Shown one piece after another: positions 1-64,000 of a DNA stretch of 64,000 bases. The position numbers and the translations under genes are program-made. The notes under the pieces are model-generated. The model searched no databases. It had not been told where the DNA came from and was given only the letters and a program-made list of their open reading frames with translations. Numbering within the stretch: the first letter of the stretch is position 1; every line of letters begins with the position of its first letter. The DNA is from Akkermansia muciniphila (lineage in GTDB: Bacteria; Verrucomicrobiota; Verrucomicrobiia; Verrucomicrobiales; DEV007), in the NCBI GenBank assembly GCA_945883495.1, contig CAMCXS010000010.1, positions 1 to 64,000 on the forward strand. Direction: 5' to 3'.

Positions 1-927
1 TCGGTCCTGCAACCCGCCGTGAAAGCGAACCTGGAAAAGCACGCGATCAAACCCACGACCACCACTTGGGAGGCGATCAAGGGCGCGGAACACATCGGCG
101 CCGTCTACGAAGTCGATCAATCGCCCATCGGCAAGACCAGCCGTTCCACGCCGGGGACCTACATCAAGGTCTTCGACGAGATTCGCAAGCTCTACGCCCA
201 GGTTCCCGATTCCCGGGCCCGGGGTTACACCGCCGGCCGGTTCAGCTTCAATAGCGCCGGGGGCCGCTGCGAAACCTGCCAAGGCAACGGCCAAATCAAG
301 CTGGAGATGAGCTTCCTCCCGACGGCGTATGTCCCTTGCGACGATTGCCAAGGCATGCGCTACAACGCTGCGACTCTGGAGATTCTCTACCAAGGCAAGA
401 ACATCGGCGAAGTCATGCAAATGAGCATCGACGAAGCCGCCACCTTCTTCGAGGCCAGCCCGCGCATCGCCCGCTGCCTCGGTCTCTTGCGCGACACCGG
501 TCTCGGCTATCTCCAAATCGGCCAGCCCAGCCCGACTCTCTCCGGAGGCGAGGCGCAGCGCATCAAGCTCGTCAGCGAATTGACCCGCGGGGTGAACCGG
601 TTCCAAAACGCCCGGCTTCGGCAAAACCGGATCGAGAAATCCCACCTCTACCTCATTGAAGAACCGTCCATCGGCCTCCACAAAGCCGACGTCGTGCGGC
701 TCCTCGACGTGCTCCACCGGCTGGTCGACGACGGCGCCACGGTCGTGGTCATCGAGCACAACCTGGAGATTCTCGCCGAAGCGGATTTCGTGATCGAAAT
801 CGGCCCGGAAGCGGGCTCGGCCGGGGGGCAACTGGTGGCGGACGGGACGCCGGAAGCCTTGATCAAGGTCAAAGGGAGCCGGACCGGGCCGTTCTTGAAG
901 GGGACGTTGCGGGGAAAATCGACCTAG
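1..927 (+). CDS. uvrA: Excinuclease UvrA, C-terminal part (5' end outside window)
   Basis: C-terminal 308 codons of the UvrA damage-recognition ATPase of nucleotide excision repair; the reading frame is open from base 1, so the gene begins upstream. Visible are the zinc finger Cys-X2-Cys-X19-Cys-X2-Cys (codons at 268, 277, 337 and 346), the ABC signature LSGGEAQRIKL near base 538, and a Walker B region LYLIEEPSIGLH near 649 followed by VVVIEHN. Two points are odd. The usual aspartate of the LDEP motif is Glu (IEEP), and roughly 15 extra residues sit between the signature helix and Walker B. I remember such IEEP forms in UvrA proteins of this group of bacteria but cannot verify it here. It converges on the lactate permease with 22 bp between stops. 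Confidence 0.93.
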   Translation, partial: SVLQPAVKANLEKHAIKPTTTTWEAIKGAEHIGAVYEVDQSPIGKTSRSTPGTYIKVFDEIRKLYAQVPDSRARGYTAGRFSFNSAGGRCETCQGNGQIKLEMSFLPTAYVPCDDCQGMRYNAATLEILYQGKNIGEVMQMSIDEAATFFEASPRIARCLGLLRDTGLGYLQIGQPSPTLSGGEAQRIKLVSELTRGVNRFQNARLRQNRIEKSHLYLIEEPSIGLHKADVVRLLDVLHRLVDDGATVVVIEHNLEILAEADFVIEIGPEAGSAGGQLVADGTPEALIKVKGSRTGPFLKGTLRGKST

Positions 928-949
928 AAGTCGATCCGGAACGCAACCG

Positions 950-2617
950 TCATCGCACGACCATCCCAGTGAACGGCGGAGAATAGGCCTGCAAGAACAC
1001 GAGCAATCCCAGGAGCCCAGCCAGGGCCAAGCTGTGCCAGAAGACGAAACGCAAGATCGCGCCTTCGTGCCCGTACCAATTCGTGGCGGTGCTGGCGACG
1101 ACGATGCTCTGGGCATCGACCATTTTGCCCATGACGCCGCCGGAACTGTTGGCAGCGCCCATGAGCACTGGACTGATGCCGAGTTGTTCCGACGTGATCC
1201 TCTGCAGACTTCCAAACAGTACGTTGGAAGCGGTATCGGACCCGGTCAGCGCAACGCCGAGCCAGCCAAGCAACGTCCCAAAGAACGGATAGAGCCAGCC
1301 GGTGCGAGCAAGCGCCAGTCCGAGGGTGGCATCGGTCCCCGAATACTTGGTGACGTTCCCCAAAGCCAGCATGGCCGCGATCGTGAGCAGCGACCAGCGG
1401 ACCCGCCAGATCGTCCGAGCGTAGGTGCACAGCATCGCTTTGGGCCCGCATCCCATGACCAACCCGGCGAGCAACGCGGCGGCGAGGATGCCGGTTCCCG
1501 TCGCGGAGAGAGAATTCAGTTTGAATTCGGCGGCTTCGGGCGCGGCCCCAACCGGCGCCACTGGCGGCATTCGTTGCACGCGTTGATGGAGACGCGGGAC
1601 TGAAAACTTCGGCGAGTGGATTTGATCCAAAGCAGACTTCGTTTGCGGTAAGCCCCAAGTCAGGATGAAGGCGGTCAGGATGATCCATGGCATCCAAGCC
1701 CGCCGCACAGCTCCCGGCGCCGGAGCTTCGATTTGCAGCCCAACCACCTCACCTGAAGCCACGACGCGAAGCTCCCCATCCTCCCCCAGAAGCATCATCC
1801 GCCGCGGACGCCATACCCGCAAAAGCAACACCGTGGAGGCAATGGCGCAGCCACCGGCCACGATATCGACGAGCCAGGGACCATGCAGATTGGAAACCAG
1901 GAACTGAGGCACGGCGAAGGCCAGACCCGCCGTGAGCGCCGCTGGCCAGACATCGCCCAACCCGCGCCACCCGGCGAAGGTGACCACCAGCCAGAACGGA
2001 ATCATGACCGAGAAGATCGGAAGCTGACGCCCTACCATGGCGGATACCTGGCGCACATCCAAGCCCGTTACCTGTTCCAGCGTGGTGATGGGAATTCCCA
2101 AGGAACCAAAGGCCACCGGCGCGGTGTTTGCGATGAGCGCCAGCCCAGAAGCATGGAGTGGCTTGAACCCGAGCTGAATGAGAATCGCCGCCGTGATCGC
2201 CACCGGCGCCCCGAACCCGGCCATCCCTTCGAGGAACGATCCGAAGGCAAACGCGATCAGAATGAGCTGGACCCGCGCATCCGGGGCCACCCGCGCCAGG
2301 CTGTCCCGCAGCACATCGAACAGACCGCGATCCACCGTAAGCTGGTAGAGAAACATCACATTCAGAATGATCCAGCCGATCGGAAACAACCCGAACGCCG
2401 CTCCGTAAAGGGCCGTGGCCGCCGCGGCATCGCCAGGCATGCCATTGGTGCCGATCGCCAACCCCAGGGCGAGCGTCAACCCCAGCAAGGCCGCCACATG
2501 GGTGCGGAGGTGAAGGATCGCGATCGCCCCCAAAACGACCACCACTGGGACCGCCGCCACGATGGTGGAAACGACGGGGTTGCCGAAGGGATCATAGTTC
2601 TGCGCCCAAGGGTTCAT
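950..2617 (-). CDS. lldP: L-lactate permease family transporter
   Basis: Membrane permease of the LctP/LldP family (555 aa), which imports lactate or glycolate with protons. Hydrophobic segments run over almost the whole length. Family hallmarks are SFLEGMAGFGAP near residue 128, NTAPVAFGSLGIP near 165, and the C-terminal blocks TGSDTASNVLFG and AANSSGGVMGKM that match the conserved end of LldP. The length matches the family (about 550 aa). There is a basic, slightly polar central loop near residues 270-350. No lactate dehydrogenase gene or regulator is adjacent, so which 2-hydroxy acid it carries is open. Single-gene unit on the minus strand; the upstream side faces a tiny plus-strand gene. 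Confidence 0.92.
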   Translation of the reverse strand: MNPWAQNYDPFGNPVVSTIVAAVPVVVVLGAIAILHLRTHVAALLGLTLALGLAIGTNGMPGDAAAATALYGAAFGLFPIGWIILNVMFLYQLTVDRGLFDVLRDSLARVAPDARVQLILIAFAFGSFLEGMAGFGAPVAITAAILIQLGFKPLHASGLALIANTAPVAFGSLGIPITTLEQVTGLDVRQVSAMVGRQLPIFSVMIPFWLVVTFAGWRGLGDVWPAALTAGLAFAVPQFLVSNLHGPWLVDIVAGGCAIASTVLLLRVWRPRRMMLLGEDGELRVVASGEVVGLQIEAPAPGAVRRAWMPWIILTAFILTWGLPQTKSALDQIHSPKFSVPRLHQRVQRMPPVAPVGAAPEAAEFKLNSLSATGTGILAAALLAGLVMGCGPKAMLCTYARTIWRVRWSLLTIAAMLALGNVTKYSGTDATLGLALARTGWLYPFFGTLLGWLGVALTGSDTASNVLFGSLQRITSEQLGISPVLMGAANSSGGVMGKMVDAQSIVVASTATNWYGHEGAILRFVFWHSLALAGLLGLLVFLQAYSPPFTGMVVR

Positions 2618-2719
2618 CGAGCCCGGATGCTAGGTGCAACAGAGGGAGCGTGGCGACGGAAAAAGTGGGCAAGATACCGGCGCGGACCCCTCGCGACTCC
2701 GAGCCGCAGCTAGAAGAGG

Positions 2720-2827
2720 ATGGAACCTCCCGAAGACGAAAGGCCCCCGGAGCACCATCCCATCGACCAAGACCGGATCGACGAAGCCATGAAGGAACCG
2801 TTCCCGGCCAGCGATCCACCTTCCTGA
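2720..2827 (+). CDS. 35-aa small acidic protein with C-terminal FPASDPPS motif
   Basis: Short open frame of 35 codons. An in-frame TAG nine bases upstream fixes ATG 2720 as the only possible start. The product is acidic and Pro-rich at the N-terminus and ends EAMKEPFPASDPPS. Small proteins ending in E-(S/P)-FPASDPP are a recurrent, functionally unknown family in Gram-negative bacteria, and this family match is the main reason for calling the gene. An AGAAGAGG purine stretch lies directly before the ATG, closer than an ideal ribosome site. The gene lies between two minus-strand genes and is followed at once by a hairpin. Function unknown. Confidence 0.68.
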   Translation: MEPPEDERPPEHHPIDQDRIDEAMKEPFPASDPPS

Positions 2828-2847
2828 ACCGCCGGACGCGAAAACGT

Positions 2848-2868
2848 GCCTCCGGAATCCCCGGAGGC
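2848..2868 (-). terminator. Perfect 8-bp hairpin, probable terminator of the aminotransferase gene
   Basis: GCCTCCGG (2848-2855) and CCGGAGGC (2861-2868) pair perfectly around a 5-nt loop. Read on the minus strand the stem is followed by ACGTTTTCGC, a weak T-run. It lies 40 bp beyond the stop of the minus-strand aminotransferase and 21 bp beyond the stop of the small plus-strand gene, so it may serve both. Confidence 0.5.
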
Positions 2869-2907
2869 CGAGCCCGATTGAACCCCAAGCAGAGCCGTTC
2901 CGGTCGA

Positions 2908-4101
2908 TTAATGGGATTGGCAGAAGTTCTCGAACCGGTCGAGGCCCTTCTTGATCACGTCAAGGCTGGTCGCGTAGCTCAAGCGGACGCTGTAGTCATG
3001 ACCAAACGCCACTCCGGGAACAGCCGCCACCTGGTAGCGGCTGAGGAGCTTCTCCGTGAGGTTGATCGACTTGATGCCCATCGGGCTGGTATCGACCAAG
3101 AAGTAGAACGCGCCATTCGGCTCCATGACCCGGACGTTCGAGATCGAGCGGAGGCGCTGCAGCATGTAATTGCGGCGCATGTCGAACTCGTCCCGCATGT
3201 CGCTCACGAACCCCTGGTCGGCCGTAATCGCCGCCAACGCCCCGTATTGGGCGAACGTGGTCGGGTTCGAAGTGGTGTGGCTCTGGAAATTGTCGATGGC
3301 GTTGGCGATCGGGAGCGGCGCGGCGAGGTATCCCAAACGCCATCCGGTCATCGAGTAGGCCTTGCTAAAGCCGTTCACCGTGATCGTGAGCTCCTTGATG
3401 TGGGGATTGAGCGACGCGATGCTGATGTGCTCCTTTTCGTTGTAGATCAGCTTCTCGTAAATCTCATCGGAAAGGACCAGAATGTCCTCCGCAACGGCGA
3501 TTTCGGCGATCGCTTCGAGTTCTTCCCGTGTGTAAACCGAACCCGTCGGGTTGTTCGGGCTATTGATGATGACCATCTTGGTCCGCCCGCTCATGTGGTT
3601 GTCGAAGTCTTCGGCGGTCAGCTTCCAGCCGTTCTCAAACTTCGTATCGACGAACACCGGCACCGCGCCCACGGACTTCACCATTTCCGGGTAGCTCGTC
3701 CAATACGGCGCAGGGATGAGGACTTCGTCGCCAGGATTACAGACCGCCGCGATGGCGTTGAACACACTTTGCTTGGCACCGCAGCTGACGATGACCTGCT
3801 CCTTGGTGACCTCGAAGTGGTTTTCCAGCAGCAACTTGTCCGCGATCGCCTGACGCAGCTCGGGGATGCCAGAGGAAGCGGTGTATTTCGTCTTTCCCTG
3901 CTCCAATGCAGCGATCGCGGCCGCCTTGATGAAATCCGGCGTATCGAAGTCCGGCTCTCCGGCTCCAAAGCTGGCGATGTCGATCCCTTCGGCCTGCATC
4001 TTCTTGGCTTGGGCCGTCATGGCCAAGGTCATGGAAGGAGAGAGCGAGCGAATGGTGTCCGCGATGGCGTCCTGAGCGGTGGGATTGGCGAGCGTTTTCA
4101 A
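2908..4101 (-). CDS. aspC: Class I PLP-dependent aminotransferase (aspartate aminotransferase type)
   Basis: Cytosolic pyridoxal-phosphate enzyme of fold type I, 397 aa, typical for the family. The PLP lysine is Lys247 in NGFSKAYSMTGWRLGY. The cofactor-ring Asp212 is in SDEIYE, Asn183 in SPNNPTG, and the C-terminal substrate-carboxylate arginine is in VRLSYA. The Iγ-type pattern (GAGEPDFDTP near residue 46, KYTASSGIPELR near 72) is that of thermophile-type aspartate or aspartate/prephenate aminotransferases, so aspartate/2-oxoglutarate transamination is the best guess. Prephenate or aromatic substrates cannot be excluded. It stands alone with 255 bp to prmA upstream. ATG 4101 is used; Met24 would be a less likely start because conserved sequence begins before it. 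Confidence 0.88.
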   Translation of the reverse strand: MKTLANPTAQDAIADTIRSLSPSMTLAMTAQAKKMQAEGIDIASFGAGEPDFDTPDFIKAAAIAALEQGKTKYTASSGIPELRQAIADKLLLENHFEVTKEQVIVSCGAKQSVFNAIAAVCNPGDEVLIPAPYWTSYPEMVKSVGAVPVFVDTKFENGWKLTAEDFDNHMSGRTKMVIINSPNNPTGSVYTREELEAIAEIAVAEDILVLSDEIYEKLIYNEKEHISIASLNPHIKELTITVNGFSKAYSMTGWRLGYLAAPLPIANAIDNFQSHTTSNPTTFAQYGALAAITADQGFVSDMRDEFDMRRNYMLQRLRSISNVRVMEPNGAFYFLVDTSPMGIKSINLTEKLLSRYQVAAVPGVAFGHDYSVRLSYATSLDVIKKGLDRFENFCQSH

Positions 4102-4356
4102 AGGGCTAGGGAATTGAAGTCAGTCGAGTCGAGTTGGGCCGCAAAATCGTTGGGTTCCCGGACGGAATCTCGCAGGCGCTCCGTCCATCGCGCGAGGCAA
4201 AATCGCGGATAAGGCCGGGGGCCGGTTAGGTCGTCCGTTCCCCGCGGGCCTTGGGGGGAACTACTGCGGATGCGAGGTCCAATCCGAAACCGACGGGGAT
4301 CATTTCATTAGCCCGAATGCTCCGACGCGCAAGGAATAATGGAACTCAGTTCAAGT

Positions 4357-5217
4357 CTACTGCGCCACCACAAGCCGGAGCGTGGTCCAGGGACCAGCAT
4401 CGACCCGCGAATCCAGCCGTAGCCCCGATGCCTCCGCCGCCTCTATCACGGCCGCTGCTTGCTCGCCCAAAATTCCGGACAAAATCACCACTCCCTCCTC
4501 GCGCACCGAACGCCGGATCCCCGGCATCGCCTGCCGTAGAATCTCGCTGAAGAGATTCCCCAACACCAAGTCGTAGGTCTTTTCCGGTTCCCAAGCGAGA
4601 ACGTCTGCTTCGGCCCAAGTGACCGCCTCGCCCCCAGGCGCCCCGTTGCTCTCCCAATAGCGATGCGCCGCCGCCACCGCCAAGGGGTCGTTGTCCAATC
4701 CATCGACCCGGGTTGCCCCCAGCTTGGCCGCGGCGATCCCCAGAATCCCGGTGCCACAGCCCAAATCGAGCACATCCTTGCCCGCCACCCCGCCGTTCTC
4801 CGCTTCCGCGACCAGAAGGTCCAAACAAGTGGCAGTGGTCGCATGATCCCCGGTACCAAAGGCTACGCCCGGGGGGAAAATCAGCAGCTCGCGGCCCGGA
4901 TGAGACGCCTGCAACGCTTCCAAGAACTCCGGACGCTCATCCAACGTGAGAACGAACCGCTCCCGGATCGGCAAAACATAGCCAAGCCATTCCCGGGCGG
5001 CCACGGCCACCCAATCCTGATCACCGATCTCATCGAGTTGCCCTCCCCAGAGTTCGACGAGGCGTTGCGCCTGCTCGCCGTCTTGAAGAAAGGCTTCGAT
5101 GCGAACTTCCTCGCGTCCGGGCTGCTCATGGAAACAGGCGAAGATTTCCGCCATGGCGAACATCGCCTCCCATTGCTCCTCCTCCGGCGCGGCAATCTCC
5201 TTGGACCAACGGAACAT
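4357..5217 (-). CDS. prmA: Ribosomal protein L11 methyltransferase
   Basis: SAM-dependent methyltransferase that trimethylates ribosomal protein L11; 286 aa from the chosen start. Seen are GTGDHATT (about residue 121), the SAM-binding motif I DLGCGTGILGIAA (about 141), the acidic motif LDNDPLA (about 170) and a GNLFSEIL block where PrmA proteins carry their substrate-loop motif. The frame is open to 5247, but that longer start would lie inside the intrinsic terminator of the tRNA gene upstream (5246-5267). Met 5217 (MFRWSKE) is therefore preferred. Assignment to PrmA rather than another class I methyltransferase rests on overall layout, and is good but not certain. Confidence 0.87.
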   Translation of the reverse strand: MFRWSKEIAAPEEEQWEAMFAMAEIFACFHEQPGREEVRIEAFLQDGEQAQRLVELWGGQLDEIGDQDWVAVAAREWLGYVLPIRERFVLTLDERPEFLEALQASHPGRELLIFPPGVAFGTGDHATTATCLDLLVAEAENGGVAGKDVLDLGCGTGILGIAAAKLGATRVDGLDNDPLAVAAAHRYWESNGAPGGEAVTWAEADVLAWEPEKTYDLVLGNLFSEILRQAMPGIRRSVREEGVVILSGILGEQAAAVIEAAEASGLRLDSRVDAGPWTTLRLVVAQ

Positions 5218-5245
5218 GCCGACTGAAATCAACGAACCAACTTGC

Positions 5246-5267
5246 AAAAGAGGAGCCTAACGGCTCC
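5246..5267 (-). terminator. Intrinsic terminator of the tRNA-Gly gene
   Basis: On the minus strand GGAGCC-GTTA-GGCTCC forms a perfect 6-bp stem with a 4-nt loop, followed by TCTTTTG. It starts 12 nt beyond the tRNA 3' end. Because it covers the first possible start of prmA, it separates tRNA and prmA transcription and decides the prmA start. Confidence 0.75.
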
Positions 5268-5278
5268 GGGGAAGAGAG

Positions 5279-5350
5279 AGCGGGTGATGAGATTCGAACT
5301 CACGACATCAACCTTGGCAAGGTTGCGCTCTACCCCTGAGCTACACCCGC
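5279..5350 (-). tRNA. tRNA-Gly (anticodon GCC)
   Basis: 72-nt tRNA read on the minus strand. The acceptor stem GCGGGTG pairs with CACCCGC; the D arm has AGCTCAGGGGTAGAGC. The anticodon stem CAACC/GGTTG encloses the loop TTGCCAA, giving anticodon GCC. The T arm contains GTTCGAATC. The discriminator base is T (U) and CCA is not encoded. A promoter and an intrinsic terminator flank it closely, so it is probably a single-gene transcript. Confidence 0.97.
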
Positions 5351-5381
5351 GTGAGACGGTCAGTGAACCGACCGGACTGTT

Positions 5382-5409
5382 ACTATCTAGCGAAGGTCCT
5401 TTTTGGCAA
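5382..5409 (-). promoter_or_regulatory. Predicted sigma-70-type promoter of tRNA-Gly
   Basis: On the minus strand TTGCCA (5404-5409) and GATAGT (5382-5387) are separated by 16 bp, a good -35/-10 pair. The predicted start would give a leader of about 25 nt before the tRNA. Read by eye only. Confidence 0.5.
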
Positions 5410-5466
5410 GTTCATTTCTGAAAAAATTCCCTTCCGGTCCCGCCCCGCCGGGTGCAGTTTCCGCCC

Positions 5467-6252
5467 ATGGCCCTCCACGACCGGCTCCGGCAAATCCTCG
5501 AAACCAAGAAAAGCGAAGTCGCCCGCCTCAAATCCAAGGCCGATCTCCTCAAGGCCGCCTCCGCCGAGCGCAACGACTTCCGTTCCCTCGAAGCAACTCT
5601 CACCGCCGACCGGGAATCGCTCGCCTTGATCGCCGAAGTCAAAAAAGCCTCCCCTTCCGCCGGGGTCATCGCCGCGGAGTTCGATCCCGTGGTCATCGGC
5701 AAAGCCTACGAAGCCGCCGGTGCCAGCGCCATCTCCGTGCTCACGGATGAGCAGTATTTTCAAGGCCACCTCAGTTACATGACCCGCGTCCGCCAGGAGG
5801 TCTCCATTCCGGTTCTGCGCAAAGACTTCATCATCGACGAGGTCCAAATTTACGAAGCGGTGGTCGCCGGGGCCGATGCCATCCTCTTGATCGTCGCCGC
5901 CCTCGACCAAGCCCAACTCATTGATCTCCTCGATACCGCCAGCGCTTACCAGCTCGATGCCCTGGTCGAAGTCCACGACCTCGCGGAAATGGAACGCGCC
6001 CTCGATACCGAGGCCCGCATCATCGGCGTGAATAACCGGAATCTCCACACCTTTGAAGTCGATCTCCGCACTACGGAACTCCTGAGCCAAGAATTGCCTC
6101 CTGATATCGTCCTCGTCAGCGAAAGTGGGATCAAGTCCCGGAGCGATGCCGAGAAAGTCCGCTCCTGGGGCGCCGACGCCATTCTGGTGGGAGAAGCGCT
6201 CATGCGGTCTGGCGATGTCGCGGCGATGGTTCGGGAATTAGCGGTGCTCTAG
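5467..6252 (+). CDS. trpC: Indole-3-glycerol phosphate synthase
   Basis: TIM-barrel enzyme of tryptophan synthesis that converts carboxyphenylamino-deoxyribulose phosphate to indole-3-glycerol phosphate. 261 aa from ATG 5467; GTG 5452 in the same frame would add five residues. Seen are the N-terminal IGPS helix, AEVKKASPSAG with the catalytic Lys, VLTDEQYFQG, RKDFIIDEVQI, DALVEVHD, GVNNRNLHTFEVD and VSESGI, in the family order. It is not fused to TrpF, and trpF lies 8.7 kb away in a different unit, so the trp genes here are dispersed. The 172 bp downstream hold no gene I can support. Confidence 0.95.
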   Translation: MALHDRLRQILETKKSEVARLKSKADLLKAASAERNDFRSLEATLTADRESLALIAEVKKASPSAGVIAAEFDPVVIGKAYEAAGASAISVLTDEQYFQGHLSYMTRVRQEVSIPVLRKDFIIDEVQIYEAVVAGADAILLIVAALDQAQLIDLLDTASAYQLDALVEVHDLAEMERALDTEARIIGVNNRNLHTFEVDLRTTELLSQELPPDIVLVSESGIKSRSDAEKVRSWGADAILVGEALMRSGDVAAMVRELAVL

Positions 6253-6424
6253 GGAAAATTTTGTTTTTTTGAAAGAGTGAATTTCGGCGTGACGCACTGC
6301 CTAAATTCTTGACCAAGCGTTCAAGATAGGCTCTTAAGGGCGTAAGATACACGGCAAGGCCCAATCTGGCTGAATTCTTCTGGTATTCCCTCACCAGAGG
6401 CCTCGTGCTCGAACTAGCCTTTTT

Positions 6425-8890
6425 GTGAACGATTACAACCCCCAGCCTTCTTCATTCAAACCTCCCGAGCCTAGCGAAAGGGGGCCCAAGGTGGAAACTA
6501 TCTTCCAGGAGGCGCTCGATGAGCTTGTGCAATTGGCGGCCACCACTTGTGAGGTTCCGGCCGTCGCCGTCACCCGGCTGGACGAAGACTGGGTTTGGCT
6601 TTGTTCGAAAGTCGGATTGAGCGCCGACCGGCTCCCGCGATCGGGGTCCTTTTGCGAAGCGACGGCAGAACAGGGGGATCTTCTGATGATCCCCGATCTC
6701 ACGAAAGATGCGCGATTCGCGAGGCATCCCCTTGTGGCCGAAGCACCCAAGCTCAGGTTCTACGCCGCCATGCCCTTACACGGGGCTGGCCGGCAAGTAT
6801 TTGGCACGCTTTGCCTCCTGGATCCGAAACCGCGGTCACTCTCGCCCGTTCAGGAGCAGACTCTGCGAGTTCTGAGCCGGCAAGTGTCCGCGCAATTCGA
6901 GCTCGAGCAACTGCACAACAAAGCCCTGTTGGAAAGTGAAACGTGGCGGCGAGCCCTGACCGACTCCGCCTTGGACGCCGTCATCACCATTGACCACCTG
7001 GAACAGATCATTGAATTCAATCCAGCCGCGGAGCGGCTTTTTGGATGGTCGCATGACGAAGTCATCGGTCAAAACATGCCTGACTGTTTGATTCCCGAGG
7101 CGCAGCGGCAAGGTTGCCGACGGGGCATCGCCCGATTCCTCGACACCCACGCCTCGAAAGTGCTGGGCCGCCGTCTTGAACTGCAGGCCTTGCGGCGCGA
7201 CGGGATCGAGGTTCCAGTGGAGCTTACCGTGATGCAGATGGGCCAGCATTGGCCCCCTCGATTCACGGCATTCCTTCGCGATCTCACGGATAGAAAAGCC
7301 GCTGAAGCGGAGCTGGCCGAAGCGGCTCGATTTTCTGAAGAGGTCATCAATTCGCTCCGCAAAAGCGAAGAACGCTACCGCGCGTTATTTGAACGCGCGC
7401 CGGATGGAATCCTCATCGGCACGCCAGACAGCCGCTATCTGGACGGCAATCCCAGCATCTGCCGCATGCTGGGGTATACTCACGAAGAACTCCTCACCCT
7501 CAGCGCGCAGGACATCATCGTCGAGAACGAAATGCCACAAATCCAACCCGTTTTCGATGCCATTCACCACGGCGTGGAGCATCATCGGGAGTGGCATTTC
7601 CGCCGCAAGGACGGTTCTGTGTTCCCGGTCGAAATCATCGCCACGCAGACCCCGGACGGCAACCTGCTCGGCATGATCCGCGATATCACGGAACGCAAAC
7701 AATTGGAGGCGCAATTCCTCCGCGCGCAACGCTTGGAAAGCATCGGAACACTGGCCGGTGGCATCGCGCACGATCTGAACAACTCCCTCAGCCCGATCTT
7801 GATGGCGCTGACTCTTCTCGCACGCCGCTTCACCGATCCGGCGAGTACGGAGTTGATCTCATTGATTCAGGAAAGCGCCAATCATGGCGCCAATATGGTC
7901 AAGCAGGTGCTTTCGTTCTCCCGGCGCATCGAGGGGCAGCGAATCGGCTTGCAGCTCTCCCACCTCATCCACGAGGTAGAGAAGTTCGCCAACGATACCT
8001 TCCTGAAGGACATTGTTGTGAGCACGCAAATCGATCCTTCTCTTTGGATTGTCAGAGGGGATCCCACCCAGCTTCACCAGGTGCTGATGAACCTCTGCGT
8101 CAACTCCCGCGACGCGATGCCGACCGGAGGCAAACTCACGCTTTCCGCCGATAATTTTACCGTGGACGAGCACTATGCGGCCCTTGCGATAGAGGCCAAG
8201 GCCGGACCTTACGTTGTCCTGACCGTGGAGGATACTGGGGCGGGCATGTCGCCGGAGGTGGCTACCAGAATCTTTGACCCTTTTTTCACCACAAAGGAGG
8301 TAGGAAAAGGTACCGGGCTCGGCCTATCGACGACGCTCACCATTATCAAAAGCCACGGAGGGTTTGTCCGCGTTCACAGCACCCCGGAGCAGGGCAGCAA
8401 ATTCGAGATCTTTCTTCCCGCAGCACCGGACGTTCCCGAAGCGGGCCCCCCCCCGGTTGACCTCGGTGGGCCAGAAGGCCATGGGGAACTCATCCTGGTC
8501 GTGGACGACGAGCTAGCGGTCCGCAAAATCACTCAACAGACGCTCGAGGCCTTTGGATACCGGGTCCTGCTGGCGGGTGATGGCGCGGAGGCCCTGGCCG
8601 TATTCGCCAAGCACAGCGAGGAGATCGCCGCCGTCTTTACGGATATGACCATGCCGGTGATGGGCGGCGCTGCGGAAATCCAAATTCTCCGGAAGATGAA
8701 GCCCACCCTGCCGATTGTTGCGACCAGTGGACTCGATGCAAACGGTCCGCAGTCTCGTGCGGCCGAGCTAAAGCGCCTCGGAGTCGATTTCTTTCTGGAG
8801 AAGCCGTTCGGGGCAAATCTACTGCTGCGCACCCTCAAAGAGGCGATTGCCCGCTCAACATCCGGCACGTCCAACGCCGAATTTCGATAA
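6425..8890 (+). CDS. Hybrid sensor histidine kinase (GAF-PAS-PAS-HisKA-HATPase-REC)
   Basis: Soluble hybrid kinase of 821 aa with no membrane segment. The order is a GAF domain (about 20-165, with the SFCEA...PDLTKDARF pattern), two PAS domains (about 172-285 and 310-430, each ending in an RDxTxRK motif), HisKA with the phosphorylatable His449 in GGIAHDLNN, HATPase with MNLCVNSRDAM (N box), EDTGAGM (G1) and GTGLGLST (G2), then a receiver domain with DDE near 695, phosphoacceptor Asp740 (FTDMTMP) and EKPF. The GTG at 6425 is the only start that keeps the GAF domain. A partner regulator is not adjacent, so output is unknown. Such proteins usually sense light, redox or small ligands through GAF/PAS; the ligand cannot be read here. 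Confidence 0.93.
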   Translation: MNDYNPQPSSFKPPEPSERGPKVETIFQEALDELVQLAATTCEVPAVAVTRLDEDWVWLCSKVGLSADRLPRSGSFCEATAEQGDLLMIPDLTKDARFARHPLVAEAPKLRFYAAMPLHGAGRQVFGTLCLLDPKPRSLSPVQEQTLRVLSRQVSAQFELEQLHNKALLESETWRRALTDSALDAVITIDHLEQIIEFNPAAERLFGWSHDEVIGQNMPDCLIPEAQRQGCRRGIARFLDTHASKVLGRRLELQALRRDGIEVPVELTVMQMGQHWPPRFTAFLRDLTDRKAAEAELAEAARFSEEVINSLRKSEERYRALFERAPDGILIGTPDSRYLDGNPSICRMLGYTHEELLTLSAQDIIVENEMPQIQPVFDAIHHGVEHHREWHFRRKDGSVFPVEIIATQTPDGNLLGMIRDITERKQLEAQFLRAQRLESIGTLAGGIAHDLNNSLSPILMALTLLARRFTDPASTELISLIQESANHGANMVKQVLSFSRRIEGQRIGLQLSHLIHEVEKFANDTFLKDIVVSTQIDPSLWIVRGDPTQLHQVLMNLCVNSRDAMPTGGKLTLSADNFTVDEHYAALAIEAKAGPYVVLTVEDTGAGMSPEVATRIFDPFFTTKEVGKGTGLGLSTTLTIIKSHGGFVRVHSTPEQGSKFEIFLPAAPDVPEAGPPPVDLGGPEGHGELILVVDDELAVRKITQQTLEAFGYRVLLAGDGAEALAVFAKHSEEIAAVFTDMTMPVMGGAAEIQILRKMKPTLPIVATSGLDANGPQSRAAELKRLGVDFFLEKPFGANLLLRTLKEAIARSTSGTSNAEFR

Positions 8891-8944
8891 TTTCGTAACA
8901 GTTTCTCGCTTGCCCGAACCGCCGCAAGTGGCCGATCGTGGCAA

Positions 8945-9175
8945 ATGAAGGAGATCCTGAGGCCAGGGGATCGCGTGGTTTGGAAGCGCGGCGGAGAGCA
9001 TCGAGTCAAGGCGGAGGTGGTTGGGCATTGCCTGCACATGGTCAAAATCCGCGTCTGGCGGATGGGGTTTTACGGTGATCGGGAAGAAGTCCTGAAGACC
9101 GTCAACCGTAGGGACCTAACCAAGTTTACGGAAGAGAGCATCGAGTCCGATGCGTCGAACGGTCTGGGCGTTTGA
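8945..9175 (+). CDS. Small hypothetical protein (76 aa), SH3-like basic
   Basis: 76 aa, starting ATG 8945, 54 bp after the hybrid kinase on the same strand. The first 55 residues are basic and alternate hydrophobic and charged residues (GDRVVWKRGG, KIRVWRMGF), which suggests a small beta-barrel; the C-terminus is acidic and probably disordered. No family is recognised. It may be co-transcribed with the kinase. It converges with the TAXI gene with 24 bp between stops. Support is codon periodicity and placement only. Confidence 0.55.
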   Translation: MKEILRPGDRVVWKRGGEHRVKAEVVGHCLHMVKIRVWRMGFYGDREEVLKTVNRRDLTKFTEESIESDASNGLGV

Positions 9176-9199
9176 GCTGCGCCAGACTTTTCTTCTCCA

Positions 9200-10468
9200 T
9201 TACTCCGCGGCCAAGGCCGACTCCCGGTCCCGGGCAGCGTGAGAGGCAGCGTTCCAAACGAGCGCAAAGGATTGGAGGGACTCCGCCTCCAGGCGGCCCT
9301 GATCGAGCTCGCGGACGACTTGTTCAAAAATGGCGACCAAGCGGCGCCGGACGTCCTGAATCTGTTGCTGCGTCGTGGCCTCAACCGCTTGCCGCATCAG
9401 GGCGGTGAGCTCGAGATTGTGTTCATCGGCCCGGTTACGGCGGGCGCGTTCCAAACTTCGCTTTAAGCTCCAGAGCCAGGAAGCGACGCCTAGGACAACC
9501 GTCAAAACAAGCGCCAGGACGTCAGCGTTGGCCTGGAGAAACCCTGGCTTCTCCCGGTCGTAGTAGCGGCGTGCGCCTTCGTGCAGCGCCACCACGGAGG
9601 GTTGCTCGGGAGACGGCGCGGCAATGTAACTCGCCAAGGGCATGCGATCGACCAATGCGTGGCGCAGCTCAAATAGGGCGGCCGTCAACTCGCGCACCGA
9701 GGCGGGATCGGTTCGGACATCCGCCAAGAGCAGGCGCGGAGCGGAAAGCGTCGGTAAATCCTCCGCGGGCACCGGCGGCTCGCCTTGATACGCTCCTTTC
9801 GGAATCGTCGAACATTCGAGCGCAAACTGCTCCAGCGTGATGGCTTCGCCTTGATCGATCGCAATCAGGATGCCGCGCCCTTCCCGGATCAGCCGTTGCA
9901 CCGCCGGATTGCGTGGCGGACGCACCCGGAACGCCGCATCGATCTCTCCGCGGAGAAACTGAGCGTCGATTTCGCTGTCCTTGGCCTCGATCACTTCGAG
10001 GTCGTGCGTCGCGAGTCCATAGTGGCGGGCCACTTCCCAAAACGAGGCATTTTGTCCGCTTCCCGCCGGAGCCAAGCCGACGCGCCGCCCCTTCAAGTCG
10101 GCCACTCCGGAAATCGCGGACGCAGAACTTGCCACCAGTTGGAACTGCTCCGGAAACATGCGGGCCACGAGACGGGCGGAACGGCCTGGTTTGGTATCGG
10201 CCTGTGTCAGGATGAGGTCGGCATGGCCCTCCTCCATCAAAGTCATGCTGTCCGCCGAACCTGCGGTCTCGACGAGGCGGATGTCGATGCGGCCAAGAAG
10301 CCGCATCACATCCCGGAGCGCGGAGGCGAGCTGATAGCTCTCGGAGCCGGGGCTACCTGCGGCCAAACTCACCGTGGGAACTTGGCGCCGCTGGGTCACC
10401 ACCGTAACCGCGACCGTTAGCAGGACGGCGCCTAGGACCAGGGCGGCAATCAGAAGTTTCCGGGGCAT
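9200..10468 (-). CDS. TAXI-family solute-binding protein with two membrane anchors and a cytoplasmic coiled coil
   Basis: 422 aa. A membrane segment at about residues 5-25 (not followed by a clear cleavage site) precedes a periplasmic TAXI-type binding domain (about 32-300, with AAGSPGSESYQLA, VETAGSADSM, LKGRRVGLAPAGSGQNASFW and FLRGEIDAAF). A second membrane segment follows (about 316-338), then a basic stretch and an 80-residue helical, probably coiled-coil tail. Standard TAXI proteins are soluble periplasmic partners of TRAP transporters. No TRAP permease is nearby, and the fused membrane helix plus cytosolic tail suggests a receptor or sensor rather than a transport subunit (inference). 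Whether it has a signal anchor or a cleaved signal peptide is uncertain. Confidence 0.85.
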   Translation of the reverse strand: MPRKLLIAALVLGAVLLTVAVTVVTQRRQVPTVSLAAGSPGSESYQLASALRDVMRLLGRIDIRLVETAGSADSMTLMEEGHADLILTQADTKPGRSARLVARMFPEQFQLVASSASAISGVADLKGRRVGLAPAGSGQNASFWEVARHYGLATHDLEVIEAKDSEIDAQFLRGEIDAAFRVRPPRNPAVQRLIREGRGILIAIDQGEAITLEQFALECSTIPKGAYQGEPPVPAEDLPTLSAPRLLLADVRTDPASVRELTAALFELRHALVDRMPLASYIAAPSPEQPSVVALHEGARRYYDREKPGFLQANADVLALVLTVVLGVASWLWSLKRSLERARRNRADEHNLELTALMRQAVEATTQQQIQDVRRRLVAIFEQVVRELDQGRLEAESLQSFALVWNAASHAARDRESALAAE

Positions 10469-10531
10469 CTGCGTTGGTGTCGATAGGGTCCTGATCGCGG
10501 CCGTCTCACTTCGCCATGCCTCCGCAGATTC

Positions 10532-10972
10532 TCAGACGTTCGCCAACAGCTTCCGGTAATCCTCAAACTCGTTCTTCCAATCCCCGTAACAGGCCGTGAG
10601 GCGGCAGCCCGGGCAACGGCAGCCGATGTAAATCCAACGCACGTCCTCCCGGGCATCATAGAGCGCAATGCCAACGGTCACTTCAAAAACCGCGGAGCCA
10701 CAGGGACACTCGCACTCTTCAAGCGCCGCCTCGTCTAAATACTCCGCGCTGTCCGCGATCGGGTGCCGCTCCATGCACGCGGCGCACTCCCGGACCGCCG
10801 CCCCGTCGTTGTCGTCCAGGAAGAGCCGGAACTGCCGGTGCCCGCACGTGCAAACCGCATCCGCGAAATGCGTAGCCGGGTATCCGATGCTGCAAGCGTA
10901 GGCGGCGAGTTCGGCCCGGGTGTCCTCCTGGGAGTCCCCGTAACAGTATTGTCCGTTTCTCGTCAGCGCCAT
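10532..10972 (-). CDS. Cysteine-rich protein with two CxC...CxxC zinc-ribbon-like modules
   Basis: 146 aa with thirteen cysteines and no signal peptide or membrane segment. Two repeated layouts are visible: Cys41-X-Cys43 with Cys63-X2-Cys66, and Cys89-X-Cys91 with Cys120-X2-Cys123. This is what two zinc knuckles of a duplicated ribbon would look like. Each module includes a short beta-rich stretch (FRLFLDDND, FEVTVGIALYDARED). The C-terminus ends in a helical DWKNEFEDYRKLL. I do not recognise a named family. It lies 21 bp beyond the TIM-barrel gene on the same strand and could be its co-transcribed neighbour, 63 bp before the TAXI gene. Confidence 0.75.
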   Translation of the reverse strand: MALTRNGQYCYGDSQEDTRAELAAYACSIGYPATHFADAVCTCGHRQFRLFLDDNDGAAVRECAACMERHPIADSAEYLDEAALEECECPCGSAVFEVTVGIALYDAREDVRWIYIGCRCPGCRLTACYGDWKNEFEDYRKLLANV

Positions 10973-10993
10973 CTCGCCGCACCGGTTATGAGT

Positions 10994-12010
10994 TCATCCC
11001 CGCAGAATCCCCCGATTCACCAAATTGTTCAGGCGGTGGGCCACGTCCGCCAATCCATCACAAACCGCTTGGCTGTAGGTCCGCCCGTCCGTGGTATCGA
11101 TCCCATGACGCGGATCCAACGCACGCAATCCAGCCAGAGCCGGGTCTTCATGGTGGAAAAGCTCCACCAGGACGACTTCGAGCTTCCCGGTCGCCGCGCA
11201 AGCCGTGAGCAGATTGCCGATCCAGCCATCGTCCGTGGAAAGGCAACCGCGGGTCGTCTTCGCCGACGCGTGGAACATGCTGAACCCGCCGTGCTCCGCC
11301 ATTTCCTTCACGATCGCGGCGTTTTCTTCCATGGACAGCGTGGAATCGCCACAATGCGCCGCGTCCACCAGCACCTTGAAGAAGGGGCGCCCGATTTCAA
11401 GATTCGCCGCCTTCACGAAGGTCCACGCCTTGCCGACATCGGTGAAGGTTTGGAACTCAACCCCGCGAAGGAACTCAATGTGCCACGCTTTGATCCCACT
11501 GCCTTCGATCCCGGCTTCCCGATAGGCACGGGCGTGAACCCGGACGTTTTGGGCGACGGCGGCGTCAAAGGCGGCTCCGGTGAGCGGGGTAGCCCCGGGC
11601 TTCATCCATTCCTCGATCGAGGTGGAGGAGACGTGCTCAATCCCAAATTGTTTGGCGATTTGCAGCCCGTTGACCAGCATGGCCACCACGGTATCCTCGT
11701 CCGCCGGATCCATTGGGTTGCCGCCCGCCACCATCATGATCATGTGCGGCTTCATCCCGATCGCCTTTATGCCGCCGAAGAGATCCTCCACGTCGTTCGG
11801 GTCCATTCCTGGGAACACCGGCACTTGCGCCGAGGTGATCGTCACCGGGGAAACTTGACGCAAACGGGCCAGTTCGGCCACGGAAAGCAGCCGACCATCC
11901 TCGCCCCGCGGAAGCCTTCCAGTCCCGTCAGGCACCAGCCCTCCGACGAATTTGATGTGGGTGGGCACGACGCCCAGCTCGAGGTTCGGTTTGAGGGTAA
12001 TGGTGGACAT
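10994..12010 (-). CDS. Sugar-isomerase/epimerase-like TIM-barrel protein
   Basis: 338 aa, cytosolic. The sequence has the alternating pattern of a TIM barrel with metal-ligand candidates spread as in the AP-endonuclease-2/xylose-isomerase superfamily: HMIMM, GIEHVSS, KAWHIEFLRGVEFQTF, VDAAHCGDS and FHASAKTTRG. It is immediately downstream (115 bp) of a formaldehyde-dehydrogenase-type gene on the same strand, suggesting a joint role in oxidising a small aldehyde or sugar-derived compound. The superfamily assignment is by pattern and is moderately sure; the substrate is unknown. Confidence 0.7.
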   Translation of the reverse strand: MSTITLKPNLELGVVPTHIKFVGGLVPDGTGRLPRGEDGRLLSVAELARLRQVSPVTITSAQVPVFPGMDPNDVEDLFGGIKAIGMKPHMIMMVAGGNPMDPADEDTVVAMLVNGLQIAKQFGIEHVSSTSIEEWMKPGATPLTGAAFDAAVAQNVRVHARAYREAGIEGSGIKAWHIEFLRGVEFQTFTDVGKAWTFVKAANLEIGRPFFKVLVDAAHCGDSTLSMEENAAIVKEMAEHGGFSMFHASAKTTRGCLSTDDGWIGNLLTACAATGKLEVVLVELFHHEDPALAGLRALDPRHGIDTTDGRTYSQAVCDGLADVAHRLNNLVNRGILRG

Positions 12011-12125
12011 GGTTTGTTGACTGTCTCCCTACCGTGCCCGGTTCGGGGATTCAAGGGCGGATTTCGCGGACCGGACCAAGGAAAACCCTGGGACCGATCC
12101 GCCGCCATCCGTTCCCAGCGCCGCG

Positions 12126-13334
12126 TCAAGCCGCGCCGAGCATGCCGTGCGGGTCGATGATAAATTTCTTCGCCGCGCCTTTATCGAAGTCTTGGTAACC
12201 CTGCGGGGCGTCGTCCAAACCGATCACCGTCACGTTCGTGGCGATCGAGGGCGAGGTTTTGCCCCAAAGGATCGCCTGCATCAGTTGGCGATGGTAACGC
12301 ATCACCGGGCATTGACCGGTGGTGAAGTGCAGGCTCTTGGCCCAGCCCAAACCAATCCGCAGCGAGAGGTTGCCGGTCTTGGCCGCTTCGTCCACGCCGC
12401 CCGGGTCATCGGTCACGTAGAGTCCGGGAATTCCGACTCCGCCCGCCACGCGGGTCACTTCCATCATCTGGTTCAGCACCGTGGCGGGACGTTCCACCGC
12501 CGCCTGGGCACCGTGGCCGCGCGCTTCGAAGCCGACGCAATCGACCGCACAATCCACTTGCGGTTCGCCGACGATTTCCGCGATCCGCTCTGGCAAGCTG
12601 CCGCCCTGTTTCAAATCGATGGTTTCACAGCCGAACTTCCGGGCTTGGGCCAACCTCTCTTCAATGAGGTCACCGACGATCACGCAGGCCGCGCCGAGCA
12701 GGTGAGCCGAGGCCGCGCACGCCAAACCGACGGGACCCGCGCCGGCGATATACACCGTACTGCCGGGGCCGACGCCCGCCGTGACCGCGCCATGATAACC
12801 GGTCGGGAAGATGTCGGAGAGCAACGCGAGGTCGCGAATTTTCTCCAGTGCTTGGTCGCGATCGGGAAATTTCAAGAGGTTGAAGTCGGCATACGGCACC
12901 ATCACGTAGCGGGCTTGACCGCCGATCCAGCCGCCCATGTCCACGTAGCCATACGCGGCGCCGGGACGGGCGGGATTCACGTTCAGGCAGACGCCGGTGT
13001 GCCCGGCTTTGCAACTCCGGCAGCGGCCGCACGCGATGTTGAACGGCACGGAAACGAGATCGCCGATTTCCAGGAACTCAACATCGCGGCCTTTTTCCAC
13101 GACTTGGCCGGTGATTTCATGACCGAGCACCAAGCCCGCCGGGGCCGTGGTCCGGCCGCGCACCATGTGCTGGTCAGATCCGCAGATGTTCGTGGCGACG
13201 ACTTTGAGGATGACGCCGTGTTGGCAGATCCGGTTGTTTCCGGGGTGCTTCAGCTCCAGCTTGGCATCTTCCAGGTCTTGGATTTCGACTTTGCCGGGAC
13301 CGACGTAGACCACGCCGCGATTCTTATCAGACAT
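12126..13334 (-). CDS. fdhA: Zinc-dependent formaldehyde dehydrogenase, glutathione-independent type
   Basis: Medium-chain zinc dehydrogenase of 402 aa. Catalytic zinc ligands are Cys51 (ICGSDQH) and His72-Glu73 (GHE). The structural zinc site is Cys102-X2-Cys105-X2-Cys108-X7-Cys116. The NAD-binding motif AGAGPVGLAC is near residue 195. The long central insertion, DMGGWIGGQARYV, LSDIFPTGYHGA and the Cys-rich VDCAVDCVGFEARGHG segment are features of the Pseudomonas putida type formaldehyde dehydrogenase, which works without glutathione. The product would convert formaldehyde and NAD+ to formate. It is transcribed with the downstream TIM-barrel gene and divergently from the NHL gene. Confidence 0.88.
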   Translation of the reverse strand: MSDKNRGVVYVGPGKVEIQDLEDAKLELKHPGNNRICQHGVILKVVATNICGSDQHMVRGRTTAPAGLVLGHEITGQVVEKGRDVEFLEIGDLVSVPFNIACGRCRSCKAGHTGVCLNVNPARPGAAYGYVDMGGWIGGQARYVMVPYADFNLLKFPDRDQALEKIRDLALLSDIFPTGYHGAVTAGVGPGSTVYIAGAGPVGLACAASAHLLGAACVIVGDLIEERLAQARKFGCETIDLKQGGSLPERIAEIVGEPQVDCAVDCVGFEARGHGAQAAVERPATVLNQMMEVTRVAGGVGIPGLYVTDDPGGVDEAAKTGNLSLRIGLGWAKSLHFTTGQCPVMRYHRQLMQAILWGKTSPSIATNVTVIGLDDAPQGYQDFDKGAAKKFIIDPHGMLGAA

Positions 13335-13425
13335 AGGGGCAACAGGGTTTGGGGGTTAGAACACAGTTAAGGGTGGACCGGACCCTACGAAATTCCCCAG
13401 CGGCAGGGCAATAGAAAAATACGCG

Positions 13426-13454
13426 TTGACCTCACCGCGACCGCTCCCAATGAT
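13426..13454 (+). promoter_or_regulatory. Candidate promoter before the NHL-repeat gene
   Basis: TTGACC (13426-13431), 17 bp, AATGAT (13449-13454). Fair boxes and ideal spacing, but the -10 box lies only 9 bp from the ATG at 13464, which would make the transcript almost leaderless. Weak call. Confidence 0.25.
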
Positions 13455-13463
13455 GCCGCCATC

Positions 13464-14423
13464 ATGTTCCGCACAACCCTCAGTTTCGCCCTCGGGCTCC
13501 TCGCGATGGATGCCCACTGCCAAGTCGCCTACGAATTGGCTCCCAACTGGCTCACGCCTCCGCCCGGCATGGAGCACATCGGGAATTCGCACGGGGAGAT
13601 CGCCGTCGATTCCAAAGGCAATGTCTACGTCAGCGTCGAAGGCGAGAAAGCCGGCATTCAGGTCTACACCCCAGACGGCAAATACTCCCACAACGTCCCC
13701 GGTCTGCCCGGCTCGCTCCACGGATTCGTCATCAAAAACGACTTCATTTATGCCTCCGTCCTCACGCAACAGAAGGTCATCAAGACCCAGCTCGACGGCA
13801 AGGTCCTCCTCGAAATTCCCAAGGAGTCGTTCCCGGAAGACAAACGCAAAAAGGCCGATGGCACCCCGCGCGGTTTGGCCCTCACCAGCGTCGATGTGGC
13901 CCCGAACGGCGATATCTACGTTGTCGATGGCTATGGCGAGGACTGGATCTTCCAGTTCGACAAGGACGGGAAATTCAAAACCGTCTTCGGTGGCCGCGTC
14001 GCCCCGTGGAACCTGAAGAACTGCCACAAAATCTTCATCGATCCCCGTTACGACGCGCCTCGCATTCTCTGCTGTGACCGGATGAATCACCGCCTGCTCC
14101 ACCTCGCGCTGGACGGCACCGTCATCGGTGAATACGCCACCGGCCTCCGCCGCCCCAGCTCCGCTTCCTTCCATGGCGAGTATGTCGCGATCGCGGAAAT
14201 CGCCGGCCGCGTCTCGGTCATCGACAAGGCTGGCAAGACTGTCGCCACCCTTGGCCAAAACGATACCGCCGGGGAAAACAACACCAACGGAGTCGAGCCC
14301 GCCAAGTGGCGTGAAGGCATCTGCACCGGCCCGCACGGCATCACCTTCGACGCCCAGGGCAACGTGCTCATGGCGGAATGGAACAAGTGGGGCCGCGTCC
14401 TCCGCTGGAATCTCAAGAAGTGA
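13464..14423 (+). CDS. Secreted NHL-repeat beta-propeller protein
   Basis: 319 aa with an N-terminal hydrophobic signal sequence ending near AMDAHC-Q. Repeated blades of the NHL type follow: GEIAVDSKGNVYVS, GLALTSVDVAPNGDIYVVDGYGEDWIFQFD, HGEYVAIAEIAGRVSVID and HGITFDAQGNVLMAEWNKWGRVLRW. This fits a six-bladed propeller of the peptidylglycine-lyase-like or 6-bladed TolB-like group, exported to the periplasm. Similar proteins are abundant as secreted members in planctomycetes and verrucomicrobia; no catalytic role can be assigned. The next gene starts one base after its stop, and trpF overlaps that one, so the three form an operon. Confidence 0.85.
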   Translation: MFRTTLSFALGLLAMDAHCQVAYELAPNWLTPPPGMEHIGNSHGEIAVDSKGNVYVSVEGEKAGIQVYTPDGKYSHNVPGLPGSLHGFVIKNDFIYASVLTQQKVIKTQLDGKVLLEIPKESFPEDKRKKADGTPRGLALTSVDVAPNGDIYVVDGYGEDWIFQFDKDGKFKTVFGGRVAPWNLKNCHKIFIDPRYDAPRILCCDRMNHRLLHLALDGTVIGEYATGLRRPSSASFHGEYVAIAEIAGRVSVIDKAGKTVATLGQNDTAGENNTNGVEPAKWREGICTGPHGITFDAQGNVLMAEWNKWGRVLRWNLKK

Positions 14424-14424
14424 A

Positions 14425-14925
14425 GTGAGGCCCTTCCTCCTGGCCCTGGCGTTGCCGCTCTTGAGCCTGCCGCGTGAGGCGCTGGCCCACGGGTCCGAAT
14501 ACGTCTATGCGCGGCTTGTCCTCGGAGACCGGCCGCGGCTGGAAGTCAGTCTGGAATTCAACGACAATCCGGTCGTCGATTCCGTGGAGCAGGCGCGCTC
14601 CATTTTGGAACGCGAGCTCTTGCTCCGCTCCGCCGGTCACGAAACGGATTTGGCCAGCCTCGCCCCACGCACCGTCTGGGGCGAGGTGAAGGTCTTCCCC
14701 CAGTCAGCCCCCGTGCCGGTGCCGTTGCCAAACGATGGCGTGGATCACCGCCTCCTCACCGTTTCCGTGGAAATTGAGGGGCCGTTCCAGCTCTCGCTCA
14801 AGCCAGGCAGCGAACAAGCCGTCATTTATTGGGTCGAAGAAGCCGGATCCGAACCCTTGGAAACGCCGCCACGCTGGAAGATTCTCCTCGCTGGTGATAC
14901 GTCTCCAGAAGTGATTTTCCCGTGA
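14425..14925 (+). CDS. Secreted hypothetical protein (166 aa)
   Basis: Starts at GTG 14425, one base after the stop of the NHL gene, which gives a clear signal peptide (RPFLLALALPLLSLPREALA, cut near ALA-HG). The mature part of about 145 residues is beta-rich (YVYARLVLGDRPRLEVSLEF, HRLLTVSVEIEGPFQLSL) with no cysteine. It looks like a small periplasmic immunoglobulin-like domain, but I recognise no family. Its stop overlaps the trpF start codon by GTGA, so it is translationally coupled to trpF. Confidence 0.7.
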   Translation: MRPFLLALALPLLSLPREALAHGSEYVYARLVLGDRPRLEVSLEFNDNPVVDSVEQARSILERELLLRSAGHETDLASLAPRTVWGEVKVFPQSAPVPVPLPNDGVDHRLLTVSVEIEGPFQLSLKPGSEQAVIYWVEEAGSEPLETPPRWKILLAGDTSPEVIFP

Positions 14926-15581
14926 CTCACCGATTTTTAGCGCTCGCCCCTTCCGCCTCTCCCCGCGTCAAGCTCTGCGGGTTCACCTCCGCGCAGTCCG
15001 CTGCGGCGGCGATCGATGCTGGAGCCGACGCCGTGGGCATCAATTTTTGGCCAGGCTCGAAGCGCTTTATTGCGCCAGCAGACGCTGCGCCTTGGCTCGG
15101 AGCCTTGGCGGGCCAGGTCTGCAGGGTTGGCCTTTTCGTGAACCCATCCATGGAGGAGATCGAGGCGGCGGTCGATCTCGGCATGCTCGATGCCCTGCAA
15201 CTCCACGGCATCGCGGACCCCGGTTTCATCGAGGAAGCCGCTACCTTCGGGCTGCCAGTGATCCAGGCGATCGGCGTGGGGGCGCATGGTCCGCTCGCGG
15301 AGCCGGCGCTCTTCCCCACTCCTTGGATTCTCCTTGATGCTCATGTCCCTGGCGCTTTCGGGGGGACGGGTCAAACCTTTTCCTGGCAGCAGTTCCACGA
15401 AGTCGCCGCCGCGCATCCGGACCAACACTTCCTCCTCGCCGGCGGCCTCACCCCGGAAAACGTCGCCGACGCCATCCAGATCGCGCAACCGTTCGCGGTC
15501 GATACCGCCAGCGGCGTCGAATCGAGTCCCGGAGTGAAAGACCCCGCTCGGATGCGGGCTTTCGTTGCGGCAGTCCGTTGA
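14922..15581 (+). CDS. trpF: Phosphoribosylanthranilate isomerase
   Basis: TIM-barrel isomerase of tryptophan synthesis, 219 aa, GTG start overlapping the previous stop by 4 bp. The catalytic Cys is in KLCGFTS (about residue 19). AVGINFWPGSKRFI, GLFVNPSMEEI, ALQLHG, ILLDAH (general acid Asp), GGTGQTFSW, LAGGLTPENV and VDTASGVESSPGVKD give the family pattern to the end. The final 80 codons (15339-15578) recur downstream at 15813-16052 with 89% identity, and a repeat element lies between the copies. This copy is intact and must be the functional one, but its 3' third may be a replacement. Confidence 0.95.
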   Translation: MTHRFLALAPSASPRVKLCGFTSAQSAAAAIDAGADAVGINFWPGSKRFIAPADAAPWLGALAGQVCRVGLFVNPSMEEIEAAVDLGMLDALQLHGIADPGFIEEAATFGLPVIQAIGVGAHGPLAEPALFPTPWILLDAHVPGAFGGTGQTFSWQQFHEVAAAHPDQHFLLAGGLTPENVADAIQIAQPFAVDTASGVESSPGVKDPARMRAFVAAVR

Positions 15582-15591
15582 GCCGGTTTCG

Positions 15592-15717
15592 TGAATGGAC
15601 GAGCGCGTCTCTTCAAGGGACGAGCGCGTCACCTCAATGGACGACCGCGTCACCTCAATGGACGACCGCGTCACCTCAACGGACGACCGCTTCACCTCAA
15701 TGGACGACCGCGCCGAA
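15592..15717 (+). repeat. Tandem array of six 21-bp units (TCAATGGACGACCGCG-type)
   Basis: Six consecutive 21-bp units starting at 15592, 15613, 15634, 15655, 15676 and 15697. Units 3 and 4 are identical. Units 2 and 5 differ from them by two bases each, and 1 and 6 are more diverged at the outer ends. Each unit starts with TCAATG (or a one- or two-base variant) and carries GAC-GA(C/G)-CGCGTCACC. A frame through it would read a heptad MDDRVTS, but no ribosome site or downstream conserved protein supports translation. It begins 11 bp after the trpF stop. A degenerate array with the same period and core lies at 30698-30844. Confidence 0.9.
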
Positions 15718-15750
15718 GCTGCATTTATGAACATTCATACCCTCCATCTC

Positions 15751-15812
15751 GCCTTTCGTTCACGCGCCGCCGGGGTTCTGCTTCCAACAGTTAAGCGGGA
15801 TGACTGTTGTTT
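15751..15812 (+). repeat. Conserved ~60-bp motif shared with 30345-30405
   Basis: A 62-bp block that recurs inverted at 30345-30405. The right-hand 32 bp (15781-15812), containing CTTCCAACAG, then TAAGCGGGATGA, then TTGTTT, matches the other copy at 29 of 32 positions. The left part (GCCTT-CGTTC...) matches less well and with one base of length difference. Its right end coincides exactly with the start of the duplicated trpF 3' end, which suggests an element boundary. Confidence 0.85.
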
Positions 15813-16076
15813 GCTCGTGTCCCTGGCGCTTTCGGGGGGACGGGCCAAACCTTTTCCTGGCAGCAGTTCAACGAAGTCGCCGCCGAGCATCCGGACCAGT
15901 AATTCCTCCTCGCCGACGGCCTTACCCCGGAAAACGTCGCCGACGCCATCCGGATCGCTCAACCGTTTGCGGTCGACACTGCCAGCGTCGTCGAATCGAG
16001 TCCCGGGGTGAAAGATCCGGAGCGGATGCGAGCGTTCCTCGCCGCGGTCCGCCCCTCCCCGCTCCTCCGCCCCTGA
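15813..16076 (+). pseudogene. Displaced 3' end of a trpF gene (pseudogene fragment)
   Basis: Bases 15813-16052 align without gaps to the last 80 sense codons of trpF (15339-15578), with 27 differences in 240 bases (about 89% identity). Eighteen of the differences are at third codon positions. The frame is intact except for TAA at 15900-15902, where trpF has CAC, and it runs on to TGA at 16074-16076 with seven extra codons instead of stopping where trpF stops. It has no start and is not expected to be expressed. The pattern of change is that of a copy that diverged while still coding, not of simple decay after a recent duplication. Confidence 0.9.
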
Positions 16077-16231
16077 ACGAAATGGGGCTTGGGACACCAG
16101 GCATCCGCCCCTGACGTCTTCCGTTGTCGAGACTACTGCCCGGTTGCTTTTCGTGGCTCCTTCACTACCCTATCTTTGGCACCCGGACTGGCGGGCGCCT
16201 CGTAAGATCAACCAGATAACCCAACCACACT

Positions 16232-16840
16232 ATGGCTCACGAACTTCCATCCCTGCCTTATGCCTTCAACGCCCTGGAGCCGCACATCGATGCGCGCACC
16301 ATGGAAATCCACCACGGCAAACACCACGCGACCTACGTCGCCAAGCTCAACGAAGCCATCGCCGGCACCGAGATGGAGGGCTTGAGCCTCGAAGAACTTT
16401 GCGCCAAGCATTCCGACAAGCCGGCGGTCCGAAACAACGGGGGCGGTCACTGGAATCACTCGCTGTTCTGGACCATCATGGCTCCAGGCAAAGGCGGCAC
16501 GCCCACCGGTGAACTCGCCGCCGCGATCGACGCCGCGTTCGGCAACTTCGAGGAATTCAAGGCCAAGTTTGGCCAAGCGGCCCTCACCCGCTTCGGTTCC
16601 GGCTGGGCTTGGCTCTCCGTAAAGTCCGATGGCACTTTGTCCATCTCCTCCACCGCAAACCAGGACAACCCTCTCATGCCCGGCACGCCCGATTTTGGAG
16701 CCAAGCCGATCCTTGGTCTCGACGTTTGGGAGCACGCCTATTACCTGAATTACCAGAACCGCCGCCCCGACTACGTCTCCGCCTTCTGGAACGTCGTCGA
16801 TTGGGATGCCGTGGCCGCGCGCTTCCAAGCCGCCAAGTAA
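16232..16840 (+). CDS. sodA: Superoxide dismutase, Mn type
   Basis: 202 aa, one of the Fe/Mn superoxide dismutases that convert superoxide to oxygen and hydrogen peroxide. Metal ligands are His27, His76, Asp164 and His168 ([12 protein letters not shown]). Gly72 before the second ligand and Gln144 in TANQDNP are the residues expected for manganese rather than iron forms, so an Mn or cambialistic enzyme is inferred. There is no signal peptide; it is cytosolic. The gene stands alone downstream of the trpF fragment, followed by a strong hairpin. Confidence 0.95.
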
Positions 16841-16857
16841 GATTGCCCTTTTTCGCG

Positions 16858-16887
16858 CCACTCGGGGATGTTCAACTCCCCGAGTGG
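16858..16887 (+). terminator. 11-bp perfect hairpin after sodA
   Basis: CCACTCGGGGA (16858-16868) pairs perfectly with TCCCCGAGTGG (16877-16887) around an 8-nt loop, 17 bp after the sodA stop. No T-run follows on the plus strand, so it is either a non-canonical terminator or an mRNA-end stabiliser. Confidence 0.5.
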
Positions 16888-16980
16888 ACAACGCACGCTT
16901 GCGTACCGCGAATTTGAGGGTTTGCTAGGCGCATCGACCTGTTCTACCAGATCCCCACCAAGCTTCCTTCGGACTTCCGG

Positions 16981-18237
16981 GTGCTCCACACGGCGGATTG
17001 GCACCTCGGCAAAACACTGGGCGATCTCTCCCGCCACGAGGAACACCGGCGATTCCTCGCCTTTCTCGTCGATGCGGTGCGCGGCCACGATATCGACGCC
17101 ATCGTGGTCTCTGGCGATGTCTTCGATTCCGCTTATCCGCCGCAAAGCGCGCTCAGCCTCTACTACGAGTTCCTTTCCGAACTCCGCCGCCGCACCAAGG
17201 CCGCAATGATCCTTACGGCGGGAAATCACGACTCCCCCGCCGTCCTCGAAGCCCCCCGCGGCCTGCTGTCCGCGATGGGCGTCCACGTCATCGGAAGGTT
17301 GCCAAAGAAGCTCAAGGAAATCGTCATTCCGCTGCCCAATGCCCACGCGCCCCAAGTCATCGTGGTGGCGCTCCCGTTCCTTCGCGACCGGGAACTGCGG
17401 GAAGGCGCGATCGGCCAAAGCGCGGACGACATCCGCAAGAACCTGACGGAGGGCATCCGCCGGGTCCACCAACAAGCAGCCCAACAAACCTTGGAGTGGC
17501 GCAAGCGCGGCGTCCCCGTCTTGGCCATGGGACATCTCACCGCGGCAGGTGGCTCCGTCTGCCCGGAGAGCGAACGGGAAATCCACATCGGCGGCCTCGG
17601 CGCGGTGGGAGAAGACGCCTTCCCGGCGGAGTTTGACTACGTCGCCCTAGGGCACCTGCATCGTCCGCAACGGGTCGGGCAAAGCGACCGCATCCGGTAT
17701 TCCGGTTCCCCGATCGCCCTCAGCTTCAGCGAAGCCAGCGATGTGAAGGAATTGCGCGTCGTCGATTTTGGCGAAGGCCGGCGGGTGGGTTGTCATGCCT
17801 TGCGCCTTGATGTGGAACGGCGCTTGGCCCAGTGGCGCATTCCGTTTGATCAATTGGCGTTGCACCTCCGGGAAAAGCAGCCGCCCCGCTCCCCGCTGAC
17901 GCCGTGGATCGAGGTCATTGTGGAAAACGCCCCGGGCGGTGAACCGATCTTCCAGCTGGTCCAGGACCTGGCGCGGGACCGGCCGTATGAAGTGGTCCGC
18001 GTCCTGAACCAACGGCCCTTGCATTCGCCGCAGATGCAACTCGCCGAAGGCGCCGGCCTCATCGACGCGACGAGCATGTTGGAATCCCCGGAGCGGGTCT
18101 TCGACTGCCGCCTCTCCGCGGAACCCGGCCTCTCCGATGACGACCGCGTCTCCCTGGAAACCGCATTCCGAGAGCTGCTGGAGCTGCATCACGACCGCAC
18201 TCGCGAGGCGGAGAACGATGAATTGACGGTGGCCTGA
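16981..18237 (+). CDS. sbcD: Exonuclease SbcD (Mre11-type nuclease subunit)
   Basis: 418 aa, GTG start. The metallophosphoesterase motifs are in order: LHTADWHLGKT (residues 2-12), SGDVFDSAYP (about 41), TAGNHDSPAV (about 80), then GHL and LGHLHRPQRVG (about 225), followed by a SbcD C-terminal capping region from about 280. With SbcC it forms the Mre11-Rad50-like complex that opens hairpins and processes DNA ends. sbcC begins 9 bp after its stop, so the pair is one operon. The GTG is the only start that retains the first metal-binding motif without extra residues. Confidence 0.94.
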   Translation: MLHTADWHLGKTLGDLSRHEEHRRFLAFLVDAVRGHDIDAIVVSGDVFDSAYPPQSALSLYYEFLSELRRRTKAAMILTAGNHDSPAVLEAPRGLLSAMGVHVIGRLPKKLKEIVIPLPNAHAPQVIVVALPFLRDRELREGAIGQSADDIRKNLTEGIRRVHQQAAQQTLEWRKRGVPVLAMGHLTAAGGSVCPESEREIHIGGLGAVGEDAFPAEFDYVALGHLHRPQRVGQSDRIRYSGSPIALSFSEASDVKELRVVDFGEGRRVGCHALRLDVERRLAQWRIPFDQLALHLREKQPPRSPLTPWIEVIVENAPGGEPIFQLVQDLARDRPYEVVRVLNQRPLHSPQMQLAEGAGLIDATSMLESPERVFDCRLSAEPGLSDDDRVSLETAFRELLELHHDRTREAENDELTVA

Positions 18238-18246
18238 CCGACTGAA

Positions 18247-21186
18247 ATGAAGATTCTCCGGATTCATCTCAAGAACCTCAACTCCCTGCGCGGGGCTCAC
18301 GAGGTCGATTTCGAGGACGAACGCATCGCCCGCGCGGGGCTTTTCGCGATTACGGGGCCGACCGGAGCGGGGAAGTCGACGCTGCTCGACGCCATCACCC
18401 TGGCGCTCTACGGCCGGGCGGCGCGCTACGGAAAACAGGCGAATCCGGAGGACATGATGAGCCGCCACGAGGCGGAATGCCAAGCCGAGGTCGATTTCGA
18501 GGTCGCTCAAGGCCGCTACCGCGCCGTGTGGCATCTGCGCCGTGCCCGGGGCGTGGCCGATGGGAATTTGCAGCCCGCCAAGCGGTATCTCTACGACGCC
18601 GACGGCCAGGTCCTCGCCTCGAAAATCAACGAAGTTTCCGAGCTCGTCGAGGAGCTGAGCGGGCTCGATTACGACCGGTTCACCCGATCCGTGCTTCTGG
18701 CTCAGGGCGAGTTCGCCAAGTTCCTCAAAGCGAGCGATGACGAACGGGCCGCCTTGCTCGAAAGCCTGACCCGCACCGCGATTTACTCCGATCTCGGCCG
18801 CCTGGTTTACGAGGAAGTCCAGAGCCGCGAGAAGCTCCTCACCTCCGCCGAGGAGTCGCTCGCCCTGATTCCGATCCTCAGCCCCGAGGATTTGGCCGGC
18901 TTGCAGGGAGAAATTTCCCGTGGGGAAACGGACCTGACCAGGCATCGGCAGGCCCACGAGCAAAATCTCCAGGCCCTGGGACTGGCCCGGCAATGGATCG
19001 ACTTGACCGGCCGCAAGACCCGCCTGGAAACCGAACGGGACGCTTGGCAGCGCGAACGTGAGACGGCGGCGGCTCAGTTCGCCCGTTTGCTCCGGCACCG
19101 CGCCGCGCAACCGCACATTCCGGAGCTCACTCGTTGGACGGAAGCCCTCAAACACGAGGAAACCGTTTCGCGTTCTCTCGACGAAGCGGAAGCCGCCTGC
19201 ACCCGCGCCCAGTTGCTCTGGCAAGCGCGTTGGCAGGAGTCCACCGGCAGCACCGAAGTCCCGGCGGGCGACGACACGGCCTTGGATGGAGCGCTCGGCG
19301 CGATCGAAGCCAGTCTCGCCTTGTTGGACGATGCCGCTAGCCGGTTCCGCGAGCTCGCCGCCCCAGATCCCATCCCGGACCCGGCCTCGTTGCAAAACGA
19401 ACTCGCCTCCCTTCTCGCCCTGGGCGGGGAAGCGGGATTGCAAAGCCGGGCGGACGAAGAGGCTCGGCGCGAACTCCGCTTGGAACAGCTCGGCGGCCTC
19501 CTCGATCAACGGGCCCAGATCGCGGAACGCAAAGACGCCGCAAAAAGTGCTCACGAGCAAATCACGGCGGATCTGGAGACCGCCCGCCCCCGGCTGACCA
19601 CGGCATCCGAGCGGCTCAAGCTCGCGGCCGATCTGGCGACCTCCCGCGAAGAGCTGCTCCAAGCCGCCCGCCGCATCGCCAGCTTGGAATCCCATCGCGC
19701 TCGTCTCGTTCAGGGCGAGCCGTGCCCACTTTGCGGATCCTTGGAACATCCCTGGCACGATGGCCAGGCACCGGATGATCTCGCGGGCCGCGAAGGCGCT
19801 CTCCGCGAGGCGCAAGCGCAACGCCGTGTCGCCGAGGACGAACGCAACGAAGCGGACCGGGGCGTCGCGGCCCTCCAGGCCAAGTTGCAGACCCTCGCCG
19901 GCTCCGTGGAATCCACCGGCGCCGAATTCGCGGCCATCGAAGAGCGAGTATCGACCGCCGCACGGGAAATGGGACTGGGCACCGCCGTCAAGGAAGAAGT
20001 CGAAGCCGCTCGGCAAACCGCCCGGGCCGCCGCCGCGGAAGCGCGACGCCTCTGCGCCCGCTTTTTGGCGTTGCGGCAAGCGGAAGAATGGTTGCGCCGC
20101 CGTGAACGCGTCGAACAGGAACAGGGACGGCTCCGGACCCTCCTGGGGCCTCACGGAGTGACCTTGCCTGCCTCCTTGGAAACCGGTACTCTGCTGGGCA
20201 AACTTTCCGGCCGCGCCAAGGCTTATCGGGAATTCGAGACCGCTCGCCGCGATCGCGCCGCCCTCTTCGCGTTGCGGGAGACCGCGCGCACCGCCCGGGA
20301 GGCCGCGGGCACCACCTTGGCGACCAGTCTGGAAGGCAGCGGATTCGCTACCGCCGAGACCTTGCGCGAAGCCGTCCTTCCCACCGCGGAAGCCGAACGG
20401 ATTGCGACTTGGGAGACGCAACTTGGCGATCAGGGCAAGGAACTCGACGTCCGCTGGCGGGATTGCGTGGACTCGCTGACCGCGTTGCAATCCGCCGGTT
20501 GCCAACCGGTCAGCGATTTGCAACCACTCGAAGCCGCCGTGCAACAATCCGAGGAAGCCATTGGCGCCATCCGCACCCGCCTCGGCGCCGTCCGGCAACG
20601 GCTTGCGGAGGATGTCGAGAACCGCCAGACGCACGCCGCCCGTTCCGCTCGTCTGGAGGAGGAAAAGGCCCAACTCGCCACCTGGCGCCGTCTCCGGCAT
20701 CTCATCGGTGACGCTAGTGGCAAAAAGTTCCGGACCTTCGCCCAGGGCATTTCCCTGGATCTCATGGTGCGTCATGCGAATCGCCACCTGGCCCGGCTCA
20801 CCTCGCGTTACCAATTGCGCCGCACGCCGGGCAGCGAGCTCGGGTTGGAGATCGAGGACAACTTCCAAGCCGGCGTCCGCCGCCCCACCGCCAGCCTTTC
20901 GGGCGGAGAAAGCTTCCTCGCCAGCCTGGCCATGGCTCTCGGTCTCGCGGGCTTGGCGGGCCGCAATGTCCGGATCGACTCTCTCTTCATCGACGAAGGC
21001 TTCGGGTCGTTGGACGCGGAGGCTCTGGAGATCGCCCTAGCGGCCTTGGAAAGCCTGCGACAAGAAGACAAATTAGTCGGCATCATCTCCCACGTCGGCC
21101 TCCTCCAGGAACGCATCGGCGCCCAAATCATCGTCGAAAAACGCGCTGATGGCACGAGCACGCTGATGGCGTCGGTGGATGGTTGA
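18247..21186 (+). CDS. sbcC: Exonuclease SbcC (Rad50-type SMC ATPase subunit)
   Basis: 979 aa. The N-terminal ATPase half has ITGPTGAGKSTLLDAI (Walker A, about 34-49) and VLLAQGEFAKFLKA (Q-loop region, about 154). Two long coiled-coil arms follow, divided by the zinc hook CPLCGSLEHP (about 492). The C-terminal half carries the signature SLSGGESFLASLAMALGLA and Walker B DSLFIDEGFGSLD. This layout is that of Rad50/SbcC. It acts with SbcD in the cytosol on double-strand ends and palindromes. Length is near the usual 1,000-1,050 aa. The coiled-coil arms explain a very long antisense open frame on the other strand that is not a gene. Confidence 0.95.
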   Translation: MKILRIHLKNLNSLRGAHEVDFEDERIARAGLFAITGPTGAGKSTLLDAITLALYGRAARYGKQANPEDMMSRHEAECQAEVDFEVAQGRYRAVWHLRRARGVADGNLQPAKRYLYDADGQVLASKINEVSELVEELSGLDYDRFTRSVLLAQGEFAKFLKASDDERAALLESLTRTAIYSDLGRLVYEEVQSREKLLTSAEESLALIPILSPEDLAGLQGEISRGETDLTRHRQAHEQNLQALGLARQWIDLTGRKTRLETERDAWQRERETAAAQFARLLRHRAAQPHIPELTRWTEALKHEETVSRSLDEAEAACTRAQLLWQARWQESTGSTEVPAGDDTALDGALGAIEASLALLDDAASRFRELAAPDPIPDPASLQNELASLLALGGEAGLQSRADEEARRELRLEQLGGLLDQRAQIAERKDAAKSAHEQITADLETARPRLTTASERLKLAADLATSREELLQAARRIASLESHRARLVQGEPCPLCGSLEHPWHDGQAPDDLAGREGALREAQAQRRVAEDERNEADRGVAALQAKLQTLAGSVESTGAEFAAIEERVSTAAREMGLGTAVKEEVEAARQTARAAAAEARRLCARFLALRQAEEWLRRRERVEQEQGRLRTLLGPHGVTLPASLETGTLLGKLSGRAKAYREFETARRDRAALFALRETARTAREAAGTTLATSLEGSGFATAETLREAVLPTAEAERIATWETQLGDQGKELDVRWRDCVDSLTALQSAGCQPVSDLQPLEAAVQQSEEAIGAIRTRLGAVRQRLAEDVENRQTHAARSARLEEEKAQLATWRRLRHLIGDASGKKFRTFAQGISLDLMVRHANRHLARLTSRYQLRRTPGSELGLEIEDNFQAGVRRPTASLSGGESFLASLAMALGLAGLAGRNVRIDSLFIDEGFGSLDAEALEIALAALESLRQEDKLVGIISHVGLLQERIGAQIIVEKRADGTSTLMASVDG

Positions 21187-21377
21187 TTCTAAGTCCGGAC
21201 AGTGGCCGGGGAAGCCCCGCCGCTACGACGCTTCGCACATCGGGATCGGGCTGCTCTCGCATCTGCTTCGCCGTCACCAGCTTGCCGGCCGCCGAAGGAT
21301 GGAATACAGGAGCAGCGCCCTGGAGCGGCAAAGTCGCGGTTCTAGTAACATCGCTCAACGAGGACGCATTTCCCGTC
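21187..21377. other. Non-coding segment after sbcC with short hairpin
   Basis: No gene is supported here. CGGGG-AAG-CCCCG (21207-21219) forms a small hairpin 20 bp after the sbcC stop, without a T-run. The rest (CAGCGCCCTGGAGCGGCAAAG around 21315) has the look of verrucomicrobial intergenic repeat sequence, but no second copy is present in this window. It borders the truncated gene at 21378-21548. Confidence 0.4.
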
Positions 21378-21548
21378 CTATGCATGCCTGGGCTTTATCG
21401 CGAGCGCATCAAGCTCTGCCACACTTGCTGCGAAGCTTGTACCCACTTGCTGATCGTAGTTGGAACGAAACTGGTGCTCGAGCGACGCAAGGTCGGCATG
21501 GACGACAGTGATGAGCAAGAGCCAAGGGAGAATCGTTCTGGGGTGCAT
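21378..21548 (-). pseudogene. N-terminal remnant of a secreted coiled-coil protein
   Basis: Frame of 56 codons beginning with a clear signal peptide (MHPRTILPWLLLITVVHA) and a mature start DLASLEHQFRSNYDQQVG...SVAELDALAIKPRHA, then a stop. The mature start resembles the helical stretch that precedes SUMF1 or kinase-associated modules in this kind of genome (compare the coiled-coil region of the kinase at 21657), where it continues for another 50-100 residues. Here it breaks off into non-coding sequence, so the gene looks truncated at its 3' end. A weak promoter (TTGGCA, 17 bp, TAGGTT at 21563-21591, minus strand) lies upstream. Confidence 0.45.
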
Positions 21549-21656
21549 TGGGCAATGGAAAGAACCTATTCGGGGTAGTTGACACTGCCAATCAGATTTT
21601 GGGTTCCTTGGTAGATCGGGCTTGCCCGGTTCCCGAAGAGCACCCATCGTCCCACC

Positions 21657-24600
21657 ATGTCCTCGCCCAGTTCCAGCGGCATGCCATGGGAACCGCCTAG
21701 TCCGGAGGAACTGCATCGATTGCTGCCGCAGTACGAGATCAGCCGGCTTCTGGGGCGCGGTGGGATGGGTGCCGTCTACCAGGGCCGTCAAACTCGCCTT
21801 CAGCGGGACGTGGCCATCAAGCTGTTGCCCGCCTCGCTGGCGAATGATCCCGACGGGGCGAATTTCGCGGCACGGTTTGAGCGCGAGGCTCGCGCGATGG
21901 CCAAGTTGGATCACCCTTCAATTGTTTCGGTTTACGACTTTGGCCAAACGATCGAGGGGCAGCTCTATTTTGTGATGGAGTATGTGGACGGGATGGACAT
22001 TCACCGTTTCCTGCGCCACCACGGAGGCTGGCTTTCCCAGGGGGACGCGCTCGCCATCATCGCTCATGTTCTGGATGCCTTGGTTTATGCCCATGGCCAG
22101 GGGATCATCCACCGGGACATCAAACCGGAAAATATTCTTCTTAGCTCTACGGGCCAAGTAAAGATCGCGGATTTTGGTCTGGCCAAGGTGGTTTCGACTC
22201 CGGGCCAGGAGGCTGACCCCGCCTTGACGGCCACGGAAGTCGTGTTGGGGACGCTGGCGTTCATCGCGCCCGAGGTTTTGGAAGGCCGGAAGACCGTGGA
22301 TCAACGGGCCGATCTCTACGCCGTGGGGGTGATGCTCTATCAGATGCTCACCGGCCGGGTGCCGCACGGGCGTTTCAAGCTGCCGAGTCAGCTTCGTCGC
22401 GAACTGGATCCCCGCCTCGACGCCATTATCGTGAAGGCCACCGAGGCGGATCCCGAGCATCGCTATCCCACCGCGTCCGCGATTCGAGCCGATGTGGACA
22501 AAGTGCTCAGCGTGCCCTTGCCGGTTGAAACCATTCCCGTGGCGAGGCGAGTCGTGGCCAAAAAGGGGCGAAGCCGTCCGGAAAATGCCCAATCCAAGGC
22601 CCTGGTCTATCTCGGCGTTAGCCTGGGATGCGTTGCGGTGGTGGCGGTGATTGCCGTGTTGTTGACCCAGGCAACACGGAGCGTTCAGATTCCGCCGGCA
22701 ACCCCGCCCGTGCCGGCCAGCCCTGAGCCAAAGTCCTCCGAGATTGTCGCAGCGGTGACCCCGCCGGAAATCAAACCACCCGCTCCGGTGGTGACGGCAC
22801 CCGTTCTCGCGGTCACGCCGCCGCCACCGCCGCCGTCCGCGGACTCAGTCACCATCGTTCCCTCCAAACCGAGTTCTCCAGCCAGCTCCAGCCCTAGTCC
22901 AATCACTCTTCCAGGTCTCAAAGTCCGTGTGGAGCGATATCTCGATGCTCGTCGCGCCCAGATCGATGAGTTGGCGGCCAAGTACCAACGCGCGGTTGAC
23001 AAGAAACTTGGCGAAGCCGCGAACGCCGGGGATCTCAAACTGGCCACCGCCTACCGGGAGGAAAAGTCGTCCTTGGAGAACTTCCGGAAAGCCATCGCGC
23101 AGGTAGCCGTTGATCCTTTGGAGACGGTTTTCGAATCCACCGATCTGCCAGCATTGTCTCCGGAAGCCCCGCCGTTGTTGAGAACCCTGCGGTCCACCTG
23201 GGACGTGGAGCAACAGAAAATTCGCGATGCCGTGGACGCTCAGCTCCGGCAATCACTGAAGGCGTTGGAGACGGAACTGACCAAGGCGCAGGATCTTGCC
23301 AACGCCGAAGCGGTGCTCGCGGTCCGGGAAAGCTTGGGGCCGGTCGCCACCAGGGATCAGCCTTTCGAGAACCATCTCGGCATGAGGTTCGTGCCGGTGC
23401 CCATCATCGGCGGACGGACGGATGGGAAGACCGTCCTGTTCAGCGTGTGGGAGACGCGGGTGAAGGATTACGTCCGCTTCGCGAACGAAGCGGGGCGGGT
23501 GAGACGGAAGACCGGGTTTCCGCAAGGGGAGGATCATCCGGCGGCATATATCAGTTGGGAGGATGCCGTGGCATTCTGCGAATGGCTCACAAAGGTGGAA
23601 GTCAGGGAGGGAAAAATCGGCCCTGCGGATGTCTATCGGCTGCCCACGGACCACGAGTGGAGCTGCGCGATTGGTATCGGGAAGGACGAGGATCCCGAAG
23701 CGCCTCCGATGGCGAAAAGTCTGGTGCTGCCTGGGTATCCCTGGGGAGAGGCATTTCCCCCGCCGGAAAGTGCGGGGAATTACAATGGGGAGGAGTCGTC
23801 CCAAAAACGGATCACTGGCTATACCGACGCATTTGAGTTCACGGCTCCCGTGGGGAGCTTTCGGCCTAATGAGTTTGGCCTCTATGATCTAGGTGGAAAT
23901 GTAGAGGAGTGGTGCTTGGATCGGGCGCATTCTCAGAATTCGGGTCCGAGAGTTTTTCGGGGAGGATCATGGGGCCGCACCAGCAAGAGCAGCCTGCAAT
24001 CATCGAGTCGTGGGCAACCCGGGTCGATCGATCGCGAACCCGAAGTCGGCTTCCGCGTGGTGCTAGTCCCAGGACGGATGGCGAAGCCGGTCACTTCTTT
24101 CACCGCCTCCAGGAACAAGCCCTTCGAAAACCATGTCGGCATGAAGTTCGTGCCCGTACCGATCACCGGAGGTCCTTCGGACGGGAAGGTGATATTGGCC
24201 AGCATTTGGGAGACCCGGGTCCAGGATTATGACGTCTTTATCACGGACTCGACGAGGGACTGGCCAGCTCCGAATTATCCGCAAGAAGAGGATCACCCGG
24301 CGGTTAACGTGAACTGGGAGGATGCCGTGGCGTTTTGCGTGTGGATGACAAATGAGGATCGGCGGAGCGGACGGATCGGACCCAATGACAGTTACCGCCT
24401 CCCAACGGATCACGAATGGAGCTGCGCCGTCGGTATTGGTAGGGACGAGAATGCGGCAGCCACTCCGGGGTCGAAAATTGGGAAAGTGCCTGGATATCCG
24501 TGGGGCGCCACCTTTCCACCGCCTAGCGGTGCCGGGAATTTCTTCGGCGAAGAGACGAAGCGGAACCCCTATCCGAATTGGAAACCGATATCTGGTTATG

Positions 24601-25643
24601 ATGATGGCTACGACCGGACGGCGCCGGTTGGCCGGTTCACTCCAAGTGCGTCCGGTCTGTTTGATCTCAGCGGAAACGTCTATGAGTGGTGCCAGGATCG
24701 CACCGATCCTGCTTTCGACGTTTGCGTCTTGCGCGGAGGTTCGTGGTTTATCAGTGTAAACTACGCTCTTCGATCGTCGTATCGTGTCGAGACGCCCTCG
24801 GAGCGCAGCTGGAATTTTGGGTTTCGCACGGTGCTTGAAATCGGGAGCGGCTCACCTTACCTCACTGCGGAACTCTTCGAAAACCGCCTCGGCATGAAGT
24901 TCCTTCCGGTGCCGATCACCGGTGGACCGTCCCAAGGCAGGACCATTCTCTTCAGCATTTGGGAAACGCGGGTGCAAGATTACCGGGCGTTTTTCAACGA
25001 CACCACACCGACCAGATCGCAGCCGGATTTCGCTCAGGATGGCGATCATCCCATGGTGAACGTGCGCTGGAAGGACGCGATGGCATTTTGCGCCTGGCTC
25101 ACCGAAAGGGAACGAGCCAAAGGCAAGATCGGCCCGGGCGACGTGTATCGCCTCCCGACGGATCACGAATGGAGTTGCGCCGTCGGCCTGGGGAGAGAAG
25201 AGGATGCCAACAAGTCCCCTTACGCGAAGAATTCCTTCACCCATCCGCCCGATCCTGGCTCCATTGAGCGGTTTCCTTGGGGCGAGACGTATCCGCCTCC
25301 CGCCATGGCCGGCAATTATTACGGAGAGGAGACGAACCGGAATCCCCTACCCAAATACGTTGCACTGAAAGGCTACAACGACGGTTTTGTCCGGACGGCT
25401 CCGGTGGGAAGCTTCGGCGCAAATCCCCTCGGGCTCCACGATCTGGGCGGGAATGTCTCGGAGTGGTGTCTGGACCTGTATGATCCCGGCAAGGTGTCCG
25501 AGCCGAGGCGAATCTTGAGAGGGGCATCCTGGAGCTTCCAATTTGTGCCCGACCTTCGGTCCGCCGCTCGTTACGATGTCGAGCCTGAATTTTGGAACCC
25601 CAGCGCGGGTTTTCGCGTTTTCCTCGAGGTGGGCGGCGAGTGA
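21657..25643 (+). CDS. Membrane Ser/Thr protein kinase with three C-terminal SUMF1-type domains
   Basis: 1328 aa. The cytoplasmic kinase domain (about 26-285) has GRGGMGAVY, catalytic Lys in VAIKLL, HRDIKPENILL and ADFGLAK, so it should be active. A membrane helix (about 313-337), a Pro-rich linker and a helical stretch (about 430-560) follow. Then come three repeats of a formylglycine-generating-enzyme/C-type-lectin-like domain starting near residues 568, 822 and 1073, each with FEN-LGM-F-PVP, WETRV-DY, YRLPTDHEWSCA-G, YPWG, a GN-EEWC-like motif and RGGSW or RGASW. The Cys pair needed for true FGE activity after GGSW is missing, so the extracytoplasmic repeats probably bind ligands or partners rather than act as enzymes (inference). 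Converges on the cyclase gene with 9 bp between stops. Confidence 0.92.
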   Translation: MSSPSSSGMPWEPPSPEELHRLLPQYEISRLLGRGGMGAVYQGRQTRLQRDVAIKLLPASLANDPDGANFAARFEREARAMAKLDHPSIVSVYDFGQTIEGQLYFVMEYVDGMDIHRFLRHHGGWLSQGDALAIIAHVLDALVYAHGQGIIHRDIKPENILLSSTGQVKIADFGLAKVVSTPGQEADPALTATEVVLGTLAFIAPEVLEGRKTVDQRADLYAVGVMLYQMLTGRVPHGRFKLPSQLRRELDPRLDAIIVKATEADPEHRYPTASAIRADVDKVLSVPLPVETIPVARRVVAKKGRSRPENAQSKALVYLGVSLGCVAVVAVIAVLLTQATRSVQIPPATPPVPASPEPKSSEIVAAVTPPEIKPPAPVVTAPVLAVTPPPPPPSADSVTIVPSKPSSPASSSPSPITLPGLKVRVERYLDARRAQIDELAAKYQRAVDKKLGEAANAGDLKLATAYREEKSSLENFRKAIAQVAVDPLETVFESTDLPALSPEAPPLLRTLRSTWDVEQQKIRDAVDAQLRQSLKALETELTKAQDLANAEAVLAVRESLGPVATRDQPFENHLGMRFVPVPIIGGRTDGKTVLFSVWETRVKDYVRFANEAGRVRRKTGFPQGEDHPAAYISWEDAVAFCEWLTKVEVREGKIGPADVYRLPTDHEWSCAIGIGKDEDPEAPPMAKSLVLPGYPWGEAFPPPESAGNYNGEESSQKRITGYTDAFEFTAPVGSFRPNEFGLYDLGGNVEEWCLDRAHSQNSGPRVFRGGSWGRTSKSSLQSSSRGQPGSIDREPEVGFRVVLVPGRMAKPVTSFTASRNKPFENHVGMKFVPVPITGGPSDGKVILASIWETRVQDYDVFITDSTRDWPAPNYPQEEDHPAVNVNWEDAVAFCVWMTNEDRRSGRIGPNDSYRLPTDHEWSCAVGIGRDENAAATPGSKIGKVPGYPWGATFPPPSGAGNFFGEETKRNPYPNWKPISGYDDGYDRTAPVGRFTPSASGLFDLSGNVYEWCQDRTDPAFDVCVLRGGSWFISVNYALRSSYRVETPSERSWNFGFRTVLEIGSGSPYLTAELFENRLGMKFLPVPITGGPSQGRTILFSIWETRVQDYRAFFNDTTPTRSQPDFAQDGDHPMVNVRWKDAMAFCAWLTERERAKGKIGPGDVYRLPTDHEWSCAVGLGREEDANKSPYAKNSFTHPPDPGSIERFPWGETYPPPAMAGNYYGEETNRNPLPKYVALKGYNDGFVRTAPVGSFGANPLGLHDLGGNVSEWCLDLYDPGKVSEPRRILRGASWSFQFVPDLRSAARYDVEPEFWNPSAGFRVFLEVGGE

Positions 25644-25652
25644 ACGCGAAAT

Positions 25653-27173
25653 TCATCCCACCGCCTGCAACAAGAACGCGTCCAAATTCCCAGTGTGCTT
25701 GACCGGGAGGCTGGCGGGGACCCCATTCGCCTCCGCGCCAAGGCGACGGAACGTTTCTGGGCTGACCGCCACTTGGCCCGCCTGGGCGCAGTCGCAATAG
25801 CGGGTCGCCAAGTTCACCGTCTCCCCAATGACCGTGAACTCAAGGCGGTCGGCCGCGCCGATGAACCCATGGAGCACTTCCCCGGAATGAACGCCGATGC
25901 CAAGCTCGCAGCGGACCAAACCTTTCCGGAGGCGGCGGGCGTTGATTTGGCTGACGGATTCCTGCATGGCCAGGGCGCACCGGGCGGCGTTGCGGGCATG
26001 GTCCGGGTCGGGTTCCGGACTGCCGAACACCGCAAGAATGGCATCCCCGATGAACTTGTCGATCGTGCCGCCGTGCGCGAAGACGACTTCCGCGAGGCTC
26101 GAGAAGTAATCGTTGAGCATCTGGACGACGAACTCCGGAGCCATCCCGGCGGTAGTCTTTGTAAAACCACGGAAATCGGAAAGGAGGATGGTCACCTCGC
26201 TGGTTTCGCCTCCAGGTTGCAGCTTGCCCTGACGGGCGCGATCGAGCAACGTTTGGCGGACTTTCGGGGAGAAGTTGGTGAGCAGGTGGCCGAGGGTGCG
26301 GTTGTTCTCCGCGATTTCGTCCACCAACATGAGGTTCGCCATCGCCGCCGCCGCGTAGTTCGCCACCGCGTTGAGAAAAGCAAGGTCGTCCGGCCCAAAG
26401 GCCTTGCCCTGCGCGGGATTGTCCACGCCGATGACGCCGACGACTTTGCCCCGCCAGAGCAGGGGGGAATACATCCCGCCGTGAATCCGGTGCCGCACCA
26501 TGCTATCGGTCACGCTGCCCTGGTGCGCTTCGTCCATGATCCAGATAAAGCCCTCCTGTTCATAGGCCGCGCGGCGGATTAAGGTCCGGCTGATGGGGGG
26601 CTGATCCTCGGGGATTGACGCCCGCAGGGCAAGCTTGCCGGAGGCCGGTTCAAAGGTCAATAGGGCACCGCGAACCGCTCCGTCGATGACTCCCATGACG
26701 CTCTCCAGGATCGCTTGGCAAAGCCGTTCCAAATCCGTTTCCCGGGCGAACTGGAGGGGCAGGTCGTAGAGCAAGGAGAGTCGACGATAGGTTCGATCCG
26801 TGATCCCGTCTGGAGTGATGGGATTGGCCCCTTCCGGGCTGGCGCGGTGGGTGATGGCGGTTTGGTCATTCCCTTCCAAGTCTACCTCGATCCGCACCCG
26901 GCCGAGTTGCAGCGTTTGAGGGAGGACGAAGGTTTCCCGCGCGTCCAGCAGTACCCCATCCACCGCCGTCCCTGCGGTGCTGCCCAAATCCTCCACAGTG
27001 ATCTCGTTTTCCGAGAGCACCAGCCGGGCGTGCCGACGGGAAACGTCTTCGGCTTCGGCCAGAATCTGGCAGGTTTCGGGATCGCGCCCAGCCAGGTATT
27101 CTCCGGCTTCAAGCCGGAACGCCTGTGCCGAGCCGTCCGCTTCATAAAGGTTGAGAAGGTAATGAACAGGCAT
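25653..27173 (-). CDS. FHA-GAF-class III adenylate cyclase
   Basis: 506 aa, soluble. The N-terminal FHA domain (about 20-95; LAGRDPETCQI, VSRRHARL, GSTAGTAVDG) is a phosphothreonine reader. A GAF domain spans about 130-290. The catalytic cyclase domain (about 320-480) has metal ligands in LLSDFRGFT and FIGDAILAVFG. Base-selecting residues look like those of adenylate cyclases (Lys in IDKFIGD, Thr in LEFTVIG) and transition-state residues Asn and Arg in ETVNLATR are present, so ATP to cAMP is the expected reaction. It starts 6 bp after the stop of the LRR kinase, an operon that invites a kinase-to-FHA signalling route (inference). Confidence 0.92.
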   Translation of the reverse strand: MPVHYLLNLYEADGSAQAFRLEAGEYLAGRDPETCQILAEAEDVSRRHARLVLSENEITVEDLGSTAGTAVDGVLLDARETFVLPQTLQLGRVRIEVDLEGNDQTAITHRASPEGANPITPDGITDRTYRRLSLLYDLPLQFARETDLERLCQAILESVMGVIDGAVRGALLTFEPASGKLALRASIPEDQPPISRTLIRRAAYEQEGFIWIMDEAHQGSVTDSMVRHRIHGGMYSPLLWRGKVVGVIGVDNPAQGKAFGPDDLAFLNAVANYAAAAMANLMLVDEIAENNRTLGHLLTNFSPKVRQTLLDRARQGKLQPGGETSEVTILLSDFRGFTKTTAGMAPEFVVQMLNDYFSSLAEVVFAHGGTIDKFIGDAILAVFGSPEPDPDHARNAARCALAMQESVSQINARRLRKGLVRCELGIGVHSGEVLHGFIGAADRLEFTVIGETVNLATRYCDCAQAGQVAVSPETFRRLGAEANGVPASLPVKHTGNLDAFLLQAVG

Positions 27174-27179
27174 GGCGGG

Positions 27180-30056
27180 TCATTTCGGTTGGGCGGCTCC
27201 CTTGTCTAGCTCACGCCAAAAATCGGCGGCGGGGCGGTAGGGCGCTGGTGCGATCTCGGCGGAAAGCATTCGGAGCGAAGGATGACGGCGGAGCGGTGCC
27301 AGAGTTGCGGCATCCTCTAAGATGCGCAGCCTTTCGAGCTTGGGCAATCGCAGGATCGGTTCCACGCTATCCAGCGGAACGCCGCCGATCGCGATCAGCT
27401 CGGTGATGGGAGCGTTGTCCAGCGGACTCAGGTCGCGCACTCGGGTGCCGGTGAGATCCAGCGTCTTAAGTCCCATCCCGCGCAAAGGTTCCAGGTTCGC
27501 GACCGCGGTGTTGGTCAAGATGAGCCGGTGGATCTGAAGCCCTCGGAGCACCTCCAGATCCTGAATCGGCAGGTCCCGCAGATCGAGGGTGATGTCTCCA
27601 AAGCTATCGGCCCGGATGGCGATCCGGGTGGTTCCGACGCCGGCCAGAGGCGAGAGTCGCTTCTTGAGGAGATCGAGGTTCCGTTCGTAATCATCCAACG
27701 TGGTGCCGGCGGCGATCGCCTGAGTTTCCAATTCCTTCCAGACCTCCGCCACGGGCCGCATCGGGCCGAATTGATATTGGGCGATGTATTTGAGCTTGGG
27801 ATGCTTGCGCAAGGGTAGGAGGCGGAGCAACGGGACGCCTACCTTAATGCGTTCCAGCTTGGGCATAGCCAGCATGGGCGTGAAATCTTCCAACTGAATC
27901 CCGTCGATTCTGAGGTTTTCAATCGGCGTCCCGCGCAACGGGCTAAAGTCCCGGACTGGATTGGAGCCCGTCATCTCAAGCGATTTCAAGGGTTTGCCGC
28001 GGAGTGGCGAGAGGTCGGAAATGTAGTTCCCATCGAGGATGAGCGTTTCGACGGGAGATTCCGTCAAGAAATCGATGCTCCGGAGGTTGCACCCTGCAAG
28101 GTCAACGAATTGAAGCGGCACCCCTCGCAGTGGGGAAACATCTGGGATTTTTAGTTGGCGCCCCCAGAACCGCTTTAGGAGCGTGCCTCGAAGCACGGTC
28201 AAATCCGTGACGTCAGTCTCGTTGATGGCCAGACTCTCCAGTGGCATTCCCAGCAAGGGCGAGAGGTCTGCCACTTTTGTCCCACCCATTTCCACCACCC
28301 TAAGACGCATACCCCGCAGTGGTTCAAGGCTGGAGATCCGAGTGGAATTGGACACATTCAATTCATCCAACGGAAGGCCGCGCAACAGCTCCAAAGTATC
28401 GACGCTTAGTCTGTCCAGATTTGCGCGTACGCGAGATCGGTTCACGATTGCAGCTCGACTTTCGTATCCCGGTCCCAACCACTCTTTCAGCCGGTCGGCC
28501 ACCAGCTTACGGCGCGGTTCGGCTTGAAGTTGGAGCTTGGACGCCAGGGCCAGTTGTGCGGGAGTGGTGTCCGGGGTGGTTTCCAAAAAGTCGATCAAGG
28601 TATCGATCCGATCCTTGGACCAGCGCGTCTCTTCGGGCTCCTTGGCCATGGCTTCCAGCGTCGGGGCGATCGCCCCCCGGCTTGCGTTCGCGGGATCCTT
28701 GGCTTGCGCGACTCGCAAGGCTTCCGCCGCCTCCGTCCATCGTTGCATCGCCACAAACAACCAGGCCCGCTGCCACCAACCCTCCGGATCGTTCGGAGCC
28801 AGGCCCAGCGCCGCGTCCAGCTTCTCCATGGCGCTGTCGAACCTTTGGAAGGTGGCCTCGCTTTGCGCGAGTGCCCGCAGAGCCGGAGCGGTCCGCCTCA
28901 ACGCCGTCAAAGCCCGTTCCGCCCGAATCCCTTCGAGGATCGCTCTGGTTCCAAACACCCCGCCAACCGTAAGCAACAGAGTGAGGCTGATCACGAACGT
29001 GCGATGCCGGGCCACGAACAAGCCGATTTGCCGGAAGGGGCCCGCTTTCTCCGCGGAGGTGGCAAAGCCGTTCTGGTAGGCCTCCACGTCGGCGGCCAAC
29101 GCCGCCGCGGACGGGTGGCGGTCCCAGCTGTTCGCGGAGAGCGCTTTCATGGCCACCGCGGAGAGCGCCTTCGGGGCCCGCCCGCCTGGGCAGTGGCGCA
29201 ATGGCGCTCCGATGTCTTTCAACGGAGAGACCACGCGAGGCCGCTTCGAACCAGATCGGCGGCGCATCGTGCCGTATGCCGTGGGCGAAAGGATGGTCGC
29301 TCTGGCGGCCTTCGCCAGGGCTTCCTTCACCGTGGCTCCGCCGATGGGAGGACGCAGGGTCAAAATCGAGTAGAGAATGCCGCCAAGAGCAAAGACATCG
29401 GTGCTTTCGTTTTGATCCGCGATGCGTCCTTGGGCCTGCTCCGGGGCCATGTAGCGGGGGGATCCCATGATTTCCCCATGAAGCGTGCTTCCGGCGGGCG
29501 CCGATCGCTGCGTGCCGGGTGCTGCCAACTGGTAAACGAAGGAGTCGTTGCGATCTTTGGCCAAGCCCCAGTCCATCACCTGGACTTCGCCGAACTCGCC
29601 CACCATGATGTTTTCCGGCTTTAGATCGCGATGAATAATGCCCTCGCTGTGGGCAAAGGACACGGCATCGCAGACCTTGCGAAAAATCGTGAGCAGACGG
29701 TCCAATCCGTAGTCGCGCAAGGTCGCGTCTTCCGCGTAGCAAAGGCCTTTCAGGATTTCCTCTAAGGTCCGCCCTCGAACCAGTTTCATCGCGTAGAACG
29801 GCGTCCCTTCATCATCATAGCCGATGTCGTGAATCGGAACGATATTGGGGTGAGCCAGCTTCGCCAAGACGGCCGCCTCCCGCAGAAAGCGATCGCGATC
29901 ACTCGGGAGCTCGTCATCGGTGAGCATCACTTTTACGGCCACTTCCCGTCCGAGCCAGAGGTCTTTAGCCTCCCAAATCCGGCCCATGCCGCCCCGGGCA
30001 ATTTCCCGGCCAAATTCGTAGCGGGCACGCAGATCAGGGGACGGGGGCGTATTCAT
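27180..30056 (-). CDS. Membrane Ser/Thr protein kinase with TPR-like and leucine-rich repeats
   Basis: 958 aa. The kinase domain (about 13-330) has GRGGMGRIW-type glycine loop (EIARGGMGRIWEA), VAVKVM, HRDLKPENIMVG and VMDWGLAK, where DWG replaces DFG as is common in PVC-group kinases. A membrane helix lies at about 353-372. A TPR-like helical region (about 390-470) is followed by irregular leucine-rich repeats to the end, with LSPLRG-P-L-SL and LEPLRGM-LKTLDLTGT-V-DLSPL units at about 23-residue spacing. The repeats should face the periplasm and sense a protein partner. First gene of a two-gene unit with the FHA-cyclase. Upstream lies the gene-free repeat region. Confidence 0.92.
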   Translation of the reverse strand: MNTPPSPDLRARYEFGREIARGGMGRIWEAKDLWLGREVAVKVMLTDDELPSDRDRFLREAAVLAKLAHPNIVPIHDIGYDDEGTPFYAMKLVRGRTLEEILKGLCYAEDATLRDYGLDRLLTIFRKVCDAVSFAHSEGIIHRDLKPENIMVGEFGEVQVMDWGLAKDRNDSFVYQLAAPGTQRSAPAGSTLHGEIMGSPRYMAPEQAQGRIADQNESTDVFALGGILYSILTLRPPIGGATVKEALAKAARATILSPTAYGTMRRRSGSKRPRVVSPLKDIGAPLRHCPGGRAPKALSAVAMKALSANSWDRHPSAAALAADVEAYQNGFATSAEKAGPFRQIGLFVARHRTFVISLTLLLTVGGVFGTRAILEGIRAERALTALRRTAPALRALAQSEATFQRFDSAMEKLDAALGLAPNDPEGWWQRAWLFVAMQRWTEAAEALRVAQAKDPANASRGAIAPTLEAMAKEPEETRWSKDRIDTLIDFLETTPDTTPAQLALASKLQLQAEPRRKLVADRLKEWLGPGYESRAAIVNRSRVRANLDRLSVDTLELLRGLPLDELNVSNSTRISSLEPLRGMRLRVVEMGGTKVADLSPLLGMPLESLAINETDVTDLTVLRGTLLKRFWGRQLKIPDVSPLRGVPLQFVDLAGCNLRSIDFLTESPVETLILDGNYISDLSPLRGKPLKSLEMTGSNPVRDFSPLRGTPIENLRIDGIQLEDFTPMLAMPKLERIKVGVPLLRLLPLRKHPKLKYIAQYQFGPMRPVAEVWKELETQAIAAGTTLDDYERNLDLLKKRLSPLAGVGTTRIAIRADSFGDITLDLRDLPIQDLEVLRGLQIHRLILTNTAVANLEPLRGMGLKTLDLTGTRVRDLSPLDNAPITELIAIGGVPLDSVEPILRLPKLERLRILEDAATLAPLRRHPSLRMLSAEIAPAPYRPAADFWRELDKGAAQPK

Positions 30057-30344
30057 CGGTCCTTCTCAACCAACGAAAGGACCTTCATTCCACCGCAAAC
30101 TAGCGGACTGCAACTCTCCACTGGATGTTTCGCCCGGCCGTAAGCCTAAATGCGGAGATGGAATGCCTCGCGGTAGAGCCGCAGAGAGCGCGGAGAATCA
30201 TAGCGGACAGTGGCTAGGGTTAAGATTCTCCCGTCACCTTCCCGATGATGAAGGATGAACGGGAAATCCGTCAGACCTTCGCGTCTTGGCGTCTTGAGCG
30301 AAGCGGGCGTGACACCCTTTCCAACACGGAGGCAAACTACGGAT
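30057..30344. other. Gene-free, repeat-like intergenic DNA upstream of the LRR kinase
   Basis: No coding frame with support. Contains GCAGAGAGCGCGGAGA (30181-30196) and CTTCGCGTCTTGGCGTCTTG (30278-30297), phrases that resemble dispersed intergenic repeats I remember from verrucomicrobial genomes but have not checked. The promoter of the LRR kinase should lie in the first 150 bp; no convincing boxes were found. Confidence 0.4.
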
Positions 30345-30405
30345 AAACAATAATCATCCCGCTTACCTGTTGGAAGTAGCGCATCGCAGCAGGCGAACGG
30401 AAGGC
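30345..30405 (-). repeat. Second copy of the ~60-bp motif (inverted)
   Basis: Minus-strand copy of the motif at 15751-15812. The 32-bp core (30345-30376) has CTTCCAACAG, TAAGCGGGATGA and TTGTTT with three mismatches to the first copy. The left part (30377-30405) also aligns with a one-base length difference. It lies 293 bp downstream, in the same orientation, of the 21-bp array at 30698-30844. Confidence 0.82.
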
Positions 30406-30562
30406 AAGGAGTGCTGCAAGACCCGTTGGCGACGCTCAGCCTAGGCTAACTTGGCCGAGGGTGTTCATCATGGCTCAGAAAAGCGCTAGAAGACGGCCTA
30501 AGTGTCCACGGATCTCCCCATAGTCCCGCACCTTTCAGGGCGGAGCGCCTGTCGTGGCGTTT

Positions 30563-30631
30563 CCCAGGGCTGCGGTCGCTGAAAGCTCCCTGCGCCCTGG
30601 GCTACCCTATCCCGGCCCGTGGGGCCTTTTT
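30563..30631 (+). terminator. Two hairpins, the second an intrinsic-terminator-like GGCCC-GTG-GGGCC-T5
   Basis: CCCAGGG (30563-30569) pairs with CCCTGGG (30595-30601) over a 25-nt loop. Then GGCCC (30614-30618), a GTG loop and GGGCC (30622-30626) are followed by TTTTT (30627-30631). The second has the form of an intrinsic terminator on the plus strand, although both flanking genes are on the minus strand. So either an unannotated plus-strand RNA ends here or the whole is a dispersed repeat. Confidence 0.5.
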
Positions 30632-30697
30632 GAATCGCTTCCAGCGGCTACCCAACCGTGGCGGCGCGAGCGGTGCAGACGTCGCGATGCCGGTTGT

Positions 30698-30844
30698 ACG
30701 ATCACGAGACGTCATTGAAGCGAGTCAGCTCTGAATTGAAAGAGACCGGATCGTCATTGCAGAAACCATGGAAGTCATTGAAGACACGAGAGCTATCATT
30801 GATAAGACACGACATCTCATTGCAGAGAGCAGAGATGCGTTCGC
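30698..30844 (-). repeat. Degenerate 21-bp tandem array (second copy)
   Basis: On the minus strand, units start at 30823, 30802, 30781, 30760, 30739 and 30718, exactly 21 bp apart, each beginning TCAATGA, TCAATGAC, GCAATGAC or a close variant. A weaker unit precedes at 30844. The remaining positions are poorly conserved apart from a CGTGTCT-like stretch that matches CGCGTCAC of the first array. Same period, same core and same orientation relative to the conserved motif as at 15592-15812. Confidence 0.8.
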
Positions 30845-30881
30845 GTGTACGAGAGGAAGCGTTGTACGCGCAGGAGCGCGA

Positions 30882-30909
30882 GTTGATGGTTGAGGGTTGA
30901 TGGTTGAGG
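30882..30909 (+). repeat. Perfect 14-bp direct repeat
   Basis: GTTGATGGTTGAGG occurs twice head to tail (30882-30895 and 30896-30909), just after the 21-bp array and 32 bp before the end of the cytochrome gene. Probably a slippage product; no function can be assigned. Confidence 0.7.
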
Positions 30910-30940
30910 GGATTGTGGATTTTGGGGCGCCCGGCGCAGT

Positions 30941-32242
30941 TCACCGCATCCGCAAGAACTCTTCGATGAGCTTGTCCGGCAGGCGAATCATTCTCGCTCC
31001 GGCCTTGGGGTAACGCCGCTCCGCGTTTCCCGTGAACACCTCGCGCAACTCGGCATCGGTGCGGCGTTCGAAGACGCCTTCGAGCGCCGGGGGCAGGAAT
31101 TCTTCGCGGTCCAAGGCGTAGGGACTGATGGCGCCGAAGTAGGGTTCCCGCGCCAATTCCGGGCCGCCGCGTCCTTCCAGGGAATGGCAGCCGTAGCAAT
31201 CCATCCGGGTGAGCCATTCATCGAGCGTGACGGACGTTTCCGCCAGGGCCAAGCCTTGCAGCGCCAGGGTGATGGCGGTGCGTTGCAGAGGGCTGAGGTA
31301 ATAATAAGGCACCGCCCCAGCCAGCGGCTCGTCTTGCAGGCATCCCCGGTTTTCCGGTCGTAACTCCAGGAGCGGACGTGCTTTGCGCAGCGGCATCGGC
31401 CCGTCGCCGGTGTCGTGACAATTCGCGCAGCCTTTGCTGGCGAAGAGTTCCCGGCCCCGCGCCGCCAAGGCTGGGTCCGCCGATTCCTGAAGCAAGGCCG
31501 GATCCGGCTCCTCACGCATCGGGGAGGATTGCAGATACGCCGCCAAATCCGCCGCCTCGATTTCAGTGAGCCCATGCGCCGGCATCCGGCCCGAGGGATG
31601 ATACTTCACCGGATCGAGCAGAAATCGTGTCAGGTAATCCGTGGTCCAAAACAAAGCGATCCGCACCGGCTGCGACGCCATGGCCGGGGCCTCGACCGTG
31701 GCGTCCTTGGGCAAAGCCGGCGGGAAGTATTCGGTATCCGGCGCATGACAGGCGATGCAGCCGATCGAGTGATACAATTCCCGCCCCCGGTCGATATTGC
31801 CCAGCAAAAGCGGTTCACCCGGCGGCTGCCGCAAGGAAACGAGATAGGCATAGAGCGCCGCCAATTCCTCCTCGTCCCGGTCCGGCCCGGCGAAGAGGCT
31901 GGGCATGGAGGTGGAGCGTTTCAGCATGCGCGGATTGCGGAGGAGGATTTGCAGGACGGACTCGTCCCCAAACCGCGACCCCACGCCGGAAAGCCGAGGA
32001 CCGGCGACGCCCGAAAATCGTGCCCGCAGCGGTTCGGGCGGTTCGTGACAGCCGGTGCAGTTCAGCTCATTGAGGAGGAGCTCCCCGCCTTTGGCCAAGT
32101 ATTCCGGAGCGTCTTCCTCCGCGTGAAAGCGATTGAACCCGGTCACCAGCGGATAATTCACCTCCTCGGCGTGCGCGGGATGCGCCCGGACCCACGACGG
32201 GACGGCAAACACCAGAACTGCGGCGACAACGAAGCGGGCCAT
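30941..32242 (-). CDS. Secreted tetraheme cytochrome c
   Basis: 433 aa from Met 32242, which lies 4 bp after the stop of the VWA gene and opens directly with a signal peptide (MARFVVAAVLVFAVPSWVRAHPAHA). Four c-type heme motifs are seen: CTGCH (about 62), CIACH (162), CANCH (272) and CYGCH (349). Methionines such as RMPAHG and SMPSLF are possible distal ligands. The arrangement is of four linked monoheme cytochrome c domains. It is periplasmic, last gene of the long MoxR/ABC operon, and may pass electrons for a redox step there or be the acceptor of a dehydrogenase. The frame is open to 32278, but that start would overlap the upstream gene. Confidence 0.88.
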   Translation of the reverse strand: MARFVVAAVLVFAVPSWVRAHPAHAEEVNYPLVTGFNRFHAEEDAPEYLAKGGELLLNELNCTGCHEPPEPLRARFSGVAGPRLSGVGSRFGDESVLQILLRNPRMLKRSTSMPSLFAGPDRDEEELAALYAYLVSLRQPPGEPLLLGNIDRGRELYHSIGCIACHAPDTEYFPPALPKDATVEAPAMASQPVRIALFWTTDYLTRFLLDPVKYHPSGRMPAHGLTEIEAADLAAYLQSSPMREEPDPALLQESADPALAARGRELFASKGCANCHDTGDGPMPLRKARPLLELRPENRGCLQDEPLAGAVPYYYLSPLQRTAITLALQGLALAETSVTLDEWLTRMDCYGCHSLEGRGGPELAREPYFGAISPYALDREEFLPPALEGVFERRTDAELREVFTGNAERRYPKAGARMIRLPDKLIEEFLRMR

Positions 32243-32246
32243 GCCC

Positions 32247-34049
32247 TTACCTTTCCGCCACCAAGGCGCCGCCCTCAACCAAGCTCTGGCGCCAAGCCAT
32301 CCAGGCCCAACTGCCCACGAGCAGCGCCATCACGAGCAAGGTCCAAAGCGGCCAGTTTAAGTCATGCTCGGAGTGACGCTGCACCAACTGGCGCTCCACG
32401 CCGGAGACATCGTCCCGGCTCGCCGACTTGCGGAAATCGCCCTCGCGGGCATCGGCGAAGTAGGTCACGCCCTGGAGCAGAGGGACCTCGCCTTGAGCGA
32501 TCGAGAGAAACCCAATTTTGAGGGGCGCCCTGAGGTCCGCGAGCGGGAGATCGCGTCGCCAGTCCTCCGAGCTATCCCACGAGGTGAAGCGAGCTTCCAC
32601 CGTGCCCAAGGACGCATCCGCGACGGGCACTTTCAACGGTTGCCCGGTTTCCAAAATGCGGCGTTCGAGCACCGGTTTGTCGAGCCGGATCGATTCCGCG
32701 AACCTGTGGATTGCCAGAACGAAGGCGGGCAGCTGATCTGCGTTCGAAGTGGCCACATCGAACCCGAAGAGCAACTGCCGCGAACCATCGGGGTGGCGCC
32801 GCAGCAGGATGAGTGGCTTGTCCTCCCGCCAGACGAGCACGCGATCGTTCTCGGTTTGGGGAATCCCAAAGCTCTGCTGATGAATCAACGGCTCCCAATT
32901 CAAGTTCGCCACCAGCTCATGATCCTCCGCGAGAATCCGCCCCGCCACCGGCTTCGCCGACGCCGAGGGCCGGTCCAGAAAGACGACCGCGTTCCCCGAT
33001 GGCAGCGCCGGATTCAAGGGATCATACCCCGCGAACGCCAAATCCGCCGCCGGCCCACCCGCCTCAGCCAGCCGAGCCCCGTCAATCGAAGCCACGACTT
33101 TCTCCGTCAACGAGGTCAACCGTGTCGAACTCAGATTGCTCACAAACAAAACCCGCGGCTCCGGACGCAGCAGCGGCAAGACATCGTCCACGGCAAACCC
33201 GTCCGGCTCCAACTGCAACCGGAGCCTCTCCCCGCCCGCCGGAAAGCCGCCTTCCAAAACCCGGACCTCGCCGGGCTCCAACCGGATCTTCTGGGCAGGT
33301 GACCGCTGCTCCCCCGCCGCGAGTGTCCAGCTGCGTTCCACGGCGGACTCGCCGAAGTTGCGCAGCAGTGCCCGCCAGCGCGCCTTGCCGCCCTCCTCCC
33401 GCACTTCCAAGCCCGTAAAGCCCGCGTTGTCGATCGACCGGCCCACGGCGAGGAGCCGGGCATCGAACGGCAGCTCCGGGACGACGTGATCCGTCACCAG
33501 AATGACCACGCCCGATGGCCCCACCGCACTGCGCGCCACCCGCAGCGCCGGGGTGAACTCGTGTTCTCCCAGCAACGGCTCCCAAGCGGCCAAAACGCCC
33601 TGAACGCCTTTCAACTCGGTGCCGCGATAGTAGTTCCGCCCCGCCAACCCGCTTCCGACGACGTAGTACTCCGTGCGCCCCGAAGCCGAGCCCATGCCGC
33701 TGAGGACGCGGATCAATTCCTTGGCCGCCTCCTCACGAAACGCGGACATCGAGGCCGACTCATCCAGGACGACCGCCACCGGCTGCACTGATTCTGGCCG
33801 AAGCCAGCGCGGTTGCGCCAGAATCCACGTCAGCAAGAGGACCATCAACAACTGCAACCAGAGCGGCACCGATGCGCGGATTCGATCGATTTTCCGCCCT
33901 TCGCTGCTCTCCCGTTGGATCTGTTGCAGCAGAAACAAAGTCGAAATGGTGACCGGCTGGCTTTGGCGTTGCAGCAAATGGATCAGCAACACGGCGGGAA
34001 TACCGAGGAGCGCCCAAAGTCCGGCGGGGTTGCCCAAAATCCATTCCAT
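32247..34049 (-). CDS. BatA/VWA-domain membrane protein
   Basis: 600 aa. The N-terminal BatA-type region has two membrane helices (about 8-25 and 60-80; FLLQQIQRESSEGRKIDRIRAS between them) followed by a von Willebrand A domain with a DxSxS-type metal site (VVLDESASMS, about 95) and VVILVTDH (about 184). A long beta-rich middle part and a last membrane helix near 572-590 complete it. This is the layout of aerotolerance-type BatA-like proteins found with MoxR and DUF58 partners, thought to assemble or insert envelope protein complexes. Three bases separate it from the DUF58 gene. Confidence 0.85.
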   Translation of the reverse strand: MEWILGNPAGLWALLGIPAVLLIHLLQRQSQPVTISTLFLLQQIQRESSEGRKIDRIRASVPLWLQLLMVLLLTWILAQPRWLRPESVQPVAVVLDESASMSAFREEAAKELIRVLSGMGSASGRTEYYVVGSGLAGRNYYRGTELKGVQGVLAAWEPLLGEHEFTPALRVARSAVGPSGVVILVTDHVVPELPFDARLLAVGRSIDNAGFTGLEVREEGGKARWRALLRNFGESAVERSWTLAAGEQRSPAQKIRLEPGEVRVLEGGFPAGGERLRLQLEPDGFAVDDVLPLLRPEPRVLFVSNLSSTRLTSLTEKVVASIDGARLAEAGGPAADLAFAGYDPLNPALPSGNAVVFLDRPSASAKPVAGRILAEDHELVANLNWEPLIHQQSFGIPQTENDRVLVWREDKPLILLRRHPDGSRQLLFGFDVATSNADQLPAFVLAIHRFAESIRLDKPVLERRILETGQPLKVPVADASLGTVEARFTSWDSSEDWRRDLPLADLRAPLKIGFLSIAQGEVPLLQGVTYFADAREGDFRKSASRDDVSGVERQLVQRHSEHDLNWPLWTLLVMALLVGSWAWMAWRQSLVEGGALVAER

Positions 34050-34052
34050 ACG

Positions 34053-34946
34053 TCAACCCAGCTCCACGCTCCCCGCTGTCACCGCTTCCATCCGCAACGC
34101 TTGGGCGAAGTCCCCTTCCGCCGGCACGCGCACCACGGAGACATCGTAACGCCGCCCCTGCTGTTTCCAGCCCTCAAAATGGCGACGGTAGGCCGTCCGG
34201 TACTTTTGCAGCAGCTCCAACTGCACCCGCCGCTGATGCCGCGTCCCGTCTTCGGCATCGATAAACTCGTAGTTCCCGGACCACGCTGGCTCCGCTTCCT
34301 CGCGCGAGAACGGAGCGAAGATCGATCCAAAGCCGCGCTGGCTTGCCAACTGCCGCAGCATCGGATCGCCGTCCCCGTGAAACAGCAGGTCGCTCAGGAC
34401 GATCCGCATCGACTGGGCGCGGAAGGGAATCGCCTCCAACCTCGGCGGGGTGGAAGCCGGCCCGCCCGGCAACGACTTGAGCGGCTCCATCCAGGCGTGC
34501 CCGGTCAGAGCTTCCGTCCGCAACGGCGTGCTGCCCCCCGGACTGGCCAAGTAAAACCGGCCACTGGCCCCGGACTTGAGCACCGCGTGGACCAGAAAGT
34601 AGAGAAGCTCCACGGTGCGCAGCGACTTCGCGTCCCCGAGGAACATCGACGGTGAGGCATCGATCACAAGATCCACCAAGGGCCGGACCTCCTCCCGGTA
34701 GAGCTTCATCGTGTAGTTGCCGCTCCGGGCGTATGCCTGCCAGTTGATGTGGCGCGGGTCATCGCCCGGGATGTAGCTGCGGTGATCCTGGAAATCGAGC
34801 GATGAGCCGGTCCCGGAGCCTTGGTGATCGCCGGTCGCGCCTTTCCAAACCCGTTTGCCGAACGGCAGCCGGAAGACTTCCGCCCACCCTTGAGCCCGGG
34901 CGCTGGCAGCCCGGAAATCGATGCTCTCGAGGGCCGCCCAACTCAT
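34053..34946 (-). CDS. DUF58 domain protein
   Basis: 297 aa from Met 34946, whose ATG overlaps the permease stop as ATGA. The frame is open 78 bp further upstream, but the overlap start is preferred. The DUF58 motif lies in LDFQDHRSYIPGDDPRHINWQAYARSG (in two blocks, residues about 55-85), followed by a VWA-like fold with DLVIDASPSM (about 103). DUF58 proteins are constant partners of MoxR ATPases and VWA proteins. No membrane helix is seen, so it is cytoplasmic. Its place between the ABC permease and the VWA protein is characteristic of this operon. Confidence 0.87.
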   Translation of the reverse strand: MSWAALESIDFRAASARAQGWAEVFRLPFGKRVWKGATGDHQGSGTGSSLDFQDHRSYIPGDDPRHINWQAYARSGNYTMKLYREEVRPLVDLVIDASPSMFLGDAKSLRTVELLYFLVHAVLKSGASGRFYLASPGGSTPLRTEALTGHAWMEPLKSLPGGPASTPPRLEAIPFRAQSMRIVLSDLLFHGDGDPMLRQLASQRGFGSIFAPFSREEAEPAWSGNYEFIDAEDGTRHQRRVQLELLQKYRTAYRRHFEGWKQQGRRYDVSVVRVPAEGDFAQALRMEAVTAGSVELG

Positions 34947-36355
34947 AGAACCCAATCCTTCATGCCCTGCCGCAGCCGCTTCCACTTCCAAATTACCACC
35001 GCGATGGAGAAGAGCAGGACGCAAACTTGAATCCCTTCGGCGAGCAGAACGGCCTCCACATCCAGGGCGTCATTCAGAGCGGCATAAGTCGAAACCGGCG
35101 GCAAAACCATCCCTAGCCAGGCCAGGGCCGGAACTTCGCCACGTTCCACGAACGGGATCAGCGTCGCCGAGATCGTGCCCATGAAGATCGCAATCAGGCA
35201 GTAAGAAACGATCGGCTGCGGATGCGCGGGCCGCGTGAGCAACATAATCGCCAACGGCAAAAGGGCCGATGCCGTGAATCCGAGAATCAAACTGACTCCG
35301 TGCCCTTCCGAGCTGATGCCGGAATTCGTCCAGACATCCGGCAAAAGCACCGCGGCCGATGCGAACAACACGGAGAGCAGAAGCACAAACCACATCCCGC
35401 TGAACCAGCCGGGGGCCAGAAAGTTTTCCAGAACCCGGCCCAGCGGAATGCGGCGAAACGGCGCGTAGACGGAAGGCACCGTCGGCGGATGTTCGCTGAG
35501 CGCATCCAACGCCAGCAGGGTGAAAAAGAAGAATGGATAAAACAGGTAAGCCGATATCCCTTGGAGATGCGCAATCGCCAGCGCTACCAAGAACGCGACA
35601 AAACCGGCGAGACGACGCCGGGTCACGTAATTAACCGCTTCCGGCGCGATCCGGCTGGCCGCCATATCGAGCAAATAGTAGCCGAGGAAGATCGCCGCCG
35701 GGACAATCGCCGCCCAGCCCAACGCGCCGAGATGGAACGGCGCCACGCCATCTCCACGGGTCACACGGTCCACCGAGGCCCACATAAACTGCATCGTGAG
35801 GATCACCACCGGCACGGTGAAGAAGCAGCGGATCAGGAAGTTCGACACCACGGAAAGTCCCACCATCAACGCCGTGAGAAGCCCGGAAAGGCCGATCACC
35901 ACGAAGAGAAGGACGATTTCCGCCAAGACGTTCATCCCGCCAAAGAAGTAACGCAGGACGATGTAGGGCAACACCGCGACCGCCAGGAGCACCGACTGAC
36001 TCATGAGCGCTAGCCACTTCCCAGCGGTAATCCGCCAAGCCGACATCCGGGTCAAGGAGATCAGCTCCATCGTGTTCAGCCGGACCTCCGAATTCAACGC
36101 GTTCAGCCCGCGCAAAGGCATGACGAACAACAAGGTGACCTGCAACAGCACCCAGAACGATCCCGCGGTGGCCCGGCTGTCGCTGTACTCCGAGAAGCCG
36201 GACATCATGAAAAGCAGCAGCAGCGCCTGCACGATGACAAACGCCCAAGTAAAGGCACGGGTCCGCAAGCCTTGGCGCAGCTCCTTGACCACCATCGGGC
36301 CAATGGAATCGCTGAAGTCGACCAACGAGGTTTCGGAGGATTTCATCTCACTCAT
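34943..36355 (-). CDS. ABC-2-type transporter permease
   Basis: 470 aa with about twelve hydrophobic segments spread from residue 30 to 450 and no soluble domain. The N-terminus GPMVVKELRQGLRTRAF is typical of ABC-2 permeases (the KELRQ start helix). It overlaps the ATPase gene upstream by ATGA (36352-36355) and the DUF58 gene downstream. With the preceding ATPase it should form an exporter for an unknown lipid, polysaccharide or protein; the combination recalls gliding-type ABC exporters. Confidence 0.87.
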   Translation of the reverse strand: MSEMKSSETSLVDFSDSIGPMVVKELRQGLRTRAFTWAFVIVQALLLLFMMSGFSEYSDSRATAGSFWVLLQVTLLFVMPLRGLNALNSEVRLNTMELISLTRMSAWRITAGKWLALMSQSVLLAVAVLPYIVLRYFFGGMNVLAEIVLLFVVIGLSGLLTALMVGLSVVSNFLIRCFFTVPVVILTMQFMWASVDRVTRGDGVAPFHLGALGWAAIVPAAIFLGYYLLDMAASRIAPEAVNYVTRRRLAGFVAFLVALAIAHLQGISAYLFYPFFFFTLLALDALSEHPPTVPSVYAPFRRIPLGRVLENFLAPGWFSGMWFVLLLSVLFASAAVLLPDVWTNSGISSEGHGVSLILGFTASALLPLAIMLLTRPAHPQPIVSYCLIAIFMGTISATLIPFVERGEVPALAWLGMVLPPVSTYAALNDALDVEAVLLAEGIQVCVLLFSIAVVIWKWKRLRQGMKDWVL

Positions 36356-37341
36356 TTGGCGGCGGCTTCGCGATCCAGTTTGCCCACCATTTCAATGAAG
36401 GCATCCTCCAAGTTGCGCTCCTCGCGACGGAATTCCGTAACGACGAGTCCATCCATGATCATGCGGCGCAGCACGCCACCCACTGCCTCCGGGGAGCCGT
36501 CTTCGATCTCGATCTTCCCGCCGCTCTTGGTCGCCTGGAGGAATTCGACCTGGGGAGAGGTGATCGCCCATTGCTCCAGCTTGGCCGGGTCGCCGTGGAT
36601 CGTGACGTTGACCACCGCTGTCTCCAGCCCATGGCGCTTCATGCTCTCCGCGGTGCCGTGATGGACCACCTTCCCGGCGTTGATGAAGATGAGGGTATCG
36701 CACATTTCTCCAAGTTCGGAGAGGATGTGCGAGCTGATGAGAATCGTCTTGCCCTCCTGAGCGAGGATGCGGATGAGATGGCGCAACTCCACCCGGGCTT
36801 TCGGGTCCAACCCGGCCGCCGGCTCGTCGAGAATGAGGACCTGGGGATCGTGAATCAACGCCCGCCCCAAACAAAGCCGCTGGCCCTGCCCTTTCGAAAG
36901 CTTGTTGATCAGCCGGTCGTGCAGCTTGTTCAGCTCCGTGAATTCCATGACCTCCGCAACCCGGTCCCGTCGCTCCTGCCCTTTGTAACCGAGCGCCCGG
37001 GCGAAGAAGTCTAGGTACTCATTGACCGTCATGTTGTCGTAGGTCCCGAACGTGTCGGGCATCCAGCCCAGCACTTCGCGCACCTTGCCGGGATAATCCA
37101 TGACGTTGACGCCCATGATTTCCGCCACTCCAGAACTCGGATACTCCAAGGTCGCCAAAATCCGCATCGTGGTCGTCTTCCCCGCTCCGTTGGCCCCGAT
37201 GAACCCAGCCACTTGGCCCTGGGCGATGGAAAAACTCAAGCCGTCCACGGCCCGGATCTGGCCAAATTGACGGCAGAGATTGTGAACCCGTATCGCCGGG
37301 ACCGTCTGCGGTTCGGGTTCTGGCAGTGGAGGAGGATTCAT
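36352..37341 (-). CDS. ABC transporter ATP-binding protein
   Basis: 329 aa. Walker A GANGAGKTT (about 51), Q-loop in GWMPDTFGTYDNMTV (the F-P/T-Y type of ABC-2 exporters), signature LSKGQGQRL (about 148), Walker B VLILDEPAAGLD (about 168) and switch His in SSHILSEL. The C-terminal 90 residues form the accessory domain usual for ABC-2 ATPases. Signature LSKGQ rather than LSGGQ is a common variant in this group. It is joined by 4-bp overlaps to the genes on both sides and pairs with the downstream permease. Confidence 0.93.
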   Translation of the reverse strand: MNPPPLPEPEPQTVPAIRVHNLCRQFGQIRAVDGLSFSIAQGQVAGFIGANGAGKTTTMRILATLEYPSSGVAEIMGVNVMDYPGKVREVLGWMPDTFGTYDNMTVNEYLDFFARALGYKGQERRDRVAEVMEFTELNKLHDRLINKLSKGQGQRLCLGRALIHDPQVLILDEPAAGLDPKARVELRHLIRILAQEGKTILISSHILSELGEMCDTLIFINAGKVVHHGTAESMKRHGLETAVVNVTIHGDPAKLEQWAITSPQVEFLQATKSGGKIEIEDGSPEAVGGVLRRMIMDGLVVTEFRREERNLEDAFIEMVGKLDREAAAK

Positions 37342-39080
37342 GGCGCGGTGGCGGAACGGTTGACGGGTTCACCCGCGACGAACAGGCGGTCATCCCGCCA
37401 ACGGATCGAGCGCAACGAAGGAATCAACAGCGCCCCGGGATCGTCCGCCTCGGCCAGGAATTGGTTTGGCTCCGAGCTGAGCTTGGAAAACTTAAAGTCC
37501 CACGTCTTGCTGAAGGAGGCATAGGTCTTTTCCCAAGCCAGTTTGTATTCCTTGGCGGGGATTGGCTCCAACTCGATCGGCTTGCCACTGGGAACGGGCG
37601 CTCCGCTGCGCCAATATTTGCCGGACGCATCCTGGTAGTAGAAGCTCTTCAGCCCGTAGCCCAGACTGTTGAAGAGTTGCGGCGGCTGCGCATCGGCCCC
37701 GGGAGCGATGACCTCGATGCGCGCCCGCGTCGGCGTCGCGGCCCGCACGAGCTGCATCTGCTCGCTCCGGCTGCGAAACCAATCACCGCCGATCTGGCCA
37801 TCGGCCTGTTGGAAATTCGCCTCCATCGCGTAGGGATCATCGAAGTGGGTCCACCGCGATCGTTTCATCACGACCGGGCTGAGCCAACTGGTCTCGGAGG
37901 CGGCGAATTGGCGCCCGCCGAGCACGCCGGTCCGGGAGATCTGTTCTTGGATCAAGTGCGCCAGCCGTTCCTCCGGCTGCGAGCGCAGCAGCATGAAGCC
38001 CACACGACGTCCCGATCCGCCAAAACCATCTCCCAGGAGAATGATCACGAGGAGGATCAAGCTGGCGGCCAGGGAGATGAGCGGCGTCGTAATGAAGAGC
38101 CGGTGCCGCTGCCCCGGTTTGGCCCAGACCTGCAAATTGACCGGCCCCACCACCACGGCGAAGGCGGCGAGGATCAGGAAAACGAGCAACGGGTTGAAGT
38201 CCTTTTCCCCGAATGCCGACTGCAACGGGTTAGTCTGGTAATCCTCCCGTAGCGACTTGATGAGACTCGGCGAGGTGTCCAACTCGGGAGCGAGCTGGTC
38301 CACCGGAAGCTTCAACCCGTCCCACGGCCAGTTCGAAATGTGGCCCATCCCCAGTTGTTTTGCAGATGGAGCTGCTTCCGTCCCAAACAGATGCAGCTGA
38401 CCTCCCAGGCGCACCCAGCTGGAAAAGGTCTCACGTAGAGCCGGTTCCAAGGCGTCCCATTCCCTGCGGCTCATCAGGATCGAATCAAACCCGGTCAAGG
38501 CGCGCCAATCCACGGGCACTTCCGCCGGTGCAAAGGTCGCCGCCAGGGGTTGACCGAGGGACGCAAGTGATCCTCGAGCATCCACCGCTTTGGTCAATTC
38601 CTCCAAATTGTTGAGGCCGGCCAATCCCTTGCTGAACGCTACCGAACGCCAATCCGTGGTCAGCATGCCGGGATGGTTGCCTTGTGCCTCAAACCTTCCG
38701 CTGCGCACGCTGATCTGGAGTTCCCCTTCCACGCTTCGATCCAACTTGCTGACCAACGGGACCAAGAATGCGTGCTCCGTCTCGGAACTGGCTGGCGTCG
38801 TCACCGGATACGACGAGACAAAGCGCAGCCCTTCTCCATATTGCGGCTGAGATCGGAACGTCACCGTCCAACTCCGCGGCTGGTCAAAGCCGTTGCGGAT
38901 GATAATCTTCACCGGAATGAAACCGCGAGGCGGGACGCGCTCGAACGGCGAAGTGGCGCGCACCTCGGTCCCCGTCAGCACATCCACGTCCCGCTTGAAG
39001 ATCTCAAATTCCGCCGTGGCCGGACGAGGGTGGAGCCAGACGAGCGCCACCCAAAGCAAAAGCAATCCGCTGGACCTCAC
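37338..39080 (-). CDS. Signal-peptide protein with central membrane helices, in the MoxR/ABC operon
   Basis: 580 aa. The signal peptide is MRSSGLLLLWVALVWLHPRPATA. A beta-rich N-terminal domain (about 25-270) includes a region with a GATase1-like feel (VDWRALTGFDSILMSRREWD, SWVRLGGQLHLFG). Two membrane helices are near 284-302 and 318-336 (LLVFLILAAFAVVVGP, LISLAASLILLVIILLGDGFG), followed by a 240-residue C-terminal domain. In comparable operons this position is held by a BatD-like or GldG-like membrane protein that works with the ABC exporter. I cannot assign a named family with confidence. 4-bp overlaps to MoxR and to the ATPase. Confidence 0.75.
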   Translation of the reverse strand: MRSSGLLLLWVALVWLHPRPATAEFEIFKRDVDVLTGTEVRATSPFERVPPRGFIPVKIIIRNGFDQPRSWTVTFRSQPQYGEGLRFVSSYPVTTPASSETEHAFLVPLVSKLDRSVEGELQISVRSGRFEAQGNHPGMLTTDWRSVAFSKGLAGLNNLEELTKAVDARGSLASLGQPLAATFAPAEVPVDWRALTGFDSILMSRREWDALEPALRETFSSWVRLGGQLHLFGTEAAPSAKQLGMGHISNWPWDGLKLPVDQLAPELDTSPSLIKSLREDYQTNPLQSAFGEKDFNPLLVFLILAAFAVVVGPVNLQVWAKPGQRHRLFITTPLISLAASLILLVIILLGDGFGGSGRRVGFMLLRSQPEERLAHLIQEQISRTGVLGGRQFAASETSWLSPVVMKRSRWTHFDDPYAMEANFQQADGQIGGDWFRSRSEQMQLVRAATPTRARIEVIAPGADAQPPQLFNSLGYGLKSFYYQDASGKYWRSGAPVPSGKPIELEPIPAKEYKLAWEKTYASFSKTWDFKFSKLSSEPNQFLAEADDPGALLIPSLRSIRWRDDRLFVAGEPVNRSATAP

Positions 39081-40102
39081 GCGGTAACGGCGGGTTGAGA
39101 TTCTTTCAGGGTCTTGGGCACGGCCAGCGATTGCACCGGCACCTCGGCCAAGAGATCGCCGACCACTCCCGCGTTGGTCTTTCCATCGATCCGCGCGTTG
39201 TAGTCGAGAATGATCCGGTGCTGCAACACTGGCACCGCGACGGCCTGGACGTCTTCAAACGAGGCATTGATCCGGCCCGCCATGAGTCCGCGCGCCTTGG
39301 CCGCCGAAGCCAAACTGAGCGCCGCCCGCGGGCTGGCACCATATTTGATCGACGCCGAAGCCTTGGATTGCCCCGGATGCGTCGCGTCCACGAGGCGGGC
39401 GATGTAGTTCGCGACCACTTCGGGCAAGTAAATCGTCCGGACCGCGTCCATGATGCCGAGCAAGGCCTCCCGGCTCATGACCGGCTTGAGTTCCGGCTCC
39501 ACGCCGAGTTCACGATTTTCTACGATGCGCTGCAAGGTGGCGACGTCGTTGCGGCGTACATCCAGCTTGAAGAGAAAGCGGTCGAGCTGCGCTTCCGGCA
39601 GCGGATACGTCCCCTCCAACTCGATCGGGTTTTGCGTGGCCAACACGAAAAAGGGCTGCGGCAGCGTGTGCGTTTCGCCCAGCACGGTGACGCGGCGTTC
39701 CTGCATCGCTTCCAAGAGCGCGGATTGCGTCTTTGGCGAGGCCCGGTTGATTTCGTCTGCCAAACAAAGGTTGGCGAAGAGCGGCCCGGGCTGGAAGACA
39801 AATTCGCGCCGTCCGTTTGCTTCCTGGAGGACCGGGTTGCCCGTGATGTCCCCCGGCAACAGATCCGGAGTAAACTGAATCCGCTTCGTGCTCAGCTCCA
39901 ACGCCTTGGCCAAGCCTTTGACCAATTCCGTTTTGCCCAGCCCCGGCAAACCTTCGAGCAAGATGTGGCCTCGCGCCAAAATTCCCGTGACCACCAGTTC
40001 CACGAGCCGCTCCTGCCCGAAAAGGACACCATTGAGCGCATCTAGGAGCCGGCGAACCTCGGCGGTGTGGATGGCGAGATCAGCTTCGGTCGGGTGAGGC
40101 AT
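39077..40102 (-). CDS. MoxR-family AAA+ ATPase
   Basis: 341 aa, cytoplasmic. Walker A GLPGLGKTELVKGLA (about 53), the MoxR block FTPDLLPGDITGNPVLQ, Walker B LADEINRASPKTQSALLEAMQE (two halves, about 115) and sensor 1 VLATQNPIELEGTYPLPEAQLDRF (in two parts). This is a member of the MoxR class of chaperone-like ATPases that act with VWA and DUF58 proteins in maturing enzyme or envelope complexes. It overlaps the next gene by 4 bp and starts 6 bp after the coiled-coil gene. Confidence 0.94.
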   Translation of the reverse strand: MPHPTEADLAIHTAEVRRLLDALNGVLFGQERLVELVVTGILARGHILLEGLPGLGKTELVKGLAKALELSTKRIQFTPDLLPGDITGNPVLQEANGRREFVFQPGPLFANLCLADEINRASPKTQSALLEAMQERRVTVLGETHTLPQPFFVLATQNPIELEGTYPLPEAQLDRFLFKLDVRRNDVATLQRIVENRELGVEPELKPVMSREALLGIMDAVRTIYLPEVVANYIARLVDATHPGQSKASASIKYGASPRAALSLASAAKARGLMAGRINASFEDVQAVAVPVLQHRIILDYNARIDGKTNAGVVGDLLAEVPVQSLAVPKTLKESQPAVTA

Positions 40103-40108
40103 AAAGGG

Positions 40109-41458
40109 TTACTTGTAAAATCGGTTGAGGACGGCTTTCTCGTCCGGAAGAAGGTCGGATTCCCAGACGCGGCCTCCGCCTTTTCCCGTGGAATTGATGG
40201 AGCCACCGGCCTGGACGTTGTCCGGGGATTTGTCGAGTTGATGCTCCGCTTCCGCCAGGCCCACCACGTCTCCGGGCGCCGCGCGGCTGAGATCCAGGTT
40301 CTCCGCCCGCTGCAAATTCTTCGTGGCGAGATTGCTCTCCTCGTCCTCGTGAAACATCGGTGCATCGCCGCGGCCCCGAGCGACGCCGCCCTGGCCGGGT
40401 CCATCCTTGCCCGGCAACTCACCGAGCATCCGCAAAATCGCCGCCTCGCTCAGTAGCCCTTCCTTGTCTCCCTCTCCGGGCTTCTTGCATTGGCAAAGCA
40501 TCCGTTGCAGCGCCTCGCGGTTCTGACTCAGCTTTTGCGCCAACTCCTGGGCCGCTTTCGGGTCCATTTTCTTCAAGCCCTCCGGTGTCAGCTTGCGCAA
40601 CTCCCCCATCAACGCTTGATCCATCGGCATCGATCCGGTTTCCAAACCGTGAAGGGCTTCGGCGAACTCCTTGGCGAGGCGTTCCGCCGTTTCAGGGCTC
40701 AATTCGCTGCCAAACTTCGCCATCGCGGAAAGCGTCATCCCCGCTTCCGCCGTGTTCCGCTCCAACTCGGACATGGAGCGTTCCAAGGACTCGTGCAACG
40801 AATCCGTCGCCTCCAAATTGCTGTGGCTGAACCACTGTTCCGGCGGGTTCTCCCGGAGCGCTTCGATCTGCCTGGCAACTTCCTCGAGCTTTTCCGGCTC
40901 GGCGATCTTCTCTTCCTCCAAATCCTCGAGCCATTTCTCCATCTCCTGCCACGCCATCGGCTCATTGGGCCGCACCGTGACGCCTTCGGCCGGCCGGATC
41001 GGAATAAAAAACGGCACCGCGATCAATCCCGCCGAAACCACCGGTGGCCCGAGCAATCGCGGCCAGTTCCACGTCCATCCGTCCACGACTTTGTTCGCCT
41101 CTGGAGCCGGTGGCCACTCCGTCAAGCCCCGCGATGCCGCCGTCAACGCATTGTCGAGCCGCAGTTGCGCTTCCAACCGCACCATCGCCTGCTCGTCGGT
41201 CAAAAAACGGCGCCGCGCCAACAGCCAAGTCGCCGCCAGCACGAGCAAAATCACTCCACCCGCCGCATAGGCCATCCAGGGGGCCGACTTATCCCAACTC
41301 GTGGAGCGCAGGTAGAGCACCGCGCACGCACCCACCACGCCCGCCAGCAACAAGGCCGGGCCGAGCCATTCCAACCACCACCCGAGATTCACCCGGCGCC
41401 GCGTCCGCGCAATCGTCCGTCTCCAGAACTGAATGTCAGGCGGTGAGGGTTGGCTCAT
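40109..41458 (-). CDS. DUF4175-like membrane protein with coiled-coil domain
   Basis: 449 aa. Two N-terminal membrane helices (about 30-50 and 62-80) are followed by EQAMVRLEAQLRLDNALTAASRG, a third helix near 135-150 (GPPVVSAGLIAVPFFIPIRP) and then a long Glu/Lys-rich helical part (170-350) and a flexible Gly-rich end. The same order of elements recurs in the 1102-aa protein at 55224-58532. Function unknown; a scaffold or regulator of the MoxR system is possible. First of the core MoxR genes, 12 bp downstream of the YkgJ gene. Confidence 0.75.
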   Translation of the reverse strand: MSQPSPPDIQFWRRTIARTRRRVNLGWWLEWLGPALLLAGVVGACAVLYLRSTSWDKSAPWMAYAAGGVILLVLAATWLLARRRFLTDEQAMVRLEAQLRLDNALTAASRGLTEWPPAPEANKVVDGWTWNWPRLLGPPVVSAGLIAVPFFIPIRPAEGVTVRPNEPMAWQEMEKWLEDLEEEKIAEPEKLEEVARQIEALRENPPEQWFSHSNLEATDSLHESLERSMSELERNTAEAGMTLSAMAKFGSELSPETAERLAKEFAEALHGLETGSMPMDQALMGELRKLTPEGLKKMDPKAAQELAQKLSQNREALQRMLCQCKKPGEGDKEGLLSEAAILRMLGELPGKDGPGQGGVARGRGDAPMFHEDEESNLATKNLQRAENLDLSRAAPGDVVGLAEAEHQLDKSPDNVQAGGSINSTGKGGGRVWESDLLPDEKAVLNRFYK

Positions 41459-41470
41459 GACCGGTGGATA

Positions 41471-41830
41471 CTAACGTGCTTCTTTGCTGGGCACAAGACG
41501 GACTTCGACCGCTTCGCACAGCTCTCTCCAACCCGGAAATCTCCACTCGTTGGGGAAGCCCCGGCACTGCTCCGGTTTGGCGGCCTGAATCCGGCAATCG
41601 ATCCCGTCCAAAAACTCGCAACTCCCGTCTTCCCGAGCCAGCAGGGTGAGACCTTGCCGATTGCGGCGCAACGCCGTGTGCCGGGCCACAAATTCGTAAG
41701 GCGAGAGCCCCAGATGCGCGGCGATCCGCAGGGTATCTTCTTCGGTGAGCACGACTTCGCCCGGCCAGCGGCAGCAATTGGCGCAGCGCTGGCAGGCATA
41801 ATAGACATCGTTGGGCCGTTCGGGCATCAT
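41471..41830 (-). CDS. YkgJ-family cysteine cluster protein
   Basis: 119 aa from ATG 41830, which overlaps the upstream stop as ATGA; Met 41827 is the next codon and equally possible. The CxxCxxCC cluster (CQRCANCC) near the N-terminus, CEFLDGIDC and CRGFP give the YkgJ/FliB-like zinc or iron-sulfur cluster pattern. Function in this family is poorly known; metal-cluster binding is expected. The in-frame sequence before 41830 belongs to the overlapping upstream gene region and is not used. Confidence 0.85.
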   Translation of the reverse strand: MMPERPNDVYYACQRCANCCRWPGEVVLTEEDTLRIAAHLGLSPYEFVARHTALRRNRQGLTLLAREDGSCEFLDGIDCRIQAAKPEQCRGFPNEWRFPGWRELCEAVEVRLVPSKEAR

Positions 41831-43998
41831 GGACCAGGAAATTGCCCGGGAAGTTCCAGGAGACGCTTGGCTTCGCCCAAAAGAAAAGCGGTGTCCAGGA
41901 ATGGTTTCCAACTGACATCGATCCACCGGATGCGGCCAGCGCCATCGAGCAGCACGGTGGCATGGAGCGGATCGTCCTCAAAGTCATCATACGCCCGGAA
42001 GGCGCGAAATGCTTGCAGGCTGGGATCGCAGAGAAATTCCATAGAAACCGCTCCGGCGGGCGGCAGGACGTCCTCAATCCGCGCCGCCTCTGCCACGGAC
42101 TCGGTGCTGATGGCGTGCACGTTGAGCCCGGCGGACGCAAACTCGGGAGCCGCTTTGGCAAATGCGTGGAGCTGCTCCACGCAATGCTGGCATCCGGCGC
42201 CCAAATAGAAGAGGAGCACCCGCGGCTTGCCTTTGAGGGAATTCCCGGAGACAACCGCGCCATCCAGCCCAGTCGCCTGCCATTCCGGCGCTTGCGGCGG
42301 CGCCCAAAACTTTCTTCCCAGTGTTTCCAACGCCGGCCGGGGTCCAAGATCTTCGCGCACCGGCGCCGCCGGCCGCCAGTCACTCCCCGGCTCGAACTTC
42401 CGGTTCCATTCCAACATTCGATGCGTCACCGGCAAATCGGGATCGATCGCAAAGGCCACCTTCCGCGCCGCGAGAAACGCTTCCTTGGCTTCCATCTCCT
42501 GCCCACAGGCCAAAAGGACCTCCGTCTTCGCCGACAACCCCGCCAAGTCCTCAGGAAACTTTTTTGCCAATTCGGCCGCCTTCGCGGGCTGATCGAGCCG
42601 CAACCAGCATCGCGCCCGGGCCACGGCGGACATTTTCACCCCGGCTTGCTCCAACAACGCTGGCGCCCCGGCCGGATTCACCAGCACCGCTTCCAGCGCG
42701 CGCAGCTCCGCGATCGCCGCTTCTGCTGGTCCTGGTTTTTTCTCGTCTTTTTTGGGGTCGGACTTTTCGGACTTTTCGGACTTTTCCTGTTCCTTCCGCT
42801 GGATCTCTCCCAGGCCCCGCAGCGCCGCGCCGATTCGCTCCGGCTGGGCCAGCGCGAACGCCGCCACTCCCGAAGCCCGCAATCGCACCACCTCAGGCGC
42901 CGCTTGCGTCACCGGCCCGATCCAAACGGAATCCACCGCCGCGGCGAGGTCTTCCCAAAGCTCCCATTTCTCCATCGTCTCCAAGAGCCGGGTCCGGCCA
43001 AAGCCCGCTGAGGTGTCGTTCTTATTGAGCGCGTTGAAATCGGGATGCCGCGGAATGGCGATCAAGTTGGCCGCCAACGCCATCGCCTCCCTGGCACGCC
43101 CCAACTCGTTCCAGGTCCGCACCAGCCACTCTTGGTTGTGCGCGTAATTGTGAATTTGATCGGGCAAGAGAAAGGTCTCCGCGAGATGCGCATGATCGAC
43201 CCGCGCGGAGGCTTCTTGCTGCCAAGCGGCATCGTCGAAGCGTTTCAACTTGGAATAGGTATGCCCCGGCATGTGCCAGAGGTGGGCGATCCCCCGAGCC
43301 GTCGGCCCACACGCAGCCGCGGATCGCACCGCGCGGATCGGCTTCGCATCGTCCCAAAGATGGATGCGGTAGTGATGCGCCGGATGATCGGGACGCACCA
43401 CGAAAACTTGGTCGAGCAGCGCATCGACGGCTTGGCGACTGGAAATCGGCGCATCGGAACGGACGTGCCAAATTTTCCAGGCCAGAAAGGCTTTGGCTTC
43501 CACGTCGCCGGGATGCTCCTGGACGATCGTTTCCAAATCGTGGATGAAATCCAGAGCGCGCCTATTTTTGTCCCGTGGATCTTCCCGGTAAAAGTTTTCG
43601 AGCGCGGCGATCCAAAGTTTTTCCCGAGGAGAAGCGGATCCCTTGAGCGTGGTGGCCTTGGCAAGAAGGCCTTTGGCCCGCTTTTCGTTGTTCACGTTGG
43701 CCATCGACATCCCCCAGTAGGCCATGGCGCAGGAGGGATCGAGAGCGGCGACTTGGCGGAAGGAACGCTCCGCCTCGAAGTACCAGAAGCCGTGGAGCTG
43801 GGCCACGCCCTGATTGAAAAACGCCTGCGCCTCCGGGTTGGCTGTGGTCACCGGGAATTCGATCAGGCCCATCCCGGGCAGCAAAACGGCAGCTTGGCGC
43901 GGCCCCTCGTTGAACGATTCCCCGTGGGCGGAATGTCCAGGCAACGGTTCCGCCGCCGGCAAGGCACCGAGGAGAAGGAGGGCGATCAATGCGCGCAT
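41827..43998 (-). CDS. Secreted TPR protein with C-terminal thioredoxin-fold (peroxiredoxin-like) domain
   Basis: 723 aa. The signal peptide (MRALIALLLLGALPAA) is followed by a TPR-type helical region (about 45-480, e.g. FFNQGVAQLHGFWYFEAERSFRQ and CAMAYWGMSMAN, in separate parts). A short EKSEKSEKSD spacer is at about 390. The C-terminal AhpC/TSA-type thioredoxin fold (about 580-715) has LLFYLGAGCQHCVEQLHAFA, which supplies a CxxC redox pair, and a peroxiredoxin-like ATVLLDGAGRIRWID strand. Export and the CxxC pair suggest thiol-disulfide work in the periplasm. It starts 13 bp after dtd and overlaps the YkgJ gene. Confidence 0.85.
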   Translation of the reverse strand: MRALIALLLLGALPAAEPLPGHSAHGESFNEGPRQAAVLLPGMGLIEFPVTTANPEAQAFFNQGVAQLHGFWYFEAERSFRQVAALDPSCAMAYWGMSMANVNNEKRAKGLLAKATTLKGSASPREKLWIAALENFYREDPRDKNRRALDFIHDLETIVQEHPGDVEAKAFLAWKIWHVRSDAPISSRQAVDALLDQVFVVRPDHPAHHYRIHLWDDAKPIRAVRSAAACGPTARGIAHLWHMPGHTYSKLKRFDDAAWQQEASARVDHAHLAETFLLPDQIHNYAHNQEWLVRTWNELGRAREAMALAANLIAIPRHPDFNALNKNDTSAGFGRTRLLETMEKWELWEDLAAAVDSVWIGPVTQAAPEVVRLRASGVAAFALAQPERIGAALRGLGEIQRKEQEKSEKSEKSDPKKDEKKPGPAEAAIAELRALEAVLVNPAGAPALLEQAGVKMSAVARARCWLRLDQPAKAAELAKKFPEDLAGLSAKTEVLLACGQEMEAKEAFLAARKVAFAIDPDLPVTHRMLEWNRKFEPGSDWRPAAPVREDLGPRPALETLGRKFWAPPQAPEWQATGLDGAVVSGNSLKGKPRVLLFYLGAGCQHCVEQLHAFAKAAPEFASAGLNVHAISTESVAEAARIEDVLPPAGAVSMEFLCDPSLQAFRAFRAYDDFEDDPLHATVLLDGAGRIRWIDVSWKPFLDTAFLLGEAKRLLELPGQFPGP

Positions 43999-44011
43999 TT
44001 GATGATTCTAC

Positions 44012-44464
44012 TCATTCCCGTTGCTTGGAATCCATCCAGATTGTCACCGGACCGTCATTGATCAAACTGACTTGCATGTCCGCGCCGAATTCTCCGCAGG
44101 CCACGGGACGGCCCAATTCCGCCGCCAAGGTTTCCAAGAACAGCTCGTAGAGCGGCTCCGCATGCTCCGGCCGAGCCGCCTGGGCGAAACTCGGCCGGTT
44201 CCCTTTCTTCGTGCTCGCGTGGAGGGTGAACTGACTCACGACCAAAATCGATCCGCCCACGTCCGCGCAGGCGAGATTGAACTTCCCGTCCCCGTCCGCG
44301 AAAATCCGCATCCGGGCGATTTTTCCCACCAGCCAAGCGACGTCTTCGGCGCTGTCCGCTCCCTCGATGCCGAGCAGCACCAACAAGCCCTGCCCAATCT
44401 CGCCACGGATTTCCCCGCCGATCCTCACGGCAGCTTCCCGGACACGCTGCACCACGACACGCAT
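44012..44464 (-). CDS. dtd: D-aminoacyl-tRNA deacylase
   Basis: 150 aa from ATG 44464 ([15 protein letters not shown]), the exact start of the DTD family; the frame is open 54 codons further upstream but that part is not family-like. Catalytic motifs SQFTLHA (about 79) and GPVTIWMDS at the C-terminus (GPVT type) are present. The enzyme removes D-amino acids wrongly attached to tRNA (D-Tyr and glycine from tRNA-Ala). It is the first gene of the long minus-strand string; the next gene starts 13 bp downstream. Divergent from cysE with 146 bp between starts. Confidence 0.95.
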
Positions 44465-44610
44465 GAACCTCCCCTGCCCCGGGGCTCCACGCCTGTCAAC
44501 CGCCCGTTCCCTAGGTGAAATCTCCGGCCTGTCATTGTTTCCGGGTTGGCAAGCGCCCGGAAACCGGTAGTGTGGAGAGCATCCCCTAGGCGGGTTCGGG
44601 TTTGGTTCGC

Positions 44611-45555
44611 ATGGAAGATTGTCCAAAAAAACGCGTCGCCAGGGCTCTCATTGACTCCTACCACGAGGTCGGCGGGATCAATCGGATCGATTGCTCCAAT
44701 CTCCCCTCGAAGCGCGCCGTGGCCACGATGTGCGAAGATTTGCTTCGTCTCCTTTTCCCCGGCTTTCACGACGAAGAGCCGATCGCCTCGGAGGAGATCG
44801 ATGCGCTCACGGAACGCCGGATCTATGAATTCGTGAGCCGGCTCGTCCCCGAAATTGGCAAAAGCCTCAGTTTCTCGGAACAACGTGGCGGCGTTCACGA
44901 CCAAACCGCCGAAGAGCTGGTTTGCGAGTTCCTCGCGAGCTTGCCAGAAATCCGCCGACTCCTCAGCACCGACGTCGAAGCCGCCTATGAAGGCGATCCC
45001 GCGGCCACCAGCGTCGAGGTGATCATCGTGTCTTACCCCGCCATTGAGGCGATCGCCATCCAACGCGCTTCCCACGTCCTCTTCGGCAAAGGCGTTCCCC
45101 TCATCCCCCGGATGATGACGGAATGGGCCCACGGCCGCACTGGGATCGATATCCACCCCGGCGCGCAGATCGGTTCCCATTTCTTTATCGATCACGGCAC
45201 CGGCGTAGTCATCGGAGAAACCTGCCGCATCGGAAATTACGTGAAGCTTTACCACGGGGTGACGCTCGGCGCCCGCAGCTTCCCCAAAGACGCCGAAGGC
45301 CGCGTCCTCAAAGGCTCCAAACGCCACCCGGACGTCGAGGACAACGTCACGATCTATCCCAACGCAACCATTTTGGGTGGCAAAACCGTGATCGGCCAAG
45401 GCTCGACCATCGGCGCCAACGTCTTTCTCCGCGACAGCGTGCCCCCCGCCACCTTGGTGACCACCGAGGGCGCTTCGCAAAGATTTCTCAATAAGGAAAC
45501 CGGCCAGGAACTCGAAACACAACCCCCAGAAGCTCTTCCTGCGACATTGCCGTGA
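44611..45555 (+). CDS. cysE: Serine O-acetyltransferase
   Basis: 314 aa from ATG 44611; a TTG at 44602 would add three residues. The N-terminal helical domain (about 10-170) is followed by the left-handed beta-helix: [43 protein letters not shown], and [27 protein letters not shown] in consecutive hexapeptide turns. The catalytic His-Asp pair is in FIDHGTG and the second His in LYHGVTLG. It transfers acetyl from acetyl-CoA to serine, the first step of cysteine synthesis. The longer N-terminal domain is that of the EpsC-like group. Overlaps the SprT-like gene by GTGA. Confidence 0.93.
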
Positions 45556-46184
45556 GCCGAAATCAACCTGTTTCCCGTCAACAACTCGAACTCTTTTTCC
45601 CAGCGCCGGAGGCCCCCACGTCCAGCGCGGAGTCTCTCCCTCCGCTGCCATCCGGGGAAGATCCCGAGTTGATCGCCATCAGCCGCAGCCTCATCAACGC
45701 TTTGGGCCTTCCCGATTTGGCGAAACGGGTCGTCGTGCGCTGGAATGCCAGGCTGCGCACCACCGCCGGCCGGGCGTACCGTTCCAACGCGATCGTGGAA
45801 CTCAACCCCCACCTCGTCCACATCTCCCAGGAAGAGATTGACCGAACCTTGCGTCACGAACTCGCCCACCTCGTGGCGGCGCATCGCGCGGGGCGGCGCC
45901 GCATTCCTGCCCATGGCCGCGACTGGCGGCGCGCTTGTTCCGAACTCGGCATCCCCGGTGAATCGCGTTGCCACGATCTCCCCTTTCAACGTCGTACCCA
46001 GCGGAGAAAATTCGTCTACGTCTGCCCGTCCTGCGACCACCGATTGCTCCGAGTCCGCCGGATCAAGCGAGCCGCCGCCTGTTACCACTGCTGCCAGACG
46101 CACAGTCAAGGCCGGTTCGACGCTCGATTCCAGCTCGTGGAAGGACGTCTGGAGGATCCTTCAGTTGCATCTCGGCGAGGCTAA
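45552..46184 (+). CDS. SprT-like zinc metalloprotease domain protein
   Basis: 210 aa, GTG start overlapping the cysE stop. The zincin motif His102-Glu103-X2-His106 (RHELAHLVAAH) and third ligand His121 in AHGRDWR are intact. A C-terminal zinc ribbon uses CPSC and CYHC (about 158 and 182). This matches SprT-family proteins (related to SPRTN/Spartan), presumed DNA-associated or cytosolic metalloproteases. The N-terminal 40 residues are Pro-rich and divergent. A small gene follows after 17 bp. Confidence 0.87.
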   Translation: MSRNQPVSRQQLELFFPAPEAPTSSAESLPPLPSGEDPELIAISRSLINALGLPDLAKRVVVRWNARLRTTAGRAYRSNAIVELNPHLVHISQEEIDRTLRHELAHLVAAHRAGRRRIPAHGRDWRRACSELGIPGESRCHDLPFQRRTQRRKFVYVCPSCDHRLLRVRRIKRAAACYHCCQTHSQGRFDARFQLVEGRLEDPSVASRRG

Positions 46185-46201
46185 ACTATTGGTCGAACTT
46201 A

Positions 46202-46369
46202 ATGAACTCTGATTTCGACCCGACCGAGATGAATCCCAGCGCCAGCTCGTCCCAGCCGGCCAGCCACGTCATGAGCGCCGATCTGGAGGACGACTTTGCG
46301 GACGAAGTGCTCGGTGAGCGCCAAGGCAGCGCCTGCTCCATGGAGCCGGGCTGCACGTCCTGCGAGTGA
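46202..46369 (+). CDS. 55-aa small protein with C-terminal CSMEPGCTSCE motif
   Basis: 55 aa, starting ATG 46202, 17 bp after the SprT-like gene and followed by a strong intrinsic terminator 45 bp downstream. The N-terminal half is Ser/Asp-rich and probably disordered. The C-terminus ends in three closely spaced cysteines (Cys at about 45, 50 and 53 with a final Glu), a plausible metal or Fe-S ligand set. No signal peptide, no family recognised. Its placement between a gene and a terminator is the main support. Confidence 0.6.
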   Translation: MNSDFDPTEMNPSASSSQPASHVMSADLEDDFADEVLGERQGSACSMEPGCTSCE

Positions 46370-46414
46370 GGAGGACGACCTCTTCTTGAGGCGAAGGAAA
46401 TTGGAAATCAAAAA

Positions 46415-46443
46415 GGCGCCATCCCACTCGGGAGGCGCCTTTT
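46415..46443. terminator. Bidirectional intrinsic terminator
   Basis: GGCGCC-A-TCCC, loop ACTC, GGGA-GGCGCC form a 10-bp stem with one bulged A, with AAAAA before it and TTTT after it. It ends both the plus-strand cysE-sprT-small gene unit and the minus-strand marR transcript. Confidence 0.88.
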
Positions 46444-46556
46444 CGTTGTTTGCGTCACAATGAAAACACGATGCTAGCACAGGCGTCCGGTCCGCCAGGA
46501 TTTCGGAACCCCACGTCTCGCCTCAGGCATGCAGGAGACCGGCCGCCTTCAGAGTT

Positions 46557-47018
46557 TTAGCGGCCCTGCATGAGCAGATCGCTGAGCTGATCGAGAGAAG
46601 TCGCAGCCTCAGGCGCAGCCTGGGAATCCATTTTCGACATCGTCTCGGCGATGTTCAGAGCGATGCCGTCCCGCATGCGACCGACCAGATCCATACCCTT
46701 GCGGGTGATTTGGACCATGACCTTGCGGCGGTCATCAGCAGCGTGAAGACGCTGGACGTAGCCCAGCTTTTCCAGGCGATCCACTAGGCCTGTCGCGGCG
46801 GCGGTGGAATGGCCCATCTTGTTGGAAATTTCCGTCATCGTGAGATGCTCCTCTTTGGCGAGATACCCAAGGAGGAAGAACTGGGCATAAGAAATGTTGC
46901 CCTTGTTCAGTTCCTTGGAGAGATCCAAGAGGAATGAGCGCTGCGTGAACATAATGAAGTCGGCCAGGCGACCGGCTTCAGCGCTCGGGGTGGTGTCATT
47001 ATCGTTGGCTACCTGCAT
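46557..47018 (-). CDS. MarR-family transcriptional regulator
   Basis: 153 aa winged-helix regulator. MarR elements are helices 1-2 around FIMFTQRSFLLDLSKEL, the recognition region LTMTEISNKMGHSTAAATGLVDRLEKLG (residues about 59-86, in blocks) and wing ADDRRKVMVQIT (about 95), with a C-terminal dimerisation helix. The ligand is unknown. A good promoter overlapped by a palindrome lies 42-70 bp upstream, which suggests autoregulation. It stands alone on the minus strand, downstream of moeA but separated by an AT-rich gap of 281 bp. Confidence 0.9.
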   Translation of the reverse strand: MQVANDNDTTPSAEAGRLADFIMFTQRSFLLDLSKELNKGNISYAQFFLLGYLAKEEHLTMTEISNKMGHSTAAATGLVDRLEKLGYVQRLHAADDRRKVMVQITRKGMDLVGRMRDGIALNIAETMSKMDSQAAPEAATSLDQLSDLLMQGR

Positions 47019-47059
47019 ACCGTCGAACTCTTAATGGTTTAATAATCGTGGGGACTTAA

Positions 47060-47088
47060 AGGATACGCGCTCTCAGACAGTCTGTAAA
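47060..47088 (-). promoter_or_regulatory. Promoter of marR with a palindromic operator candidate
   Basis: Minus-strand -35 TTTACA (47083-47088) and -10 TATCCT (47060-47065) are separated by exactly 17 bp. The 11-bp palindrome CAGACTGTCTG (47074-47084) covers the spacer and the -35 edge, where a repressor dimer would block polymerase. Predicted leader is about 35 nt. Confidence 0.55.
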
Positions 47089-47299
47089 CACCGCATTCAA
47101 ATTATCCATAATTTTCATACGATATCCCGGACCTGAAGATAGTGTAATCGACCGGATCACATCCCGCAAGCTGCATTTTATAAATTTTAAATGTCAAAGC
47201 TCCGTTATTTTTCAAAGTTGAGATTCGCGTCTCTCAATCCGTTGACTATCTGATGGTCTACTCTAGCAGAATATTCAGCAATCTTGATTGAATTCGCAC
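47089..47299. other. AT-rich intergenic segment between moeA and marR
   Basis: Clearly richer in A and T than everything around it (e.g. TTTATAAATTTTAAATG near 47176). It contains a 6-bp hairpin TTGAGA/TCTCAA at 47218-47237 without a T-run, and no coding frame with support. It may hold further regulatory sites or a transferred remnant; nothing more can be said. Confidence 0.4.
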
Positions 47300-48511
47300 T
47301 CATGCGCTTCCCATGAGATACGCCTCCACCGCCAAGCCGGCTTCCAATCGCTGTCCGGCCCCGACCCGGACCAGGGCATTGGCCCGGCTCAATCCGTAAA
47401 GCGCGTGAGACTGCTGCAATCCTACGCTCCGAAACGCCCCGTCCTTGGCACTCCAAACTCCGCGCACGTAATGCGGCCGGTCCCCTTCATTCCGTAGCTC
47501 TGCCTCCAAAAATGCTCGGACCAGCGGTAAGCTCGGAGTCGAAGGATCGATCGTCCTCCCGGTGTAGCGCTGCAGCGCACTGACCACGAAAAGCAAAAAG
47601 GTCACCCAGCTGGAAACGGGATTCCCCGGAAGCCCGAAGACGACTTTTCCCTCCAGCTCGGCGAAGAAAAACGGCTTGCCCGGTTTGACCCGCACCCGCC
47701 AAAAACCACCTCGTGCCCCCAAATCCGCCAGGACTGCTTTGACGTAATCCTTCTCCCCCACGGAGACCCCGCCCGCGATCACGCAAAAATCGGCCTCCTC
47801 CAGAGCCATTTCCAGGACGGCGCGCATTTGCACGGGGTCATCCGGGGCGTGCAGCGCTCGCACCTGCGAAACGCCGAACGACCGGAGACCAGAGGCAAGC
47901 ATAACTCCGTTGCTGTTAAAGATCTGCCCGGGCAATAATCCGGCACCAGCCCCGGGCTCAATCAATTCGTCCCCAGTGGTCACCACCACGGCGCGCGGAG
48001 CGGGGCGGACACAAACTCCGGAACACCCCTGGGACGCGAGCAAAGCCAGCCGGGCCGGGGTTAGCACGTCCCCCTCTTGCAAGATGAACTGACCTTCGCA
48101 AAGATCTGCCCCCCGCCGCCGGACGAATTCATCCGGCATCGCACCGACCCGGAGCCGGATCCCATCGCCGCAAAGTTCGACATCCTCCTGCATGATCACC
48201 GCGTCAGCCCCACGCGGCAGCGGCGCGCCAGTGAATACGCGAACCGCGGTCCCGGACTCGACCTGGAAACTTCCATCCTCGCGCCCGGCAAATTGCTGGC
48301 CCACCACGCGGAGGACGTTGCCCGGCATCGCCTCCGCGGAGCGCAGCGCATAGCCGTCCATCTGAGAGTTGTCAAAACCAGGCAGCGGAACGGTCGCCCG
48401 GAGCGTTTCGGCGGCCGAGGCACCCAGAGCCTCCAACAGCGAAACTTGGCAAATGGTTCCCAGGGGCGTGGCCTCGATCAACCTACGCCGGGCCTCGCTC
48501 TCCTCCAACAT
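47300..48511 (-). CDS. moeA: Molybdopterin molybdenumtransferase
   Basis: 403 aa, last enzyme of molybdenum cofactor synthesis, inserting molybdate into adenylylated molybdopterin. Domain motifs in order: PLPGFDNSQMDGYAL (about 42), AVIMQEDVE (about 107), VVVTTGDELIEPGAG (about 178), GGVSVGEKDYVK (about 250), and GLPGNPVSSWV (about 299), then the MoeA C-terminal domain. Length is normal. No other moa/moe gene is nearby. 17 bp downstream of the secreted hypothetical gene on the same strand. Confidence 0.94.
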   Translation of the reverse strand: MLEESEARRRLIEATPLGTICQVSLLEALGASAAETLRATVPLPGFDNSQMDGYALRSAEAMPGNVLRVVGQQFAGREDGSFQVESGTAVRVFTGAPLPRGADAVIMQEDVELCGDGIRLRVGAMPDEFVRRRGADLCEGQFILQEGDVLTPARLALLASQGCSGVCVRPAPRAVVVTTGDELIEPGAGAGLLPGQIFNSNGVMLASGLRSFGVSQVRALHAPDDPVQMRAVLEMALEEADFCVIAGGVSVGEKDYVKAVLADLGARGGFWRVRVKPGKPFFFAELEGKVVFGLPGNPVSSWVTFLLFVVSALQRYTGRTIDPSTPSLPLVRAFLEAELRNEGDRPHYVRGVWSAKDGAFRSVGLQQSHALYGLSRANALVRVGAGQRLEAGLAVEAYLMGSA

Positions 48512-48528
48512 GAGCGGATCGGCTCGGC

Positions 48529-49008
48529 TTATTCCAAAACCTGATACTCCGCTACTGTCGCGGCTCCAGCGCTCGGAAGCAGGACCACGATGTCTCCCGC
48601 CAGCGGTTCCCCGGAAGATACGTCGGCCACCAAAAAGGTGCCTTTCCGCTCCTTGCTCAACGAAAGCTCGACGGGGCGGGGCTGACCATCCTTGCCCAAG
48701 GTGGTGACCCGGGTTCCGGCGGGCAGATCCATTTTGATGGGGGTATAGATGAGCACAAAATTATCGTAGGCGAACCGGACGGTGCCAATCACTTGTTCAG
48801 GCGAGACTGGGGCAGCAGCCGTGGGCTCCGCGGCGGCCTTTTCCTTGGCGCGCTCAGCCTTTTTCTCCTCCCCGAACGGGAACAATCCGCCGACAAACCG
48901 GGCTGCCGTGACAAATGGGGAGACCAGATGCGAAAATTCGAAGGCGGATGATGGCGTCACCGACGCGCAAAAAAACGCGCCAACGCAAGCAAAAACCCGA
49001 AGCTTCAT
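48529..49008 (-). CDS. Secreted hypothetical protein (159 aa)
   Basis: 159 aa from Met 49008, which gives a clean signal peptide (MKLRVFACVGAFFCASVTPSSA). The frame is open to 49065, but that start would put 19 charged residues in front. An Ala/Glu/Lys-rich linker (about 45-65) leads to an 85-residue domain that is beta-rich (VIGTVRFAYDNFVLIYT, GTRVTTLGKDGQP, GTFLVADVSSGEPLAGDIVVLLP), like a small SH3/ribosomal-L27-like barrel. No family recognised. Upstream of moeA, head-to-head with the following gene. Confidence 0.72.
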   Translation of the reverse strand: MKLRVFACVGAFFCASVTPSSAFEFSHLVSPFVTAARFVGGLFPFGEEKKAERAKEKAAAEPTAAAPVSPEQVIGTVRFAYDNFVLIYTPIKMDLPAGTRVTTLGKDGQPRPVELSLSKERKGTFLVADVSSGEPLAGDIVVLLPSAGAATVAEYQVLE

Positions 49009-49100
49009 TTGAAAACTTTGCCCTCGATCCGCTAGGAACGCAAGCACAGATCTCCAAGCTTTCACTTGCCCTCAGCCGTCCGCTCGGTTTGAATCTCTCC

Positions 49101-49514
49101 GTGAACAAAGGTTGTGCAATCGCCGGTGGAGCCACGCTCGTCCTCCTCATTCTCTGTTGCGGTGGAGGAGGGTTTATGATTTACCAAAACCTCGGCCCAG
49201 CCATTCTCATCGCGGTGCAGACGGACGTGGACGATTTCCGCAAAAGGCACCCCGAAGTCGCCGTTGAACCGACCAACGAAGCCTGGACCAAAGCCCTCAC
49301 CAATCCGGAGAACGGCTTAGAGAATCAACAAGCTTGGGTCCAGCTGGCGCAGGCCGGCCAGGGAGAGCTGGTGGACATCCCTTATCTAAACCCACTCCGT
49401 TTCGTCCCCCAGCCGGATGGCTCCGTTTTGGTCGTCTCCAACGGCAAGGATGGCCTGCCGGACACCGAGGACGACGAATCTTCCGTCACCGCCCGGGCGA
49501 AATTCCAAAAGTAA
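49101..49514 (+). CDS. Single-pass membrane hypothetical protein
   Basis: 137 aa from GTG 49101: NKGCAIAGGATLVLLILCCGGGG forms a signal-anchor in two parts, followed by a periplasmic domain of about 100 residues (DVDDFRKRHPEVAVEPTN, YLNPLRFVPQPDGSVLVVSNGKDGLPDTEDDE). The last segment with GKDGLPDTEDD looks like the calcium-friendly pattern of pilin-type or secreted proteins. The frame is also open from ATG 48951 with an AAGG before it, but that would overlap the 5' end of the divergent gene by 58 bp. The shorter start leaves a normal 92-bp divergent spacer and is preferred. Start uncertain, gene likely. Confidence 0.62.
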   Translation: MNKGCAIAGGATLVLLILCCGGGGFMIYQNLGPAILIAVQTDVDDFRKRHPEVAVEPTNEAWTKALTNPENGLENQQAWVQLAQAGQGELVDIPYLNPLRFVPQPDGSVLVVSNGKDGLPDTEDDESSVTARAKFQK

Positions 49515-49547
49515 ACTTCCGGCATTCCCCGTCCGAAAACACGATTT

Positions 49548-50204
49548 ATGCTTCACGATCTCATCCACACTTGGTTCGCCTGGGTCGAGCACGGCGGTTA
49601 TTGGGCCATTGTCGTTCTCATGGCCATGGAAAGCTCCATTTTCCCGGTCCCCAGCGAGGTCGTGATGCCGCCAGCCGCCTTCCTGGCCGCTCAGGGCAAG
49701 ATGAATCTTTGGGGCGTCATCCTCGCCGGAACGTTCGGTTCTTGGCTCGGCTCGGCGATCACCTACGGCGTGGCCCGGGGCCTTGAACAGGTGTTCTTCA
49801 AGAAGTGGGGCAAGCTCTTCTTCATCACTCCAGAGAAGATCAAACGCGCCGAGCATTTCGTGCACCGCTACGAGGCCGGTGGCATTTTCTTCGCCCGGCT
49901 GCTCCCCGTTGTCCGCCACCTCATTTCCATCCCGGCCGGCATTCTCCGGATCAACTTCGCGATGTTCAGCTTGATGACGACTCTGGGCGCTCTTGTCTGG
50001 TGCACCATCCTCTCCTGGTACGGTCACGGAGTCTTCCAGCGCAATCCCGAACTCATGGAAGATCCCGCCAAGCTTGTGCACGCCATCAAGCACGAATCCA
50101 TCTGGATCGTCGGCGGTGTCCTCCTGATCGGCGGTCTTTACTTCCTCATGCTCAAGCTCACCGCTGGCAAGGAAGAGGGTGCTGCCACACCCGCTGAGAG
50201 TTAA
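49548..50204 (+). CDS. DedA-family membrane protein
   Basis: 218 aa with four or five membrane helices. The DedA/SNARE-associated pattern is clear: ESSIFPVPSEVVMPPAAFLA (about 27), GSWLGSAITYGVARG, the basic loop KKWGKLFFITPEKIKRAEHFVHRY in blocks, ARLLPVVRHLISIPAGI (about 117, with the functional Arg pair) and a last helix GGVLLIGGLYFLML. DedA proteins act as lipid or undecaprenyl-phosphate flippases dependent on proton motive force; the substrate here is unknown. It follows the previous gene by 33 bp. Confidence 0.92.
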   Translation: MLHDLIHTWFAWVEHGGYWAIVVLMAMESSIFPVPSEVVMPPAAFLAAQGKMNLWGVILAGTFGSWLGSAITYGVARGLEQVFFKKWGKLFFITPEKIKRAEHFVHRYEAGGIFFARLLPVVRHLISIPAGILRINFAMFSLMTTLGALVWCTILSWYGHGVFQRNPELMEDPAKLVHAIKHESIWIVGGVLLIGGLYFLMLKLTAGKEEGAATPAES

Positions 50205-50279
50205 TGGTTGATCGCTAAGAGGTAAGGAATCGCTTCGCTTTCGCGCAGGTCCTCCTCACCACGACTCCAGCACTCCAGC

Positions 50280-53200
50280 TCACCGCCCCAACGCTGCGCT
50301 GATGATCTGGGCGAGTGCTCGCCCCGCTCCAGGGCGGAAGCCGCTTTGGGACCAAACGATTTCCCCTTTGGCGTCGATCACGACAGTGTGCGGGATCCCT
50401 TCGACGCCATAGAGCGCTTTGACCGTTTCCCGGTCATCCAAGGCCACCGGAAACTTCCAGCCATTTCGTTCCAGGTAGGGCCCGATCACACCGGCTGGCT
50501 CGCCGACATTGATGGAAACGAACTGAACCTGCCCGGGATCGAAAGACTTCAGCATCTCGACGTATTCGCCAAAAGCCGCGCGGCACGGACCGCACCACGA
50601 CGCCCAGAATTCCAAGACCAGAACCCGGCCACGAGCCGTTTCCGCGTTAAATCTTCCACCTCCGAGCAGTGAAAGCTCAAATCCTGGGGCATCTCCTTTG
50701 CTACTCATCCCACCCAGTTTGGATTCATTGTTACCTGCTCCCGGAATGACGGGTTCCGGCGCTGGCACCGGTGTCCAATTTGCGTGCAAGACCTCGTCCG
50801 GCAACGCCACCGCTGATCCAACGCGCAGCTGACGGATGGACGGGAGGGGAACTTTGCACGCGCCCAACAACGGAGACTCTCCCAGCAGGAATTGTTCATT
50901 GACCTCATTGGTTTGTAGACGAATGGCGGAGCCTTCCGCCAGAAAAAGATAACTTTCTCCTTCCGGTAACGGACCTTCCGCCAGTTCATCACCTTGTCCT
51001 TCCTTCGTGAGGTGAACCAAGCCGATCACGCGTTCCCTCGGGAACGGGACGATCTCCCCTTGAACATCAAACCGGATCCCCTCCGGACTCACCTCCACCA
51101 ACTTCCCGCGCATCACGTCTCCGTTGGCCGCCACGAGGCAGTGCGTCGGAGGATCCTCTTTCATGCGCCGCGGAATCATCAACGTCTTCTCCTTCACCTG
51201 GGGATCTACCCGGAAGGAAGCGATCAGTCCATTCGAGGAGCGGAGTTGGAAGTCGCTCACCCGGACGGGCGCCAGAATCGTTTCCGCGTTGAACCAGGGG
51301 CCGCCAAATTCAAACCTCAAACCTGCTCCGGAGCGCTCTGCATTAGAAAAAACGCAATCGACCAGTTCCTGGCCATCCACGGAGACGACCATCTGATCTT
51401 CGCGGAAAGCGATTTTGGCCGAAAGCTTGCCGCCGGCCACCATGATGTCGTCCCCATCAATCATCCGGTTGCCACCTGGCTGACTGGCCGCGACCCAAAT
51501 CCGGGGACCCCAACGGCTGAAACTCACTTGAATGGGCGCTGCATAGGTGGGGCCCGGGCCGGCAAACAGCCCCACGGTTACCGCTCCTTGCCCCTCGCCT
51601 TCCCATTCCAACGTGAAATGGACTTCATCCGCCCGGAGAATGCCTGGATGCCCATACCCGCCACCGCGCAACACCATCCGTCCCGGAGCCAATTCGTTGC
51701 CTATGCCGCCCCCTTCCAATGGCCGCCAAGATGGATCATCGAACCCCGTGAGACGCAGCGATTTCTGCCCAAACTCCACTGCGCGCACCTGGGAAGCGGG
51801 GAGCTGCGTCATCGTGGTCAGCGGGCTGGAAAAGAAGATGACTCCGTCCCGGATCGCTTCCACCCGGCACGCCAGAATCTCCCGGCTCACCAGAAACATT
51901 CGGTCCGCCGCCAGGTGGGTGATGCTCGGCCCTTTTCGCCGGATCACATCCGCATCCAACCCCTGACGCAACGTCACTGCCTTGGCGGCTCCCAGCGGCC
52001 GCCACGAAATCCGCCCCCCCGGTTGCAAGCCCGACAACGTACCGTGGAGAATGTCTCCACTGACCCGCAGCTCATCCGGAGCTTCCGTGACCTCCGGGCC
52101 GTTGCGGTGCGCGAACTCCAAGGAAGTGAGGTCGGCCAAGGAACAAAGAAGAGGCGCCTCCGAATAACCGGTGTTCACGACCACGCTTTCCGGACTGGTT
52201 CTCACCAAGTTTCCGCTGATTCGGGTTCCGTCCCCATAGGTGAGTTGCACCGTCCGCCCCGCGTCGAGTTCCGTGGCCCGTTCATCGAACACCATGGTCT
52301 CCAGGTCCGATAACGGAACGCTGCGTCCCCCCTCCAAAAGCAAAGCCCTGGCCGTAGTGTCGTAACCGATCGCCTTTTCCCGAAGCGCACTGCCGTCGAT
52401 TCGTTGAATGCGGGCCCCTTCAATCGATTGCAGTTCGGGCTGATCGCCGCGCCATTCCGCGACCCGAAGCCGGGCCAATTCCAGATCCAAGCCCTTGTTG
52501 CGCAGAGCGATCCCGGAGTTTCCGCGGAAGTCCGGACTCACCGGAACTTGCCGGCTTCCGAGGACACGGCCGGAGGCATCAAACACCGTGAAATCCTCGG
52601 ACAGTTGATCCCAGAAAATGTGCAGATGAACCTGGCGCTGCTCAGGAGTCACCTTGAGGAGCGGCTGAAAATCACTTCCCGAGTGGACGAGCACCACTTC
52701 ATCGTCCCAAGTCTCCAAACGCAGCACGTCTCCCCGAAACGCCTGCAGCGCCAGGGAAAACTCCGGGCGGCGAGACGACGCGACCTTCACCTCGATCGCC
52801 ACCCGCTGCGGCAACTCGAAGCGATGGAAAAGTCCAGCGCCCCAGCGTCGGGTGGCAATGCCGCCACCGGGCACGCCGTCCCAGTAACTCTGTTCGCGCC
52901 CCGGCCCGTTCTGGATCCATCCCTCCACGCTGACGGGCCCAGAATAGCGCAACGCCGGATTGTCGAGCCGGTTCACACTGCGGAGCGCACTGTTCAACAG
53001 ACGCGTGCGGCCATGCCGGGGGCTCTCCATCTCAACAAACCCGCTGCCGATGCGGACCAAATCTCCGTGGACGACGTCGCCATTGCGCAAAAGCGCCCGG
53101 AACGAAGCGGGGCTCGCGAGTGCCGGAGCCCGCTCCAAAGTGAGACGCTTGAGGAACACCGGATCAAACTCCAAGGCGTCCTCAAACCACTTGCTGCGCC

Positions 53201-53351
53201 AGCGGATCACATCCCCTTCCCCGGGCTCCAAGGAACCTTCCAACAAGTCACCGTTGGCGAACTCGAGCACCGAACCCGGCGTTGCCGCGGACGTCAGCCC
53301 CATCAAAAGAAGCCAACCGGCCAAAATAGTGCCTCGGATCATTCGTTTCAC
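50280..53351 (-). CDS. Large secreted protein with C-terminal TlpA-like thioredoxin domain
   Basis: 1023 aa. The signal peptide is MKRMIRGTILAGWLLLMGLTSA. About 850 residues of repeated beta-rich segments follow, in which the same theme recurs (NGDLLEGSLEPGEGDVIRWRS, NGDVVHGDLVRI, YGDGTRISGNLVR, NGDVMRGKLVEVSPEG). These are short units that read a value and set the next strand, probably small barrel or LamG-like folds. The last 140 residues are a thioredoxin fold of the TlpA/ResA kind: VLVLEFWASWCGPCRAAFGEY with the CxxC pair near 918, and GIPHTVVIDAKG. It is last in a four-gene operon and likely works on the outer side of the cytoplasmic membrane. Confidence 0.85.
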   Translation of the reverse strand: MKRMIRGTILAGWLLLMGLTSAATPGSVLEFANGDLLEGSLEPGEGDVIRWRSKWFEDALEFDPVFLKRLTLERAPALASPASFRALLRNGDVVHGDLVRIGSGFVEMESPRHGRTRLLNSALRSVNRLDNPALRYSGPVSVEGWIQNGPGREQSYWDGVPGGGIATRRWGAGLFHRFELPQRVAIEVKVASSRRPEFSLALQAFRGDVLRLETWDDEVVLVHSGSDFQPLLKVTPEQRQVHLHIFWDQLSEDFTVFDASGRVLGSRQVPVSPDFRGNSGIALRNKGLDLELARLRVAEWRGDQPELQSIEGARIQRIDGSALREKAIGYDTTARALLLEGGRSVPLSDLETMVFDERATELDAGRTVQLTYGDGTRISGNLVRTSPESVVVNTGYSEAPLLCSLADLTSLEFAHRNGPEVTEAPDELRVSGDILHGTLSGLQPGGRISWRPLGAAKAVTLRQGLDADVIRRKGPSITHLAADRMFLVSREILACRVEAIRDGVIFFSSPLTTMTQLPASQVRAVEFGQKSLRLTGFDDPSWRPLEGGGIGNELAPGRMVLRGGGYGHPGILRADEVHFTLEWEGEGQGAVTVGLFAGPGPTYAAPIQVSFSRWGPRIWVAASQPGGNRMIDGDDIMVAGGKLSAKIAFREDQMVVSVDGQELVDCVFSNAERSGAGLRFEFGGPWFNAETILAPVRVSDFQLRSSNGLIASFRVDPQVKEKTLMIPRRMKEDPPTHCLVAANGDVMRGKLVEVSPEGIRFDVQGEIVPFPRERVIGLVHLTKEGQGDELAEGPLPEGESYLFLAEGSAIRLQTNEVNEQFLLGESPLLGACKVPLPSIRQLRVGSAVALPDEVLHANWTPVPAPEPVIPGAGNNESKLGGMSSKGDAPGFELSLLGGGRFNAETARGRVLVLEFWASWCGPCRAAFGEYVEMLKSFDPGQVQFVSINVGEPAGVIGPYLERNGWKFPVALDDRETVKALYGVEGIPHTVVIDAKGEIVWSQSGFRPGAGRALAQIISAALGR

Positions 53352-54394
53352 CGTTCGTAGATCGGAAGAAAGCGGTAGTTCAGGGCCAGCGCCAACAGGG
53401 ACATCGCCGTCCCGTAAGCCTCGCCGCGGCTCCCTTCAAAACTCCCATCGGGCGCTTGGCGCTCGTCCAGAATCCGCACCAGCGTCCGGTTCCAGGTTTT
53501 CCAAGCCTCGAAATCTCCCTGAAATAGCGCCTGTGCCATATAGTACTGGAAATACAGTGGATGGGCCGTCTCCTCGTGATCAAGCCGTCCCGAAATATAC
53601 GCCAGCGTCGCCGTGTATTCCTTCCAATCTTTCTTGCCGCCCACGGAGTAAACCAGCGTTGCGATAGCCGAACGATTCATCGATTCCCCGATGCCCGCCA
53701 GGCCACCGGTGTAGGCCACCATGCCATTGGCGCCGGTGCTCGATTTAAAGTAGGCCAACGCTCCTTGCACGGCTTCATCCGAGACCGCCATGCCCGCGTT
53801 CTTAGCCGCCAAAAGCCCCATCAGCACCGCGCCTGAAACAGACGTATCCGCGTCATTGGAGTCAGGGTTGTAACGCCAGCCGCGCCAGCGATTCCCCTTT
53901 TGCGCAGCTTCCGCCAAGCCCACCGCTGCTTGCAGAGCCTCTCCAATCGTGCGTCCGGTCGCCCCGGAACCAACCCAGAGCAATTCGTCGTCCACCGTGC
54001 CATAGGCTTCCGCCAGCGAGAGCATTCCGAAACCGTGATGATACATGCTCTGGCCCAGATACCCCGTCTCGGCGTTCTGCTCGGAAATCATATGCCGCAG
54101 GCCGCGCCGGATCGAAGTGGCGTAACGCCCAAAATTCGGGTCCTCCCCGCTCGCCAGCATCGCCATGACGCAGAGCCCCGTCACGCCAGCTCCGCGATCT
54201 CCCTCCCAATACCCTTCAGCGCTTTGCGTCCGCACCAGGGACTCCAACCCCTTGGCGTAAATCTGATCCACCTCGGGTGGCACCTCGTCTCCGTAGCGAA
54301 TCGCCCCAGATCCCGCTTGTCCCCAAACAACCACCGGAGCGCAGCCCAGCAGGACGGCCCCCAAACCAAAGGCGAACTTCAGGTCAACCCTCAT
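53348..54394 (-). CDS. Secreted alpha/alpha-toroid (prenyltransferase/squalene-oxidase-like repeat) protein
   Basis: 348 aa with a signal peptide (MRVDLKFAFGLGAVLLGCAPVVVW). The mature part is built of helical repeats with QxxxGxW-like signatures: GLESLVRTQSAEGYWEGDRGAG, LRHMISEQNAETGYL, WRYNPDSNDADTSVSGAVLMGLLAAKNAG, and ILDERQAPDGSFEGSRGEAYGTAM. This is the toroid fold of squalene-hopene cyclases and prenyltransferases, but the acidic DxDD catalytic motif of cyclases is not evident, so a binding or structural role is more likely. It overlaps both neighbours by 4 bp. Confidence 0.8.
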   Translation of the reverse strand: MRVDLKFAFGLGAVLLGCAPVVVWGQAGSGAIRYGDEVPPEVDQIYAKGLESLVRTQSAEGYWEGDRGAGVTGLCVMAMLASGEDPNFGRYATSIRRGLRHMISEQNAETGYLGQSMYHHGFGMLSLAEAYGTVDDELLWVGSGATGRTIGEALQAAVGLAEAAQKGNRWRGWRYNPDSNDADTSVSGAVLMGLLAAKNAGMAVSDEAVQGALAYFKSSTGANGMVAYTGGLAGIGESMNRSAIATLVYSVGGKKDWKEYTATLAYISGRLDHEETAHPLYFQYYMAQALFQGDFEAWKTWNRTLVRILDERQAPDGSFEGSRGEAYGTAMSLLALALNYRFLPIYER

Positions 54395-55227
54395 CGCGTC
54401 GCGGGCATCCCCGGGAGGTTACGGATCGATTGCCAAGCTCCGTCGAAGCGTTCGAAAAACTGATCCCAACTCTTCCGCTGCGCTTCGTTGAGAACTCGGT
54501 CGCGGTCAGCGGGCGGCACCGCCCCGAGCAAAGCCCCGAGCTGATGATACGGCAAATTTTCTTCGTCTCCGGCCCAAGCCTCCAGCCGATCCCAATGAGT
54601 CGATGCGGCCACGGTCAGCACCGCGAGAAGTTCGCCACGTTGCTTTTCGGAAAGCCGCAGGGTCCGGTCCAAATCCGCGACCAACGCGCGGGCCATCGAT
54701 TCATACTTAAAGGCCAGCCGCTCCCGCATGTCGTCATCATAAGCCTTGCGCTGAGTCTCGTTGAGAACCGAGGAGAGCGTCATCGCCCAAATTTCCTGAT
54801 GTTCGGGCTCCCAAGTCCGGGCAGTATCCCCGAAGCGGACGGAGCCCACTCCGGCCAGGAACTGCTCAATGTCCCCTTGCACATTGCGCGCCTTGTCCCG
54901 CACCCAATTCTCCATGTTGGCCCGCCAACGATTCAGACCCGAATCCACCGCTCCTTTGGCGGCCAAGTGGAGCCGTTCACGTTGCGCATCGCTCAACGCA
55001 CAGACCCGGTCGATGTCGGTTACCAGCGAGGTCATCTTTTCCGTCCACTCGGTTCGTTCCGACTCCGCCAAGTTCTGCAAGTACTCGTTGACCCGCTCAT
55101 CGGTGTTCGCCGTGGCCCCAGCCCCTTCGTCCTGAACGATCTCCACTTGAACCTGAGCCGCGATTTCCTCCACCACGAGCAGGGAGCATGCCCAAAGGGC
55201 AACTGGCCACCAAAACGTTCGCTTCAT
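54391..55227 (-). CDS. Secreted helical hypothetical protein (278 aa)
   Basis: 278 aa. Signal peptide MKRTFWWPVALWACSLLVVEEIAA, then an almost fully helical mature protein rich in Glu, Arg, Ala and Trp. Two similar segments can be matched (VTDIDRVCALSDAQRERLHLAAKGAVDSGLNRWRANMENW and VADLDRTLRLSEKQRGELLAVLTVAASTHWDRLEAW, each in part), so the protein contains an internal repeat of about 130 residues. I know no named family. The operon position between the DUF4175-like and toroid genes, with ATGA overlaps, points to a joint periplasmic assembly. Confidence 0.75.
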   Translation of the reverse strand: MKRTFWWPVALWACSLLVVEEIAAQVQVEIVQDEGAGATANTDERVNEYLQNLAESERTEWTEKMTSLVTDIDRVCALSDAQRERLHLAAKGAVDSGLNRWRANMENWVRDKARNVQGDIEQFLAGVGSVRFGDTARTWEPEHQEIWAMTLSSVLNETQRKAYDDDMRERLAFKYESMARALVADLDRTLRLSEKQRGELLAVLTVAASTHWDRLEAWAGDEENLPYHQLGALLGAVPPADRDRVLNEAQRKSWDQFFERFDGAWQSIRNLPGMPATR

Positions 55228-58200
55228 TTTGAATCCTTCTCCAGCGTATTGAAATATTGGTCGAGCCCACGCCGGAATTCTTCGGGCAATTCACGCCCGC
55301 CTTTCCCGGTAGACTGATCGACGCTCCGTCCTTGAGGAACGGAAGGCTCATCCGCTCCAGGCCCCAAACTATTGATCCCCTGCTGCTCGGGACCGGCGGA
55401 CTGCGAGGAACTTTGCGAGCCCCCTCCGCCCTGCGGTGGGTTGCGGCGGGCTTGCAGCAGCAACTCGATCGCCTCTGTCTCCGCCGCGATCGCTTCCGGA
55501 CCAGTATCGGGCCGCCCCAAAATGTTCCGGGCTTCCCCCAGAATCTTCGAAACGGCGGAGAGCAATTCCACCTCGCGCTGGAAAATCTCAGCGCCCTGCG
55601 GCATGTCCTGAATCGTTTTCACCACGGCATAGGACCGGTCCCGCAACCCTTTTTGCTTCTCTTCAAGCCCTTTGGCCCGGTCCGCGAAGTCTTCACCCGT
55701 CAGCGCCGGTTTGGCTTTCTCCGCCTCCCGCGTTTCGTCCCGGAGATCGATCTCGTCCCGCAGAATCTTCATCACCTCCAAGACCAGCTTGGGCGGCAAG
55801 CCCGGCGATTCCCCGGATTGCCCCTGTTGATTGCCTCCGGATTGCGCCGCTTCGACTAATTCCTCCGCCCAGCGGTCCAGGGTATCCGCCCAGAATTCCG
55901 ACTCTGTCACCGAGCGGCCGTTCTGATTCGCCTCCAGGGATTCCGCAATGCCACGGATCTTTGAAGCCACCTCGCTATCCTGCATCTGCTCCAGCAACCG
56001 CTTGAAGGGCGCCATCTGGCGGCGCTGGTAAAACGCCTCCAGATCCCCGCGAATCTGATGCATGATCTCGCTTTGCCGGACTTGACGCTGCGCCGCCGCT
56101 TTGGCGATCGCAATCGCGTCCTGGCTCAATTGCGCTGCTCCGACCCCAAACTCCGATGCCAAGGTCTTGCCCAAATCCCCGGCGATCCCCAACTGTTCCC
56201 GCGATGCCGCCTTGAGGCGCCGCACAAACGTGCTCGTCTGCAAATCCCCCAACAGCTCACGCATCTCGTCGTTGATCGCGGCCAACTCGGCGAGCAGGCC
56301 GGTCTGCTCGACAATCGCTTGTTCCGACTTTTCTTGAGCGGGCGAATCCGGTGCCTGGTCCCCCGCAGCGCCCTGAAGCGTGGTCGACGGTAGGTTCGCC
56401 GCCGGGCTCTGCGGGGAGGACGGGGACGGCGATGCCGGACTGCCTGGCTTCTGCTGACTCAGCGACTTCAAATCCTGATCCGGGGGAGTCGATGGCGCGT
56501 CCGGAGATTTCGAGGCTCCTCCGGCCTGTTGCTGCTGCTGCTGCGGCTGTGGTTGTGGTTGCTGCTCTCTGGACTGCGGATCGCCCGGCTTCTGCGACTC
56601 CCCACTTTTTGCCGTCTGCGGCGCTGAGGACGAAGGCTGGTTGGCTCCGGGCTCAGATTCCGCCGCCTCTTTGAGCAGATCCGCTACGGAAGGCATCCGC
56701 TGCTTGGCAATATCGCCTAATTTCTCCAGGGCCTTGGCAAATGCATCCAACCGCTTCGCCTCGAACCCGTCGTTGCGGCTCGCTTCCTCCGCCAGCCTGC
56801 GCCCCGAGGCGGCCAGTTGATCGACCCGGCGGGCATTCGCAGTTTCCTCCTGTGCCTGTTCCTTCAATCGTTCCCGATTCGACTCTTGATCCAATTCTTC
56901 TGGACTCAAGCCACGCAGGGCACGGTTCTCGACGTGCAACTGCTTCTCCCGGTCATAAATCTCTTCCGCTCGGCGCAGCCATGATGCCATTTCATCAGAA
57001 AGCCAACGCAGATGCTCGTCCGCGCTCAAAATCCGCAGCGTGAACGGCTTGGAATACACCGAAGACCTCCCCGGCCGGTAGTCGATCACGTAGGCCATCA
57101 AGCGAATCGTCTGTGGCTCGACCCGCTCCCGCTCCGCGCAAAACGTGGCTCGCACGCTGGTCGATATCTGTTCGGGCGCGCCAGCCGCCGCGATCTTGGA
57201 ACCGACTTTGTCTCCTTCCCACCGCAAGCCGATCTCGCGCACGCCGTAGTCATCCGTGGCGTCCACCTCAATCGTCACCACCTCCGTCGAAAGGATGGTG
57301 CGTTCCGGCCCCTCCAGCTTCGCCGAAATCTTCGGGGCCGCATCCTCGCGCCCGACGACCCGAAATCTCAATGCCTCCCGGGGCGACAACCCCAAAGCGT
57401 CTCGCCAAATGACACTGTGTTCCGCCACGCCGGCAACGGCCCATGGCCCGGCCCGCATTGTGTCCCCGTTCCACTCGACGGCGGCTCCGTCCATCTCCGC
57501 GGACGCGATCGGCCGGCTCGTGCGCATCTCCACCCGCACCTCGCTTCCCTCCACGGCGGAGATCGTGCCGTCCTGTGCCTCGATCTCCAGCGGACGCGAA
57601 TAGCGCAGATAATCAGGCAGCTTGACAAATGCCCTCAACCCGCTGAGTTCCGGCCTCGCCGCCGGGATCACCGTGGTGCGCACCCGGTCATCCCCGACCG
57701 AAACTCGGAAAATCCCCTCCTGTTTGCGGCCCGGGAGGGAAAACGCGAATTTGCCCTCCGCGTCCCGCTGCGCCCGGGTCACCGTCTCGTTGCGGCCGTC
57801 CGTGTCTTCCACCACCGCCTTGCCCCAGAGCGGGCGCCAACGAGAGCTAGCGGAGAGCCCAACCGAGAACTGGTACGGCTCGCCATAAGGCACGATGATC
57901 CTGTCCGGCACAGCCCCGACATCCGCGAAGGTGTAGCGATCCACCGGGGCCCACGGAGTCGCCCACCGCGCCCAGGCGCTCTGTCCCGCTTCGCGCGAAA
58001 TGAAGAAAAGCACCGCCACGATCAGCACACCGCCGCACAAGAGACCGCCCCACAGCATCCTTCGGGTCCCCGGAAGTGCTTCCCGGAGATCCATTTCCGC
58101 CGCCTTGCGGTCCGCCTGGGCCATCGCGGCCCGGATCAACGCCGGGGAACCGCTAGCGTGCCCCGCGAGTTGCACGGTGCCAAGCAGCTGATCCCCAAAT

Positions 58201-58532
58201 CTCGGCATCTTCCGCCGGATCAAACGCGCCGCCGCCTCCAGCCCGCGCATCCGCAACGACCAACGCTCCCAGGTCAACGGCAGCCCCATCCCGAAAATCG
58301 CAAACCCGGCCAGAAACAGCATCGACCGGAACCCCGGGCTGGTGTCCGTGAAGCGATCGATGACGAAGACCGCCAAGTAGGACGCCAGCAGGCCCAAGCT
58401 GCCCGCCAGCAAAATTTCAAAAAGCTTGAGCTGCCAAGTTTGGCGACGAAACGCCTCCAGCCGACCCCGCAATCCGGGCGGTAACTCGATTTGGGGCATG
58501 CCTGCTCCCGGATGATTCGTCTCTGAGGCCAT
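55224..58532 (-). CDS. DUF4175-like membrane protein with very long coiled coil
   Basis: 1102 aa. Two membrane helices (about 38-58 and 68-86), then LEAAARLIRRKMPRFGDQLLG, a third helix (about 158-178; MLWGGLLCGGVLIVAVLFFI), a beta-rich periplasmic part (200-500), a Glu/Arg-rich helical region (510-640), a low-complexity Ser/Pro/Gln linker (about 645-760) and more helices to a Gly/Gln-rich end. This is the plan of DUF4175 proteins, otherwise reported in proteobacteria. First gene of a four-gene operon with ATGA overlaps. Met12 (MPQIELPP) is an alternative start. The same domain order is seen in the shorter protein at 40109-41458. Confidence 0.82.
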   Translation of the reverse strand: MASETNHPGAGMPQIELPPGLRGRLEAFRRQTWQLKLFEILLAGSLGLLASYLAVFVIDRFTDTSPGFRSMLFLAGFAIFGMGLPLTWERWSLRMRGLEAAARLIRRKMPRFGDQLLGTVQLAGHASGSPALIRAAMAQADRKAAEMDLREALPGTRRMLWGGLLCGGVLIVAVLFFISREAGQSAWARWATPWAPVDRYTFADVGAVPDRIIVPYGEPYQFSVGLSASSRWRPLWGKAVVEDTDGRNETVTRAQRDAEGKFAFSLPGRKQEGIFRVSVGDDRVRTTVIPAARPELSGLRAFVKLPDYLRYSRPLEIEAQDGTISAVEGSEVRVEMRTSRPIASAEMDGAAVEWNGDTMRAGPWAVAGVAEHSVIWRDALGLSPREALRFRVVGREDAAPKISAKLEGPERTILSTEVVTIEVDATDDYGVREIGLRWEGDKVGSKIAAAGAPEQISTSVRATFCAERERVEPQTIRLMAYVIDYRPGRSSVYSKPFTLRILSADEHLRWLSDEMASWLRRAEEIYDREKQLHVENRALRGLSPEELDQESNRERLKEQAQEETANARRVDQLAASGRRLAEEASRNDGFEAKRLDAFAKALEKLGDIAKQRMPSVADLLKEAAESEPGANQPSSSAPQTAKSGESQKPGDPQSREQQPQPQPQQQQQQAGGASKSPDAPSTPPDQDLKSLSQQKPGSPASPSPSSPQSPAANLPSTTLQGAAGDQAPDSPAQEKSEQAIVEQTGLLAELAAINDEMRELLGDLQTSTFVRRLKAASREQLGIAGDLGKTLASEFGVGAAQLSQDAIAIAKAAAQRQVRQSEIMHQIRGDLEAFYQRRQMAPFKRLLEQMQDSEVASKIRGIAESLEANQNGRSVTESEFWADTLDRWAEELVEAAQSGGNQQGQSGESPGLPPKLVLEVMKILRDEIDLRDETREAEKAKPALTGEDFADRAKGLEEKQKGLRDRSYAVVKTIQDMPQGAEIFQREVELLSAVSKILGEARNILGRPDTGPEAIAAETEAIELLLQARRNPPQGGGGSQSSSQSAGPEQQGINSLGPGADEPSVPQGRSVDQSTGKGGRELPEEFRRGLDQYFNTLEKDSK

Positions 58533-58680
58533 TGAGGCTGAATCGGCAAGATAGAGAGGTTTGCTCCGGTTGGCTAGCGCAAGTTCCCGAATTGCCCCGG
58601 CCGTACGTCAGCGCGGGTAGAAAGCGGCGCGGAGTTTCCAGTTGAGAACCCATCCCCACGCCCGATACGTTCCCTTCAAA

Positions 58681-59841
58681 ATGAATGCCCTCCGCCATCC
58701 CTGGCTCAATTTTATTTTGCTCGGTTCCCTTCTCCTCCTCGTCGCGCTTTCGTTCCGCGACCCCGCGCAGGCCCAGCTCCCCGCTCCAGCCCCTTCCGTG
58801 CCTCGGGCCGACGTCCAACCCGCCGAACCGCTCCCCCCGAGCCTCCCAACCGGCCTTTCTCCCGACGAACTCAGCAACATCAATATCTTTGAGACCAGTT
58901 CGCCCTCCGTTGTTCACATTCAAAGCACCGCTACCGTCCGCCGCGACATGTTCTCCATGAACGTGACCCGCATCCCCGCCGGCTCCGGCACGGGCTTCAT
59001 CTGGGATCAACAGGGCCACGTCGTGACCAATTTCCACGTGGTTCAACAGCAGATCGAGGACGCACGCTTCTCCCTCGAGGTCATCCTCAACGACCAATCC
59101 TCCTGGCCCGCCGAAGTCGTGGGCCATGAACCCGACAAGGACGTTGCCGTCCTCAAAATCAAGGCTCCCGCCGAGAAACTCCGGCCCCTCAAACTCGGCA
59201 CGTCCACCGATCTCCGCGTCGGCCAACGCGTCCTCGCCATCGGGAACCCCTTCGGTCTCGACCAAACCCTCACCACCGGCGTCATCAGCGGGCTCGGCCG
59301 GGAAATCGAAAGCGTCTCCGGCCGCACCATCCAAGGCGTGATCCAGACCGACGCCGCCATCAACCCCGGGAACTCCGGCGGTCCGCTCCTCGATAGCTCC
59401 GGCCGCTTGATCGGCGTCAACACCGCCATCTACAGCCCTTCGGGCGCCTACGCAGGGGTCGGGTTCGCCGTCCCTGCGGATGAAGTGAACCGCGTCGTTC
59501 CCCAACTTATTGAGTTCGGCCGGGTCATCCGTCCCGTCCTCGGCATCACCTTAGCGGACGACGCCATCCTCCGCCGCATCGGAGGCGAAGGCGCCCTGGT
59601 CATCAGCGTCCAAGCCGGAAGTGGCGCCCAAAAGGCCGGCCTCCTACCGACCACCCGGGACAACCGCGGCCGAGTCAATCTCGGCGACATCATCGTGCGC
59701 GTGGATACCAAAGAAATCTCCGATTCCAACGACCTCTTCACCGTGCTCGATCGCAAAGCCATCGGGGATACCGTAAACGTCACCGTCATCCGCCGCGGCA
59801 AGGAAGTGACCGTGCCCATCACGCTGTCAGCCTCGAAGTGA
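58681..59841 (+). CDS. HtrA/DegP-like serine protease with PDZ domain
   Basis: 386 aa from ATG 58681 (a TTG 39 bases upstream in frame is less likely). Signal sequence LNFILLGSLLLLVALSFRD-PAQAQ. The trypsin-like domain has catalytic His119 (VVTNFHVV), Asp154 (PDKDVAVL) and Ser232 (INPGNSGGPLL), followed by one PDZ domain (about 285-380; RRIGGEGALVISVQAGSGAQKAGL in parts). Only one PDZ domain is present, as in DegS-like or HtrA-type proteins. Periplasmic protein quality control or regulated proteolysis is expected. Divergent from the DUF4175 operon with 148 bp between starts. Confidence 0.93.
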   Translation: MNALRHPWLNFILLGSLLLLVALSFRDPAQAQLPAPAPSVPRADVQPAEPLPPSLPTGLSPDELSNINIFETSSPSVVHIQSTATVRRDMFSMNVTRIPAGSGTGFIWDQQGHVVTNFHVVQQQIEDARFSLEVILNDQSSWPAEVVGHEPDKDVAVLKIKAPAEKLRPLKLGTSTDLRVGQRVLAIGNPFGLDQTLTTGVISGLGREIESVSGRTIQGVIQTDAAINPGNSGGPLLDSSGRLIGVNTAIYSPSGAYAGVGFAVPADEVNRVVPQLIEFGRVIRPVLGITLADDAILRRIGGEGALVISVQAGSGAQKAGLLPTTRDNRGRVNLGDIIVRVDTKEISDSNDLFTVLDRKAIGDTVNVTVIRRGKEVTVPITLSASK

Positions 59842-59906
59842 CTTCGTCCGGCCAACCGCCACTTGCCAGAACCGGGCCAGTGGAGCGATGATCGGCGGCG
59901 CGGCGA

Positions 59907-60647
59907 ATGACGATCGAACGGGATGAAAATGGGCGGCCTTACTTTGGCCGTTGGGAAACGGCGATTCAGGTCCTGATCGTCCTGAATTTGGTCACATTCG
60001 CCCTGGAGACGCTTCCTGACCTGAGCCACCAGGCGACGCGCCTCCTCAACGGTTTCGAGCTCTTCTCCGTCACGATCTTCCTGGCGGAGTACGCTCTCCG
60101 AGTCCGCTTCTCGCGGCCCCATCAAGGCTATGTCTTTTCGTTTTTCGGCATCATCGACCTGCTCTCGATCTTGCCGTCCCTCCTCGCGCTGAACGTCGAT
60201 CTGCGCTCCATCCGAATCTTCCGGCTGTTGCGTCTATTCCGGATTCTCAAATTAGCCCGCTATGGTCCAACCGTCCGGCGCCTCCAACGCGCGTTCGAGA
60301 TCGCCCGGGACGAACTGGTCGTTTTTGGAGCGGTATCGGTCATCTTTCTCTACCTTGCCGCCGTCGGCATCTACCACTTCGAGCACGACGCGCAGCCGGA
60401 AGTCTTCTCCTCCGTGTTCCACAGCCTCTGGTGGGCGACGACGACGTTCACCACCGTTGGCTACGGGGATGCCTATCCGGTCACGGTTGGCGGCCGGTTG
60501 TTCACCTTCGTCGTCTTGGTATTTGGGCTCGGTATCGTGGCGGTACCAACTGGATTGATTGCCGCCGCCTTGACGAAGGCCCGCGAAGAGGAGCGCCAAG
60601 CCGCTGCCTCCGCCCCCGCGCGCAAACGGCGAGTCAAACAGCCATAA
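59907..60647 (+). CDS. Voltage-gated-type potassium channel
   Basis: 246 aa with six membrane segments. S1-S3 span about 20-110 (LIVLNLVTFALE, ELFSVTIFLAEYALRV, FFGIIDLLSILPS). The S4-like helix LRSIRIFRLLRLFRILKLARY carries arginines at every third place. The pore loop WWATTTFTTVGYGDAYPV carries the K+ selectivity filter TVGYGD, followed by S6 (FTFVVLVFGLGIVAVPTGLIA). The C-terminus is short, basic and without a ligand domain, so it is a plain Kv-like channel. Starts 65 bp after htrA on the same strand; converges on the sulfotransferase gene. Confidence 0.93.
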   Translation: MTIERDENGRPYFGRWETAIQVLIVLNLVTFALETLPDLSHQATRLLNGFELFSVTIFLAEYALRVRFSRPHQGYVFSFFGIIDLLSILPSLLALNVDLRSIRIFRLLRLFRILKLARYGPTVRRLQRAFEIARDELVVFGAVSVIFLYLAAVGIYHFEHDAQPEVFSSVFHSLWWATTTFTTVGYGDAYPVTVGGRLFTFVVLVFGLGIVAVPTGLIAAALTKAREEERQAAASAPARKRRVKQP

Positions 60648-60666
60648 GCCAACAATCCAGCTCCCT

Positions 60667-61842
60667 TCACCCCACCACTTCGATGTGGCCAGGTAGCTCG
60701 CTAGGCCATTCCCGGAAGGAGAAGTCCCACTCCCGCTGAATGCGGTCCACGGTGGCTCGTGGCATTCGGTGCTTGTTGCGTTCGTAATTCTGAAGGCTGT
60801 CGGCGTAGGGATCGATTTTGGCGAACGCCTCGGCCTGATTCGGAAGCTTCAGGTAGTCGTAAATGCGCCGGATCTCCTCGTGGGGAGTCGCGGTGATCGC
60901 CTCGTAGGTGGTTTCCACCAAGTCCGCGGAGGGAATGGCGGGCCGTTGCTCCAGATACCCCGTGAGCAGGCGACGGTATTTGTGAAAGACCATCTCCTCG
61001 AAGTTGATGTCGTGGAAATCTTGCCAGGCGAAGGCCTGCATCAGCCGGAAGTAGCGGTTTAGGCTGGACGCGTAAACCTCATACGGATTGCGATGGATGT
61101 AGATGAACCGGGCCCCCGGGAACAATTCCTTAAGTAGCTGGATTCTCGCCGTGGAAGGCGGATTTTTGAAGAGCAGCTGCTTGCCACCGTGCGCCAAACT
61201 CAGCTTTTTGACCAACGTAAGGTAGGCTTGCTTGAAGCCCTCGAGCTCCTCGACCGTGACCCCCTCAAAAAACACCGTGCGAGCGAAATGGCGCAGCATG
61301 TTTTGGGGGAAGTAATAGGCCGCATAGTAACCGAGCGGATTCAAACTCCCCAGTGCCATTTCCTCCTCTTGCGGGGTGTCGATCGTCAGTTCCACGTTGT
61401 CATAGCCGCGCTTCTTCGGCAGCACGCTGGCCACGAGATCCCGGGCCATTCCTTTGGTGCCGCCCCCCAGAAGGTTGTGCGGCAGCGCCGTCTGCCCGAA
61501 GTCCAAAAAGCGGAACTGCGGATCTTGGCTGAGCACATTGTGCAAGTGCGTCGTCCCGCTGCGCCAATGCCCCACGATGAACACCGGATCCACCGGGATC
61601 TGATGCCTCTGCACCCTTGCCCCCCACCGGAGCTTCTCCATGCAGCTGAACGGGTGACGCGCCAATACAGATAGCACCGCGATGACCCGCTGCGGCCGGC
61701 TCCGGCTGCTAAAGCCCGAATTTTGGGAAAGGTGCGCCAAGAACGTATCTACATCGCACCCGCCGAGCGGATGGAGAATCGGGGGACGCTCTTTGAGAGC
61801 CCGTTCCACCGACCATCGGGTTCCTTCACCAGTTCCACTCAT
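60667..61842 (-). CDS. Sulfotransferase family protein
   Basis: 391 aa. The PAPS-binding 5'-phosphosulfate loop is seen in VFIVGHWRSGTTHLHNVL (about 96) and the 3'-phosphate motif in FIYIHRNPYEVYASSLNRY (about 228). LFKNPPSTARIQLL contributes the Lys usual in the loop near the active site. This is the family that sulfates carbohydrates, lipids or tyrosines; the acceptor cannot be read. PVC genomes often have many such genes, together with sulfatases. Cytosolic, no signal peptide. 67 bp downstream of crcB on the same strand and possibly co-transcribed. Confidence 0.88.
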   Translation of the reverse strand: MSGTGEGTRWSVERALKERPPILHPLGGCDVDTFLAHLSQNSGFSSRSRPQRVIAVLSVLARHPFSCMEKLRWGARVQRHQIPVDPVFIVGHWRSGTTHLHNVLSQDPQFRFLDFGQTALPHNLLGGGTKGMARDLVASVLPKKRGYDNVELTIDTPQEEEMALGSLNPLGYYAAYYFPQNMLRHFARTVFFEGVTVEELEGFKQAYLTLVKKLSLAHGGKQLLFKNPPSTARIQLLKELFPGARFIYIHRNPYEVYASSLNRYFRLMQAFAWQDFHDINFEEMVFHKYRRLLTGYLEQRPAIPSADLVETTYEAITATPHEEIRRIYDYLKLPNQAEAFAKIDPYADSLQNYERNKHRMPRATVDRIQREWDFSFREWPSELPGHIEVVG

Positions 61843-61909
61843 CCGGCCAACCTATTCACCCCGGGAGCTTTGAAAAAAAAGTGTTTTCACCATGATTTTT
61901 CACCTACGT

Positions 61910-62290
61910 TCAAGATCGCAGGAAGACCGTTACCTGATAAGCTCCCGTCAACGCGATTAGACCCGCCGCCACGCTGCCTCCCGCGTTGAGTGCTGCCAGC
62001 CCGATGTGTCCATGCCGCCACATCTGGAAGGTGTCGCCGCTCAAAGTGGAAAAGGTCGTCAAGCTCCCTAGAAATCCGGTCACCACCAGCAAGCGCACCT
62101 CATCCGAGATCCAGCGCGTCTGCTCCGTCAGGGCGATTACGATGCCCATCATGGCGCATCCAACCATGTTCACCACAAAGATCCCCCACGGAAAGCCAGC
62201 CCCCGCCCATCTGGTAATGCACCCAGCCACACCGTAGCGAGCCAATGCCCCAGCGATTCCCCCCAAACTCACGAGCAAACACGCTTTCAC
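61910..62290 (-). CDS. crcB: Fluoride channel CrcB (Fluc)
   Basis: 126 aa from GTG 62290, giving KACLLVSLGGIAGALARYGVAG as the usual CrcB start. The longer frame to 62488 adds non-family sequence. Family motifs: NMVGCAMMGIV (Asn of the pore, about 41) and GFLGSLTTFSTLSGD (about 74, with the phenylalanine/serine track), four membrane helices in all. Small Fluc proteins form dual-topology dimers that export fluoride. No crcB-type fluoride riboswitch was recognised upstream. The Na+/H+ antiporter lies 204 bp upstream. Confidence 0.93.
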   Translation of the reverse strand: MKACLLVSLGGIAGALARYGVAGCITRWAGAGFPWGIFVVNMVGCAMMGIVIALTEQTRWISDEVRLLVVTGFLGSLTTFSTLSGDTFQMWRHGHIGLAALNAGGSVAAGLIALTGAYQVTVFLRS

Positions 62291-62494
62291 CGGCTCGCAG
62301 CCAAGCCTGATTCTCGGAAGGTGCCAACTGCCATTCCACTTTGTTTTTGCCCGACGTGGCCAGCACACGCGCAGCAGTCTGTAGACGGAAACAGGGGAAG
62401 GAAAACCTAGTCGCCACTCACGGCCTCCGACACCACACGGAGACGCGCTCGACAAACCAGGCACGAAGGCGTGGAGACGGAGTTTCATTTCATC

Positions 62495-63994
62495 TCAATG
62501 GGCGCCCTCGACGGCCGCCGGGACCGTCTCTGGCAACCGAAATACCTCTTCCACGTCACCATCCGGAACAAACATGAAGCAGAGCGCCACGATCAGGGTT
62601 GGGATGATTGCGCCCAAGGCCAAGTAGAGAGGCTGCACGCCGTCTCCAAAAAAGCGTCCTAGAATGGCTTGCCCAGCCGGGTTCGGCGCGTTCGCGATCA
62701 CGGTCAAGCCGCCCCCCGTCACCGCGCCGGCCAGCACCGCATACTTGATTTCCGCGCTCAATCCCTCCACTTGGCTCGCCAGGTACGTGATCGCCGCGTT
62801 GTCGTTGAACGAGGTCAAGATCGTCGCCCCGATGAACATCGGCCACTTCGTCAAGCTCGCCAGGATCGGGCCGAGCCACCAGCCCTGCAGGCCTCCGTGA
62901 ATCACCAAGCTCGCGAGGAAAAACCCGACAAGGATCGGCCCGCGCAGATTGATTTCGCTCTGGTGGTGGGCAGTGGCTTGCGAGAACGCCAGGAAGAAGA
63001 GAAACGCCCCCACGAAGAGCGGCGGGTAATGGGAAAACATCACCGTCCACGCCATGAACCCGAGATGAGTCACGGTCACGAACAACGGGATCGGCCGCTC
63101 CACGAACTTCACGTCGCCCAAGCCGTCCCCATCATGGTCCTCCGCGCGGTGCATCATTGCCTCCAGTTCATTCCGGAAAATGAAGAAGTAAGCCATCGCT
63201 GAAATGACAATCCCGGTCAGAGCTTTGGCTCCGAAGTGTGCAAACATCTCCGGCGTAGTGAGGTCCCAAGCGCGGGCCACCATGAGCACCGGCGGTGCGG
63301 CGAAGTTCGTCATCACGCCCCCAACGGAAACATTCACGAACAACAACCCCAAGGTTCCATAGGCGAAGAGCTGAGAAGGCTTCAGCACGTAAAATTTCCG
63401 CGCCAGCAACATCGCGGAAATCGTCATCGCCCCCGGCTCGGTGATCAACGACCCAAGCAGCGGCCCGGCCATCATGATCGAGAGCCACCAAGCGGCTGGC
63501 GTCTCTTTTCCCGCCTTGGCGAAGAGACTCAGGCAACGCTCCGCGAACTGCAGAATGGGACGGGTGGAGGCCAACGCCATGATGATGACCACAAACAACG
63601 GCTCCGTGAAGTTCACATGATCCATCAGGTAGGTCTTCATCGACTCAACGCTGTGGAAGGCCGACATCGCCACGAGAAGCACGACCACCCAAATCCCAAA
63701 GATCGCTTCCACCTCACCGAAGAAGTGGAGAATGGTGCCCCGGAAGCTGACGAGGTCCGTGGCATAGGTGGATTCCCCGCGGGCGGCCCGTTCCCGCCGG
63801 ACGTTGGCTTCATGGTCGTGCTGCACCTTGTGGGCCAGCTTGGTGATGTTGACCGCCGCGAAGGTGTGTAGAATCGCCAGCAAGAAAATGATCGAAGCCA
63901 CCACCAAGAACGGCTCCGCCTTGGCCCGGTAAGCCAATTTGGCCCCAGTCTCGATGATTCCCGCCTTCGCCTCCTCACCCGGGAATTCCTTCAT
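62495..63994 (-). CDS. Putative Na+/H+ antiporter
   Basis: 499 aa with about eleven membrane segments and a charged loop (about 60-85; KVQHDHEANVRRERAARG). The sequence belongs with the putative Na+/H+ antiporter family (IT/ArsB-NhaD superfamily): AGPLLGSLITEPGAMTISAMLL (about 176), GVMTNFAAPPVLMVA (about 226) and TSFNDNAAITYLASQ (about 391), the last two with the buried Asn and Asp of NhaD-like transporters. Start ATG 63994 is 7 bp from the window end, so upstream context is unknown. Ion choice is inferred, not shown. Confidence 0.85.
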   Translation of the reverse strand: MKEFPGEEAKAGIIETGAKLAYRAKAEPFLVVASIIFLLAILHTFAAVNITKLAHKVQHDHEANVRRERAARGESTYATDLVSFRGTILHFFGEVEAIFGIWVVVLLVAMSAFHSVESMKTYLMDHVNFTEPLFVVIIMALASTRPILQFAERCLSLFAKAGKETPAAWWLSIMMAGPLLGSLITEPGAMTISAMLLARKFYVLKPSQLFAYGTLGLLFVNVSVGGVMTNFAAPPVLMVARAWDLTTPEMFAHFGAKALTGIVISAMAYFFIFRNELEAMMHRAEDHDGDGLGDVKFVERPIPLFVTVTHLGFMAWTVMFSHYPPLFVGAFLFFLAFSQATAHHQSEINLRGPILVGFFLASLVIHGGLQGWWLGPILASLTKWPMFIGATILTSFNDNAAITYLASQVEGLSAEIKYAVLAGAVTGGGLTVIANAPNPAGQAILGRFFGDGVQPLYLALGAIIPTLIVALCFMFVPDGDVEEVFRLPETVPAAVEGAH

Positions 63995-64000
63995 CCGGGT

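Follow-up and report, generated by a model that had tools for sequence, protein, structure and literature searches.

Two sites in the window, by which we mean the whole 64,000-nucleotide stretch analysed here, each carry an array of 21-bp units next to a copy of a short motif (Table 1). At the first, an array, a leader fragment of an IS91-family element and a transposon end fill positions 15582-15811 and are directly succeeded by a duplicate trpF 3' end, which starts exactly where the transposon end stops. At the second, the order across 30143-30893 is repeat D, a transposon end and repeat B, the latter two adjoining within 2 nt at 30509-30510. The sequence-only reading had described six 21-bp units followed 34 bp on by the motif at 15751-15812, as well as a second pair in the same order and orientation on the minus strand. 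Both descriptions held: Tandem Repeats Finder (TRF) confirmed the first array, and the 32-bp core at 15781-15812 is identical to the minus-strand sequence at 30345-30376 in 29 of 32 bases, the periodicity of the array on that side being weak.

Table 1. Repeat fragments at the two sites of the window, with examples of phased arrays
Feature	Coordinates	Strand	Basis or remark
Array A, six tandem 21-bp units, consensus TCAATGGACGACCGCGTCACC	15592..15713	+	TRF, genome search
Piece of the 5' leader of a transposase element of the IS91 family (Zn-binding, Y2), forming the "34-bp spacer"	15714..15749	+	leader match
RAYT/TIRtron right end, truncated, last ~60 bp	15750..15812	+	C197 right-end match, core search, fold
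Second copy of trpF 3' end, in-frame stop	15812..16051	+	89% identical to 15338-15577
Dispersed repeat D	30143..30330		95% identical to C107:4242-4428; outer side of transposon end
RAYT/TIRtron right end, truncated, last ~165 bp	30345..30510	-	C78, C197 matches
Dispersed repeat B	30509..30893	-	periodic head 30698-30844, long palindromic tail; genome-wide matches
Example arrays of period 21, 42 or 84 bp	L298:16587-16799; L286:10148-10377; L287:19741-19969; L317:5746-5879; L319:250-602		

Array A is a minisatellite. It is placed by TRF at 15594-15712 (period 21, 5.7 copies, 90% match, score 189), its best local lag-21 identity is 0.92, and a genome search recovered four further loci, on contigs C12, C61, C143 and C169. 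The gap between this array and the motif has the length of 34 bp first given to it; it is not empty, being the piece of IS91-family leader, which matches the leader of an intact ORF at C169:4037-5515 and the sequence at C143 with 94-100% identity. The Pfam domains Y2_Tnp and Zn_Tnp_IS91 are found in the intact ORF on C169, and the junction between array A and the leader falls at the same point in the window and at C143.

The array on the minus strand is of another kind. The 21-bp phase and the TCAATG core are present there but weak, with a best local lag-21 identity of 0.57, and TRF with relaxed settings reports a period of 63 and a 69% match. Repeat B, whose periodic head this array forms, gave 58 genome-wide matches when used as an entire query; four long copies lie elsewhere (C5, C15, C129 and C201), and partial ones are found on C166 and C3. 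Its 21-bp units differ from each other, yet each is conserved across the copies on C5, C15 and C129. Because these position-specific units are conserved between copies, the array at 30698 was copied as a block rather than being simply a tandem array in decay. The two arrays of the window therefore differ in kind, one being a tandem array and the other the head of a dispersed repeat, its units specific to their position. The tail of repeat B (30509-30630) contains a long palindromic segment (AAAGGCCCCACGGGCCGGGATAGGGTAGCCCAGGGCGC...) with dozens of genome-wide occurrences; its copies often stand as inverted pairs about 100-170 bp apart, and it looks like a separate miniature element. At 30882-30909 there are two copies of a 14-bp direct repeat, GTTGATGGTTGAGG, which also occurs on C69 and C47 and in the congener G001.

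That the motif is dispersed in many copies throughout the genome, as had been proposed, was borne out. A pattern search of the genome with the core (up to three mismatches) returned 39 places, while the reversed control returned none, so that the number of copies far exceeds what chance would give. A search with the terminal 26-mer, which in the minus-strand copy lies at 30348-30373, gave 58 matches with up to six mismatches, tandem and inverted pairs included; these group to about 42 sites and were counted in the regions around pattern matches. The assembly is a fragmented draft of 206 contigs, and many element copies lie at contig ends. Among 38 related genomes the core pattern was confined to one genus, with 49 places in the own genome and 4 and 5 in two congeners. 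The minus-strand copy is 96% identical to C78:26715-26881 and 73% identical to the right end of a complete element on C197. One 38-kb contig, C57 (L249, L250), holds seven solitary transposon ends, without RAYT sequence in the parts fetched, and in some of them GACTGTTG replaces GATTGTTG.

The complete copy on C197 spans about 1.37 kb, with a left core at 2006, a RAYT ORF and a right core at 3347. The ORF comprises 361 codons (354 amino acids from the ATG were used in searches) and has an inverted core just upstream and a core downstream; the ends of the element are inverted, self-complementary and about 26 bp long (CCAACAGTCAAGCGGGATGATTGTTG), and an inverted match of 24 bp at 96% flanks the gene. 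The protein matches the NCBIfam family REP_Tyr_transpos with an E value of 9.8e-12 and a score of 45, which is below the curated cut-off of 80, and Pfam Y1_Tnp weakly (22.7 against a cut-off of 23). All 18 aligned relatives (those with stop codons were excluded from the alignment) match REP_Tyr_transpos; the HUH motif reads HFH in every one of them but one, which has HIH, and the catalytic Y-(I/L)-D-L-N is present in all. A PDB search with the RAYT protein sequence found no match, and fold comparison was therefore used. The AlphaFold model, which is of good quality for about the first 180 residues but poor after them, has as its best match among all PDB chains 4ER8, a RAYT bound to a REP hairpin (E 1.3e-5), followed by IS200-type transposases. 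Given the ORF, the family match, the retained motifs and the fold, the element is a RAYT-type transposon, about 1.37 kb long and bounded by inverted ends. A congener (G002/REEB427) has a RAYT that is 81-83% identical, with corresponding hairpins on both sides. The family is rich in RAYT homologues; a single genome gave 35 matches. The statement that the motif has neither a terminal inverted repeat nor a transposase thus describes the window copies, which are truncated pieces, and fails for the parent element, which has both.

The left ends of the element bear on its mobility. Eight of the nine examined (that of C197 and seven more) share 95-100% identity within the element, over as much as 266 bp, whereas their outer flanks have a mean pairwise identity of 25% and a maximum of 35%, no closer than random DNA. 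The insertion boundary is sharp and coincides with the outer foot of the hairpin. Since eight left ends are near-identical inside and unrelated outside, the element has moved as a unit. The ninth, on C79, is 88% identical, has lost its middle and is an older copy.

The terminal hairpin of the first window copy lies at 15785-15809. Folded as RNA, the strand that carries the GCGGGAT loop forms 9 pairs at -9.1 kcal/mol, as compared with -6.7 for its complement, and paired cells make up 84% across 34 distinct end sequences. Compensatory changes among these 34 sequences did not exceed those in shuffles; we therefore infer the hairpin from its self-complementarity and from the behaviour of known relatives. 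At its 5' foot, right-end copies have CTTC/TTCC, and left-end copies have ATTC/TTCC. An identity as a GTAG-type REP was rejected, as there is no GTAG at the foot.

We are confident that the motif is the right terminal inverted repeat, together with a 3' untranslated stretch, of a RAYT single-strand transposon of the TIRtron kind, that the arrays are unrelated neighbours, and that fragments of repeats have been stacked at breakpoints. By analogy with known relatives, the RAYT transposase would recognise the end as a single-stranded hairpin and its catalytic tyrosine would cut at the hairpin foot, after which the element would move as single-stranded DNA. Solitary ends may be the remains of incomplete or decayed events.

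The sequence-only reading had instead joined array and motif in a genuine composite element, mobile or regulatory, with copies of its own. Two instances within 64 kb in matching order and orientation, where uniform random placement predicts fewer than one, speak for such an element, but the search set beforehand, for the core and for a 21-bp period upstream of it, found the core without an array nearly always, which refutes it. Among the 58 matches (about 42 sites), a 21-bp array lies within 700 bp upstream at the two window copies only; the other 56 cores lack one, and lag-21 self-similarity upstream of them does not exceed 0.52, against 0.92 and 0.57 at the window sites. The arrays, in turn, occur without the core: none was found, with up to seven mismatches, in the 3.5-9 kb around array A at C12, C61, C143 and C169 or around repeat B at C5, C15, C129, C201, C166 and C3, so that all eight further loci with array A or a long copy of repeat B are free of it. 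The two arrays are moreover unlike in sequence and type, and the supposed parts are separated by the IS91 leader at one site and by the tail of repeat B at the other. In a sample of 864 kb, a lag-21 array that matches the weaker of the two window arrays in strength lies within 700 bp on one side of 0.4% of positions, or 1.1% when lag 42 is also allowed; for about 42 sites, 0.15-0.45 coincidences of array and core are expected under uniform placement and two were seen, a gap that intergenic clustering of repeats probably closes. The coincidence is mildly unusual, and it is not evidence of linkage because arrays occur without cores and cores without arrays. With the two together only at the window sites, we reject the composite element and regard it as extremely improbable.

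Two further explanations concern the motif itself. A hairpin of nine pairs followed by TTT, in copies located between genes, could be read as a transcription terminator or RNA element (a hairpin and then T-rich sequence) that is merely repeated. We hold this to be very unlikely indeed, for the motif forms both ends of a transposon, inverted and with sharp insertion boundaries, it is restricted to one genus among the 38 genomes searched, and it has no match in Rfam, where a search of the window returned a tRNA as the only match and no RNA family in the region. The solitary ends could also be REPIN-like miniature elements actively multiplied in trans by the RAYT rather than decayed full copies. 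About a dozen hairpins without adjoining element sequence, and several tandem or inverted hairpin pairs, with seven hairpins on C57 alone, agree with multiplication in trans, but most right-end copies, both window copies included, keep some 3' sequence of the element, the length varying from copy to copy, as truncation predicts, and we consider a REPIN-like origin rather unlikely.

For the window copies as truncated right ends of the transposon, the surroundings are informative as well. Each of the two congeners has trpF on one contig or in one context and the superoxide dismutase gene on or in another. The sequence past trpF is collinear between the two congeners and contains none of the window parts, and past the cytochrome c gene (30937) the congeners are likewise syntenic and free of them. 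Both window sites are mosaics of repeat fragments at synteny or rearrangement breakpoints, although misassembly at repeats in this draft genome is a residual possibility. As a separate observation, the trpF copies at 15338-15577 and 15812-16051 differ at third codon positions in 17 of 26 cases, which suggests a period of selection on the second copy before it acquired its in-frame stop.

The motif, which had been left without a known class, belongs to one that is known, namely RAYT-like genes with terminal inverted repeats (TIRtrons or TIRYTs; PMC3733652), the closest known kind. In that class, RAYT-like genes are flanked by terminal inverted repeats (TIRs) whose copies occur throughout the genome alone, as dimers or grouped (Di Nocera et al., 2013, PMC3733652), and some reported TIRs are self-complementary (PMC3733652). 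The present element likewise has a RAYT-like HUH/Y1 gene between inverted repeats unrelated to GTAG REPs, and its self-complementary ends are dispersed singly, as dimers and in clusters. Unlike TIRtrons, it carries GCGGGATGA in place of GGGGWSAS, a motif present in only part of the described TIRs (PMC3733652), and its eight near-identical insertions show movement as a unit. With REPtrons (RAYT/TnpA-REP) it shares the transposase family and fold (best match 4ER8), and with their REP and REPIN sequences the imperfect hairpin of about 25 nt in dispersed extragenic copies. It differs from them in lacking GTAG/GTRG at the hairpin foot and in its mobility: REPtron genes are present in few copies and reportedly do not move as a unit (PMC6006769), whereas here eight left ends are 95-100% identical inside and unrelated outside. 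IS200/IS605 elements have in common with it the Y1 HUH catalytic core, hairpin ends and multiple copies, yet their hairpins are subterminal and not terminal inverted repeats, while here they are inverted at the very termini, and the present protein has roughly double the length and scores as a RAYT. The sequence family of the element was not found in the literature searched.

We tentatively propose, as a possibility on which we place less than even weight, that a transposase of the RAYT class, a family usually described as low in copy number and immobile as a unit, here travels with a complete transposon by means of hairpin ends that are self-complementary, and that it also leaves solitary ends behind or multiplies them. 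The element would then be a living intermediate form that connects IS200-type insertion sequences with REP/REPIN systems. A false composite element is removed and the parent transposon named, so that roughly 42 sites can now be annotated correctly; a multi-copy RAYT element is also a modest addition to what is known of how RAYT transposases relate to mobile insertion sequences.

Apart from the transposon, this genome is strongly enriched in tandem arrays whose period is 21, 42 or 84 bp. In the 864-kb sample, consisting of contigs C1-C5 and C7 and the window, they account for 11 of 22 distinct self-similar loci, and 44 of 98 windows lie at lags that are multiples of 21, as compared with an expectation of about 5%. 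In a crude check of whether these phased arrays are noncoding, long spurious ORFs turned up frequently, the sequence being rich in GC. Nothing relevant was found in the literature on 21-bp phased arrays, and none were seen in samples of G018 and G029; they do occur in G014, a genome of the same family. Each phased array has its own unit, often with a palindrome of 12-18 bp that returns at intervals of 42 bp, or four helical turns.
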